From: Eutypella sp. D-1
Lineage: Eukaryota > Ascomycota > Sordariomycetes > Xylariales > Diatrypaceae
Direction: 5' to 3'
Assembly (NCBI GenBank): GCA_023313575.1
Contig: JAJTTP010000005.1
Span: forward strand, 1,860,001 to 1,924,000
DNA length: 64,000 nt
Positions within the stretch are counted from its first letter, which is position 1; each line of letters opens with the position of its first letter. The translations under genes were made by a program, and so were the position numbers. Positions 1 through 64,000 of the stretch are shown piece after piece. The notes under the pieces are model-generated. The model saw nothing but the letters and a program-made list of their open reading frames with translations. It made no database searches and was not told the origin of the DNA.

Positions 1-2056
1 GAAAAAGGTCCTCAAGTGTCACCGAATAGAGGTCATTTCGGTATATGTCGCTTTGTCTTCGACGTTGCTTCGAGCTACAGATGGCAGAAGCATAGTCTTA
101 GAATGGGAATAGAAAAATGACTAACTACCAAACTGTTAGTCGTTATGCACAAGCAACCCAGTGTAGAGTGAAAGTGTCAACAAGTAGTAGATACAGTTAT
201 GGGATAGAGGAAAGGGGGATACTGTCGGTATACGAACGGCATACGAGCGATACTGACTGCCGCCCGCCTTCCATCTGTTTCATCGTTTCATCGTATTTTT
301 CTTTTTCATCATTACGTACCACAAGTATCGCAAGCTAGACGGCCGCTCAAACTCCGAGCTCCGCTCATCCTTACGCTCATTATCGCATTCAAGGAGGCTT
401 AGAGAGCACTACCAGGCGCGACTGCTTTTTTGAGAGCTGTATATTCCTTGGTGATGTCTGTATGTTGGTAACCCCTATCCGTCGGAGGATCCACTACTAA
501 GTACCGGCCAAGCCGGGTTACTGGAACAAGCAGCAGCTTCGATAGTGCAATATACGGATATTCATATATAGCAAATTCATATGTCGAGGGTTTACTATAA
601 CAGCTACCGAGGTTCCCGTAAAACTCGGTCACCACGATCACAGTGCGCAGTCTGGTCCAAGCTGAGATCGTATCCATTAAAGAATCCTTCTTTTGGATGG
701 TTTCGATTATTCTATTATTATTCTATTTTTCTATGAACCTTGGAAGCCTACTTTACTACGTACCTACCGTTGCCTAGTAAGTAGCTAGACTAGGGGATCC
801 CTTGACTTGGAAAGTTGAGACTTTACTCTACACTACTATGCAGGTCCGTTAATGCTCGAATGCGCTACCATGCTGTATCTTGCTTCTTAGTATCGGATGC
901 ACCGATGCATTTTTAAGCAAACGTCGGTGGAGAGCGGTCTGCGTTCTGCGATCTTTATATGGTACCTGCTATATTTAGTAAAGTAACAAGCAACCCGGCA
1001 GCCGGTTGGCCTTCCCGCCTTTCTTGTTTGCATCAACCCCAGTGCTTACTTGATCGGCATAAGACATGAATTAGCTTAGTAGAAGAAGCTCTTCTGCCGC
1101 TCTCCCGGCGCCGGATGTTACATTCCAATGCGGCCGGCGATGTTGCAGTGTGACCGGTTCCCTTTCGGACGTCCGGTGCTGAGGTCATCACCGAGTGACT
1201 ATCACATAAAAATTACTGACCTGCCGATATACGACATGCCACTTTTACCATGTCCGTCGCACGACAAGCGCTCGGGCCGGGCCCTCGCACGGTCCGGCCG
1301 ACCGGGTCCTTCGGTTATCGGCGTTGGGCGCATCTAGAGGATCGGAAATACTCCAAAAGGTGGGTATACTATCCAGATCCCTGGGAGCGGATTAAATGTT
1401 GATTGGGTCATGATCTACCGGTCCCTGCAGTTTGCTGGGGCATCAGTAGAAGATCGAAGAGGTATGGGCCCAGCAAGTTCAGCTTGTGCAAGGTCCTCTT
1501 CCAAATGTCCTGATGTCCCCAGGCCTCGATGCCTCGATGCCGTTCCTACCCAGCCACTACCCTCGTATCAATGGAATACGAGATTTGAGACCTGGGATTC
1601 CGGTGGCCGACATGGAGCAACCTCGCCTAACCAGCCTATTCTAAGCAGCCTAGGATCATGCATCTCTTCATCCGGCTGTTTTTTTCACGTCCACGTTACC
1701 ACTACATGCTTGGTCTCTGCGGGGACGGTACAGCAACGCCAACACCGCATGACATCATGTGAGCCAACGATACGAAGACCCATCCATACGGGTAACAACG
1801 CAGTAACCACGATACCAATGCTACGAGAGACTGAGGTGAGCAGTTTGAGGAAAAAGTATTGGATGAAGCTCGGGAGGAGGCATAAGCATGTTTGTATAGT
1901 TATGCGTCGACGTATATATAGAGGTCGAATCGCCTGCTTTCTTCCATCTCATTCCCATATTCTCACCAGCGCACTCTCGCATCCAAGAATACATACCAAC
2001 ATATATTCACTACTTAATAATAATAATTATTTAATTCAAACCCCCATCCCGCAAAA
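1..2056. other. Intergenic region, no supported gene
   Basis: No reading frame here has recognisable protein character. Short open frames exist, for example 399-677 on the minus strand and 1410-2060 on the plus strand, but they lack intron signals, family motifs and a clear leader. The last 150 bases are the promoter and leader of the downstream secreted-protein gene, with a TATA-like element near 1912 and a CA/AT-rich leader up to 2056. Confidence 0.5.
1912..1923 (+). promoter_or_regulatory. TATA-like box of the Bys1-type gene
   Basis: The string CGTATATATAGA begins at 1911, about 145 bases before the ATG at 2057. It is followed by a pyrimidine/CA-rich leader, as is usual for strongly expressed small secreted fungal proteins. 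Transcription start was not observed. Confidence 0.45.
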
Positions 2057-2919
2057 ATGAAGCTGTCCACTATCTTCGCTGGCGCTGCCCTCGCCATCAC
2101 TGGCACCTCTGCCCAACAGGCCGTCGTCCACAACCACTGCACCGTTCCTATCTACGTCCAGTCCTTCCCCTACGACGGCGGCAACCCAGGCCAGCTCACC
2201 ACCGTTGCCCCCGGCCAGGCCTTCCGTGAGGACTTCCGCAAGTCCGGCTCGGTACGTCTTCCCCTCCCTCGCTTCTTTCGACGTCGTGGCGTCGGCGTTG
2301 GTTTCGTTATGCCAATAACCTACACCATACCCAAGAGTGCTTGACTACATAACTAACCGTACACTCCAGACCGTCAAGATCGGCAAGACCAAGCTGTTCA
2401 AGACCCCGCTATTCTTCGGCTACTCGTTCTCCAGCAAGCCCGATTATGCCTACTGTAAGTTACACCGCGTCTCTCTCGATACTCGGTTCTTGAGGCTAAC
2501 CAGATCGTTCCTGCAGATGAACTCAGCACGTAAGTCACCAATATGATTCTTGTCTCGACATTGATTGCATCTCGCAATGTGATCGCCGTGTTAGGGACGG
2601 ACCCCTGCCAGCCCTATCTATGATCTACGATGGTTGATCATTGAGATCCCCATTGATCATCGATCCATTGATCTTTGATCTACATATGCAACGAAACCCG
2701 CCCACCGGACTACTCCGTACTTTGTTAACTAACCACACCGACTTATGCAGTGAGTGGGGCAACCCCTTCGACAACGCGCGCAACATCCTCACCCCGGGTG
2801 ATGGCTGCGAGGTCTTCGACTGCAAGCCCGGCCAGGCCAACTGCTACAGCACGCCCGCCTCGAAGAAGATCTATGGCTGCCCGCAGCCCGTCAACCTGGA
2901 GGCGACGATGTGCGCCTAA
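2057..2919 (+). CDS. Small secreted Bys1-domain protein
   Basis: This is a four-exon gene: 2057-2251, 2370-2454, 2517-2529 and 2751-2919. It encodes 153 residues. All introns have GTACGT or GTAAGT donors and CAG acceptors, and the phases join cleanly. The protein starts with a signal peptide (MKLSTIFAGAALAITGTSAQ) followed by a thaumatin-like Bys1 fold signature: a conserved VVHNHC near the mature N-terminus, a YDGG loop, an EWGNPFDN segment and four cysteines in the C-terminal third. Bys1 proteins are named after the yeast-phase-specific protein of Blastomyces. They are small extracellular proteins whose biochemical role is unknown. The length matches the family. The third exon is only 13 bases but is needed to keep the frame. 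Intron 3 (2530-2750) is unusually long and carries a GATC-rich patch. The call is by motif recognition only. Confidence 0.85.
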
Positions 2920-5914
2920 GGGAGACTTCCGGGAGGTCGGAACGGAAAGTGGCTAGGAAACGTGCCGCTGTCCCGTCCCGGGCATCTCTTATAATGTGAT
3001 ACCCAAGAAAGGGAGATACACGATAGGGTTCGGGGTAGAAAGATACCTAGGCACACTATGATGTCCTAGTGGCATGAGGAACATGATACGATTTACGGTA
3101 TAAGCTAGACATAAAAGTTAATGCATACGAAGGATTGTAAACAAACATTCTCCACTTAGGTCGATCAATTTATGGTGCATGTTTCCTGTGTAACCGCATT
3201 GTTTTAAACTTGGATAAAGACGAGGTATTTTGTTCTGGAACCAGAGTCCCTTTTTGCTTCACAATGCGGCAATGGCAATGTAAGCCTTGCTGCCAGGCAG
3301 GTAGGGCTGAATATGTGACATGTTGATCGTCCAAAGTTGTCCCTCCTTGTACGGCGACCAGAAGTTATGTCCAGGATCTGAGACGCACGCAAAGATATGC
3401 TGTGGGACAAGGGCGGGATGGTGGACGAGACAAATTCGGCAAAAATCCCACCTCGTCTCCCCAGTAAGGGGGCGGCGGAACCGCGCACAACATATGCACT
3501 CATTTCGCCTGTCTCTTTTCTTCTTCCTTTTCTCTCATTCTCTTCCGCGGGTTCCGGGGACACGGCGGAGAAACGGAATAGGCCGAAATGGGACGGATCA
3601 AGAACGGGACGCCGTCACATCGTAAATCGTGGTTCATAGTGCCCAAGTGAATACTCCAGGGCCGGACACGTGCGTCAGGAGGGTATTAACATCAGCCGAT
3701 GACTCCGATGACTAGGAGAACTTCGTCGTCGTACTTGCAGTTGGGAGTCGTCGCGTGTCTTAGGTCCCACCGAACGTCCGCGTTTCATAGTCAATCGAGC
3801 TAACACGAACAATATTAGCGAGACAACACTCTTTAGCCGGGGAATAGAATACACAGGGACCTACGCAATAAGTTCCATGGCAAGACACACGTACCCAAGG
3901 ACGCGCAGGGGTATTTAGAGATACTCATCAGGCCGCATGGGTGGTCGTTACCTGTCTACCTACCTACGGCATCTCACAGAGCGGGTTCACGCATGGTCGG
4001 CCCTTGTGCCCGTCATGCAACCTGAGTGGAATGACAGATTGACGCACGGTCGGATTGACATCCGAAAGAAAAAAGGATACAGAGAAAGACATGATACAGA
4101 CTAAGTACAGGAAAGTTGAAGTCGGAAGAGAGAGGAAGGGAAGAATGGGGGCGGGCGAGCGGAGGAGATAAACTAAAGTATGGGCTAAAACCGTGAGGGT
4201 CTCATACTACGAGAGGCAGAGGGTGTGAGAGGGAAGAGGAGGGGACGGGGATTTCCAGCACCTCATGTGTGGTCTCCGCCTGCAGCTTGGTGAAGTGTCG
4301 GTTACGGTAGCCGAGCGATGGGGACGCGGATCCCCGGTTTGATGTGGAGGGTGCATGCATTGCTGTGCGCGCGCATATATGTACATGCATACGCCGCCAC
4401 TTCCAGATTAGAAACTTGATCTACTTCATCTACCTGTCTGCCTTCCTGATTGCCTACATGTCCCGGGTCATATAGACCGTGGGTGGATTGATAGCCACTC
4501 GTTTATGGGCACTCAACAACGCCTCCTCCACCCACCATACCTATATATGCACACATACATACACCTAGACACCTATATATCTTATACATGCGCGACCCCA
4601 TATCTATCAAGCAGAAGTCAGCGTGTAGATGCCAATTTGAAGGAGACAAGGGGTCCGCGGCCTTTCCGGCGGGACGTGTGCACATACGGGGCGCGTATGC
4701 ATGTTGTGTCGATCTCACCTGGCTCAGAGGGAGGGAGGCGTGACACGAGTATTTCGTTGTTCTAGGAAGGAAGTGCGTGGCCCTATGTGCTCTATCTATC
4801 TAATATGTACGAGCAAGGTCTGGGAATGATGGAACGGAATAGGGAAGCTACTTGGTATCGTGGTCTCTAGGCTAGATTAGGTAGGGAATTGATCTAGATA
4901 CACCGAGTTCGTTGCCTCGATGGCACGACTCATCATAACCGACGAGCTACCGTTGTGAGATGAGTAGGCGAAAGACTGTCAATAGCCGGTTCAAGTATGC
5001 CTTCTTATATGTATAGGCTCTAGCCTATAATCAGAGGGGCATGATGACTCTATCCTCCTAGGCAGCTAGAGGCATATAGCCGAGCTATATATGCCTGGGT
5101 CTGTCTGCATACCTAGTACAGGTTGTCTCCCTAGGCCGTAGACGCACCTAGGACACGGTTTTAAGGGGGAAGGAAAGAGTTTGCGAGCTGGTGGACTGAG
5201 TGGACCAGCCAGGCAGGCCTTGGAGCGGAGTGTCGGAGCTGTGATCACACGTCCATATGCGATTTTCTATCTTTTTCTCTTTTGCTTCCTACTTTCTGGT
5301 TCTTTCAGAGTTCTCTTCTTAGGCTTTGAGATACCGATGTTCTGTTTATATAGGCCTAGCACCGCCGGCATTTTCCGAGACGGCCGAAGAGGCGCAATCG
5401 GCATGGCCTGATCTATTCTGTTGGCATAATTAATCTACTGGAAACATGTACTGATACTAGAGCGCTCTCTATACTTCCGGCAAGAGAAATACAAATAATA
5501 GTCACCTGGGGCGGCGGGTATGGACGCAGTAAGTAGTGATGATAAAAGGATGTAGACTGCCCAACATCCCATCATGTCAACTTTTATATCCAAGACAAAT
5601 ATCAAGGCGGTGATGACCTTGAAGGATGCCATCTGCAGTTCAAGCCAATCGTCGTGTATCGCATGCCGAAATGTGTAGATTGAGGTTTAGATGTGCGTGT
5701 GCGTGTACGTCTACACTCTTCAAGACACGCAGTCCAGGGGTTGAAGTGAAGTATTCGGTCACCAGGACCCTTCCAATTATCCAGCCAGGTAGAAGTACAA
5801 ATTCCGGGAAAAGGGGTTTGGAGATGGGTAAATGAGGACTTTATCAAGATGGAGAAGAAATAGAGGTAAGACAAGCAATTTCAAGAAAAGAAAAGGGGAG
5901 GTGAGTTAGTTAGA
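2920..5914. other. Gene-free interval
   Basis: There are three kilobases between a plus-strand and a minus-strand gene end, so both neighbouring genes finish here. I see no coding frame with conserved features. Open frames at 3204-3563 (minus) and 3320-3639 (plus) overlap each other and have low-information Arg/Ser-rich translations. AT-rich pieces and short TAGGTA/CTAGGC words are scattered around 4850-5110. Confidence 0.5.
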
Positions 5915-7010
5915 TCACTGGGCCGGGCCCCAGACCTCCCGCAGCCACTCCCGGAACCCCATGGGCTGGAAATCGGGCACGAAGTCGAAGTTAGGTGCAT
6001 TGAACGTGTAACGCCCGTTGGCGGTCTGCAGAAGGTGCTGCATGAACCACCACTTCTCAGCATTGGGGTTTTCCTCGAAGTAGTTGAGCCAGCCCTCTAT
6101 CTCGTGGTACGGCCTGGGGTTGACCTGAAAGTACACTATCAAACATAAAAACGGTTAGTTCTGTCTTTGATTCTAGGATTTTAGTTTGGAATTAGAAAAT
6201 ATGGCGCGGGTCCTCACTTCTTCTATCCTCACTACAGATCTGCCGGAGTCGCTCGGTCGTCAGTCGAGCACCTATGATCTTGAACTCGGGAGGCCAATTA
6301 TCGATGCCAAGCTCCACAGCCGCGGCCAGGAACCGCGCGACATCAAAGACAGAGGTCAGAACCAGCGATACGGGATGGCCCCGGGCGTCCGCGATGGGAA
6401 TGTCACCGGTCCCAGTACCGAGATCCATCATGTAGCTGCCCTGACCCCGAAGCCACCAGGCAGCGCCCATGTTGTAGGCCCCAAGCCCTCCAGGAGCGAA
6501 ACGTTCGTAGAACACGCCGCAGGAGAAGACGGTGGAGCGGATCGGGTAGTGCAGCGACCGGGACCATTGATCGAGCAGGCCGCGGGCTGTTGACGCGTCA
6601 TTATCGAGTGGATCGTCCGCCTCCGGCCGGTGCCCGATGGCCCCCTCGAACTCGGACGGTACAAAGCGGCGGATGCGGGCCCGTCTAGCCGCGTCGATGA
6701 GGTTCATCTGCTCGGCGCCCGAGATAGTTGAGATCACGAGGTCCACGCCCTGAAGGGTGAAGCGGAGGCTCTCGATGTTGTTGTAGTTGACCACGGCCAC
6801 TTGGCAGTCGAACTGTTCGAATTCCGGGTGCTCCTACGCGGCTTACGTCAATCATCTCCTCTGATACACTGCCTTGAGTTGACTATTCCAGAGCTCGGTG
6901 CTTCCACTCACCTTTGTAGAAAGGACTAGAAGGGCGTGTGCGCTCTGCGAGAGTTCTTGGACGAGTATGTTGGCGAAGCCACCGGCACCCGCGATAGCGA
7001 TTCGCATCAT
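5915..7010 (-). CDS. NmrA-like / isoflavone-reductase-like NAD(P)-binding protein
   Basis: There are three exons on the minus strand: 7010-6912, 6833-6218 and 6135-5915, giving 311 residues. Donors are GTGAGT and GTGAGG, acceptors TAG and TAG, and phases match. The N-terminus MMRIAIAGAGGFA is the glycine-rich beta-alpha-beta start of a Rossmann fold. Further on come a DLVISTISGAEQ segment and RFVPSEFEG, the typical strand of atypical short-chain dehydrogenases of the NmrA/isoflavone reductase/PCBER group. The C-terminus carries the family's KWWFMQHLL segment. An upstream in-frame ATG at 7040 would add ten residues before the Rossmann strand, so I prefer 7010. Members reduce small aromatic substrates or act as redox sensors. 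The substrate cannot be told from sequence, and no biosynthetic neighbours are present. Confidence 0.85.
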
Positions 7011-7040
7011 GGCTACTTCTGTACTGCCTCTCCTGACCAT

Positions 7041-10000
7041 TTTGGCACGAGTTCAGGCTTTGAGATCGACGGTTACTTTTATATCGAAGAATGTCCAAGC
7101 CGGTAAGCCAGAAGAGAAATCCCTTCGCGAATTTCTTGTCGCAGAGACTTTCCCGCAGCTCAGCTCTAGCGCTATCACAGGGATACACCCCAGCGAATGG
7201 TAAATGAAAAAGCCGTCCCTAAGAAGTTTCGTTGTCGGTACGATAGGAACTGCCGTGGGAGTCGAGCCTTGGTCCGAGGTTGCCAACGATTGGGGGGTCC
7301 GAATGATAAAAGAGGCTGTGGGCGGTTGGGTTGAGTCACTGGAAGTTCCAGAAGGCTTCGAGAAACGTCAGAACGGACCGATGGTCAGATACCCGTCGTC
7401 TTGAGAACAGAGTAGTATGCTGGAGAGGAATTTCGGAGAACTGGCCCTTTGGAGCTTCATCTTCGTGACGTATATATGAGGGACATAGCAATTTAGAGGG
7501 TTCAGTGGTTTTCATAGGATCAGTCAGTGTATTAGGGGTGGGTCCAGATGGTTGTAGGCCCCCAGATTCGCCCCCTGAAGGGTCGGCGGACAGTCCCGGC
7601 TGACCTACCCTTTCCTTCAAGTCCCTTGGGTATGACTGTCTGGTATCATTTCCCTTCTCCTGGTAACTACGATCCAACCTACCTGGTGCGTGGTCTGCAG
7701 GTTCCCGAATATGCAGAGCTACCTAGACTCCTGATTTTAGGGCAAGTAAGCCTTGGTTGTCGGTTTCAGGAGAGTGAGGGGGGGTGTTGTGTTAAGAAGA
7801 TAGACATGTGAGCCTCTTGAATACGGACTACTGATGCCATACGTGATAAATTCCCTGCTACGTCCTGGGTGTGTGGCTACTGAGTGTACATCGGGTACTA
7901 AATCTCTACATGGTCTGCACTGCTACAGCCTTCCCCTTACATTACTACAATGGCCCCAGGTGCAAAAATCTCTGACTGTGATGTGTGTGGGGCTCCGCCC
8001 AGAAGACGCCCATCTCGGTGTGCCTGAAAATCAAGTCACTGCGGAGGAATGCCGGAGTGGCGCTAGAGTGATACCGGGAAGGGATCTATGGAGATGGGTC
8101 ATAGGACACAGAATAGGTATCAAGGCGCGACAGCGAAGTCCCACGATGAGGGGAAGCCAACGTATTCTAGCCGTCCCTAGCGTATAGCCCGTGGGCATCG
8201 AACCCCTCCACGACACCAGAAGCACGGAAGTGTGCAGACAATGACCATGGTTAGTGATCGAATGAGAAAGCACCTGGCTGTCGTGGAATGCAGCTTGTAG
8301 CAGCTCGACGTTGGCATGACGGCCTCGCATTTCCAAATCCGGGCGGACGAGTTCTCGCCCGCCGTTGTAGTGCCGTTGAAGGATGGTGGGTAGGTCCTAC
8401 CAGGCAGTTTTGAAGAGACCAGAGAAAAAGCCTTCACCGAAACATAGAGCGGTGCTAAGAACTAGATCTGGAAATTTCCCTTTTTTTTTCTTTTTGTTCC
8501 CCTTTTCTTATCTCCGGCGGAATGGGATGGGGTGAAGAGGTACAAGCCGCGGCTGGCAGGCCTCGATAACGACGGACAGACGACACCGCCCATATTTGTT
8601 TAAGGAAAAAGCCAGGATCTGAAGAGCGAGAGAAGCCTGAGGAGGCAGGGACGAGACGCGGATTGGCCCCCGTGACCTCTCGTCCAAGATTAGATGTGCC
8701 CTTTGGGGGCGGACGATTGGCGAAGAGCCATGCTTGTCGTGCATGCAGAATAGGCTACCCTCCTGCCACCATCTCAGCCCTGTAACTGGAGCCTGGCACC
8801 CTGGAATATTATTATGAAGAGCCGTGTGAAGATCTACATCAGGTTGAGTGGGTGGATAGTAGTACATGTGAGGCTCTATTCTAAAAGGGGTAATGCGTTG
8901 GGTAGGTTGGGGGCCGAAGGTTAGTACGTATGTGGTGGCATGGATGATGATGGATATTGGGGGTGGAGGAGGGAGAGTGAGAAATAAGGCAAAGAGCCCG
9001 GGGGGTGGGGGACAGGGGTATGGAGGCAAAGCAAAACAAAAAAAAAGATTAGGGGAAAGGGCGGGAAGACTCGTTTGGTGGAATCAGTAAGCATGTAACA
9101 CTATGTACCTACGGGTGCATAATGTCACCTTTATACATACTTGGTACCTAGGACGCGGTAGAAGGCAGATTGGCAAGCAGTCGTACGTCTACCGATAGTT
9201 TCAGTGTAGTAAATTCCAAGATTAGGGGGAGCTCTGCAGTCCTATTGGACTACCGAAGCATCTTATACCTAAGTTCTTACCTCCTAAAACGAGCCATATA
9301 GACACACCTGACTTGCCGGGCTGGGTCGCTGCGCAAATCCCTACAGGCTGGAACCTTCGGCACCGGCGGGCGGCGGCGAGCGGCTGGCCCCACAAGAATA
9401 AGGCGGAATTGCCGCTAAGTAATAAGTCTTTAGTACCTAGTAGACAGGGCAGCGCGTGTGGGCGCGACCCAATACGTACCTATCTCACATGACCGTCAGT
9501 ACGCCAGTACGTGCCTATCTCAAGAACTACTCTATTTACATACAAACCTACCCACCTAGGTAGGTAGGCAACTGGGTGCTGCAGCAGTGCTTACATCCAC
9601 TCCGCTATCTCTCCTGCGTGCATGTTTTGCACATGTAAGATGACTCTGCCCATGATGCCTTTCTATGGCTTGCTTCACTATCTTCTAGCGGAGACCACCT
9701 AGGCAGTCGGTGGGTATTCACTTTAGCAATTCGAACCTCAAACTCATCCCAGTTGTCGATCTTTTGGCAGGGAGCAAGCCGGGTTCAGTAACCTTGCTAC
9801 TAGACTCGGCAGTCCAACCAGAAGACGCTTGAGAGGGATGGACATCGTACAGCCGCCACTCAGAACGCATATCACACTCAGGTACTTCTTTAAACCGAGG
9901 CAGAGAGACAGAGGCTGATCAACTATGACTCCTAGTGTATTTCATTCATTATTTTTCATCTTTTAGTCTGCATATCTATGCATGGAATATTTCATTCTTT

Positions 10001-11119
10001 TTTAATTAATTTATTTTCTTCATTCGGTGAACTCATAAGTATGGTCCTCTTATTCTTGCTTCTTTGCCCTGCTTCTCCCCTCCTCCCCCAAAGCAAAAGG
10101 CTTGGTTCGCACTCTCTTTGGTTGCGCTTCGAGCTCCGAGGCAAATGTGCTGGTGTGGCGGTGTGGCGCGGCACGATGATATGTGGCTATGACTTTGACC
10201 GAATATTACAATCACACCCTCTCGTAGGTAGGTGATAGTGGGAACGAGTAGGCGCGGGGATGCAATGTTGGAATTCCGGTCCAGATGAGACCCTGCGTGA
10301 TTCGTGACGGTAAGGCTGATGACCCCCCCCCCCCAGATGCGATCATCATGTATGAAAGACATGCCGTTATTTCAACGAGACAAAAGAAAAGATGCAAGAA
10401 AGGATTTCAAATCTTATTATGATTATTAGTTCCTGACTCATCCTCGGGGGTCCGACCCTTCTAATACGAAGGATTCGCCTGGAGAACCAATAAGAAAATT
10501 AGAAAAGGGAGAGACAAAAAGAAAAGAGAAAAAAGAATTCCTGGCGCACGCCCGCGCGCACGTAAGCGTTCTAGAAGACACAACGGGGGCCGGACCTGGC
10601 CCCCATCAACCCATCAAGAGTGCCATGTGTTCGCTTCGTTAAAAAGCAATGCCGATCAAGGGTCGAGATGATCCGCGGCAACGACGGCTGATCGATTGTT
10701 CAACGGACCCCCACCCCACCTCGCGAAGGATCGCGGGCCAAGCGTCAGGGGCTGACCAGGTAGGGAAACTCATCATACCTACGTGAAACCCGTCTCTTGG
10801 TCTTGGTCATTGATAATAAGGATTAGAATATTCCTGGGAGAAATGAAGGGCATCGCTCGTCACACAACATGATGGGAACAGCGTACGAGAAAACGTAGAT
10901 GTGGTGGTATTGTAAGGCTATGAACGCAATCTAATGCCACGGCTACTAGTCCCGGAACCACAAATCAAAAGAGGTCGGAACCCTATCACTCCCGTCTCAG
11001 ATGATTAACATAGTAATCTCGTAGGGGGTATCAAAGCAACCTTCATCATAACCCTTCCTGATAACGCCGGATAGAATTCTTCTCCTTGCACACAATGACA
11101 CGAAGACGTAATTGCCAAA
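7041..11119. other. Long gene-free interval
   Basis: This is about 4 kb with no supportable gene. Open frames such as 7336-7677, 8031-8336 and 8508-9029 (all minus) lack start context, introns and family motifs. It contains the upstream region of the NmrA-like gene, a polypyrimidine run near 8478, a G/A-rich run near 8960-9050, a perfect C12 tract at 10323-10334 and scattered TACCTAAGT/CCTAGGTAGG words (9266, 9550). Confidence 0.45.
10323..10334. repeat. C12 homopolymer
   Basis: Uninterrupted run of 12 C. One of eight C or G runs of 11-15 bases in the window. Confidence 0.95.
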
Positions 11120-11815
11120 TTACTGACGGGCGGCCTTCTCGGCCTCAGCCTGCTTTTGGATGTCGTGCTCAGCGCCGCGCTGCTGGGTCTTACCAATATC
11201 ATGCTGGCGCTCGTACTCGGCCTGGGCGTTCTTATTGCCAGTGACACCGGCGAAGGCGCTGCCGATGGTGCCGGTCACACGTTCAGAGATGCCTCCCGTA
11301 AAGTCGGACACCTGGCCCTTGGCCTCCTGCTGTTGACCCTCGCGGTTCTGCTCACGGCCAGATTGCTTTAGATCCTGCGAAAAGTGGGTTAGTGTCTCTC
11401 TGATTTCAAGGTACGGATGCTGTCCATTAAGTTAAACTCACCTCAGATCCGACGAGGCCGCCGATGGTCTCCTTGGCGGAGCCGACAGTCTGCTTGTAGG
11501 CGCCAGTGGTGCGATCGGGGTCGTCCCGGGTGATCGCGCCGGCAGACGAGGCGGTGGCGCCGGGCAACTTGGCAGTAGCCTGCGAAGCATCATACTCCTG
11601 CTCAGCCTTGTTCTGCTTGACCTGACCCTCAGCCTTTCATATGGTATATAGCGTTAGTAAAGGTATAATATAATGTGATGTGACCTCGTTGGCGGAGAGA
11701 GCTGCCTTACCTGATCCGCAGTGCTGCCAGTTACGGAGCCGACGACGTTCTGGGCTGCGCCAGTAATGCCGTCGACGACGGACTTGAGGGTGGAGGGCTG
11801 CTCGTTGGAAGACAT
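11120..11815 (-). CDS. CsbD-like stress-response protein
   Basis: The three exons on the minus strand are 11815-11711, 11633-11442 and 11374-11120, all in phase 0, encoding 183 residues. The translation starts MSSNEQPSTLKSVVDGITG. It is very hydrophilic, rich in Gln, Glu, Lys, Ala and Gly, with repeated amphipathic blocks (AEGQVKQNKAEQEYDASQ, then DLKQSGREQNREGQQQ) and a GxxxETxGGLxG turn. This is the composition and pattern of the CsbD-like family. Bacterial CsbD is a general-stress protein. Fungal relatives are often annotated as mismatch/cruciform DNA-recognition proteins of the Hmp1 type. Each exon roughly matches one repeat-like block. The upstream region has a TATA-like element on this strand near 11981-11990 and two AGGGG (stress-element-like) words at 12365 and 12583, which would fit stress induction but is inferred. 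Confidence 0.8.
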
Positions 11816-13794
11816 GTTGATTGGTGAGAATACGAGGTTGTTTGTATCTTGTAGAAAATGTCTCTTTAATGCTGTTCTGTCTGATAGGTCGACGTGTATT
11901 GGTGTAGTTGAGTGGTAGTGGGAAAGCTTGTGTGTGGTGGGATGAGAAGTTGGTCAGGTTGAACTGTGTAAGGTAAGAAAGTATTTATACCAAAGCAGCA
12001 AAGGATCTATCGACGTGAAAGAACCTCCTAGAGCTCTAAGTACAAATCGAGAGCAGGGAAGTCACTACCTAAGCAAGCAACTAGCAGTTGTACAATGATT
12101 CACCCCAAGCCTGCCTAGGCATTCAAAGGATGGCAAAGAGGCAACAGCGCAATCTCCCACAAATCTCGATGTTTGCAAAGGATGGCGTTTGTATTCGAAG
12201 CAATGAGGAATTACTCCTTTAGGCAAGTGTGATGTCATCAGCCCTGTCCCCGTGGGTCCTCAGGGTCCCTGGTTGATGTCATCCTTGCGCTAGCTTGGCA
12301 TTGCCCGACACAAAATTCTAGAACAAAGACTCCCTGAGCTTGTGACCGGGAACCACCTAAAAAACCCCTACGTAACTGTGCCTAGTATGTAGAGAAGAGT
12401 TTAGACCCCGCTTCTCTTTCCCAGAGCATGAGTGCCTGGTTGATTTCTTGATAGAAGACATGCCGCGGGCGGCCTTACAGAGATGATTTTAGGCATTCAA
12501 GTATTCCTCTAGGGAATTGGGAAGTAACTAGTCTCTACTCTGTCAATTAGTATCATGTGACAGTTTCAATTGAGAAAGACCACCCCTCGTTTCTAGGATC
12601 AAACTGATGTACCCATTCAAGTTACATAATGTAAGACGTAACCTTGTCAAGAGCGAAAGTGCAAGCGCGGGCATTCACCAGTCCTACGTAATCGGCCCTC
12701 TAGTTGATATCATGGAATTCTTTTTGCCGCCAACAAAGAGAGAAATTCCACATCCCCACTTATTGCGTATCCGATCCGAGGAGGCGGGTTCACGATGTGA
12801 TTTTTTGAAAATTTCCATACCTAAATCTGCCGTTGCTGTTCTGCTTAACGTCATCTAGCTTTAAGGCTAGCTACCCGATACCCGAGGCCATTTAGGCCCA
12901 GACCATGCCAACATGCGTACGTACGTCGTAGCAGCAGCAGCAGCACATGAATTCTGTGTAATAAGGCTAGAGGGCTAGTCGGGGGCTCTTCATCCGAGCA
13001 CGTCTCCCTCGGGCGTAGGTTTGTGTAGTACTGGACATGGGCTTCTGCCAAGCAACGTGTGTAGTGAAACGATAGAAACTGATACTTACTTATCATCAAT
13101 GCTGTGTTAAAGAGAGGTGGGGGCGGACCATTACGACAACGCAGGCCCTCGCAGCCCTGCAGCGGCTATATCACCACGACACGCGTGCTATATGTAAGGC
13201 ATAGCGATGGAACGAACTACACACTTACTATGTATGAGGTATGCCGATATACGATAGACACCACTGCCACGGTTCCCCGGTTATTCAGAGCCATGTCGTA
13301 GTCGTACCCAAAGGATCAAAAGCACCGATTGTACTATATGGATGAATAGTAGTAGGGAGAGGTTCACCCTTCGTTCATGCGTAATCGTAAAATATACAGT
13401 TCAGGTTTGATTTTGGTATCGATCCAGTTTTGACGTGCGCGTCTTGTGTCGTCCCGACGTCCCTATTCTTCCCTTGCGGTTCCCGTTCCATCCTGCTAAA
13501 CTCCGTTTGGTTTGCTTGCCCCGCATCCAAAGTGATTGCATTATACACACACACACGCACACGTCCTTTCGTTATCCCTGCAAAAGAGAGGCCAGCGCGC
13601 ACGCCCTGAACGAAGGGGCAGGGCGAACTTGGCGCTCTGTGTTGTCCCAGGTTACCCATCCCTTACAAACTCCAGAAGAAAAATACAATATACACTTGTT
13701 TCATCCTCGAGGTTACCCCGCATTCACTAATAACTGAGGACGGACTCTGTTGGTGACCATATCCCATGCCGGGACTAGGGGTTGAGCATGCAAC
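11816..13794. other. Promoter of the CsbD-like gene and gene-free interval
   Basis: The left part is the promoter of the CsbD-like gene, with a TATA-like TATAAATAC on the minus strand at 11981-11989 and AGGGG words at 12365-12369 and 12583-12587 on the same strand. The rest, up to the stop codon of NFS1, shows no credible coding frame. A CA microsatellite lies near 13547-13563. Confidence 0.4.
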
Positions 13795-15567
13795 TTAGTT
13801 CTGGCTCCACTCGATCGTATTGAGGTCGATCCCCTCCTGCACGAGTTCCCACAGAGGGCTCAGCTCACGCAGGAAGCTCACGCGCTCCTGTACGGCCTTG
13901 AGCACGTAGTCGATCTCCGCGTCCGTGGTGAACCGGCCGATGCCGAACCGGATACTGCTGTGCGCGCTCTCGTCGCTGTTGCCAAGCGCCCTCAGGACGT
14001 AGCTCGGCTCCAGCGAGGCGGAGGTGCAGGCACTGCCGGACGAGAGAGCGATATCCTTGAGCGCCATGAGGAGCGACTCGCCCTCGACGTAGGCGAAGGA
14101 TACGTTCACACACCCGGGGTAGAAATGTTCGGGGTCGCCGTTCTGTGATGTGTGCTCCATAGAGAGAAGGCCCTTCAGAAGGCGGTCGGATAGCCTCTTC
14201 ACGTGCTTGTGATCATACTGTACAAATGGTTAGCTTCAGTCCCTACTCCAAGCTGGAATGGTTTGAACTGGAGGATGGATAGGTGCAAAATCAGACATAT
14301 GTGCTGCGTCTCAACACACGGGTTCCGGTCAAGGAATTCAGAAAGCCATGCATGTTTAGAGCGATTCATCAGGTGCAAAGGGGAAATGAAAGGGAGTTTT
14401 GTAACTGACCTCCATCTCCTCCTTGGCGATACGGCATGCTTCACCAAATCCAACGATTAGTGGTGGAGCAAGCGTACCGCTTCTCAAGCCTCGTTCCTGG
14501 CCACCCCCGCTGATAATGGGGTCTAACCTAACCCTCGGCCGCCGACGGACATAGCAGGCACCGATTCCCTTGGGACCGTAGATCTTGTGGCCAGAGATGG
14601 ACATCAGGTCGACGTTCATGGCATTGACGTCCAATGGAATCTTTCCAACTGCCTGGGCACCATCGGTATGGAAGAAGACCTTCTTTGACCGACACAACTT
14701 TCCGATCTCTTCTAACGGCTGTACAACACCGATTTCATTGTTGACAGCCATTATACTGACAAGCACTGTGTCAGGTCTGATAGCTGCCTCGAGGTCCTCC
14801 AATTTAACAAGTCCGTTGTTCTGGACAGGTAGGTAGGTGACCTCGAAGCCCTCATCCTGCAGATGGCGGCAACTATCAAGGACACACTTATGCTCGGTCT
14901 GTGTGGTGATAACGTGCTTCTTCTTTCCTGATCGGGCGAAGAACCTCGCAACACCCTTGATACTCATGTTATTACTCTCGGTGGCACCGCTCGTGAATAC
15001 AATCTCTTTGGGATCAGCGCCGATGAGGCTAGCGATGTGCGCCCTGGCATCTTCAACGGCCTTCTCACTTTCCCATCCGTATGCGTGCGTACGGGAGTGA
15101 GGGTTACCGAATACGTTAACGTAAAACGGCAGCATCGCATCTAATACTCTGGGGTCCACGGGTGTCGTGGCTTGCATATCCAGATATATAGGTCGCTGGC
15201 CTTCTCCTAGTACGGTAGCTTCTTTTAGGACTTCAGCCATGGGGCTGACTGTCGCGTTCGCGGGAGCGGCGGAACCAGGCATGATAAGCTCTCCTTGCTC
15301 ATTCATGAAGTCCTTCTTGTCCAGCTTGATCGCTGTCTCGGTAGCAACCTGGGCATTATCTCGTTTGCTCTCCGTGACATAACTTCTCCTCGGCGGGTGC
15401 ACTGATGAAGCTGACGTCGACGCCGACGTTGATGCTGATGCTGATGCTGATGCAGCAGCAAATATTCTCGAGGACGAAGGAGTCGCTCGGCGGGGTACTG
15501 ATGTTATGGCATTCTTGAGACCGAGGCGCGAAGCCTGTCGCAATGCAGACGTCGCCACGTTCACCAT
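13795..15567 (-). CDS. NFS1: Mitochondrial cysteine desulfurase
   Basis: Two exons on the minus strand, 15567-14410 and 14217-13795, encode 526 residues. The donor is GTCAGT and the acceptor CAG. NFS1 is the pyridoxal-phosphate enzyme that takes sulfur from cysteine as a persulfide and gives it to the Isu scaffold for Fe-S cluster synthesis in the matrix. It is also needed for tRNA thiolation. Seen here are an Arg/Ala/Ser-rich mitochondrial presequence, the start of the fold at [18 protein letters not shown], the cofactor lysine in [10 protein letters not shown] (about K328), the [12 protein letters not shown] loop, and the persulfide cysteine in [10 protein letters not shown] (about C450). 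The C-terminus ends in SQN, and the length is close to the yeast enzyme. An Ala-Ser-Thr-rich repeat encoded by a GCTGAT-type repeat follows the presequence. The start is chosen because the upstream in-frame triplet at 15600 is TTG. The gene faces away from the BAR-SH3 gene across 2.2 kb. Confidence 0.97.
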
Positions 15568-16156
15568 GATGGCAATTTGAAGAACGAAGAAAGAAAACAA
15601 TATTAAGAAATTGAAGAGGAAGAAGACGAAGAAAAAGAAAGAAAAAATTGTAGGATGTGGCGGAATTGTAATTGCAATTGGAAGAAGAGAGAGAGGAGAA
15701 GCTTGCTCGCATAAAAATTGATGACTTGATCGATTTCTTTAGCTCCTTGTTAGCTCCTTTCCCGAACCTCATTGGTTAATATTTGGTAGAGTGCTTTTCA
15801 AAATGAGGGCGGCGGAAGGAAGCTCGGTCGGACCAGACCTTATCGGGCGCTGGGGCGTCGGGGCTCGGGGATAGATCGGAGCGGATTATACAGGAAGCCG
15901 AGGATCAGATTACTTACCTAACGTGGATATGTACCTATATTCTGTACTATCCTGGCTGGGCTGGCTGGCTGGCAATGGATTGGGCAAGCCCTTTGGAAAG
16001 CTGAAGCGCCACCCACTTTGCCGCTCAGCCACAGTATACCAGCGTAACTTTTCCATGCCCATGAAAGCGTGCATGGGATCAGGTGAGTGAGCCTCAATGC
16101 GGTTATGTAAGACTGAGCATAGCCTTACCGAGACAAGTAAAGCTATATAGGTACCC

Positions 16157-16184
16157 CCAGCCAGCCAGCCAGCCAGCCAACCAG
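16157..16184. repeat. CCAG tetranucleotide microsatellite
   Basis: Five uninterrupted CCAG units (16157-16176) are followed by CCAA and one more CCAG. It lies in the NFS1 / BAR-SH3 intergenic region. Confidence 0.9.
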
Positions 16185-17656
16185 CCCGCTTTGGCCAGTG
16201 TACACTATAACCTACGAAGCTATCATTGGAGCCCTCAATTTAAAATTGACGTAATCGGCTTGGTTCCTCTAGGGTACGTATTTCTCATATGCTGAGCCCA
16301 GTCAAGCCAGTCCCCATGACGTTTGCCGAGTTTCCTTCTTGGCAAACAAAGAAAGTGCTTCAGGGCCTCCAGGGCCATCAACCTAGGGATGTACATAGGA
16401 AAATAGGTACCATAACTACCTGCTTGCATAGTAGACTCGTAACCTTAGAACAGAGGAAACTTCAAAAGTTGTTCCATTTTCGGCATGACTTTATGTACGC
16501 TTTAAGTCTAATCCTAAGTACATACATACCTAAGCAGGTAGTGTCAAGTGTGGTGTATCTTGAGTGTAGGTGCAACCCGAGTTTTTGTATCATTCGGTTA
16601 TATCGGCTTTTCCTTCTTTCATACCAAACCAAAACACCAACATTTTCTAAGCTAATGACTACGACGGATTCGGGTTCGGATTCGTAGATGTAATCTTTAA
16701 AACAATTTCCATACCATACTACAATACTACCTAAGTACCCCTAAGCAGCTAGATTAATCCCGTACTAAGTTCAGCCCTCCCTCCGCCTCTGCCGTCACCT
16801 CCCAATAAGCCACACACCTGGACATAATCAAGCAGGTACCTACAAGTACATCCAAAAAGCCCTGGAGGTTTGTCCACTGGCACTGCCACCAAAAAGCATC
16901 GTCATCGTCACTTCTAGATTCCTATCTACCCGCCCCCGTTACTCTTGCAATAATACTGCCTGAATTCAGACTTGGGAACGACCACCTGATCCCCCTTCCA
17001 AGTCCAAGGTTCCTGCTTGCCTTAAGTAGAGCTAGATCTTTAATTGCTTACCTACATGGCCCAGGCATGCCCAGGTGTAGATGCCTAAGTAGGTACTTAT
17101 ATCAGCATCAGGCCTGGGCATTTTCTTATCATCCTCTGCCACTTTTTTTCAAGAGATCCTTTTTAAAAACCCCTCGGGGTACGAGTCAAGAAGAATACCC
17201 CGAATCACCCCGAATCGCCCGCAACATCCTTGGAGCACATGCAACCCTAACCTCACCAACCTGCAACGACAACCTTGGAACAATTTGCGACGGCACTCAC
17301 TCGCATTAGGTACTAAGTACCTTTTTGAGGTCATCTCCCACACCTTCTTTCAATCAACTCAACGACATATGATATTATCGAGTAGAGTATCGAGTAGAGC
17401 TTTATTCCATACCATACCCTCTTACCAACCTTGAAGTCCCTTACTACCAGGTCCCTTACCAAGTTCATTACCAAATCTACAAGGGTTTCTCTCTCTCTCT
17501 CTCCCGCTCCCCCCCTCTCTCTACATAGCTTCTTAGTAGCCTGCCCCTCTACTAAATAAACCACCTTCCTCTGATTCCCGACGATCACGATACCTACGGC
17601 TCGAATTCATTATACACTCTATACTTTATACATTTTTTCCGTGTATACTTAAAGTA

Positions 17657-17667
17657 CCCCCCCCCCC
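17657..17667. repeat. C11 homopolymer
   Basis: Run of 11 C in the leader of the BAR-SH3 gene, about 60 bases before its ATG. Confidence 0.95.
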
Positions 17668-17729
17668 GCATTCTAAGTTGCCATCCTACGATTCGCTATC
17701 GATTGGCGCCGCCGCCGCCGCCGCCGGAG

Positions 17730-19415
17730 ATGAGTTTTAAAGGTTTTCAGAAGAGCGTCGTTCGGGTATGTTGCAAATCTGCGCCGCCGCCCGCCGCATT
17801 CGGCACTTTATGGAACACACTAATTCTGGAGAGGCTTTCTGGAGGCTTTCTGTCGTGATTAACGTCGTTACCATGGCTAACCAAGGATGGGTGGCTCACA
17901 CCCTCACACCCACCCCCCTCATATAGGCTCCTCAACAAATCAAAGCCAAGTTCAATATTGGCGAGCACAGCAAGGATGCCGTATTCACCGATTCCGAACG
18001 TCGCTTCGATGAGCTCGAGAAAGAGACGAAACGACTACACGATGAGAGTAAAAAATATTTCGATGCTATTAACGGCATGCTCAACCACCAGATCGAATTC
18101 AGCAAGGCCATGACCGAAGTTTACAAGCCCATATCCGGTCGCGTGTCCGACCCTGACAGCGCGGTGGTCGAGGGAAATCCCGAGGGTATCCGCGCCTGCG
18201 AAGAGTACGAGGCCGTCGTGAAGGAGCTACAAGAGACCCTTGCCCCCGAATTAGAGATGATCGAGTCCCGCGTAATAAATCCCGCGAATGAATTGCTCGA
18301 CGTTCTTAAGGTCGTCAAGAAAACCGTAGTCAAGCGTGAACACAAGAAACTCGACTACGACCGGCACAATGCCACCCTAAAGAAGCTGCGCGACAAGAAG
18401 GAGAAGTCCGCCAAGGATGAGAAGGCTATGTGGAAAGCCGAGAATGACGTCGAGCAGTCTACCCAGGACTTCAACTACTTCAACGACCTACTTAAGGATG
18501 AGCTGCCTAAGCTGTTCGCCCTCGAGCGCCAGTTTATCCAGCCCCTCTTCCAGTCATTCTACTACATGCAGCTCAATATTTTCTATACCCTACACGAGCG
18601 CATGCAGCAGTGCGACATAGGCTACTTCGACCTCACGCTTGACGTCGAAGAGGCTTTTCACAAAAAGCGCGGTGAAATTCAAGAGGAAGCCGAGAAGTTA
18701 AGCATCGTCCGATTCAGGACGAGCGGCCGCCCACGACCCCCTAAGTACGGAAACAAGCCGACACAGGCCATCGAGGGCAGCAAGCCGGCGGGACTGATCA
18801 CCTCCGGCTCGACGTCCACGCCTACATCGCCGAACCTCGGAGACTCGAACAGCAAATTCGGCGCCTATCAGCCACATCAACAGTCACATCTTGCAGTAGC
18901 AGAGGAACATGACAGCGCACCGCCGCCGCCCTATTCGGCAGCGGCGGGCTCCTCGGCACCCCCCTCTGCGACGTGGAAGGCCCCGACATCACCCGCCCTG
19001 CGGAGTCCGGCATCACCAGGACTGGCCGCCGCTGCCGCCGCGAAGTCGAAGCCGCCGCCTCCCAAACCGAAGCCCAAGAACCTTAAAGCTGGCGGCTCGC
19101 CCGCACCCGAGACAGTCACCGCCCTCTACGACTACCAGGCGCAGGCGGCCGGCGACCTTAGCTTCCATGCGGGTGACATCATCGAGATCATCAGCCGGAC
19201 ACAAAACGAGAACGAGTGGTGGACGGGCAAGTGTCATGGACAGGCAGGGGCTTTCCCTGGTACGTTTCTATTCACACCTCACTTCAACCCCATACTCCTT
19301 TACTATTCCTTTTTATCCCGCATAGACAGGCAGTATTTTATCGTGGGTTGTCACATGATCCGTGGACTATAATCTAACAGATATTATAGGCAACTACGTG
19401 AAAATAAATCGATGA
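17730..19415 (+). CDS. BAR-domain and SH3-domain protein (Rvs167/amphiphysin type)
   Basis: The three exons, 17730-17765, 17927-19259 and 19390-19415, encode 464 residues. The first exon is a 12-codon start (MSFKGFQKSVVR) typical of fungal Rvs167 homologues. The last exon adds only NYVKINR to finish the SH3 domain. The BAR domain spans about residues 1-235, with the coiled-coil helices seen in ERRFDELEKETKRLHDESKK and EREFIQP-like segments. A Pro/Ala/Ser-rich linker follows (about 240-400, including PPPPYS and KPPPPKPKPK). The SH3 domain (about 406-461) has ALYDYQ, GDLSFHAGD, EWW and FPGNYV, all hallmark residues. Such proteins bend the plasma membrane at endocytic sites and bind actin-patch partners through SH3. 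If intron 2 were retained, the frame would run to 19372 and break the SH3 domain, so splicing is required. Confidence 0.95.
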
Positions 19416-21193
19416 AAACTCCTCGGAGGTCTTGCCCCTTCAGTGTACAGTACAGCATAAAATGCCACAGTCGCTCTTCGATGTTTATCACGCGCATTCC
19501 TAGATGAGCAGCATCAACGGCCTGCCCACATGGTCGAAGCAATTTGAAGAGTTGGGGTTGAGCCGCATTTATAGACATACGCCAAAAAAAATCAACCAGG
19601 ATCATCGCCTGGTTTGGTCAGACTGATCGCGGTGTTCTGTAGGGTCGGGGGGCGCCCAGCCGTTGGGTGGCGAAGAGTTTAGAATATTCTCGGAGTGTCT
19701 CAATGTTTCTGACCCAGCACCGAGTTCTCGCCTATGCGATCGGAAGGATGAGGTAGGGGGTTGGAGGGAAAGGGGGAAGTGTCCCACGTACGGCTCTGAC
19801 CTTCGTTCGACCTTAACTCGACCAGGCCAGCAAAGCTACTAATGTACGTAGCTTGAGTACTTAGGCAACCCCAGTCCGAGCTTGGTATGTGGTGCCTATC
19901 CTAGTTCCGCTCAATGAGACTTGAATTAGGTTATTAGTCTGCCTAACGCTGAAGTATCAATAAATCCATATAACTATTCTATTCCCGCCCTCCAAAATTT
20001 TAACCAGCCGCATGAATAGAGGCCGTGTCTTGCAATACCTTGTTCTGTCTGCTCTGGCATTCACATTATAACTCGCACATTCATCGGCCACCTACCGTAC
20101 GAGCGAATAGTATATACATCAGGATCATCGTACTATTTATTTTTCCAACGTACAACCCGGATACCGCGGGGATAAAGGGAGAGGGGATCTTAGGGGAAGG
20201 GGCGGACGCGGCTGGTTTTCGTTTGCGGTAGGATAGATAGTGGAAGAAGGCGGGGACATAGACACAACATGCCAAATGAACATGGTGGAAATCGCGGGTT
20301 TGAGGGTTTTATATATATATATATATGGAGGGCCGGGGATAGGTATGATATGACGGTGATAAGGTATGGATGGATGTGTCTGGTTTGAGTGGCGATGGGC
20401 TACATACGTACTTAGTTAAATAAGACCTTAACAGTCCACAGATAAAGGACGGCCGTTGCACAAACTGCCGGTGTCGAAACCAGAATTTACTTTACGAGAT
20501 GAGCAGCTTCTCTATCCGGATGCCTACCTATCAGCACGCGGGCTCGCCTCCATGAACGAGAATTGAACGTGCAATTTGAGAGCTAGGTAGTGTGTGGCGC
20601 TGTGTTCTAAGACACATCTGCGGTAGTATGCGAGGTGCCATGCCACGGTAAGGGCGCCCGCCTAAAGGGCCAGAGAAATTACCTATCACGAAACGCGCTG
20701 CTGGTGGTTATGACATTGAGCCAGGAGAACAGAGAACGCTCACACAGGCCGGTCGACGGGAGGCCAGGCTGCTGGGGAAATCAACCCTGTGTAATGGACG
20801 ATCGAGGTTTGGCCAATGTTTTCGTTTCCTGCAGAAAAGAAAAAATCTCACTTTCGTTCCAAACCTCGATGCAAGTCTCGAACTTCCCTTCCGGGCTCTG
20901 GCATATCAAGTCGTTAGGTATCGCGCGCGTGCAGGACGTCGGTGTGAACTTTGGGAGACTGTCTACAGATATCTATCTGCATCTACTACACCTGAGGTAT
21001 AGGTAGGCTACTAGGGGGAAGCATGTCTTGGTATACTTCACCGACACCTGCGCTATAGCGACGGCATGCTCTCTTAGTTATTTTGGCGATGCCGATGCCG
21101 TGTTTCGTGCATAGAGGTTCTGTCACGATATTACGGTGCTACTCAATCATACATGACATTTGCATTACGTTCGTTTCGTTTCGAAACCTCGCA

Positions 21194-21206
21194 CCCCCCC
21201 CCCCCC
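21194..21206. repeat. C13 homopolymer
   Basis: Run of 13 C in the 19.4-22.4 kb gene-free interval. Confidence 0.95.
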
Positions 21207-21853
21207 GTTTGCGTCCGGAATTGAATCCGAGACGCCATAACAACGATACAAACCGCTCGACAGGTGACACAGTCACACCCACCTCACTTATTACTCGCTG
21301 GCGGGGGATCACAGTTCATCCCGTTCTTTGCGAGACGTGCATAACCAACGGATACCAACTAAGTTGATCATACATACCTGCCTTGGTCATGTTGTGCTAA
21401 TAATTATTACCTACTCCGGGTGTCTGGGTTGTGTACCTGCCCCAAAAAATTCTTGTTTTAGGGCCCAAGGGCCGTCACTGCTCTTCAGTTTGGCCGACCA
21501 ACAAGTCATGGATGAGGTTGGGAGCCGTGTCATGGCAGGGAAGAAGAAAGCGCGAAGCTTACCCCTGACTCGGGTGTTGCGCGCTTGCCTACTCTTGGCA
21601 CGACACGGCCGAGTATCGATCATCTACTATGCAAATCTCCCTGGAGCTCTGTGTCTCATCCATAGCACCTACCAGCACAACAGGTCTACATCCAATACTG
21701 AACGTATCTGGGTGTCTGGGTATCTGGGTGATGCACAACCCCCCCCTTGCAATTATATCTAGGGACATCTCCTGCGCAGGGGGGTGGTGGGCTCCTGCGT
21801 TGGAAGTTGTCGGTGCTTCCTTAAGCCGTGGAGGGCGGCATATGTAGTACACG

Positions 21854-21867
21854 CCCCCCCCCCCCCC
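21854..21867. repeat. C14 homopolymer
   Basis: Run of 14 C; a second C11 run follows at 21939-21949. Confidence 0.95.
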
Positions 21868-22085
21868 AGGGAAACCAGAATAGATGTATCCAGTATCCAG
21901 GCAGGTATGAGTGAGGTATGAGTGGGTGGCATTCCCCTCCCCCCCCCCCTTCATGCTTCATGCTTCATACGTGCTAAGAATACACACATACGCACACACA
22001 CACACACACATATATATATGAAATAGAGAAGAGTAGATATGTATATACCTCTGTGCTCTCCGTAGCAGGTCTCCTCTGCGAGTGA

Positions 22086-22125
22086 GACGGGACGGGACGG
22101 GATGGGATGAGATGAGATGAGATGA
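22086..22125. repeat. Pentanucleotide array, GACGG to GATGA gradient
   Basis: There are eight 5-base units in a row: GACGG three times, GATGG once, GATGA four times. The change along the array is one transition at a time (C to T, then G to A). Confidence 0.9.
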
Positions 22126-22413
22126 GAGCCGAGACGAGCCGAAATCAGACAGACGCCTTGCTGGCGCATTATCATTGCTGCTATGACCAACCTAATGATA
22201 CTCGATCTAACAGAACCCCTATCGCTATTTCCGTTTTATACGTCGCACCTCACGCCTCACGCTCCGCTACAATTTGTTGGGTCCACTTAGATCGTAATAA
22301 ACATGATTATTTGCCGTATAACGAGAAATAAAATGTTTACTTAAAGAGATACGAAGTGATTGTTCAACTTTTATAAATTAATCCTAGCTATGTCAAAGTT
22401 TGTAAAGGAGTGA

Positions 22414-24384
22414 CTACGCTTGCTTAGACGCAGCGGCGGCGAGGAGGCGGTCGAAGAGTGGGGTGCCGAGGCCGGTGACGGGGTCCCAACCGGGGGTTGC
22501 ATTCCACCCGGCGCCAGGAATGTAGGGGGCGGGCTGCCCGGTGAAGATGTCACGGCCACTGCAGCCCTTGCTGCCGCCGTCGATAATGTCGGTGAAGGCG
22601 TGGGCAGCCGCCGCGTCGGTGTAGAGCCAGGGGTTGAGGAAGCCGAGCCCGCGACCGCCCGCCGCCAGGCGCGCGCTGTTCAGTAGGCTCACGATGCCCG
22701 CAACCGTGGGCGCCGCCGCCGACGTTCCGCCTACCAGCTGCAGGTTGCCCCGTGCGCCCAGAACGCTGTACCGGGTTGCCTGCGCCGCCAGATCTGGGAT
22801 CCCGCGGCCCGCGGGGTTGTAGAGACCTTGGAGGGCCGTCGGGCTCAGGTGCTCCTGTAGGTACGTCGACACGACCGCCTTCTGGTACGCAGGCTGCTTG
22901 AACAGGTCCGAGAACCCGCCTGAGGAGAACCACACCGCACTCTCGGGCGATACATTCTTGGTGCCACCCACTGAGGTCACGTACGGACAGGCTGCCGGGA
23001 ACGTGGGCATGAGGCGTGTGGTGTTCTTGCCGTCGTTGGTCAGGCATCCGCTGCCTGGACCCGTACTACGTAGTGGAAATACGTTAGCACTCCCAGTCTC
23101 CTGTCTCCTATATATTTCTCTACAAAGGAGGCGGATGGGGAAGGGGGCGGGGGTGCTTTTGGGCATATAAACTTGAAAGCGGAAAGCGGGTGCTTACTCT
23201 CCAGACGCGAATATGACTGACGTTCCACGCGCCCCGAGCTGGCCGAGCATCATGCACACCTTCTCAGCGTATGTCCTGGGCACCGATTGCTCGTTCTCCC
23301 CATACGAGACGCTGAGTGTGTGGGGGAGTTCGTCGTCCGGAAGGTCGAGCAGGTAGGTCAGGAATTCCAGATACGGTTCGTTCGACGGATCACTAGGGTC
23401 TGGTTGGTCGAGGTCAGGCACAAGAGGACCGCGGCCGCCGGTCGAATAGTAGCGGAGATCAGTTTCGAAGCCCATCGCTGCGGCGTACTGGATATCCAAA
23501 TTGGCCTCCGTGTCGTCATGGGCCAAGTCATTCTGGTCGTTATTGCCCCCGTTGACCGAAACGACAGTGAAATTTTGAGACTGGGCATAGGGTGCGAACC
23601 TCTCTAGGAAAAGTTCCAGGCCCGTGAACTTGGCATACTCCTCGAGGAACCCGCCAATACCAAGAATGGCCTTGGTGGAGGGGTCCGCCGTTGCGTTGCC
23701 CATTTTGTACAGAGCCCTCAGACAGTCCGGGGTGATTATTTGACTGCAGGCGTTCTCGTCCAACTCTAGAGGTGGCACAGCGGCAGCGGATAAAAACTGA
23801 ACGTCATCAATTTCCTCCTTGTCCAAGACCTCTAGGATGAGCGATCGCTGTGGCCGCATTTGTCCGAATCGAGTGGTGGGCTGAATCAAGGTGATGTGAG
23901 GCCGGACCTCCTCCGGGACACGGTACTGTAAAGTCCGGAGCCTCTCAACATTGGTGTTGAGGTTTTTATAAATGTCGAACTTGGTCCCCAGCAACTCATC
24001 GGCCTTGGAGACACTGGTCCTGAAGTTGATCCATTCCCCAGCATCCTCGATGTCAGTCCCAGGCACACCAGAGGCCCGCAGCCAGTCAAGGACGGCAGAC
24101 GTGGACTCGCTTCGTGGCCTCATCAGATCCTTGAGTTCCTGGCGGGACAAATGTTGTCCGTACAAGGAATGCTGCGGCGTTGAGACATCGTAGAGCTTTT
24201 GCTCAAATAGCGATATGTTGGGCTGCTCGAGGGCTATACGCAGTCTGATTTGCTGAGAAGGGTCAGCTTCCCTTGCCTTCACCCAGCCTTGTGGGACCTC
24301 GTGCAGCAACTCGACGACAACATGCTCGGTCACCACAGAGTGAAGCAGCGTGGCAACCACGGGTATAAGCGACAGGACCCTCAT
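22414..24384 (-). CDS. Secreted sedolisin (S53 tripeptidyl-peptidase-like serine protease)
   Basis: Two exons on the minus strand, 24384-23198 and 23065-22414, encode 612 residues. The donor is GTAAGC and the acceptor TAG. Residues 1-19 form a signal peptide (MRVLSLIPVVATLLHSVVT). An activation prodomain of the pro-kumamolysin type follows (about 30-190), with ISLFEQKLYDVSTPQHSLYG and the SVSKADELLGTKF segment. The catalytic domain carries the sedolisin triad: Glu and Asp four residues apart in DDTEANLDIQ (about E293 and D297), and Ser in GGTSAAAP (about S511). The oxyanion Asp sits in SGDTGPG (about D396), rebuilt across the intron. The C-terminal FTDIIDGG supplies the calcium site. These enzymes are secreted and autoactivate at acid pH to release tripeptides or cut proteins. 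The start is the first ATG and gives the signal peptide directly. Confidence 0.95.
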
Positions 24385-24416
24385 GCTGCTGAGGTGGGAT
24401 AGAGTGTCTAGTTATA

Positions 24417-24440
24417 TATATTGTATACGTATACAATATA
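24417..24440. repeat. Perfect 24-bp palindrome in the sedolisin promoter
   Basis: The two 12-base arms meet between 24428 and 24429; the left arm reads TATATTGTATAC. It lies 33-56 bases upstream of the sedolisin ATG and is followed by more TATATCTATA-type sequence, so it could act as a TATA region, form a hairpin in the leader, or be a simple AT-rich repeat. Confidence 0.85.
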
Positions 24441-24545
24441 GTGATATATAGATATGTCTATATATCTATACTAGGTCTCTAGGGTGTTAGGTAAGGTAAA
24501 CAAATAATAGGTCCATGGGTAAGATTCAGGTGTTCTTGTTTCTTC

Positions 24546-24568
24546 TACCTAAGTACTGTACTTAGGTA
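24546..24568. repeat. TACCTAAGTAC / GTACTTAGGTA inverted repeat
   Basis: Two perfect 11-base arms are separated by a single T at 24557. It belongs to a word family (TACCTAAGTAC) that recurs in intergenic regions of the window. Confidence 0.9.
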
Positions 24569-24807
24569 GGTATTTACTGTACTAAGGAGCTGGAGAGGAT
24601 GGGAGGAAGTGCGTTTATTTAAAAACAAAAATAAGATTTTCTTCGGGTTCTGGCTCAGCTGTACTACCTAAATAAAGTTGGGTGTTGCGTTTGATGTTGG
24701 CAGGCGAAACCTCCCTACCCAACCCACACTCCCCCCCCCCTCTTCCTCCCTGCCGTGGATTTAATGAATTTTACTTTTTGAGTAACCACCTCGCTGCTAC
24801 CTGAGAC

Positions 24808-25950
24808 AGGGCAGGTACTGATTCGGGAGGAGCTACCCAGTACAAAGGGCTATTTCTACTCGGCTGCCAGCATGTACTACTATCCTTCTACAACACGTGG
24901 GCAACATCACTCAACAGTCCTACTGCTCCCACCATTTTCTGGCGAAACAAGCAAGATCTTATAATCCCGCCCATTATATTCTATCTCAGGATTCTTCGTA
25001 GGACCATTTACAGCCTTATCCAGAAATTCCTATCCTTAGAACCGGCTGATCAGACCTCTCCGGCGCCAATCTGGCTCTCAAATGCCCTCAGAATAATAAC
25101 GTCAACACTTTTTAAGCCCGTTACGGCCAGCCCTCAAATCAACGATCCTAAGCTCAATATCCTAATCTTCGCCGTCCATCGTCAGGACCTAAGATAAACT
25201 GTTCTGGGCTGCCGTGCGGCCGTCAAACTCCTGAAATTCTGAGCCCATTTTGCTCATTCTCAGCCTATCGTCCTAATCCATCTATCGCTATCCATATTCT
25301 ATCAAATACCGGCTGCTAACTATGCAGCCTATACCTCAAAATGTGCCTTTCCTTAGAACGTCTAAGTTTGCCTGATACCCTAAGCCAGGCTCTGAGCTTA
25401 AATCCTGAGTCATTTATACCGTCTGAGATACGACCTCTAAAAACGGCCTACGTACGGTCACCTCTGGGCTTTAATCGGCAGCCTACCATACCTATACATA
25501 CGTTTTAAAAAACACCATTATTGCCTTAAACCTATCGTTCTAAACATGCTATTAGCACCTCCGAAATAGCCCCTGGTGGCAGGGCGTGTGCCCTGGATCT
25601 CTGAGATACCGGACCGATTAATGGATAGTAGGCAGTATCCGTAGTAAATGGGCTTATATAAGCCTTAAAAGTCCACCCCTTCGGATCCGAATCGAGCTGG
25701 GATAAAGTAGGGTAAATAGGGCCGTTATTATATTCTAAGATTAAGTAAGTTCTGAGATCGTGGGCAATTCTGAGGCTATTATGATCAGAGAATATAGGGG
25801 TTAAAAGTGACCGGGGTCGCCCACTTTCAGCCGGGCAGTAGATAGGGCAGCTACCTAATGCAGAGGGCTATTTCTACTGGGCTGCCAATGGGCCGTATAC
25901 TATCCTTCTATAACATCAATTCAACAACCCTCTTAGCACCCCGTATCTTA
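24808..25950 (-). mobile_element. Degenerate LTR-element relic bounded by diverged direct repeats
   Basis: Two diverged direct repeats of roughly 100-125 bases lie about 1.02 kb apart, at about 24808-24935 and 25833-25950. They share blocks such as GGGCTATTTCTACT (24847 and 25865), GCTGCCA and TACTATCCTTCTA. On the minus strand each begins with a TGTTGA/TGTTRTAGAAGG-like edge, as LTRs do. The repeat at 24.8-24.9 kb is preceded on that strand by a purine-rich AAAATGGTGGGAGCAG stretch resembling a polypurine tract. The interior has stops in all frames and no open frame over 60 codons, so it is non-coding now. This fits either a heavily mutated LTR retrotransposon remnant, for example after repeat-induced point mutation, or a short non-autonomous TRIM-like element. 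Boundaries and target-site duplications are uncertain. Confidence 0.5.
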
Positions 25951-26622
25951 CCTATCTGTAGACGCTTAACAGAATCAGTTGTGGTTATTCGGATTGAAAC
26001 TTTTACCAAAACATTATGCATAGAGATTAGTTTATGACGTATGGAGAGAGCTCGAACCTTGGAAGCAGGTAAGATTAATTAAGAGCGCCGCCCAGACTCC
26101 CCCTCCACCCCGTCCCCCCGGTCCGTGCCCTTGAACGTGAAGAGACATAAGATAGGTGGAGGCGGTAGCGGCAAGAATCATGTCATGTCTGTATAGTCTT
26201 CTTCTTTTTGGAAAATATCACTGGATATCCATCCATCCATCCATCGCACGATAGACGAAGGGGGTAGCTCTGGATTTTGCAGGTGGGCGGGATTTGGCTT
26301 TCCCTTCCCATCATAACCCATCCCCTACCAACAACAGCCATGGACTTGTACCCACAGGTGGTGGTAAGGACCCCGAATTTCAAATCGTCCCCCAACCGAC
26401 AGCGATCAGCTTTCCCGTGCTTACCCCCGGCTCCCGGCCACCCCGGTCCCGCCATTCCGGGCTATCCTCATACCGGGCTATCCTCGTAGTCACCCCCCGC
26501 CTTCATCCATCAAGAATAACAAAAGGAAAATGAATAAGAAGAAAATTCTGTGCTAAAATACATAACCAACTGGGGAACGTGAGAAAGAAGCGATAAGGGT
26601 GGAGGGATATATATACGTGGGA
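25951..26622. other. Intergenic remainder between LTR relic and syntaxin gene
   Basis: No coding frame is supported. It holds an ATCC tetranucleotide repeat near 26227-26243 and the 3' flank of the syntaxin gene. Confidence 0.4.
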
Positions 26623-27905
26623 TCACTTCTTGGTGAAAACGACGGCCAAGACAATGGCGATGATGATGAGGATGAGAATGACAATGCCGAAACACCACCA
26701 CTTCCACTTGCGGGCGTTGCGGGCGCTCTGGATGGCCGCATCGGTATGCTTATTACCCTCGTCGACGTACTTGGTGGTGTCCTCGGCGTGGTGCTCGACC
26801 TGGACGACGGCCTCCTCCTGCTGCTCGACCAGGACGGCGAGGTCTTGGAACATGGAGGCGAGCTCATACAGGGTCTTCTCAATGCGCTGCAGCTCGTTGT
26901 GGCGCGCGCGCACATTGCCCAGGATATTGGAAGCTTGTCCCACCCGGTTGCTCCGGAGCTGTTTTAAGTGGGGTCAGCATGTGATAGTAAGTAAGTAGTA
27001 GTTGATTTAGTAGTTGGTTTAGTTGGTGGTTTAGTTGGTGGTTATATTTGGTGGCTAAAACGAATAGACCCGACTCGCGCGCAAATCGAACTCGGTCGCG
27101 GAGTTACAGGATCGCGGAACCGCGTAGTCACCGGCGGGGGGAGGCGGGGCGAAAGCGGGAGAACCGGAAGGGGTGTAAAAAGGAAAGAAGGAAAAGAGGA
27201 AATACGTACAGCAGTCTGGAAAACACCCTCGTTACCCCAGTCCATCTCACTAGCCTGGCGCACTTCATCCTCGCTAGCTTCGGGGTTCACGATGCGGTAC
27301 TGGCGGGCAATCTGGTCGCGGTAACGCTGGCGGAACGTGCCCTCCTCGGCCTGGTAGTTGCGCAGCTCCCTCTCGAATTCGGCCTTGATATGGTCGACCT
27401 GCTTCTTCTTCAGGCTCTGGAGGCCACCGGGGGTCTTGGCAGCGTCATTGGCGAGGAACTTCAGCTGATCCCGGATGCCGGCATTGAGAGCCTGGGTGTC
27501 GGCGACGATGCGCTCGAGATTCTGGGCGGATATACCGTTGTCGGCTTCGGCGAGGGAGCGCTGGTGTAGGGAGGAGATGTCGGAGACATTTGTGCGTAAT
27601 GTACCGATCTCGTTGTGAAGAAACTGACAACGGTTTAAGAATTCTTGTTGCTGGAGGGTATTAGAGGTTGGCTGCTCGGATTGCTGGTTTGGGTAGTCCT
27701 GCAACTCATGTTCCTGCTGCATCATCGTCAATATTTGTTCAAACCGAACGTCGAATCAAATTGAATCGAATTAATGAATTGAACTGCCGGATTTGGTTCT
27801 CCTCACCTGATCGTAACCATAACCACCTTCGGCCGAAGGACCTTGCTGATAAGGGTTACTACCCCCATATGGGTTGCTGCCGCCGTATGAATTGCCGTAC
27901 GACAT
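26623..27905 (-). CDS. Plasma-membrane syntaxin (Sso1/Sso2-type t-SNARE)
   Basis: Three exons on the minus strand, 27905-27807, 27716-27210 and 26958-26623, encode 313 residues, all in phase 0. The N-terminus is Gly/Asn/Tyr-rich (MSYGNSYGGSNPYGG). It is followed by the three-helix Habc domain (about 45-190) with FLNRCQFLHNEIGTLRTNVSD and RQRYRDQIARQYRIVNPEAS. The SNARE motif lies at about 219-280 with the zero-layer Gln in LAVLVEQQEEAV. A single C-terminal membrane anchor (about 287-309) ends in FTKK, leaving almost nothing outside the membrane. Sso proteins pair with Sec9 and Snc to fuse secretory vesicles at the hyphal tip. The second exon could start at CAG 27716 or one codon later at 27713 (tandem CAG acceptor). 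Intron 2 is long (251 bases) with a repeated AACTAAACCACC stretch. Confidence 0.95.
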
Positions 27906-30900
27906 GACGAATTTCTGTTTTTCCTGATTTTAATTCTCCGTCCTCTCTTTGTCTCGTCTCTCTCCGTCTTTTTTTTTTTTCTCTTTTTCTCTCGAACTTT
28001 CTGCGCGAGGCCGACAAAAATTGCAATTGCTTGACGACTACAGAATTGATGTCTAATTTTTAAAAAAAAATCGAATTAGAAACGTAATAGGCGGATTAGG
28101 TGCGCGGGTATGCGATGGCGATTGAAACTATTGAGAACAGGTATTGAGAGTTAAAAAAACAAAAATGCGACCGTTAGTTACTAATGGGAAAATAAATGGT
28201 GAGAGAAGAGAAGAAAAATGAGCTGACCCGGGGAGGTGTACTACTATGTAAGAGTGAGAGAGAGTTAGATAGCCCAGGTGGGTAGATTACTTCGTAGTTT
28301 TTAGTAGATTAGTTGGTTTCCGGGTGATGATAAATGGCAAGAAGAGCCAATGATTACCGGCAAATTATGGCTGTTTAGTGTGTAAAAGCCGTAAAAGCAG
28401 CCGCCTAGAGATGGGCGCAGGCGCAGGGCGGGCGCAGCGGCGGTTCAATTCAGGGTTGGTATTTTCCGTCGGGGTTTTTTGGCAGGCACCAACAAAACTC
28501 TCTCACCTGGACAGCCAATTTTCAGCCATTTAGCACGGTAGACCAAGTAACGAATATACTGATGTACCGTAGTTAGTAGGTACTTCTACAAGTAGCGGCT
28601 ACAAGTCCTTTAAGTTCCAATGGTATTACCGGTAGCTTAGCGGGGCTTGGCTCGTGCACATCCGAGATGACGTTTTTGCCCATTACCGACCGGAATCCGC
28701 AACACCTTGCAGGGCTGGAACATCCTTACATAATACCCTCTGAAACTCATAATACCATCAAATACCATCAGCTTATGTACCTGGGTACTTACTTCCAATT
28801 CGTGAACAAGACCCGATCGACATGGATCCTTTCCAGATATATTAAACCGACAAATTTCAAATTCAAGCAACCAGCTCCTTCGCCCTATGTAGGGTATGAT
28901 GCACTTTGATCCTTAGAATCCTGGCACTGGATGCGACCTTGGGATGGCGACTTATATCTGGATGCTCTGATGCTTTTTTACCTGAGAGCAAACCCGCCGC
29001 GCCGGATGGCCACAGCAAACCTGTGGGTGATACATCCCGTCTTAATGAACTACATGGGATCCACCAAGGTAAGTAACAAAGAACACACGCGGGGTTAACG
29101 GAGGAGACAAAGAGAAACAAAAAAAAAAGTATGGGAAGCTAGTAAAGAAGGGTTGAAACGAAACGAAACGAAACATTTTGGCGAACATGAATAACAGGAT
29201 GGGGAAAGAAGATTGAGCGGTAGTTCACGTAGTTTTGGTTGCGTAGTACTTCTAACGGTCTGGGGGGCTATGCCGAAAAGTGGGTGTGTGAGTGGTCCAG
29301 TGCGCGTGGTTGGGTGGGACCCGCCCGCCGGACCCCGGATGCTGGGTGGATGATGAGGTCGAACTGGTGCTGGTTGGTCGGCCGCCCTACCAAAAATAGC
29401 ACCGCCCACTGCTTGCCTCTCTCTCTACCTGCTGGATACAGTACCGCCAAGACAGCACATACGTTACTGTACTATGTAGCCAATGCTACTGCGCTGTTAA
29501 CAAGATCCCTATGCGGCCTTGGGAGGCGTAAATACCTATCTAGGTACCTATCAGGCATATTGAACGTAAACGTCTCGAGAATCTTAAAAAAAGTCGTCTA
29601 CATACCGCCGCCGCTGCCAGGGCCGGACATAGTCGGTCGTCGCGCACGCACATCGACATCAATGATCTGTCTCCGGCGACCGCCGCTGACTAACGGAGAA
29701 CCGTGGAACAAGGAACAACCATGACATCGTATGCATGCGCGTCATCCTATCCGGCTTCGTTTCCTCACTCATAGCCGAGCCGAACACAAGTCGTGAGCTC
29801 GGTTGCAGTAAATGGACTTGCTCTCTATGTAGTCCGAGTAAGCTGACTGACTGTACATATCTTAGCTACCTAATAAGTATCTCAAATACTCATCTATACA
29901 CATATGTATATATTTACGTGGGTATGCATATAATGAACTACGGTAGCAACACTTTAGGTATTTTGTGTGAATAGAAAGCCGCTGAGCACTCATATGTATA
30001 CAATAGAGTCTTGGGTGTCCTTCCCCTTGTCCACTCCTCCACCCGCCCCGCCCCGCCCGTGCCGTACGGTGTATGCCGTATGTACAAGCGCGCCGTCGCC
30101 GGATCCCGGGAACCCACCCGGAGCTAGTCGGCTGATCGCCCGGGGCCGGTGGACAAGAATTATAGCATGTCTTATATACTTAGAAGCGAGCCATATATCA
30201 AGATCGTATTGGCACTACGGACTACTGCTTGAGCCCAAGTACGATGATAGGGGGTGATGATGAGTCTTGCTCACAGATATGATGTCCATGTGCATACTCT
30301 TCATCGAACATGCTCTCCTCGCCCCAGAGGATAGGTAGGTGAATGAATGAAACAACTACGTTTACACTGCCTTGAGTTCGATGGAACTGCATAGTTCGCG
30401 TTACGATAAGATATTCCAACAACAACGGTTTGAGAGCATATTATCATGAAGCCTTTCTCTCTCTCTTTGTCCATGCCCCAATAATGCGACGACGTTTCTA
30501 GAACTTCGTCGTCTGGCTTTCCCGCCTGCCTGTATTGTTCCCCTCCCTTCCTCTTACTAGCTAGCTACCAAAGTCAAACAAGCAAATTATGCATGACTCT
30601 TCGTCTTTTCTATTCTGTAGATGTCCTGCCCCCCTGGGGAGGGTCCAGGTTTCCCCCGGTGCCGGTTCCGCAGATGAAAGCAGGCGGTCCCTGCTTTCCC
30701 TTGTTCTTCTCCTCCCCGTTGCGCTTCTACGAAAAAGAAAAAGAAAACACAGTCGCTTCGGACTAGCAACACTCGCCTCAGCTTCCCACCCTTTGCGCGC
30801 GTGTCTGACATCTCGCCTTTCTGGCCCTCCCAGGCTCCAGTAGAACATGGCCGCGGCATTTTCAAAAAAAGAATGCCGCAGCTTTGCACCCCCGTAGAAT

Positions 30901-31369
30901 GCCAGTGAGAATGATGAATGGGAGGCATAGAACTTATATACTTTCCCCTCCTCGTTCGTGAGACCCATGGCTACTGAATATGATGATCCCGACCTCGGAG
31001 GAACACGTCAAATTACCACGCGCCCGCCCCTGCTGATCGAGGCAGCATACCGAAGGACAACAACAACAAGACTCCGCCCGCCCCGCACCCCCCCCCCCCC
31101 CCATTTTGAGACCGCCATCATCACGTTTGCTATGGACCGGGACTCCGTGGCGGACATTTTCGTCTCGGAGCTGCTCAGCGCGATGGTAGGCCGGCGCGCC
31201 GGCGCGTTCGTGGAGGGGTTTCTGGATAATGCCTACGATGTCGTCTGGAGGTTCGCGGTGGTCCGGTTTGAATTCCAGCAATCGCCCTTTCGCCATGTGT
31301 TTCTCTGAGGACGGTCTGGCGACAAGCCCGAACAAAGGAGAGCTGGGGAGTTGTGGGAAGAGGCATACT
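27906..31369. other. Long gene-free interval
   Basis: About 3.5 kb separates the promoter of the syntaxin gene from the 3' end of IMP4. No frame is convincing. The plus-strand frame 30958-31308 has a fairly protein-like second half (from an ATG at 31132) but no motif I recognise. Repeats include GAAAC pentamers near 29155-29175, CT repeats near 30450 and C15 at 31088-31102. Confidence 0.4.
31088..31102. repeat. C15 homopolymer
   Basis: The longest C run in the window, downstream of IMP4. Confidence 0.95.
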
Positions 31370-33141
31370 CTATAGGTAGTCCTTCTTCCGACTGGTCCGG
31401 GTATATTGGTTGAGGTGCCTGTACTCTTCAAGTCAGTTCATGCTCCAATCGACGTTTCGGGACCCCACAGGTGTTGACCCCTGAGGATATAACTTCAAAA
31501 ATATGCTCGGAAACAAGTTCGGTCTGCACAGTAGGGCCGGCAGGCTGTGAATAAGACTTGGAGCTACCCACCATTCGATATCCCCATCCTTGTTCTCCAC
31601 TGTAGAAGAAGTGGTCAGCATATGTCATTCGAGACCGTCATGCGAAAACCAGCCAAAAATGGACCAAGTCAGCTTCTAGGATCACTTACGTGTACCATTC
31701 CGAATTTCGAAAAGTTTCATGGACAACCGCGGGCCAACCTCACTAAGCTCCACGCTGTCATGTCCTGTTCTTATGAAGACATGATGCCGGACCTCGATCG
31801 TATCGTCAATGTCTGAGATGTTAGCATGTCTCTTCCCTCATACATGAAAAAAAGCTCAGTCCGCACAGAGGCAGAACCTCACACATACTGCGAATATGTC
31901 AGCAATCAGCAAAGAGAATCAATCGGATAATGACGAAGTACCTTTTGAACGTCACCACACGGTTTCCAAGCTTGGCTTTGCTTGTCACTGGTTCGCGCGG
32001 AGGGAAGATGTGCTTCAGGATCTTAACAACCCTCTCTCCAAGACGGGTAGTGAAGCCTGGATCCAAACTTAGCACGTGCCAACACAAGACGTAAACTTGG
32101 TCTCATTACCGTCGAAGATAAGGTGGGGGTACGACTCGCTAACGGTGCCCCTAATGGAGTTCGGTATGTCATGGCGCAGGACGACGTTGTGCAGGGAGAA
32201 CGAAGCGGTCGGACCGTGGGGGAAGTGGGAAAGCGTTCTGCTGGGAGTTAGCAGGTTGTCTTTGCCGGACGGATTTCCGAAATAGACTGGAAGTTGTTGC
32301 GAACTCCCGAGCCATCTCGAGCCCACTATAATCAAGAAGAGATGTAAAGGCGGTTTCGAAGACTACTTACAGTGCTGTGGGTACACCCCGATGCTCGTGG
32401 AGCAGGACTATGTCGCTAAGGCCAGCAGCTTTGGCTGAGCGTGTAAGCTCGGGAAGAACCAGGTTTCCTCGGTTTAACCGTATCGCGGTCTACTCGTCGT
32501 CGCAGGTCAGCACTTGGTACTAGAAATAAAGGCCTTGTCACGCAAGCGCCAGGTCGAGGTCGCATCGCGTATAGGGTCCGAAGTTGCCAGACATACTGCA
32601 GAGCGGTCAGCGTGTGTGTCTGTATTGCCAGGAGGTCGGTCATGACTGTACATACCCGGTAATATTAGCCGAATTTCCTTCGCGAAGGATGCGAGTCGGG
32701 ACGAGGGGTCTCGGGAGGTAGTGACGAGAACGCGAGGGTCGACGATGCCGGAAAGCTGAGAGTACTCGTCATCGAGGTCCAATTCCTCATTGGCAGTACG
32801 CTCAGGCCGAGATTCATCGTAAGCGTAGTCTTTTCGCAGCTGCTGGTCGTTCGCGATAGTCGGATCCAAGGGCTTCCCGGTGGCTAGCGACGCTCGCAGT
32901 TTCGCCCTCTTCTCGCTGATCTCGGCATCGCGCAGAATCAAGGCCTATATATAGCCCTCGAAAGTTAGAAAGCCCGAACATCACGCGCAAGTATTGCCCA
33001 TATTAGGGGAGAGGATGGTTTAGTTACCTTTCGGTATAAGTAGTCGCGCCTCTGGCGAGCTTGTTTCCGCTAGATGATATTGTCAGTACAATGTAAAAGG
33101 TTCATGACAATTTGAGAGCGGCGGGCGGCGCATACAATCAT
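31370..33141 (-). CDS. IMP4: U3 snoRNP protein Imp4 (Brix domain), with two twin introns
   Basis: Nine exons on the minus strand: 33141-33136, 33069-33028, 32944-32657, 32489-32371, 32237-32110, 32056-31943, 31812-31690, 31599-31572 and 31418-31370. They encode 298 residues, matching yeast and human Imp4 (about 290). Imp4 joins Imp3 and Mpp10 in the small-subunit processome and promotes U3 snoRNA pairing with pre-rRNA in the nucleolus. Diagnostic segments are [14 protein letters not shown] at the N-terminus, [88 protein letters not shown] and the terminal [10 protein letters not shown]. The first exon is only ATGATT. Joins 3-4 and 6-7 are out of frame by one G under plain GT-AG splicing. Treating them as [D1,2] twin introns restores P-T-A-I-R and K-N-I-D, the residues expected for the family. 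If twin splicing fails, both joins lead to early stops. Confidence 0.93.
31813..31942 (-). other. Second IMP4 twin intron (stwintron, [D1,2] type)
   Basis: On the minus strand, exon 6 ends in AAA A. The outer donor G is base 31942. An internal intron of 54 bases (31941-31888) starts GTACTT, has a TGCTGAC branch site and ends CGCAG. The bases right after it are TATGTG, so removing the internal intron creates a GTATGT donor for the outer intron. The outer intron continues 31887-31813 with its own GCTAAC branch site and CTCAG acceptor, and joins AAA-A to AC-ATT, giving K-N-I-D. Confidence 0.82.
32490..32656 (-). other. First IMP4 twin intron (stwintron, [D1,2] type)
   Basis: On the minus strand, exon 3 ends in codon CCG at 32657. 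The outer donor G is base 32656. The internal intron (32655-32596, 60 bases) starts GTATGT, has a GCTGAC branch site and ends CTGCAG. It is followed by TATGTC, so excision rebuilds GTATGT as the outer donor. The outer intron (107 bases after internal removal) has a GTGCTGAC branch site and a GAGTAG acceptor at 32490. The joined codons are CCG ACC GCG ATA CGG (P-T-A-I-R). Confidence 0.85.
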
Positions 33142-33929
33142 GGTTGCGTTGGGTGTCTAGAATCGTTGAGCAAAATAAATGGGTGGGTAGGGTTCGAGTA
33201 ATAGTTGTTTTGTACAATTGTATACGAACGTATGATGAAGAGATCTAGTTAGATAGATTGGCTATGTAAGAGGTAGTTGGTAGAGGTTATGGTGATGAGG
33301 ATGATGTGATGTCGATGTCGATATCAAGCCGTTGGAAGCTTGAAGCGATAAAATAAAAAAGTCCCAAGATAAGAAGATTCGCTCGGGCTAATCAATGCGC
33401 TAACCTGGTTTAGGTCTAGCGTAAAGATCCGTATTTGACCCCATATTTTAACCCTCTCCGCATTATGCAAGGGTTCCTTGCTAGTGCGGATATGCCGGTT
33501 ATGTAGGGCTGCTTCGAAGTTGGGCTGGCTGGAAGTACTCCATACCTAGGTACCTGGGTATGCAATAGGTGTCTCTCCATGACTGAATCTTTATGGACCT
33601 CGGGACTTCATGATAACCTGGAATTGGCTTGCATTGCAGTCTACTATGAGCATGCTGAGTGTAAAAAAAGCGAAAAAGAAAAATACACATAACCTATGTT
33701 TAATCGTTATTGTCAAACGTCATTGTCTATATATACAATTTAGATTCTTTGCGGACCTGCAAAATTCCCGTATAGACTTCAAATATAATATCACCACGCT
33801 CAAAGAAAACCCATGTGTGAACTCCCGATAACCAATTCCTGGCCCCAAAATAGAAATCTCATCGACGTAATGAGTGCAAACTCGGCCGGACCATGACTTG
33901 TGCATATAAACTTCGTAGCAGCGGCGTGG
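33142..33929. other. IMP4 promoter region and 3' flank of the next gene
   Basis: AT-rich leader and promoter sequence of IMP4 (to about 33400), then spacer with CCTAGGTACC near 33545. No coding frame is supported. Confidence 0.45.
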
Positions 33930-34745
33930 TCAGAGCATCGTGTTCCGTCGTCGCTTTGTACTTGAACGAACTATATTCGCCATTCCACCAGATTTGTGGC
34001 TGACGGTAGGCGCCCTGTTCAAGCTTGACTTCGAGGCAGGACCAGAACCGAAGGACAGAACGTCGCCGATGAACTGCCCAACCCGCAGTAGCGTTCCCGT
34101 CTGGCCCTGCCGTACGGGCTCGCTTTTTTGTCTTGGTCGTTGTTGGCGGTCTCGGCTGCGACGCCTTTCTCGGTCGCTAGGGACCTTCTTCTTCTCTTCC
34201 AGTTCCACGTCGATGTCGGTGTCATTGTCGGACATCTCGTCGCTGAATGGGTCGACTAATTTCTCTTCGCTTGGATTTTGCGAGCGGTACGGCGACTTGC
34301 GCGAGGTTGGGTTGATTTGCTTGGTGGCCCAGGCTTTGACACCTTGGACGGCCTCGCCAAACTTGGATGGTTCGCCGTTGTCCTCGCCCGCTGCTTGATT
34401 CGACCCTTCATTGTTCCAAAGCTTGACGAACTCGGGATCTGGTCTTCGGGGATAGTAGGCAACATAGGGTTCGACGATTGTCGGTGATGAGGACAGTGAT
34501 GGCGACGACGGCGACGACGGCGATGGCGGCATTGATAGTGATGACGATGACGATGATGACTGCGGGGGACATGGTGGCTCCTCGATTTTGTGCATAGGCC
34601 CATACCGTCTACCCGGCACTCCTTTCCACCGAGATCCGTCTGTATCGCGGAAATAGTAGACCCCTTCATCCGCATCGTAGCCCGTCCGCGTCATGCCTTC
34701 CGGCAAGCGCTCCTCGTCCGAGTCTAGATACGACCAGCGACCCAT
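33930..34745 (-). CDS. Uncharacterised disordered protein with conserved-looking N-terminal module
   Basis: This is a single-exon minus-strand gene of 271 residues from ATG at 34745 to TGA at 33932. I do not recognise a named family with certainty. Residues 1-50 look like a small folded module: MGRWSYLDSDEERLPEGM, then TGYDADEGVYYFRDTDGSRW and a GRRYGPM end, with aromatic and Asp/Gly positions reminiscent of a WW-like or CBM50-associated N-terminus in fungal proteins. A poly-Ser/Pro stretch (about 60-88) follows. An acidic patch (DEMSDNDTDIDVELEE, about 168-184) precedes an Arg/Lys-rich patch, and the tail is basic (STKRRRNTML). The long open frame, clean ATG, CA-rich leader and codon use support a real gene. 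It starts about 2 kb upstream of and divergent from UPF1. Confidence 0.75.
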   Translation of the reverse strand: MGRWSYLDSDEERLPEGMTRTGYDADEGVYYFRDTDGSRWKGVPGRRYGPMHKIEEPPCPPQSSSSSSSLSMPPSPSSPSSPSLSSSPTIVEPYVAYYPRRPDPEFVKLWNNEGSNQAAGEDNGEPSKFGEAVQGVKAWATKQINPTSRKSPYRSQNPSEEKLVDPFSDEMSDNDTDIDVELEEKKKVPSDRERRRSRDRQQRPRQKSEPVRQGQTGTLLRVGQFIGDVLSFGSGPASKSSLNRAPTVSHKSGGMANIVRSSTKRRRNTML

Positions 34746-36772
34746 AGTGAGATTTTGGTGAGATTTGGGTAAGATTTTGGTGTGTGTTCAGGAGATAGTT
34801 TGATGTGTTTGTGTTTGTTTCCTTTTAGTCAAGCAACATGCAGTGGGTTATTTATGTAGGTAGGTAGTAGGGTGGTCAGGTTTCGTTCGATAAACCACAG
34901 ACTTAAGTAGCTCGAGTAGGTATGCAGAGCATCAGGCGACCGGGGGCGATGTTCAGCCAATAGCGGAAAGATGGTGAAGATCGTACACTATCTTTCGATT
35001 CTCGTACAGGGAAGACTTTAGTAAATTGTTGGTTGATATGCCGTCTCAAGGCCTGGCGCAGTGGGCCGAATACGTGTTACAGGTTAGGTCCTATAATATT
35101 GTGGGTGGCTGTTCAAGTCGATCTGTATAACCCGAGACAAGAGCCTACGTAAGATATGGTTTGGGGTTTATCTATTATCATACTTATGTGCATTAAGTAA
35201 GTTAACGACTACCTACTTACATAGCAGCTAATGGAGGTAGCTAAGGTAGGTATGTATTGATGTCATAAGGGGAACAGGGATAGACTAGAGCTCTAACTTG
35301 TCTAAACATTAAAATGCTTGCATAGGGGGCCAAGGCAAGGGGGGTTGGGGGGGGATCACTGGCGGCATTTGAGCTCCGAAGGCCCTAGTTCCAGGCACAG
35401 TTACAAAGAGAGATCATACCTACATACCCAGATACATAGCAAAATGCTGAGGTCATCTCTCTCCAGCTTTTTTGCTGATGGGAGACTCATTAGAAATTTA
35501 ATCAAGCCCTTAGCACGGCTAACGGCTAACAAGGTACTTAGGTAGGGAAGTAGGTAGGTACGACTTCTATAGGAGGATGATAAGTTACACAATATTCCAA
35601 TCCTATTGTACTTTAGGTACTTAGGTAGGTACTGTTTATACCACATGCAACTGTTATGAATGTGCACGATTATATAATACGAGTACTTACCCAAGTTACC
35701 TAGGTGAAATTCCAGAATGCCTAAAACGGTGGGTAAGATAAGAGAACCTTGGCTAACTTGGAAAGTGCACTATACAGTTCAACCAATCATATTAATTAGG
35801 TTCCACCCCGCCACACTTTAGGTACCTAAGTACCTTGTAGACTTTGCAGAGGGCCAAAAGGCTGAGTGAGAACTTCCAGAGTAAAAACTTACCTACCCAG
35901 CTCGAAGTGCAGTAGGCTACCCAAGGCTACCTACAGTACACTACATAACTAGGCTAACCTGGGAAGGTTTATCGCATTTTGTTAGAAACCCCGAAATTCC
36001 ACTCCTACATCACATTATCACCACCCACTCAACCCAAAAAAAAATAGGAGGAGAGTTAGCTACCAAAGAAAGAGACATACGCGACGGGTTCAATCCCTAA
36101 ATAACAATCCTCTCTCTCTCTCTCTCTTTTCTTTCTTCTTTCTCTCCCTCTCTATCCCTGTGTGTATCCCATTCGGTTTAACTGTCTCAGGCGATGTGCT
36201 CGCTTGTTGCGCTCAGCCGATTTTAATGATGTGATCGTTCGTCCATTTTCAGAAAACCTCCAAACCCACCAAAGCCACCACTTATCACAAACTTGGTAAC
36301 TTGTTTTGCGACCAAATAACGCTTTTCCATTTTCTCTCGTATTCAGACATTACGAAAAATCTACATCTAATCTACACCTATTCAATCCAAGGTGAGAAGA
36401 GGGTTAAGGTATGTGATACTAACTATGATCATCGCCCATTCCATCTGTTCATCTACTTCTACTTCTACTTCTACTTCAGATACACACTGCAGCAGCCACT
36501 GCAATCACTTCAACAACAAAAAATCAAAGTCTTCTCCTACCTCTCCACACAGCCTTTTTTCCCTTTCTTGCTCGGCTAAATTTTGACAATCTCGACACAG
36601 TTTTGACAAATTTTGTCAATCGGAAAGCAAGCCTCGGTCGGCCCTTTCACCCTCTTCCACTCTCTTCCCTTTGACCCCTCCCCCACCCGCGCTTACGCGA
36701 AACCCCGCGACGACCTCGGGACTGTGATCGATCGACTGCGACCAGTACCACGATCCTCTATACTGTCTCACG
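34746..36772. other. Divergent upstream region of the disordered-protein gene and UPF1
   Basis: Two kilobases without coding sequence. It contains the densest group of TACCTAAGTAC-type words in the window (GTACTTAGGTA at 35534 and 35617, TACCTAAGTAC at 35823). A CT repeat lies near 36110-36126. The long pyrimidine/CA-rich leader of UPF1 includes a possible leader intron at 36392-36479. Confidence 0.5.
36392..36479 (+). promoter_or_regulatory. Possible 5'-leader intron of UPF1
   Basis: The donor AAG|GTGAGA at 36392, a perfect TACTAAC branch site at 36417-36423, and a pyrimidine-rich CTACTT repeat running into TTCAG at 36479 form a plausible intron in the untranslated leader, about 290 bases before the ATG. 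The branch-to-acceptor distance (over 50 bases) is longer than usual, so this is tentative. Confidence 0.35.
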
Positions 36773-39700
36773 ATGGAGGGCGCATTTACCCATCTGGGAA
36801 ACCATCTCGTTTCCGACTCGGCTGCTGCTATCAATGCTGGCGATGACGATCTCTCCACTCTTGACCCTGATGAGAGTCTGCTCTACCCGAAATATGCTGG
36901 TCGTGGAGGACTTGGCAACGCCAGACGCCGAAACGATGATGATGATAACGACACCGAGGTTTTCGACGATGACGATACCGAGTCCATGGCCAGCGTCCCT
37001 GTTGGCGCCATGAAGGGCCTGAACATCAAAACTCACGAAGAGGAGAAGAAGCTTCCCCCTCATGCGTGCGCGTAGGTCTCACCATAATTCTCTTACTTTG
37101 CTCTCTGACTTGCCGAATTCGGCCTCTCCTAGATGTGGAGTGGTGGTTTGCTGACTCTGTGGCATATGACATAGATACTGCGGTATTCACTCTCCGGGTT
37201 CTGTCGTTAAGTGTCTTGCTTGCAACAAGTGGTTTTGCAGTGCCCGAGGAAATGCGAGCTCGTCGCATATCGTCAACCATCTCGTTCGCGCTCGTCACAA
37301 GGAAGTCCAGCTTCACCCTCAATCTACCCTTGGCGATACTACCCTTGAATGCTACAATTGTGGCACCAAGAATGTGTTTCTTCTCGGTTTTATCCCTGCC
37401 AAGTCTGATACTGTTGTGGTACTACTCTGCCGCCAGCCTTGCGCTGCTGCCCCTTCCTCCAAGGACATGAGCTGGGATATCTCCAGATGGCAGCCCTTGA
37501 TTGAGGATCGTGCCTTTTTGCCCTGGCTAGTATCTCCGCCGAGCGACAACGAACAGCTCCGTGCTCGGCACTTAACCCCGAACATGATAGCGAAGCTGGA
37601 GGAGATGTGGAAGGATAACGCGAACGCCACCGTTGCCGATCTCGAGAAGGCCGCTAGCATTGACGACGATCCTCTCCCGGTCCTGCTAAAGTACGAGGAT
37701 CCTTTCCAGTACCAGAACATTTTCGGCCCTCTCGTTAAGATGGAATCCGACTACGACAAGAAATTGAAGGAAGCGCAATCCGAAGAGGGACTGATCGTTC
37801 GCTGGGACATGGGTCTCAACAACAAGCACCTGGCTAGCTTCACATTTCCCAAGCTAGAGTCCGGCGATGTCAAGCTTGCTGTTGGTGACGAGATGCGACT
37901 CAAGTACAAGGGAGAGCTACGCCCTGTTTGGGATGGAGTCGGCTACGTCGTCAAGATTCCCAACAACCAGTCTGACGAGGTCACTCTGGAATTGAGGAAG
38001 ACGGGTAATGACAAGTCTGTGCCCACCGAGTGCACCCATAACTTCTCTGCCGACTACGTCTGGAAAGCCACCTCCTATGACCGAATGCAAGCTGCCATGA
38101 AGACGTTCGCCGTCGACGAGATGAGTGTTTCGGGATATATCTTCCATAAACTGCTTGGCCATGAAGTTGCTGTCGCTCCGATGAAGACCAACCTACCTAA
38201 GAAGTTCAGTGTGCCCGGCCTACCGGAGCTGAACAGCAGCCAGATCAGCGCCATTAAAAATGTCTTGTCCACTCCTCTGAGCTTGATTCAGGGGCCCCCG
38301 GGAACAGGAAAGACTGTCACATCTGCCACCATTATCTACCATCTGGCCAAGATGAACAATGGCCAAGTCTTGGTGTGCGCGCCGTCGAACGTGGCCGTCG
38401 ATCAGCTATGCGAACGGATCAACCTCACAGGTCTTAAGGTGGTTCGCCTTACTGCCAAGTCTCGTGAGGATGTTGAATCCTCCGTCAGCTTCCTTGCTCT
38501 CCATGAGCAAGTCCGCATGCTCGACACTAATCATGAGTTGACAAAACTGTCCCAACTGAAGGGTGAACTCGGCGAGCTTTCCAGCCAAGATGAGAAAAAG
38601 TTCAAGCAGCTTACCAGAGCTGCTGAGCGCGAGATTCTCAGCAATGCAGATGTTGTGTGTTGCACTTGCGTTGGCGCAGGCGATCCGCGACTGGCTAAGA
38701 TGAAGTTCCGTAACGTCCTCATTGACGAGTCCACCCAGTCAGCGGAACCTGAATGCATGATTCCTCTCGTTCTAGGCTGCAAGCAGGTCGTTCTTGTCGG
38801 AGACCACAAACAGCTTGGTCCTGTCATCATGAACAAGAAAGCAGCCAAGGCGGGGCTGAACCAGTCACTTTTCGAGCGTCTCGTTAAACTGAATTTTACC
38901 CCTATCCGTCTCAACATCCAATATCGAATGCATCCTTGTCTTTCCGAGTTCCCCTCAAACATGTTCTACGAGGGGTCCCTTCAGAATGGTGTTTCGGCTC
39001 CGAACCGACTACGAAAGGATGTCGACTTTCCCTGGCCTGTTGCGGATATGCCTATGATGTTTTGGTCTAACTTGGGTAACGAGGAGATCTCGGCGTCTGG
39101 TACCTCCTATCTCAACCGCACTGAGGCCTCTAACGTGGAGAAGGTGGTGACCCGCTTTTTCAAGGCGGGCGTCCGGCCTGGTGATATCGGTGTTATCACC
39201 CCCTACGAAGGCCAGCGAAGCTACATTGTCAATACAATGCAGAATGCGGGTACCTTCAAGAAAGAGACGTACAAGGAGGTCGAGGTCGCATCAGTGGATG
39301 CTTTCCAGGGCCGTGAAAAGGATTTTATTGTCTTGTCCTGCGTACGATCTAATGATAACCAGGGTATCGGTTTCCTTTCCGACCCACGCCGACTGAACGT
39401 CGGTCTTACTCGTGCCAAGTACGGACTCGTTATCATCGGAAACCCCAAGATCTTGGCCAAGCATGACCTGTGGCATCATCTACTTGTTCACTTCAAGGAG
39501 CGCAAATGTCTCGTCGAGGGTCCGCTGACCAACCTTCAAACATCGCTACTTCAGTTCAGCAAGCCCAAGAACACCTTCCGTCAACGACCGCAGCAGACGA
39601 CTTACGTCTCCAGCGGCTATACCAATGGCCGCGCGGGTGCGTATAATGGCCACGCTTCCCATCAAGACTTCGATTCGGGCTCGATGATGTCCTATATCCC

Positions 39701-40154
39701 CGACGATGTCTCTAGTCTTCACAGCTCTACGCTAGGCGGTGCTGGCCTGGGAAATACTGCTTTCCCGCAAATGTTCTCCAGTTTCAACCCGGAACAGTGG
39801 CCAGGTCTCCCAGGTTTCAACCCAACCCCAGGCAGTCGTGTAGGGGGGAAGAGGCAAGCTCGCGGAGCCGAGAGCATCACAGGAGAAAGTGTTGCCACTT
39901 CGGAATTTACCGATGGTACGGGCAGTGTCATAGGAGGCAAGGGTGTCGGACAAGGTGGCGCCAGCCTCGGTGCCGGATTGCAGGATGCTCTCCGCTCTCG
40001 GCCGACATCGTACACGCAGAGTGATCGTCTCAAGCAGTTCGTCGAAAGCTCAGCCCGCCCAGGCTACGCCAATGGTTACGGCCGTCGCTACGACGATGAC
40101 GAAAAGAGCGTCAGCACTGCATTTGCCAGCCAGATCGGCAGTGGATTCGACTGA
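36773..40154 (+). CDS. UPF1: ATP-dependent RNA helicase of nonsense-mediated decay
   Basis: Two exons, 36773-37071 and 37175-40154, encode 1092 residues. The intron has GTAGGT and an ATAG acceptor. UPF1 (NAM7) is the core SF1 helicase of nonsense-mediated mRNA decay in the cytoplasm and binds UPF2 through its Cys/His domain. The acidic N-terminus leads into the CH zinc module starting [20 protein letters not shown] (about 100-170), split by the intron, with the second cluster at [10 protein letters not shown]. Helicase motifs are GPPGTGKT (about 473-480), the Walker [11 protein letters not shown] (about 617), [25 protein letters not shown], and the arginine finger [13 protein letters not shown] (about 838). 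The Gly/Ser-rich C-terminal tail ends in SQIGSGFD. Length and order match fungal orthologues. Confidence 0.98.
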
Positions 40155-40940
40155 TTGTTCATGCCCACGTGACAAAGATGTTGTCAGATTCATTTTCAGC
40201 AAAAAGGCATAAAGCTTCGTCCAAGCACGCAGATCATCACGGTCATGTCCCGCACATAAGGGGACACTGAGCGCTGACGGCTCGACCTGAAAGCCAGCGG
40301 TCTCAGAACAGACCGCGCGATCTCGCGCTGCCGGTCGAGGCCCCGCATTATCTTGGACCATCCTGCTATTTTCAGGCCAACCCCGGGAAAAACAAAAAAA
40401 GTGCTAGCAGACGCTTCGGCGGAGGCACTGACCTCGAGGTGTCAGACCTCGCAGTCGGCACGACGCCGACCCTCGCCATCAAGGGTACCGAAATGGCACC
40501 GCAAGCTTTCGGGGAGGGGGGGAGAATGTTTACTTCAGTGATGAGATTCGTGGAGGTGAATTGTAGGGGATTCTGGCGACGCTGGCTTGGATGAGGGAAT
40601 TTGCCATGTATACCGGCCTTGGTCGAGTAGCTATGACTACGAACAGTTGCTGGCCGACATTCTGCCGACCCTGGCCCCGGGCACCACAGCCCCCTGCCTT
40701 CCACCTGCCTACTTCATTGGTCCCCTATCTTTGGGAGAAAGACGGCGGCTGCGGAGAGGCCAACACGAGTCCCGGGTCGGAAGTCATGCTACAAGCCCCC
40801 GACTTTTTACAAAGCACACTCGACGTGGCATATCCTTCGCATCATCCGCGATACATTAAAAAAAACCGGAGCAGGAGAGAAGAAGGTGCAAGAAGACAAG
40901 AAAACAGGAAAATTCGGAAAAAGAAAAAAAAGGGGGGGTG

Positions 40941-40964
40941 GAAGGGAAGGGAAGGGAAGGGAAG
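40941..40964. repeat. GAAGG pentanucleotide array
   Basis: Almost five perfect GAAGG units in a purine-rich stretch downstream of UPF1. Confidence 0.9.
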
Positions 40965-41426
40965 TAACACCAATCGAGTTCGCGAAAAAGGAAATCGTTT
41001 AGTTTTTACTTTACGCAACAACCACCAACCACCACCACCACCACCACCAGCAAATTGGTAAACAGTAGATAGGTAGATAGATTACATCGTCGCTCGCTCA
41101 AGCAATCAATGAAAAAAACCCACACTCATTTACACACACGATAGATTTTTTTTCAACTTCTTATGTAGGCCGCCGCCGTTCAGCTCGTGACTTTCCTTAG
41201 ATAATTAACACCCGGTCCTCTCTCTTCCTATCTATAAACTCCCGGCTTGGGACCTCGGAGAACAGGACTCGTTGTAATGTATGTATGCAATATCTCCTCG
41301 CACCAACTTCCCTCCTTTTTTTTGATTTGAGAGAGGGATCCGGAGGAAGAACAGGCCCACGGGCCAGTCGGCTGTCGCTCAGCCACCTCAGCTTTGCGGA
41401 TATCGCGGCTGTATATACAAGGGGGT

Positions 41427-41440
41427 GGGGGGGGGGGGGG
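41427..41440. repeat. G14 homopolymer
   Basis: Run of 14 G, preceded by GGGGGT, downstream of UPF1. Confidence 0.95.
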
Positions 41441-43146
41441 TGAGGGCGGTTGTGCGATGATATGTAATGGAGGGCATGCATAGTTAAGGGGGTAGCTATG
41501 CAAAAAGGAGCAGCATGGAATGAGGTAGCCAGAACGAGCGCCTAATGTACCCACCTATGTACATAGGCTCCCATATCCATAAAATAATGAATAGAGCATG
41601 AGAATCGTTACATATAACATACATATGTTTCGTCGAACGTCGGATACGATAAGGGATTGGCTCCGGAACGCTCTGGAAACGGAAACAAGAAACCCGTTAG
41701 GTGTTAGGTGGGGTGGTGGGGGTGGGTTCAGTTCAGTTCAGGGGTTGTGGCGGTGCATTGTGCCAGCGCAACGAAGCCGTAAGTAAGTACTTGTAATGTA
41801 ACGAACGGAACGGAAAGGCAACGGACGTGGATGTGTTCCGGGCGCCTTCTTTGCCCAGCCTCGCTTGCCTCGCCAGAATAGTTATACATATGAGGGGATA
41901 GAGTGAGTGGCTGGCTCGCCTTGTCTGCGAGCCATGGCATGACAGTAGGTATGACAGAGGGGCCCAATACCCCACCTTGTCCAATAGTTAACGTGCCCAA
42001 CCAGTTTACCAGTCAGGTCAGTCAGCCAAGCCAAGCCAGGCCAGCCCACTACGTAAAACTTGGCAGGGCATGCTCGTAAAGTCGATCTTTTTACCTTGGG
42101 TGCTACCTTACCTATCCAGCATAGCAGGCAGGTATCATCGCAGGGCCCGTTACAGACCTATTACAGACTTGCAGTGGTTTCAGCTTCCCTTTACACCATA
42201 CTTTCTTCGTGCATCATTACCACACTTGACAGCCAAAACCTGGGAATCGCATCACGTTTTTTTTTCTTTTCTTGTTAGGCATTACATACACAATCCATGG
42301 TTTCATCATTTTTAATGCACAGATGCATTATAGTGTTTTAGACCCAGATATTCCCTAATGTATTAACAAATGTAAAATAAAATACCACATATAATTAGGT
42401 ACTTACATACTTAGGTAGGTAACCTCATAAAAACCTGGAAACATTTCCTTCTCCTGCTGGCTCCTGGTAGTTATCTTCATTGGTTTCTTTGTTTCTTTTC
42501 CCCCTCCGTCTGCCCCAATCTTGAATCCTCTTTTTCAATCCAAAGAGTCACCCACATAACCTAAGCACTTAAGAGACAACCAACAACTTCATCTTCTGAT
42601 TTGCTTGATTTTGACCCAGACAACCCAGATAATCCAGATACCCAAGTGCACAGGTGCCCACCACATGTGGTCTAGAACATCTTTAACATACCCAAGTACC
42701 AATACATACCCAGGCATACCCATACTTAATACCCATGCAGCAGCATACTTCCTTGCCTACCAAATAGGTATTCATGCCAATGCCAACGCCCATCGAATCG
42801 TTTCTAAGATACCTATCGTAGAGGTCAACCCCCTGGATTCTTTCTTCGTTTCCTCATAAGAGTGTGTGATTTCTGTACGATCGATCCTCTTTGTCCTAGG
42901 CAACTACATATCTTGCCACCTCCTTCGTATGCATATGAAGATTAAATATTGAAATAGCTGCCTATTTATGCTTTGACTTTCTTCTCTCCCCCCTCCCCGC
43001 CTTCTTACATTATTGCCCCAAACGACTCAATCCTGAGAGACAGAAATTAAATTAAATCATCTTTCTTAAAAGAAAGAGAAAAAACCAAACGGATAGGAAA
43101 ACAGAAAGGGACTTAAGTAGCAGAGGATCCCAGAAAACCCGCAACC

Positions 43147-44895
43147 ATGGCATCACCAGAAGATAAGCCAGCTTCTCCCCCGTCTAAGATCCCGAGGAAA
43201 CCAGTCTCTAGGGGCGGCGAAACGCGGACGCAGGCGAGACAGCCCTCTTCGAATACCCCGGATACTACGACCGGCAAGCCCACCGCACTTTCATCCGCTC
43301 CGGCTCCGGCTCCGGCTCCAGCATCCGCTCCGGCACCCACAACTGTTCAGAATCCGGCTCCGGCAACTGCCCCAGTGAACACCACCACCACCACCACCAC
43401 CGATCCCATCCCGAAGCCGATACCGTCTGAGCCCGCCGCTACTGGAAACTCCACTACTGCTACTACTGCTGTTGCTACTACCACTGCTGCCAATACTGAT
43501 GCTCTTGCTAAGCTGGAGGGCGGCGATTCAATCGCGACGACGACAACGAAGGAAGGGAAGGAGAACAAGGCGTCGGAATCAGTGACCAGCGGAAGCAGCG
43601 GTACCAGCAAGAGCAAGAGCAAGAGCAAGACCAATGGTAAAAGCAAGAGAAATACGTTCGACTTCATGGCCCCCGCAGATTTCCAGGGCGAGGTCCAGAC
43701 GGACAACACCCTGCCCTCGCCCGAGACCCTGCAGAAGATCGAGTCGTACACCGTCCAGGATGCCGATGGCCGGTCCCATACATTCCGGAGTCTGTACGCT
43801 GGTCGCAATGTTGCCCGAAGGGTCATGATCATCTTTGTCCGGCATTTCTTCTGTGGTGTAGGTGTTTTTTGTTTTGTTTCCCTTCGCTGTTTCCCTCTTG
43901 ACTAACATACCACATAGAATTGCCAGGAGTATCTCCGCACTCTCTCCGCCTCCATCACCCCCGACGCGCTGCTGCAGCTTCCCGTGAGCACCTTCATCGC
44001 CGTCGTGGGGTGCGGCTCTCCCGAGTTGATCAATCCCTACATCCAGGAGACGGGCTGTCCATTCCCCGTCTACACGGACCCCACGCGCAAGCTGTATGCG
44101 GAGCTGGGCATGATGTCGACGCTCCGCCTGGGATCCCGCCCGGCCTACATGCAGGGTAAGTCTCTCATGCAGGTCACTGCCTCGGGCGTCGTCCAGGGCC
44201 TGAAGCAGATCCGCTCTGGCCTCGCCACCAAGTCGGGCGACCAGCGCCAGGTTGGCGGCGAGTTCCTATTTGAGCCCGCCTCGCTCTCTCTAGAACCACC
44301 CATCGCCTCCCCTGTCGACGAGGGCCTCAGCACCAGCAGCGCGCACCGGTACTCGCTCGGCGAAGACGACGCCCACGATGTCCTCACCGGCGCCGGCGCC
44401 ACCGTTAGCGCCAGCGCCAGCGCCAAGAGCGCCAAGGAGTACGACTACGACCACGAGCACGGGGGCGACGACGCCGACGACAGCAAGGTCGAGCCTAAGC
44501 GCATCACCTGGTGCCACCGCATGCGGACGACGCGCGACCACGCCGAGATCCCCGAGCTGATGGAGGTCCTGGGCCTCGTCGAGGTCGAGGAGGGCGCCGA
44601 CGGCGATGGCGTCATGCGGACCAACGCCCCCCGCCTCAAGGCCGACGAAAAGCGCTGGGACAAGGCCCTCAAGTCCCGCAAGGGCACCGGTTCTTCCATG
44701 GCCGCCCGCATGAGCCGCATGAGCCTCGACGTCGCGCGCAGTATCAGCGGAAGCTTAGGAGCCGCCGCCGCCAGCGGTGGTGATGATAGCCCGACACCCT
44801 CGGACAACAACCACAAAAACGGCGGCAATAGCAGAAATGGCAGCGTGGCGGAACAGGAAGCCGCCCCGAGGGTCTCCACGCATAGTCGCCGGTAG
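43147..44895 (+). CDS. Long PRXL2/AAED1-like (AhpC-TSA_2) thioredoxin-fold protein
   Basis: Two exons, 43147-43857 and 43918-44895, encode 562 residues, with a GTAGGT donor, TAG acceptor and phase 0. A thioredoxin-fold core sits at about 180-350. It starts at FDFMAPADFQGEV, passes MIIFVRHFFCGNCQEYL with a CxxC (C236/C239) split by the intron, then FIAVVGCGSPELI, ETGCPFPVYTDPTRKLY and a late GEFLFEP. This is the pattern of the AhpC/TSA antioxidant group 2 (PRXL2/AAED1) family, predicted thiol-disulfide or peroxidase-like proteins. Unlike typical members near 200 residues, it carries a long Ser/Pro/Thr/Ala-rich N-terminal tail (1-175) and a long Ser/Asp-rich C-terminal tail, both probably disordered. 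A basic DKALKSRKGTGSSMAARMSR segment near the end could bind partners or membranes, but this is not shown. Confidence 0.88.
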
Positions 44896-45274
44896 CCTAG
44901 CCTCTCGACTGTGTCGATACGGCAAGGAACGTACGACTGGACAGATTATTTTTCAAGATGAAGATTTATATGGTCTAGCTAGAGAGAGATAGGATAAGGG
45001 AGAAAAGAGGTGAAAGGCAGCCGGAACCTGCCTGCAATACCTATCTGTACTACGATTTTTAACGATAATGAATGAGCGACGATAACTAAGGAAATTTTTC
45101 TGCATAAGCGCAAGGAAGCTCTGGATAGCGAGAAATATTTATTTATTTATTTTTATTTTTTTTCGGTTTAGGTTTTACCCCTGTTCAACGTATCCGAAAC
45201 AGTTATTGGCGTCCCATCCAACTCAATATTTCTTTTCTGTCTCCAGGCTACGTTAACTGTTCGCCGCGCCCTCT
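44896..45274. other. Short convergent 3' spacer
   Basis: 379 bases between the stop codons of two convergent genes. It is AT-rich with TTTATTTATT repeats near 45135, likely holding both polyadenylation sites. Nothing else is seen. Confidence 0.5.
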
Positions 45275-47040
45275 TCAGTTGTCATCATCGTCATTGGCAG
45301 CCGCACAATAGGGGCTCCGTCTGCGGAGGGCCTCGCCGAAGAACCACAGCACGGCCATGATAGCGAGGCCGAAGACGGCGAAGCCGACAGCGAGGGCGGT
45401 GGCGCCGTAGCCGAAGCCGAGGGCGTCGAACATGTAAGGGGCGAAGAGAGGGAAGAAGGCGGCGGTGACGCTGCGCAGGACGAGGTTCGTCGCGATCGCC
45501 GACGCCGCGTACCGCGCGTCGTACGCGTCGATCGTGTACACCGACACGCACGCCGAACACACGTACATGCCCGCCGCGAACACGAAGCTCCCCGCGTTCG
45601 GCACCATCCAGTGCACCCCGCGCTGTCCCGCCCACCCCCAGCACAGCAACCCCGCCGGCGCTAGCACCGTGCCCGCCGCCATTGTCGGCACCCGGAACTC
45701 GGGCCTGCCGACCCCGCCGTTCCGCGCCTGCAGCCGCGCGTACGTCCAGTCGGCCGCTCGCCCCGCCCCGAATACCCCCGCCAGTAGCCCCAGCGCGAAC
45801 GATACGTAGTTGAGGCTCGCGGCGCGCGCGTCCTGCCCGTACCCCGGCGATGACGACGACGACGATGACAGCCCATCGCCCCCGCGCCAAAGCCGCGGGT
45901 ACATGAATAGGAACAGCCACATGATCCCGTACAGCGCTGCCATGTACACCGCCAGCAGCTGCACGATTACCTGCGTCGCGAGCATCCGGAACGGCCTTTG
46001 CAGGTTCTCCCGCATGACCGCGACAAACGACGGGGTCGCCGCCGCCTGACCTTCGACCTTTATCTCCTTCTGCTCCTGCCCTCGACGACGACGACGAAGA
46101 TGCAGCAACGATCCCGCCGCGCACCGGGGCTCGAAGGTCTCGCGCAGGAAGACGAAGACGAGGACGAGGGTGAGGGCGGACGCGAGGGACGTGGACCAGA
46201 AGACCCAGCGCCAGCCGGCGGCGTCGGCGACGACGGCGCCGCCGATAGGCCCCACGGCGGTCCCGATTAGCGGCGCGGCCATGGACACGGCGTACGCGGA
46301 GCCACGGTCGCCAGGATTCCAGAGGTCGGCGAGGAAGCCGCCGGACACGGCGTCGCCGAGTCCGGAGAGCGCGCGCAGCACCAGCAGCTGGCGCAGCGTG
46401 CCGGCGGCCCCGCACCCCGTGTTCCAGACCACGAAGCAGGCCGCACCGGCCAGCAGTACGGGCCGTCGCCCGTATACCTCCGACAGCGGCGCCAGCACCA
46501 GCGACGACGGGCCTGTTCCCGCTAGGATCACCGAGTTCGCGAGCATCCACTGCCACGGCGCCTGCAGCGCCAGGTCCCGCGTCACCTGTTCCTCGGACGG
46601 CGCGAGCCCCGTCTCCACGAGCGTCTGCACGAAGCACACCGCTGACAGGATCAGCGTCGCCGTCCACTTTCGCCGCCGCGACCAGTTCCGTGGCCGCCAC
46701 AACTCGTCCGGCTTTGGCCCCGACCCGGACTCGGATCTTGATGACCCTTCGGTCTGCACACACGGGTTGGTTAGCTGATAGTAATTAAGCCCGTGCTCTG
46801 TGGAACGTGGGACGAACAAACAACTGTCAAGATTCATACCAGTTCAGCTCCGGAAGCTACGCACCCGCCCTCCCGTGTCGGGCCCTTCTCGACGTCTCGA
46901 TCGTCAGGCGTGGTCCCGATCTCCGGCGCCGCGACCTTCTCTCGAGTGGCAGAATTCATAGCAGTTACTGCTGTATGTGGTAGGAAGCTAGGTGCGTTTA
47001 CGGAGGGAGCGACAGCAGCGCGGCCAGGGTCAAGCTCCAT
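45275..47040 (-). CDS. MFS drug:H+ antiporter-type transporter (DHA1-like)
   Basis: Two exons on the minus strand, 47040-46840 and 46753-45275, encode 559 residues. The donor is GTATGA and the acceptor GCAG. The N-terminal 85 residues are hydrophilic and cytosolic. The membrane part starts at RRRKWTATLILSAVCFVQT and has about 12 helices. Motif A of the major facilitator superfamily is seen as PLSEVYGRRPVLL, and the antiporter motif C as LIGTAVGPIGGAVVADAAGW. A long central cytosolic loop (RETFEPRCAAG to AATPSFVAVMRENLQRP) separates the halves. FLADLWNPGDRGSAYAV is typical of the fungal DHA1 multidrug/fluconazole-resistance-like group. The substrate is unknown. The C-terminus is acidic. Very high GC in the coding region produces long open shadow frames. 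The in-frame triplet at 47064 is GTG, so the ATG at 47040 is used. Confidence 0.93.
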
Positions 47041-49672
47041 ATGTGTGTATCGATAATATTGCACTTCTTCGAATGTAGCACATGGGGGCCGAAAAGGGGA
47101 ACGATATTAATTATGTATTCTTTGGAACAGAGAGGACCAGCTTCGCTCGACGATCTTGGCAAATGGGATGGGCTATGGTACGTAAAGCGTTGGGGGCAGT
47201 TTTTCTAGACGGAGAGCAAACTCATACTTTTATGGTTGGGGGATGGTAGAGACCTGCTTGTTGTTTGCAAAGGGTTTTTCTTTTTTTCTTACACGTCCGG
47301 CTCTTTTCTCGGCGTCCCGTGCCCCGTACCCTCCTGACCTGAGGAGTAACCTCGCCATCCAGATAGACTGATATTCCCGCCCACCGTTCTCCACCTAGGC
47401 AATCGAAGGAACGAGACCTTGAGAGTTTTCCCGCTGTCTGGCCTGACTAGACCATATCCACTTTTATATCCCAATCTTGTCCTTCAGCCGCATTACCGCC
47501 AACTTGATTGCTTCCTGAGGCGCGAGTGAGGAGGCATGGATGGGGCGATCACGCATGTCGAAGGCCGGGGAGCCCAAGTCATGCTTCCGCCGCTGCAGAG
47601 TGGTGCTCCCCTGACGGGGTCCGGGGGGAGGGAAATCAAAAATCAAGAGAGAAAGTCGTAGATGTGTCGCTCTATTCAAATCATTTCATGTCCGGCCTAT
47701 GTCGGCTCAAGAAGGGAAATACAAGAACCGGGGATGGAGAATCTCATCGTTGTACTACCTACTACTGCCAAATCGGTCAGCCACTCTTTACGTTGTTTGC
47801 GAAAGCACCGGGTCCCCCCTGAGTATCTAGAAGAGCTGCAGAACATCTTACCTAGGTCGCGTGGTACCGCAAAAGCACGTGTAGTTGTTTAGAAGATAGG
47901 CAAGCTCTGTTCCTCGCCGGTCTAGATGAAAAGACACAGTCGGCTGTTGGACCTGCTTAGAGTCCACGGCTGGCCGTCGGTACTGATTTCGGTATTGAAT
48001 ATGGTATTAGGGCGCTCTATTTTGTACGGAGCAGATTTCCGCGCTGACTTAGGCGAGCCTCTGCGCACCAAGTGCAAGCAGAGATGTGCTGGTAATATGT
48101 AAAAGGACCCATAATGCGTGCCGGCGGAGGTACGACGCATATCAACGGGGTGTGCTCTCTGTGCGTAGCAATAGAAGGAAGAGCAGCAGGGATTGGTGTT
48201 TGCTGTTCAATCCTTGGCCTGTCTGGTAGTGGGATACGGCTCTCTTTAGACTAAGCGCATGTGAGACTTCAGCCGGACGGGCAGGCCCCGAGCTCTTGAT
48301 TCACGCAAGGATGCGGGGCGGTGTTTGGTATGCGACTAGATACCCAAGATCCAAGAACATGTGTGCATAGCGGCTTCTAGAAGCTCTACTTATCAAGGAT
48401 CACATGGAGTGGACGGGATCGGTCGGCGTTAGGTCTTAGTTTGCGTGTAACAACGCTGACCGGCTGGTCCTGGTTTTCCCCCTTTTTCGGTCAAACATTC
48501 CGCTTACCGACGGCCCATCGCACAGTCCGTATCAATGAACAAGACCAGGATACCTAGACATCCTCCTGGAACGATTGTCATGAAAGAACTTCGATTTCAA
48601 ACCAAGTATAATGACCTGATATTTACCACAACTACTTCTCTACGACATCTTCACAGCCACGCACTCTTGGTAGTCAAGTGGCTATGGGTCTCATGTCATC
48701 AGCCTCGATAGGTAGATCATACAGGCTTAGGTATTCTGGTAATGTGTCACTATGGTACTACATGTGAGTGGCTGTACCCTTCGGCGGTGCATCACTGGAT
48801 CTCAACGACAGAGTATTATCCCCAGCCACTAACTTCGCGCGTTGTCATGACAGCCATAGTCCAAGCATGTTCAGCCCCGATGACCTCCTCACTCCATCTA
48901 GTTCGTCCATATCATCTACAAATACGGTACATTCTAGTTTTCCAGGTGAAAGATGAGGGATGATGGGAGTCCTGAAAGAGCTCGGCTCGCTCCTGGGAAT
49001 TTTGTGATTGAGGGATAGACAAGGCTTACTACTATCCACATGCCACGGGCATACAATTACAAGACCGCTAGAAGCGAAGCCACCATCGCAGAGCCTGAAA
49101 AATACGACTTGTTTGGGAGTTCGCTCTACTGGCTATCGCCGTCGTCTGGTGCTTGTTCGGGTACAGTATCCAGCAGCTCGCTTATGAAGCACTCGCCGTG
49201 AGAGACAAAACACGGAAGCAGGAGCCAACTCCACGAACCAAAGGCCATTACCCTCCGCCTAACGGGCTCACCGAAAGTACATGTGGTCTATTGTATGACT
49301 GTGACTATGGTGAGATGCGGCAATTGCACTGCCGGCGTATTCACGTAGGACACTGCCCATCATAGTGGCACCCTACTTCCTCGTTGTAATAAGAGCCTGA
49401 TTAACAGAGGCCTCTAGGAGTATTTATCTCTCTTGCTCTCTCTCTATCTCCTCGTCTTTATCCCCTCTCTAATTCCTGGCCTTCCGACCAGATGACCGCT
49501 GATTGAGAAAAGGCTCAATATTGAGAAAAAGTTCAAAATCGCCAGCCGGTCTTGTCTGCCCCCCCCCCCCCTCACCCCGCCCGCGCCGCCTTTCCCCCGA
49601 GAATATAAAGAGGATAGGAGAGTCTCTGAAGTCTCTGGGAAGGGAAACGATAGTTTGAGAGATTCCGATGGA
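47041..49672. other. Gene-free interval
   Basis: About 2.6 kb between the MFS gene start and the STAND-type gene, so it holds both promoters. At 49105-49365 (plus) there is a frame encoding a hydrophobic stretch (FALLAIAVVWCLFG) followed by a Cys-rich tail, but it has no ATG and is preceded by a stop, so I do not call it. A C13 tract lies at 49559-49571 just before the next gene. Confidence 0.45.
49559..49571. repeat. C13 homopolymer
   Basis: Run of 13 C about 100 bases upstream of the STAND-type gene's ATG. Confidence 0.95.
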
Positions 49673-52062
49673 ATGGAAGGAGGCTTGGGCATCGTAGGTT
49701 CCATAACGGGCATTGTCGCCTTTGGTCTCAAATCCGCCACGAAAATACAGGCGTACATCGACACAGTGAACGACGCCGATAAAAGCCTACAGAACTTAGT
49801 GGTCGATGTGAAGTCAACAGCCTCGACGCTTGAGCAGCTTGGCGCATTAATTGAACAGGACTCGGGGGTCAGGGTCACCCCTGGAGCGGCTAGTGACAAC
49901 AATAATAAAGAAGATGCAAATACCATCCGCGTCGCGAACGACGAAGGGGTGCAGCATGCGATCAGATTGGCATCCCAGTGTAAGCGAGGATACACGGCAA
50001 TCCTCAGCCTCATCGCGAAGGATGTCGGCGTCTCACAGGACGAAAATGGAGAAGTGTGTTTGGATAACCTGGATCCACATACCATGAAGATCCCGACACA
50101 CAGGAAACTGAAGTTGCCCTTCAGAGAAGCGCGGGTCACGAAGCTTCGTGAGGACTTCGCGGGTTTCAAAATTAACCTATTGCTGCACCTTTGCGTGTTT
50201 CAGCTGGCCACGTTGAGGATAAGGTCAGTATGAGATAAACGAAGTCCTTCATTTCTCTCTGCTAAGGGTGGACATACTTTAGAAGTCTGCGAAATTCACC
50301 AGAGGTTCAAGACAACCAGCGAGCCAAAGAAGACGAATTGAAAGAAGTGAAAGCCGAGCTGGCCAAATACGTCGAGCGGTTTCACCAGTCAACCACTGAG
50401 GAGCCGCAAAGTAGCAGCCCCCCAGGTCCGAAACGTCGGCGAAGAGGTTCGACAAGCTCAACTAGAGCAAGTATACGGGAGAAAAGCCCCGTGATATCAA
50501 GCGGTACCGACGCCTCGCAGAGGGATTCGGCTGTCGGTCTTGAAGTAGAAGTTCAGCCACCACCGTGAGATATACCAGCTTATCGTCATCAGCGAAACCT
50601 AGCTAAGCGTCATGCAGTGATATGAGCATCTACGAGAAGAAACCACCCACCGATTCGGGGAAGGGCAAAGAAATTGACAACTCTAGCCCGGTTCGACCAG
50701 ATCTAGCCCAACGGGAGAAAGCCACGGCTGCACAGGCTCTGATTAGTTTCAAGACACTGGAACCAGTACCTCCAGGGACTGAAACTGGCTTGGTACCCGA
50801 GACCAGCCTGCTAGAACCAGAACATTTCGAGGATGAACAGCCACCTGGACCGGACACCGGTACGGGACTACCTGAGGCAACGAAGCGCAGTCCGCAATTA
50901 TGGCTGAAATCAGCCTTGCATTCACCGATAATAAGAAAGCGGAAGAGCCCTATTGGTCGTGACTCGGAAGTGGACGACTTGGAAGCGTATGCAATCGAAG
51001 ACGGTCGCCAAAGCCATTGGAGACAGTTACCATTCAGTCATCAGGAAATAACAAGAGCCCTTAGCGACGCCAAGAAGTCAAGCAAAGCAAGCTTATGGGA
51101 CCAATACTTGTCACTCGATGTAAACACGCGACATATGATAGACGATCTTATAGGAAACCCAAGCCGATCCCCGTCACGAACACTTCTCGCATTAAACATG
51201 CGCTCTTCCGGGACTTCTACCCCAAGCCTCATCGCATTCTTTGCCCGTGGTTCCCCAGTTGACCCAGTTCGGATCAAATATGCAGATCAGCAGTTGAATG
51301 CTCCTTACGAGTCTTGTTTAACCTGGGCTGTAAGTGCTTTTGAAAGCCCTGCGGACCTTATACACTAAGCTAATATTGTGTTGATAGGAAATGAAGCTAC
51401 ACATCCAGCAAGCATTTGGCACAACAGAAGACTTCTGTTCTGCAATACGACAGAACCAATATCAACTGATCGGCTCGGATAGAAGTTCAATATTGCCCTC
51501 AAATTGGATGTCCCATGTTAAGCCCGGAATCGTTGTTTACTTAGAACTGACAAGAAAGTCCGTTATAGAAAAGGAGCGACCAACAAGAGCAGCATCAATG
51601 GCGCCTCTAACCGCAACGTTTAATCGTCGTAACCCCTTTTTAAAGCCAGGGCGCCACGATCCTAGTCTTAGTGGCCTGCGCTCAGGCTATCGCACCCCCA
51701 GATACTCTAGCGTTCCCTCCCTTTCGCAGCTGGGAGGCGCCCATCGACGAAGCCGTGATGTTGACCTTGAACCGCAGAGTCGTCGAAATGATTCCGTGGA
51801 GGCTGAGGCCAGCATTATCGACGTCGAGGCAGCAGAGAGCATCGCAAATCTCAGCATAGACGACCTTCTCAGGAAATGGACGAACGTCGCGGAGGTGCCG
51901 CCGAGTCACGACGGCGGCGACGACGACGGTGAGGACGACGGTGAGGACGACGGCGAGGACGACGGCGAGGACGATGACTACAACGATGGCGATGGCAACG
52001 ACAGCAACAGCGACGACGACGACGACGATACAGCCGGCCTAATTACTGTAGTATCCAACTAA
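49673..52062 (+). CDS. STAND-type N-terminal domain plus ubiquitin-like-domain protein
   Basis: Four exons, 49673-50223, 50283-50564, 50618-51329 and 51388-52062, encode 739 residues. Phases agree at all joins. The N-terminus MEGGLGIVGSITGIVAFGLK and following helices (about 1-130) match the fungal N-terminal domain found on STAND/NLR-like proteins (PigL_N type). A basic, Ser-rich linker with KRRRRGSTSS follows. Residues about 493-570 (DPVRIKYADQQLNAPYESCL through YQLIGSDRSSILPSNW and VVYLELTRK) look like the fungal ubiquitin-like fold often joined to such domains, with the usual intron after its central TW. The tail is a run of DDGEDDGE repeats made by a GACGGTGAG-type trinucleotide expansion. 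There is no NACHT or repeat domain. The family is linked by analogy to non-self recognition or signalling; its function is unproven. Confidence 0.82.
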
Positions 52063-53737
52063 GGGGTATCAAACATTACATAGAGGCCATAATTCCTACA
52101 TCTCATAATATAGAGTATCTTCCGTATCATAAAAAGATCCAGTGACATTTCATGGTGTTGGCACGAATAAAGCGGGTTGACTTGGATATCTGCTTTGCTC
52201 ACTGTAATATCTGTTTCAGTAGGGTTTCCACGGAAGAAACAATAGTTAGCAGATTCTCCAATAGACCTGTGGTGAGAGCCCGTGCTCCTTAACCCCTAAC
52301 CCCCTGATCCGATGTATATAGGGGCTAGTGTGGATAACCCCTTAGAGCAATGATGAGCAAAGTTCAAATCAAGGGAAGACCTGCACAACCAGGCTACATC
52401 TGGCCTGACACGTTCAAGTACCCTCGCTTTCCCGGCCTCTTCTTCTGGAGGGTTAACCGGCGCCGTAGCTGCGTAAGCACAGACAGGAGCACAGGTGCGC
52501 GCACATACATGCCAGACGTCGATAATATAGAGGCTACCATCAGTACGAGCCATTCATGACGTCGATGCCTGCATATATAGTACACTCGGTCGATCCGGCT
52601 ACCGGGAGTTTTGCATGTTCTCAGATTCTCATTTTACATTATATATATATATACAATAATACAAAGCCGGTATTATAACAATACATACGGCGTAGCCTGG
52701 ATAGCTACATGGCGGTCGGGGCAGGAAGACCGTGGCCGTGTTCGTGGGGAGTGGAGTTTGGAGTTTGGAGCTTGGAGCCCTGGGAGCTTCGGGAGCTTTG
52801 GGTGGTGATACAAAATAATAATACAGCAGGAAAGGAAAAAGGGGGGCCTCTTTTACAGCGCAGATAGACAGACCGGACAGAGTGGACAAGCAGCAGCAGC
52901 GAACATGGGGAAGGGCTAATTAGGAGGAAACGCTTAGTCGATGGCGATAACAAGGCTGCTTGATGGGTGGGCTTGATGAGGTTGATGATGGTCGTTGTGG
53001 CTTTTTTTGTTTTTATGTACAGAGTCGTAGGTAGTAGTTTCAGAGTTCATGTCAAGGTTAGGTTAGGTACGGTACACAATTTTGGAGAAAAAAGTTTCCT
53101 TTTTTCCCTCCGTCGTGCCATACCGTGCCGTGCCGTTCCGCGCCTTACCATATGGTGTGTTTGTGCTTGTTTTGTGCCCGTCTGGAGCTTCGTCTGTTCG
53201 TTCGTTCGTTCGGTCATTGCGTCTCGTTCGTCACTTCTCGTTTCACCCGGTCCGAACCGTTGCGCGTCCTCCGCCACCATTCCCCCTTAACATCCCTTTC
53301 CTTTTCATGTCTCTTAAACCATTCACTCGCTTCCATACGAGTGGCTTCAGCAGCAGTCGAAAAATAAAATAAATCCAATCGCAGGCCACCAATCGTTCGT
53401 TCCGGCAACTAGTCCGTTAGCAGTCGCGTACTGGGCAGTCGTCTAGTCCGAAACCTGTAGATCATCAAAATCACTCCCAGTATCCATTGAAACATAATGT
53501 TTCAGGTACCGTGTGAACTCCCTCACGAATAGTAGGAGTAATATAGACTTTTCCCCACTGTTCCCCCCTCATCTACCACTACTCTTTAGTCGTTCGTTCC
53601 GTCAACCCATCTGCCATATTTGACAGATCACACCGCACCTTACACTCAACAGACAGTCCCACCTCCGCAAACATTCCTTTTGGCGTCGTGATGAGATATC
53701 ATGGATGGGGATGGAAAGCGGGATGGACACCTAGCAT
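52063..53737. other. Convergent 3' spacer
   Basis: 1.7 kb between the stop codons of two convergent genes. No coding frame is supported. It contains a TA run near 52641-52650, a GGAGTTT-type 7-base repeat near 52750-52800 and a TTCG repeat near 53198-53212. Confidence 0.5.
52750..52800. repeat. Imperfect 7-base GGAGTTT repeat
   Basis: Six or so tandem copies of GGAGTTT with variants GGAGCTT and GGAGCTTC, downstream of the STAND-type gene. Confidence 0.7.
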
Positions 53738-55862
53738 TTAGCGCGCTCCAGGAAATGCCCCGGCGCCCATACCCTGCAGCTTCGCCGCAAGTTGCGGGTA
53801 CTTCTCCTGCACCTGTACTTGCGTTCGCGTCGCCTCTGCATAGGAAAGGGCGTTGACGATCTCTCCGGGGGTCCTGGCCAGCTCAGCTGCTCGCTCGAAG
53901 TACGTGAGCGCCTCGGTGACCTTGCCCTGCTGGAGCAGGAGCTGGGCCATCGTGGCAACAGCGATGTCGCACTCGGGGTCGACTAGAACAAATTAGATAC
54001 CACACTTGCTAGTTGCATAACATAGGTTCACTCACTGATCAGAGCGGCATCGCACAGCTTCTCTGCCTCGGAAAATTCGCTTCTCTGCTGGAACAGGGCC
54101 AGGGCCTTGTTGATCAGGGGTAGGACGTTCATCGCCGTTGGCTTGGTCTGCTTCTCCATCTCCATGGCCGTATCGAACTTCTGGATGGCCTCGTCAAACT
54201 TGTTCTGGTCGAGGAGGAGCTCGCCATAGTAGTTGTATACGTCCGGCACCGTGTCGAAGTTCTTAATGCATCGGCGGAAGGTCGCCATCGATGACGCTAT
54301 CGAGCCCATCTTGTACTGCGTTACGCCAAGCTGAATATGAGAGAAAATGAAAGTGCTGTCGAGGTCGATTGACTTCTGGTAGTCCTTGGCCGCGTCTTGG
54401 TATTCGCCGTGGATGAAATGTAGCTGGGCGCGGTGGTAGTAGATATCTGGATCCCGGTCATTCTGCTGGATCGCCTTCTCCAAGTCCTCGGCAGCCTTCT
54501 CCCGAGCGCCTAGAACATAGTTAGATATCAACACTGGTTGCGCTGGGTATGTGTGTGGAGAAAAGGGGAGGGGGGGATGCGGGTTTAATAAACAACTTAC
54601 CCATTTCTAGGTGCATACTCGCTCGCTTCACGTAGCTCTGCGTCATGGAAGGGTCGAGCTCAATACTCTTGTCCATATCAAGAAGCGCTTGCTCTTGCGA
54701 GCCCTTCAGGCACCTAAAGGTACCACGTAGGTTGTAGGCGAGGGCCTCGTACTCGTCCAGGTCTCCCAGCTCTAGGGCCTTTTCGAAAGCAGTTGCGGCC
54801 TCCTCGTAGCCCTCATGCGTCTTCTTCTCCATCTCCTGGAGACCAAGTTGCAGTTGACCCTTCCCACTATCTATCGGGAGCTCATCGTCGTCTTCCAGAC
54901 CTTCTGGTCGGGGCTTAACACGGAAGCTCTGGATGTAATTAGAGACGAAAGTGGGGCTCGGCAGCTTGTTGGGGTCCTTGGACTTCAGGATGGCTTCGGC
55001 TTTTTGTTCCGCGACCTTCTTCAGTAACCTCTCGACAGCGGTAGCGCTATTCTCGTTCTTGAACTCGTCGATGATGCAGCTGGCAGTGAAGTCGAGGAGC
55101 GCCTCGCTGAATTGCTCCAGGTGCTCATAGGCATTAGCTCTTCGGTTCAGGGCCTTAACGTAGAGAGGATCAAGGGTGATAGCGGCAGTGGTGTCCTCGA
55201 CGACCTTCTCCCAGGAGCTGAGCGCATTGTAGCAAGCGGCCCTATTTGAGAAAAAAATGGGGTCGGGTTTGCAAAGGATGGCCTTGGAATAGAGGTCGAT
55301 GGCGCGGGGGTAGTCCTTGCCGACGTAGGCCTTGTTTCCGGAATTCTTCAGCTTAAGGGCATAGTCCTTGCGCTCGGATTCGGAAAAAGTGGTGACGGTC
55401 TCCTCGGTGATTTCGGGAAGTTCGTCGACACTGTCTACAGTGGCAGATCTCTGCTTAGAGTCTGGTGATGCGGAGGGCTTCTCGGACTCCGCCTGCTTTT
55501 CGGCCTCTTTCCGCTTTCTCCTCTCCTTCTTGCTGAGTTTCGGCTGTGCGGACGTCTTATTTTTCTAAAAAGCAAAGCATCCATCATTAGCTTCTAAAAA
55601 CAATATTTATAAAATTTCTCCTAGAGGCGGCAAAAATGGGGCAAAAATAGGGCAAAATTTGGAAACTTACAGAATCGGCATTCAGATAGTATAATATGCC
55701 AGCTCCCGTGACAATAACACCAACGCCAGCAATAGTATATACGACTGTCCGGTTCTCAGAAGCCCAATTGGTAAGCCGATCCCAAACGGAGGGGTTCTCT
55801 ACAGGTACGGCGACAGTGGCACGCGGAGGTACTCTTGGCGGAGCTGCGGAGGCGCCAGACAT
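53738..55862 (-). CDS. TOM70: Mitochondrial outer-membrane import receptor Tom70
   Basis: Four exons on the minus strand, 55862-55671, 55564-54601, 54509-54036 and 53982-53738, encode 624 residues, close to yeast Tom70 (617). Tom70 is anchored in the outer membrane by its N-terminus and receives carrier precursors with Hsp70/Hsp90. Residues 40-60 ([20 protein letters not shown]) are the single membrane anchor. A Lys/Glu-rich linker ([16 protein letters not shown]) follows. The TPR array begins at [20 protein letters not shown] (clamp domain) with [18 protein letters not shown], and continues with [68 protein letters not shown] and the last repeat [18 protein letters not shown]. It ends at AFPGAR. 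The start is the ATG at 55862; an upstream in-frame TTG at 55868 is not used. Confidence 0.96.
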
Positions 55863-57132
55863 GTTCAAACAGGATATTTTGGTATATCTAAGTAGTTAGA
55901 TTTTTTTAATTTTTTGGGGTTTCCTGAATTCAACCTGGACAAGGGATAGGAAGGAGGGGGAGGGGCCAGAAACCAGCAGGACGAGATGGTGGTAGGTAGA
56001 AGAAGGTCGACGACAACAACTAAGTTGACGCGATGGATAGAAAAGTTAGGAAGTAGTGGTGGTGGTGGTGGTGGTAATTGTAGATAGAAGTGGAGGAGGT
56101 GGATGTTGTTGTAGGAGGATAGGATACTTCGGTTTGCCCTGCTTGGCTTCAAAAGATCCAAGATTGCCTAGATGGTTTATGGGTAATGGGAAAGAGTGAT
56201 GTAGTAGTGGTAAGTAAGTAATGGTAAGTCCACGGGTAATGCAGGTGGTGGTTAATAGTAGTTTCTGGTGATAATGGTTGTGGTTGTATTTTTTGCGGAT
56301 TTTTTTCTTCCCTTTGGGCGGTAATAACGTATGCTAAGGTACCTACTTAGGTACATAGGCTGGGTAGGTACAACCAAAAAGGTATCGGCGATGATGGCAC
56401 AACGATCAAAAAAAGCTGCACGCGAAAAAATTAAGTTTAATTATCACTACCCAGGTGGACCTGCAAGATCCGCCTTGGCCCGATAAATCCACATCTGGCT
56501 TAATAAATCTGGGCAGGCAGGCAGGTGCCACAAAGTCCACCACAGTCAACAGTCCAGCCTGGATGGAAGGTTCTCCTCAAATCCCCAATCACATTGCAAA
56601 GAGCACAAAACACTACACCATATTACGTATGTAGACTGGGCAGCTTTGAGCCCCACCACACATAGCCCTTGCCAACTCATATGTAGGTAAGTTATCTCGG
56701 GCTGGCTTGTCGTAAGTCGTAACTCTTATCTACCTGGACATCATGCATGTCGCCATCACCATTAGCCGCATATGCATAGTCTGTGGCATAGTATCCCATA
56801 CCTTGGTCGAATATTGACCTCGGGTCTCCTAGCCAACGAGAATTAATGCGCAAAAATTCAGCCAGACAAAGTAAACTGGCTTCGGGGGAGCAGGTGCAGG
56901 TACTACTACGACTGATCAAGACAGATGAGTTAAAAATGTTCGTACCCTGGCAATCCGGGTTACCTACATATACTCGATAAATACTCGTTTACGGTATCCA
57001 TGGACCCGTCTCAATTCATGTATACGTTATAGCGCACGTCATGCCAACCTGTAAGACCCAGTTTCCGTCATTGCCTGCAGCAATTCTGTGAGGCCCCCTT
57101 TCATAGTTACTTGAAAGCGTACCGCCATTGTC
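55863..57132. other. Divergent promoter region of TOM70 and the lyase gene
   Basis: 1.3 kb with two divergent promoters. It contains a GTG trinucleotide repeat near 56057-56074 and a GGTACCTACTTAGGTAC cluster at 56339-56354. Frames 55865-56161 and 56692-56919 are not supported. Confidence 0.45.
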
Positions 57133-58078
57133 ATGGAAGAAAGGGACTTCAAGCTCTTTACCTCCCTCCGCTACGACCCCGCGCTCCTGGCGGTCCCGGA
57201 CGTGGGCCCCGCCACCGCCGCTGCCGGGTGGAACCGGGCGAAACCCTCTCCCTTCTACATGCTGGACCTGCACCGGGACCGCATGCTGCGCGCGGCGCGG
57301 CACTTCGGGTGGGTCGCGGCAGCCGACGCCCTGGCCGGCGAGGCGGGGCTAGCGACGCTCGAGGCGTACCTCTTGGAGGCCGTGGCTGGGTGCCCGGGCG
57401 GAAACGCGTACCGGGTCAAGGTGGAGATCGGTCGGGACGGCGCGTTCAGCCACCAGAAGAGCCCCGTCCCGGACACGTCTCTCGGAAGCCTGTTCCCAGC
57501 ATACCTCCCGCCGCCACTGGGCGAAGGCGAAGCAGAGGACAGGGTGGGAAGCAAGGAAGGGCTCGTACCCTCCAAGATCCCGGAGTACGAGATCCTCGTC
57601 GACACGGAGCGCACACCGGGATCGGAGTTCACTCACCACAAGACCACGCGGCGGGCAGTGTATGACGGGGCGCGGGCGCGGGCGCGCCCGGCGCCGCTCG
57701 CGCCAGCAGATCGGAAGGAGGTCCTGCTCGTCAACGAGGACGGCCTGATCATGGAGGGCAGCATCTCGACGTGCTATTTCTGGCGCGGCGGGCGCTGGGT
57801 TACGCCCGTCGTCGTTGGGCCGTCTAGTTTGGCTGAAGCTACGACGGTGGGAAGCGGTGGAAACGCTGGAACAACCAGGCAGTGGGCTTTAGAGAGGTAC
57901 GTATATATTCAATCTAGTCGAGAACGGACTTCAAAGCAAATGGTGGCTGACATGTTGAGATAGGAACCTCGTAACTGAGCAGAACCTCGCGGCCAGTTCA
58001 TTGATCGATGGCGAGGAATGCTGGGTTAGCAATGGGGTCCGGGGATTCGTGTATGGGAGAGTGAAGCTAAACACGTAA
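57133..58078 (+). CDS. Class IV aminotransferase-like, probable 4-amino-4-deoxychorismate lyase
   Basis: Two exons, 57133-57896 and 57964-58078, encode 292 residues, with donor GTACGT and acceptor GATAG. The fold type IV PLP pattern is seen as the N-terminal FKLFTSLRYDP, DLHRDRMLRAARHFGW, the cofactor lysine in FTHHKTTRRAVYD (about K170, near the E. coli PabC lysine), NEDGLIMEGSISTCYF (cofactor-binding EGS-N/S) and the C-terminal WVSNGVRGFVYGRV. This matches fungal Abz2, which splits aminodeoxychorismate into p-aminobenzoate and pyruvate for folate synthesis. Branched-chain or D-amino-acid aminotransferases share this fold. The short length and KTTRR context favour Abz2. The very GC-rich first exon (57230-57700) creates overlapping shadow frames. 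The ATG at 57133 is the first suitable start. Confidence 0.85.
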
Positions 58079-59627
58079 CGATTCAGTCTACGCCATGGCG
58101 GCGCTATCATACTATCGAATCTTCCAGATATACCATATAAAAAAGTGTACTCGTGGTATGTAAAATCATTGGGGATTAATAACAAAGCTGCTCGGCCTAG
58201 CAGACTGTCAAATATTTGCCAACCCTCCCGGGAAACCCTTCGGTCCACGGCGAGGTCCAAGGTGTAGTCTCTTCGGATGGCGCGGGGCTCACATCATTAT
58301 CGTCATTATCTCCATCCTTATACTCGTTCACGTACCGATCTCATTTCATTCCCCTCGCGCTCAGGGATTTCGGGGAGACGCTGCACCCGGCTCGGGTAAA
58401 AGCCCACGCCTTGAGATATACCCAGTAAGATATTTTGGGGTTCGACTCCCACAACAAAACTAGATCGTCTTCGAAGCCTTAGCTACATCAGAAGCAGCTA
58501 TCCCCCGCCATGTACACATGCAACCCTTCCTACACTGCGGGCATGCACTATGCTCCATAATATACGGCGCACATACCGGCCTTTGCCAGCGCGCTCAAGT
58601 TGGCTTTGGCCGTCTATAGATACAGGTGGACTCTCCTCACGCAAGTATCCGTGACGTGACGATCTGGCTCGGGTTGTAACAGAGGCGGAAGATAAGTCAT
58701 CATGTCAATATAGCGAGCCTACCTTTACCCCACATGTTGACGCCATAGCTGAATCAAACAGGCCCAAAGATGTGATCGGGCCAAAATGGATTGAAAGAAT
58801 TTCCTTTGATGAAGTTTTAACAAGTAGCTTGGGTTTCCTGGCAGGAATCTCGTTTGCATCCTTGCTCGTTTGTTCTTGTGGGCGGACGTATACATGCTGT
58901 CCCGTTTGTTTACGGCAACACGGCAGCAAATCATCAACCAGGTAGGTCATTTGATACTTAGTCAGTTTAGTGCCCCTTCCTAAGCTTTTATGAAGCTGCA
59001 ATCTTCACATCACCACCGGGGATCACGACTCTTTACAGGGTTAGGATTTCGGCGATAAGGAGAGCAAGTTCATATGTCAAAATACGTTTAATCTATCGTC
59101 TCAGGCTACGTTGTTGGATCACTGGAATAATATTTTATCTTCCTAGAGGACCTAGGCAGGAAAATACATACCTAGGTACCTACCTGATAAGTACGAGTGT
59201 TATACAAGAGCCCTAAAATGATGCAAGTTATAAATGGTTGCTGTCCTCCTACCTTACGGTACTTATGTATACCAAGTATGTTAGACAAGCCTCCATACGC
59301 AACTTCCCAAGCTCTCCCTTAGACTACTACTTGGTAGGTGGTACCTCGTAAGGAAGTAGCTACTAAAAGCTTGTATATGATGTTTGTAGCTTTCTTCCGC
59401 GGCTCCTTCCGTCTCGTATCATCCCCTCGATACAGCCAAATATGATTCAAACCCCCCCAATGACTCTGTTCATCTCTTCCTCGCTCTATTTGTTTATCAT
59501 CCTCATATCTTCTCACTATCAACTTACTTATTGGCTCCCCAAATCATTTGTTGTGTCATATATTCACCACCCACTCAACACCGTATCTCAATACCAAATC
59601 ATTACCTAGCTAATAGCGGACTCCATC
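58079..59627. other. Gene-free interval
   Basis: 1.5 kb between the lyase and protease genes. Nothing coding is supported. A perfect tRNA B-box-like GGTTCGACTCC occurs at 58439-58449, but no tRNA folds around it. A TACCTAGGTACCTACC cluster lies near 59168-59184. The last 250 bases are the CA-rich leader of the aspartic protease. Confidence 0.45.
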
Positions 59628-61250
59628 ATGGAAGCCAACCTTGCCACTCATGTCATACATAATGAGACACAAGGCCTCACCCTGGGCAGGGTCAAGGCTA
59701 TCCATAATGAGAACTACCAGCGCAATGGCACCAAGTCCTACGTCTACCTAATGAACAGGTTCGGCTTCGACCCTACGAAGCCGGGCCCTTATCTCCATGC
59801 CCATGTCTCCCCAGGGAAACCCACCATCACCCAGAGGATAAGGGCCTGTCTCGGTAGAGATCGTAGTGAACACGTAGGCCGCCGGCTACAGAAGAGGCTT
59901 GGCCAAGGGGATGACGCACCCCTGGGTGAAGTGACGGCCGAAGACCAGCAGCTCGACTCCATGTATCTCATCAAGGTCTCCATCGGAACGCCTCCGCAGA
60001 CCGTTTTGCTTGACCCAGACACAGGTTCTGCTGATACTTGGGTATGCAGCCATGTAAACAGCCGAGGGATTTCGAAGGTCTGAAACTGATACCTCGCAAA
60101 TAGGTCATGTCTCCGGCACAGAGGAAGGACACTCAGAGTGGCCACAACTTATTCGACCCAAAGAAGTCCCAAACCTACAAGAAACTTTGGGGGAAGAAGT
60201 GGAACATCCAGGTGAGCTAATATCTACTTCTTCTCCAGTTTCTCCTAGGTCCACCATGCTTGAGATGTCGCTCCTAAACCTTGAATCATGACAGTACGGA
60301 GATGGCTCAACGGCATCCGGTGAATGCGGAACTGATGCCCTCACGGTTGGTGGCCTAACCATTGAAAATCAAGTCATCGAGACCGCGTCAAAGCTCTCTC
60401 CTCAGTTCAGTAAGGGCACGGGGGACGGGCTTATAGGCTTGGCCTGGAGCCCGATTAACACGGTCACCAATCACGGGATGCCAGATCCACAATCCACACC
60501 CGTTGAAAACATGATGAAGCGAAAGATTGTCCCGAGGGATTCCGAGCTCTTCACCTCGGCTTTCTACAGTACTCGCGACAAAGGAAAGGAGTCGTTTCTC
60601 ACATTCGGTCATATCGATCAAGAATTACTCAAGTCACTCGGCGAGGATATCCACTGGACCAGAGTTAACAGCTCCCGGGGCTTCTGGTCAATCCCCTCTG
60701 AGGCCATCTCAGTCAATGGAAAGAAAATCATAACAAAGGGTAATAAAGCGATTATGGACACAGGCACGACTCTGGCTCTCATGTCCGATGAGACAGTAGA
60801 CGCCCTCTATGCCCAGATTGACGGCGCGAGGTACGACGAGGACAACCAGGGATACCTCATCCCTGGCAACATAACCCTTGAGGAGCTTCCAGAATTCAAG
60901 ATTGATATTGGAAATAAGCAGTTCCTCATCCAAAAGGAGGACCTGATCTTCGCTCCTGTGGAGGGTGGCAACTGGTACGGGGGTGTACAGAGCCGCGGAA
61001 CCCTGGGCTTCGACATCTACGGAGACACCGTATTGAAGAGCATATACGCCGTAAGTTGATAACCCGCCGACGCAAAAAATGGTACTAGTAGCTAGTGGAA
61101 CCTAACACCGAGAGCCAACAGATCTGGGATCTGGGAAACAAGCGCTTTGGAGCAGTCCCTAAGATTGAGGAGACTCAGAATCTGGAGCTGCCTGATACCC
61201 CGGGTGGCCATGGCACAAAGAAGTTTAGCAAGGATCTGGTAGAGGGGTAA
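59628..61250 (+). CDS. Pepsin-like (A1) aspartic protease lacking a visible signal peptide
   Basis: Four exons, 59628-60041, 60104-60211, 60295-61050 and 61122-61250, all phase 0, encode 468 residues. Two catalytic motifs are present: [12 protein letters not shown] (about D131) and [12 protein letters not shown] (about D329). The flap is [10 protein letters not shown]. The second lobe ends with [16 protein letters not shown] and [12 protein letters not shown], which follow the family's hydrophobic-Gly and F-D pattern. The N-terminal part includes a prosegment-like [18 protein letters not shown]. The first residues ([17 protein letters not shown]) are hydrophilic with no signal peptide, unusual for this normally secreted or vacuolar family. 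An unnoticed upstream exon could supply one; an AATAG acceptor-like site lies just before the ATG at 59612-59616. The Pro before the first catalytic Asp is also atypical. The C-terminus has a short charged tail. Confidence 0.9.
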
Positions 61251-62955
61251 CCGCCTCTGCCCTGCAACACAGCTCAAGGGAAGGCTATACATTGGCGTAG
61301 CGTAGAATAGGAATCAGTCTTATGCGGTGGGTTGGTTATGTTTAGAAGGGCGCACAGAAACACCTGAGCAGCCTATATATCGAGGCACCTGCAGTAGGCA
61401 GGGTGGGGGTAAAAACACCCCTATTAGATATTTGTATGGTGGACGAGAAGGATCACGTATACTTGGTATTATCCACGAAGCCGACGCTTTGTCTCAAAAC
61501 ACGAACTATAGAATCAGCAACAGTTTCTGCTTACATGATCTTCTGCTCATCACATTGAGGAGACGTCGCGTGAAAAGAACAAAGTAATTCATCGGCAGTG
61601 GAATATAACCGTCGATGATGGCCCCGGGGCCCAGCCCGGCCCAAAGCCATCTCCCGTAGTAGGGACTGAGTGCACCCTGTTTTTTGTATATACGAACTTA
61701 CGACAGAGCTTAGATTTATGTATAAGGTGCAGGTATAAAGATCAGGGACACGGCAAGAGACTTCGTTATAGCAAGACACGCCGACAGACAGAGAAAGACA
61801 AGAGAGGTGGGCGGAACGGATATGATATATAGATGTTTTATAGGTCTTCGGTACTCTCCAACACTCGCCCTCGCAACACCCCTTAACTTCAACAGCTTTC
61901 CCCACTTCCTCAGCAGCGTGGGCGCATGAGCGCGCGGGACTAAACATAAAACTTGACCCAGCCAACATTCTCTCACCGATTCTGCATTTCTTTCTTTGCT
62001 TGTCTTCCCTCCTCGACCATTCCTCCCAGTCTGGCCCCCCTTGATATTTCCTCAACACTTTGATTTCAGCTGTTTAGCTCAACTCGGAACCTTGCTCTTT
62101 CTCTTCTCTTCTCTCGTTCCGCCGCTCACTCCACTCAGGTCCACTTTACAACTTCCCAACAACAACCCCCTTAAACTCAAACACTGATCTACTTTGCTTC
62201 CTCTGCTCGTTTTTCGAGAAATAATCTTGCTCTTCGTGACAACAGTACTCTTGTAGATGATGGTAATGATGTGCTCCGCTTCAACTCTGCCGTTCTGCCT
62301 TCTTCCTTCGAAATGGAATGCATGTACATGTCGATGACAAAGTCAGTCGATTATGTGCTCTGGGTTCTTTTCTCCCAGTTTTCTCCTCTCCTCGCCACCG
62401 CTCCTCTCTGCCCAGTTGTCCATCGCGTGGAAAGCCCGTAGTCGTGACAGTAATGGTGAAAAGCCGGGGCACAGGACAAGTAAAGGAGACGCGTTCGGAA
62501 CCAAATCGATCAATCAGCCAACCAAACCGGGAACTCCCCAAAACGCCTGCGCGAAAGATCCTCTGTAGGAGTACGAAAAGCAGGCGAAAAGCAGAAATCA
62601 AGGCAGAACGTATGGATCCAGGAAAGAAAAAGGCGAACGCCGAACAGCGCGAGGACTGCTGATGCTCTCTATTGATGAGTGTTTGGTTTGTCCATATACT
62701 TCCAGTAGTGCAAGATCCCTATGATCCAATAAAGATCTAAGTGTGATCCAATTGTTTAGATAAGGAAGAAACCAAAAATCGGCTAGCCAAACCATGCTCC
62801 AGCTATATCAAGCTCGCGGTACTAGCAGGATGGTATCTAAGGTGGCGTGCCTTAGATTAGGGGCAGATATCGGATTGAATGCAGGCCTCGTGGAAAAAGG
62901 CTCGGCCATTCCGTGATTAACGCCCATTACTGCCGATCCCAGGGACGGATGCCAT
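61251..62955. other. Gene-free interval
   Basis: 1.7 kb between convergent gene ends. The piece 62050-62260 looks like a pyrimidine/CA-rich fungal leader, as if a plus-strand transcript began there, but the ATGs at 62257 onward open only short frames (for example a 26-codon frame), so no gene is called. Confidence 0.4.
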
Positions 62956-64000
62956 TCATTGGGGATAGTAGACAACGCCAGGTCCCGATTGGGGGTAGTA
63001 GTAACCGTCTGGGTTAGGTACAGCCATGTTATTCATGCCGTCAGGCATGGGATAACCTTGCGGAGCAGGGTAAGGTGGGTATGGGGCCATTGGCTGTATT
63101 TGGGAGGCGTCAAAATAATATACCATGCCGTTGATCTCCTGGGCAACAAGATTGGAGCCTGTCTGGGACTGCCCGCTGGGTTGACTGGGAGGTGTCTCGC
63201 CCTGCGGTTGGCCTTGTTGCATTCCGGGGACGAAGGGAGGGGCGGCCGGTGACGGGGCCACATTGCTGGAATAGCCAGGCTGAGGGTAATAATATCCCTG
63301 GGGACCCATATTCATCTGGTAGGGTGGGTAGTAATTCTGCTGGGCATACGGTGCTGGTTGAGGTTGGAAGGGAGCAGCGTGAATAGCTCGCTCAGGAATC
63401 TGTGACAACGGGGTGCCCGTGGAGTGCTGGGAGGGATAGGACGAATGACGTGCATGAGCATCGTGCCCGAAGCCGTTGGATACTTGGATGGGAACCTGCT
63501 GATGGAATGCCTGCTGATACGGTTGAGATGGGGTCTGCTGCACTGCCGGTGGGTCAATGTCTGCCACGGACACCGTCTTTTGAGGACGGGGTTGATGCAT
63601 GGGAATCGAAACGGAGCGGTTTTCTTGGAAGGCAGGCTTCGAAGGGAGCGGATGAGTCTGAGGTTGCGGTATATCATTAATAGTGGACGGCGCAGTCTCG
63701 GGGGGCTGTGCTGCCACGACCCCATCTATGACCGGCATCTGGTGTTCCGGCCGACTCTGCGGAGGCAACCTCACTACTGGCCGTGACGAGTCGTGAGGGA
63801 GCGGTGGCCGCGAGATAGCTGAGCCCGAAGGCGACACTATGAAGTCCCTACCGATATCAGGGGCTATCGAAGAACGTCTGCTCAGCCCGATACTGGGAGA
63901 ATAAGCGCTTCCTCCATAGTAACTACCCCCAAAGATGCTCGTTCTTCTCGAAAAGCCGCCAATAGAACCCAGGCCTGATCTCGGCTTGCCTCTCAGCCGT
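62956..64000 (-). CDS. C-terminal part of a Pro/Gln-rich protein of unknown function (cut by window edge)
   Basis: This is a minus-strand open frame from the window edge to TGA at 62958, at least 347 residues, without its start. The first visible residues, RLRGKPRSGLGSIGGFSRRT, and SYYGGSAYSPSIGLSRRSSI are Arg/Ser/Gly-rich. The rest is a low-complexity Pro/Gln/Tyr-rich tail (for example YPPYQMNMGPQGYYYPQPGY) with a conserved-looking NGMVYYFDASQIQPM patch before the terminal GPGVVYYPQ. No catalytic motif or membrane segment is visible in this part. Such tails occur on fungal regulatory and RNA-associated proteins, but the family cannot be named from this fragment. The GTG at 63837 is not the start, because the frame is open beyond it. 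Confidence 0.75.
   Translation of the reverse strand, partial: RLRGKPRSGLGSIGGFSRRTSIFGGSYYGGSAYSPSIGLSRRSSIAPDIGRDFIVSPSGSAISRPPLPHDSSRPVVRLPPQSRPEHQMPVIDGVVAAQPPETAPSTINDIPQPQTHPLPSKPAFQENRSVSIPMHQPRPQKTVSVADIDPPAVQQTPSQPYQQAFHQQVPIQVSNGFGHDAHARHSSYPSQHSTGTPLSQIPERAIHAAPFQPQPAPYAQQNYYPPYQMNMGPQGYYYPQPGYSSNVAPSPAAPPFVPGMQQGQPQGETPPSQPSGQSQTGSNLVAQEINGMVYYFDASQIQPMAPYPPYPAPQGYPMPDGMNNMAVPNPDGYYYPQSGPGVVYYPQ

Follow-up and report, generated by a model that had tools for sequence, protein, structure and literature searches.

Two predicted stwintrons in IMP4

The gene IMP4, which encodes the U3 snoRNP protein Imp4 (Brix domain), contains an intron, intron 3, that is almost certainly a spliceosomal twin intron (stwintron) of the [D1,2] type removed in two steps, and the same holds for its intron 6. 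The gene lies on the minus strand at 31370..33141 of the window (the whole 64-kb stretch of DNA analysed, to which all positions refer) and consists of nine exons and eight intervening sequences. When all eight are removed, the joined translation gives a product of 298 aa, which is the length of 78 of 120 Imp4 orthologues (the best 120 of a longer match list). A version of the protein that differs after residue 283 was used as the query for domain and structure searches, and it matched the Pfam Brix domain (PF04427, E = 4.7e-29) and PDB chain 5jpq_c, a Chaetomium-type Imp4 (E = 1.1e-139). The alignment to this chain over residues 1-285, with the query misread after residue 283, is gap-free at the junctions of introns 3 and 6.

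The [D1,2] motif was found in none of the other introns of the gene (1, 2, 4, 5, 7 and 8), even when a G was prefixed, introns 1 and 5 being too short to match, and there is no third stwintron by this test. Intron 4 (32238..32370, minus strand, 133 nt) and intron 8 (31419..31571, minus strand, 153 nt) are rather long and are plain by the same test. A shorter intron 4, 32370-32326, breaks the frame and was discarded for the frame-consistent 32370-32238, and a longer C-terminus (328 aa) was set right by taking out intron 8, 31571-31419. About 4 kb from IMP4, the window also carries UPF1, the nonsense-mediated decay helicase, on the plus strand at 37170-40154, as identified by Pfam.

Signals and reading frame at intron 3

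Intron 3 (32490..32656, minus strand, 167 nt, phase 0) separates exon 3 (32657..32944), which ends in IRLILP with the codon CCG, from exon 4 (32371..32489), which starts with ACC GCG ATA CGG (TAIRLNRGN; ACCGCGATACGG at 32489). It contains two full sets of U2 signals, GTATGT/GCTGAC/CAG and GTATGT/GCTGAC/TAG, and the internal U2 intron sits between nucleotides 1 and 2 (G|T) of the external donor. This internal intron (32596..32655, 60 nt) runs from the donor GTATGT to the acceptor CTGCAG, and its branch-point motif GCTGAC (32606..32611, intron position 46) is 7 nt upstream of the CAG. The remainder of the external intron (32490..32595, 106 nt) reads TATGTC...GTGCTGAC...GAGTAG, with a second GCTGAC (32506..32511, intron position 146) 13 nt upstream of the final TAG. 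Together with G32656, the first base of the split donor, this remainder constitutes a 107-nt GT-AG intron. The coordinates and the two signal sets given in the first-pass annotation are exact to the base, and its observation that removal of the internal 60 nt rebuilds the donor as G|TATGT was confirmed in the sequence.

Plain GT-AG splicing of 32655-32490 keeps the extra G at 32656 and yields a product of 136 aa, which follows Imp4 up to P112 and terminates 24 residues past that point; the one-base frameshift and early stop described previously were found again. When both parts of the intron and G32656 are removed, CCG is joined to ACC GCG ATA CGG (P-T-A-I-R), which is the join foreseen in the first-pass annotation and the one that gives the 298-aa Imp4 and the best-scoring protein (see below). 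The intron fits the [D1,2] type in that one-step distal splicing would keep the G and shift the frame, and exact removal would need two reactions. The overlapping [A2,3] reading requires a G after the final acceptor (PMC9024468). Since this base is A for both intron 3 (32489) and intron 6 (31812), that reading is excluded for both; the criterion serves to separate [D1,2] from [A2,3] and is not demanded of every [D1,2] stwintron.

Splice models were enumerated within 32720-32440 as single and double GT/GC-AG introns no shorter than 40 nt, and those with products of at least 250 residues were scored by a profile of 117 orthologues. Among the 1276 models for intron 3, including the stwintron, 182 were scored, and the stwintron was at the top with 625.3 bits; the runner-up, at 617.3 bits, calls for a microexon of 8 nt together with a GC donor, and no single GT-AG model attained the score of the stwintron. 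Model A of PMC9024468, a published search formula for [D1,2] stwintrons, has one match in the 64-kb window, 32656-32490, compared with a mean of 0.2 matches in 40 dinucleotide shuffles of the window on both strands. The lone match is only modestly unusual, and its position in a frame that needs it weighs more. When the core of intron 3 was shuffled with the intron ends fixed, an internal acceptor, a branch point and a split donor occurred together in 88 of 20000 sequences, and in 7 of 20000 with the donor in the TATGT form.

A probable second stwintron in intron 6

Our analysis backs a second [D1,2] stwintron of IMP4, absent from the first-pass annotation, in intron 6 (31813..31942, minus strand, 130 nt, phase 1), where G31942 is the first base of the split donor. 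The internal intron (31888..31941, 54 nt) has the donor GTACTT, the branch point GCTGAC at 31903-31898 and the acceptor TTCGCAG, and the remainder of the external intron (31813..31887) reads TATGTG...GCTAAC...CTCAG, so that G31942 and 31887-31813 make up a 76-nt GT-AG intron. Removal of G31942 along with the rest gives VVTFK-NIDDTIEV, and its retention leads to a stop two residues past K232. The donor GTACTT is weak at position 5 and falls outside the published donor list, and for this reason the published formula misses intron 6, which is matched by the relaxed [D1,2] formula only. The stwintron was again the top model (903 models, 232 scored; runner-up, 616.0 bits), and the internal motif set arose in 157 of 20000 shuffled versions of the intron 6 core.

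Gene models of related fungi

Three protein searches, each represented by the best 120 of a longer list, gave 193 different Imp4 orthologues. Among these listed matches, an indel lies within 3 residues of residue 112 in 2 of the 192 proteins that span it (Diatrype stigma and Eutypa lata), and within 3 residues of residue 232 in 8 of 190. The gene models of four Monosporascus (P0039, P0047, P0051, P0157) and of Eutypa (P0122) break exactly at residue 232, and the Diatrype model (P0121) leaps from residue 112 to 232, a single event that is counted at both sites. The Eutypa model also carries a 3-residue insertion at residue 112, which we read as a gene-caller artefact, and a 5-residue insertion at 234 in P0130 and P0190 is taken as ordinary variation. 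When nine relatives were compared, the identity of Imp4 to that of the window was 93 to 95% for Monosporascus, 94% for P0001, 93% for Eutypa and 91% for Diatrype; the model of Xylariales sp. AK1849, at 88%, is normal.

We applied the site choices of these relatives to the window, with the donor placed after the extra G. The Monosporascus choice gave the same break (K-R-T-G, 284 residues), the Eutypa choice the same break at 232 (K-S-E-V-G) and the Diatrype choice the same jump (P-D-I-D-D); the 3-residue insertion of Eutypa at 112 was not reproduced by site choices in the window. Judged from these protein-level reproductions, Monosporascus and Eutypa seem to carry the extra G at site 6, and Diatrype seems to carry it at site 3. 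The Diatrype model combines its one jump with a differing, odd C-terminal tail and is therefore not independent evidence at both sites, and the relatives that bear on intron 3 are two models only, Diatrype and Eutypa.

The intact 298-aa protein of P0001 comes from a 1804-nt contig, agrees with the Monosporascus CRB-9-2 model in 275 of the 276 residues aligned and contains 14 residues that are missing from all four Monosporascus models. Its uninterrupted frame suggests that the contig is a spliced transcript. The protein is correct at both junctions; since it is Monosporascus-like, and the Monosporascus models are normal at intron 3, it bears on intron 6 only and says nothing on the intron 3 stwintron. 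The comparison suggests that six public IMP4 models, those of the four Monosporascus and of Diatrype stigma and Eutypa lata, are misread at the stwintron sites. The proposal that intron 3 is a [D1,2] stwintron is supported by the top-scoring model, by the case of intron 6 and by the breaks of the relatives at the same residues.

Alternative explanations

Three other readings of intron 3 were weighed against the stwintron. A single G too many in the assembly at 32657-32655 would conceal a true gene with a plain 166-nt intron, and changing that one base would indeed let plain splicing work. The internal acceptor, the branch point and the split donor would then be coincidental, at the frequency of 88 in 20000 given above, and a second such error would be required at intron 6. 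The Diatrype model, moreover, goes on from P112 directly to D, the outcome that a donor after the extra G gives in the window, and Eutypa has 3 residues inserted at 112. Because the breaks of the relatives are reproduced with the extra G kept, a sequencing error is unlikely, and we consider this reading very improbable.

Equally improbable are two ordinary introns flanking a microexon (such as TATGTCTG, 32595-32588), of which the second intron would have a GC donor. This arrangement has the second-best protein score (617.3 versus 625.3 bits), and the Eutypa model inserts 3 residues exactly at this junction. However, it would add 3 residues at a place where 190 of the 192 spanning orthologues among the listed matches are free of indels within 3 residues and the other 2 are the suspect models of Diatrype and Eutypa, and it requires a GC donor while a perfect TATGT goes unused. 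The remaining reading, a single intron 32656-32490 with a non-canonical GG-AG boundary, produces the right protein in one step through the same join, but such a boundary would be needed twice in one gene with a GT donor one base away, and the internal signals would be left unexplained; we regard it as the least probable of the three.

Proposed order of splicing

For the [D1,2] stwintron at intron 3, the signals, the need of the frame and the comparison with relatives described above point, in all likelihood, to the following order of reactions and to the intermediate between them. The spliceosome would first excise the 60-nt internal intron (32655-32596), whereby G32656 would meet TATGT and complete GTATGT, the donor of the external intron of 107 nt. 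The external intron would then leave in an ordinary splicing reaction of its own, which would connect CCG with ACC and bring back the Imp4 frame. The same two-step route would apply to intron 6 (31942-31813). If the outermost sites of intron 3 were paired in one step, a G would be left in the mRNA, with a +1 frameshift and a stop 24 codons later. Such distal mis-splicing may occur in IMP4; that it might regulate the gene via mRNA decay is a speculation to which we give little credence.

Relative age of the two stwintrons

Site 6 is disturbed in 4 of 4 Monosporascus models and in Eutypa, and site 3 in both Diatrypaceae models (Diatrype and Eutypa) and in 0 of 4 Monosporascus models, which are placed taxonomically in Xylariales incertae sedis. 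Since the disturbance at site 6 is shared with Monosporascus and that at site 3 occurs only in the Diatrypaceae models, the intron 3 stwintron appears, by these gene models, to be younger than that of intron 6. A tentative extension, which we consider possible but do not favor, is that a plain intron 3 became a stwintron in a short interval, being simple in Monosporascus and twin in Diatrype, Eutypa and the fungus of the window, with the intron 6 stwintron older and common to Monosporascus. If this were true, intron 3 would offer a before-and-after pair in which the donor-duplication route to stwintrons could be read directly from DNA. The apparent age gap makes the two introns a case for studying the change from plain to twin intron, and the finding places two stwintrons in a single gene of ribosome assembly that is highly conserved.

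Copies, structure and other candidates in the genome

A search of the genome for sequence-similar copies of intron 3 or intron 6 found the query itself alone for each. Neither showed a special RNA fold better than that of shuffled sequence (z = 0.61 for intron 3 and 1.42 for intron 6). No terminal inverted symmetry was detected when the internal intron was compared with the reverse complement of the external one, the score being reached in 234 of 500 shuffles for intron 3 and 138 of 500 for intron 6; this test differs from the looser published alignment procedure. Descent of the internal and external introns from each other by duplication likewise gained no support, the local alignment being no better than that of shuffles (155 and 330 of 500 reached the score, respectively); in the IMP4 stwintrons, nothing favors a duplication that extends past the donor itself.

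The pattern of the internal part of [D1,2] stwintrons had 24 matches genome-wide versus 9 for the reversed control, and a looser pattern 88 versus 50, some of the 88 overlapping one another, so the excess over the control is modest. One of the 24 is IMP4, and the clearest others are L009, L012, L014 and L025, possible [D1,2] stwintrons each at about position 1501 in the orientation of the match and flanked on either side by a long open frame. At these four loci, at least 126 codons are open on either side of the stwintron join versus 0 to 117 if the G is retained, L025 (117) being the least clear; several of the remaining matches have intermediate values and some have none. By Pfam, L014 belongs to the haem-peroxidase family, and it aligned to cyclooxygenase across the junction, weakly (8.8 bits for the second stretch); it had no NCBIfam match.

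Comparison with known stwintrons

[D1,2] stwintrons are well documented in Xylariales (PMC9024468, PMC12403724); distal mis-splicing that occasionally leaves the G in place has been described, as have a few genes carrying more than one stwintron (PMC9024468, PMC12403724, PMC5639578). The IMP4 pair resembles the uniquely occurring [D1,2] type found in Hypoxylon sp. CO27-5 and other Hypoxylaceae in the donor split between G and T and, for intron 3, in the motif formula (PMC9024468). In introns 3 and 6 of IMP4, the internal branch point is 7 nt from the acceptor, the commonest distance in Hypoxylon (49 of 81 stwintrons), and the length of intron 3 is within the range of 114-313 nt reported for the uniquely occurring type (PMC9024468). 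As in that type, no sequence copies of the IMP4 stwintrons were found. In contrast, the external distance of 13 nt in intron 3 departs from the 6 nt of the majority (50 of 81), and no symmetry was seen in the IMP4 stwintrons, whereas some was reported, by the looser method, for all 117 in that study (PMC9024468). The host also differs from Hypoxylaceae, the nearest named relatives by protein among the listed matches being Monosporascus, Diatrype and Eutypa. The sister (propagating) stwintrons of Hypoxylaceae and Xylariaceae have the same type of nesting (PMC12403724), but for the IMP4 pair, unlike these, no genome copies, terminal inverted symmetry or special fold were found. Because no copies and no special fold were found, the IMP4 stwintrons probably belong to the older type, which occurs uniquely.

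A [D5,6] stwintron in a reticulon-like gene is reportedly also a donor-disrupted twin intron like those of IMP4, in another gene. That type splits the donor at a different position from [D1,2] (PMC9024468). The complex introns of Lipomyces are likewise donor-disrupted twin introns in another gene, and donor duplication has been proposed as their route of origin (PMC7138796). Our literature search found no report that connects stwintrons to Diatrypaceae, spliceosomal twin introns to Eutypa, or Imp4 to a stwintron; the main text of PMC9024468 does not name Imp4, and the supplementary tables of that paper and of PMC12403724 may hold an entry. The [D1,2] type is therefore already known in related fungi, and what seems to be new is IMP4 as a member, with two stwintrons.
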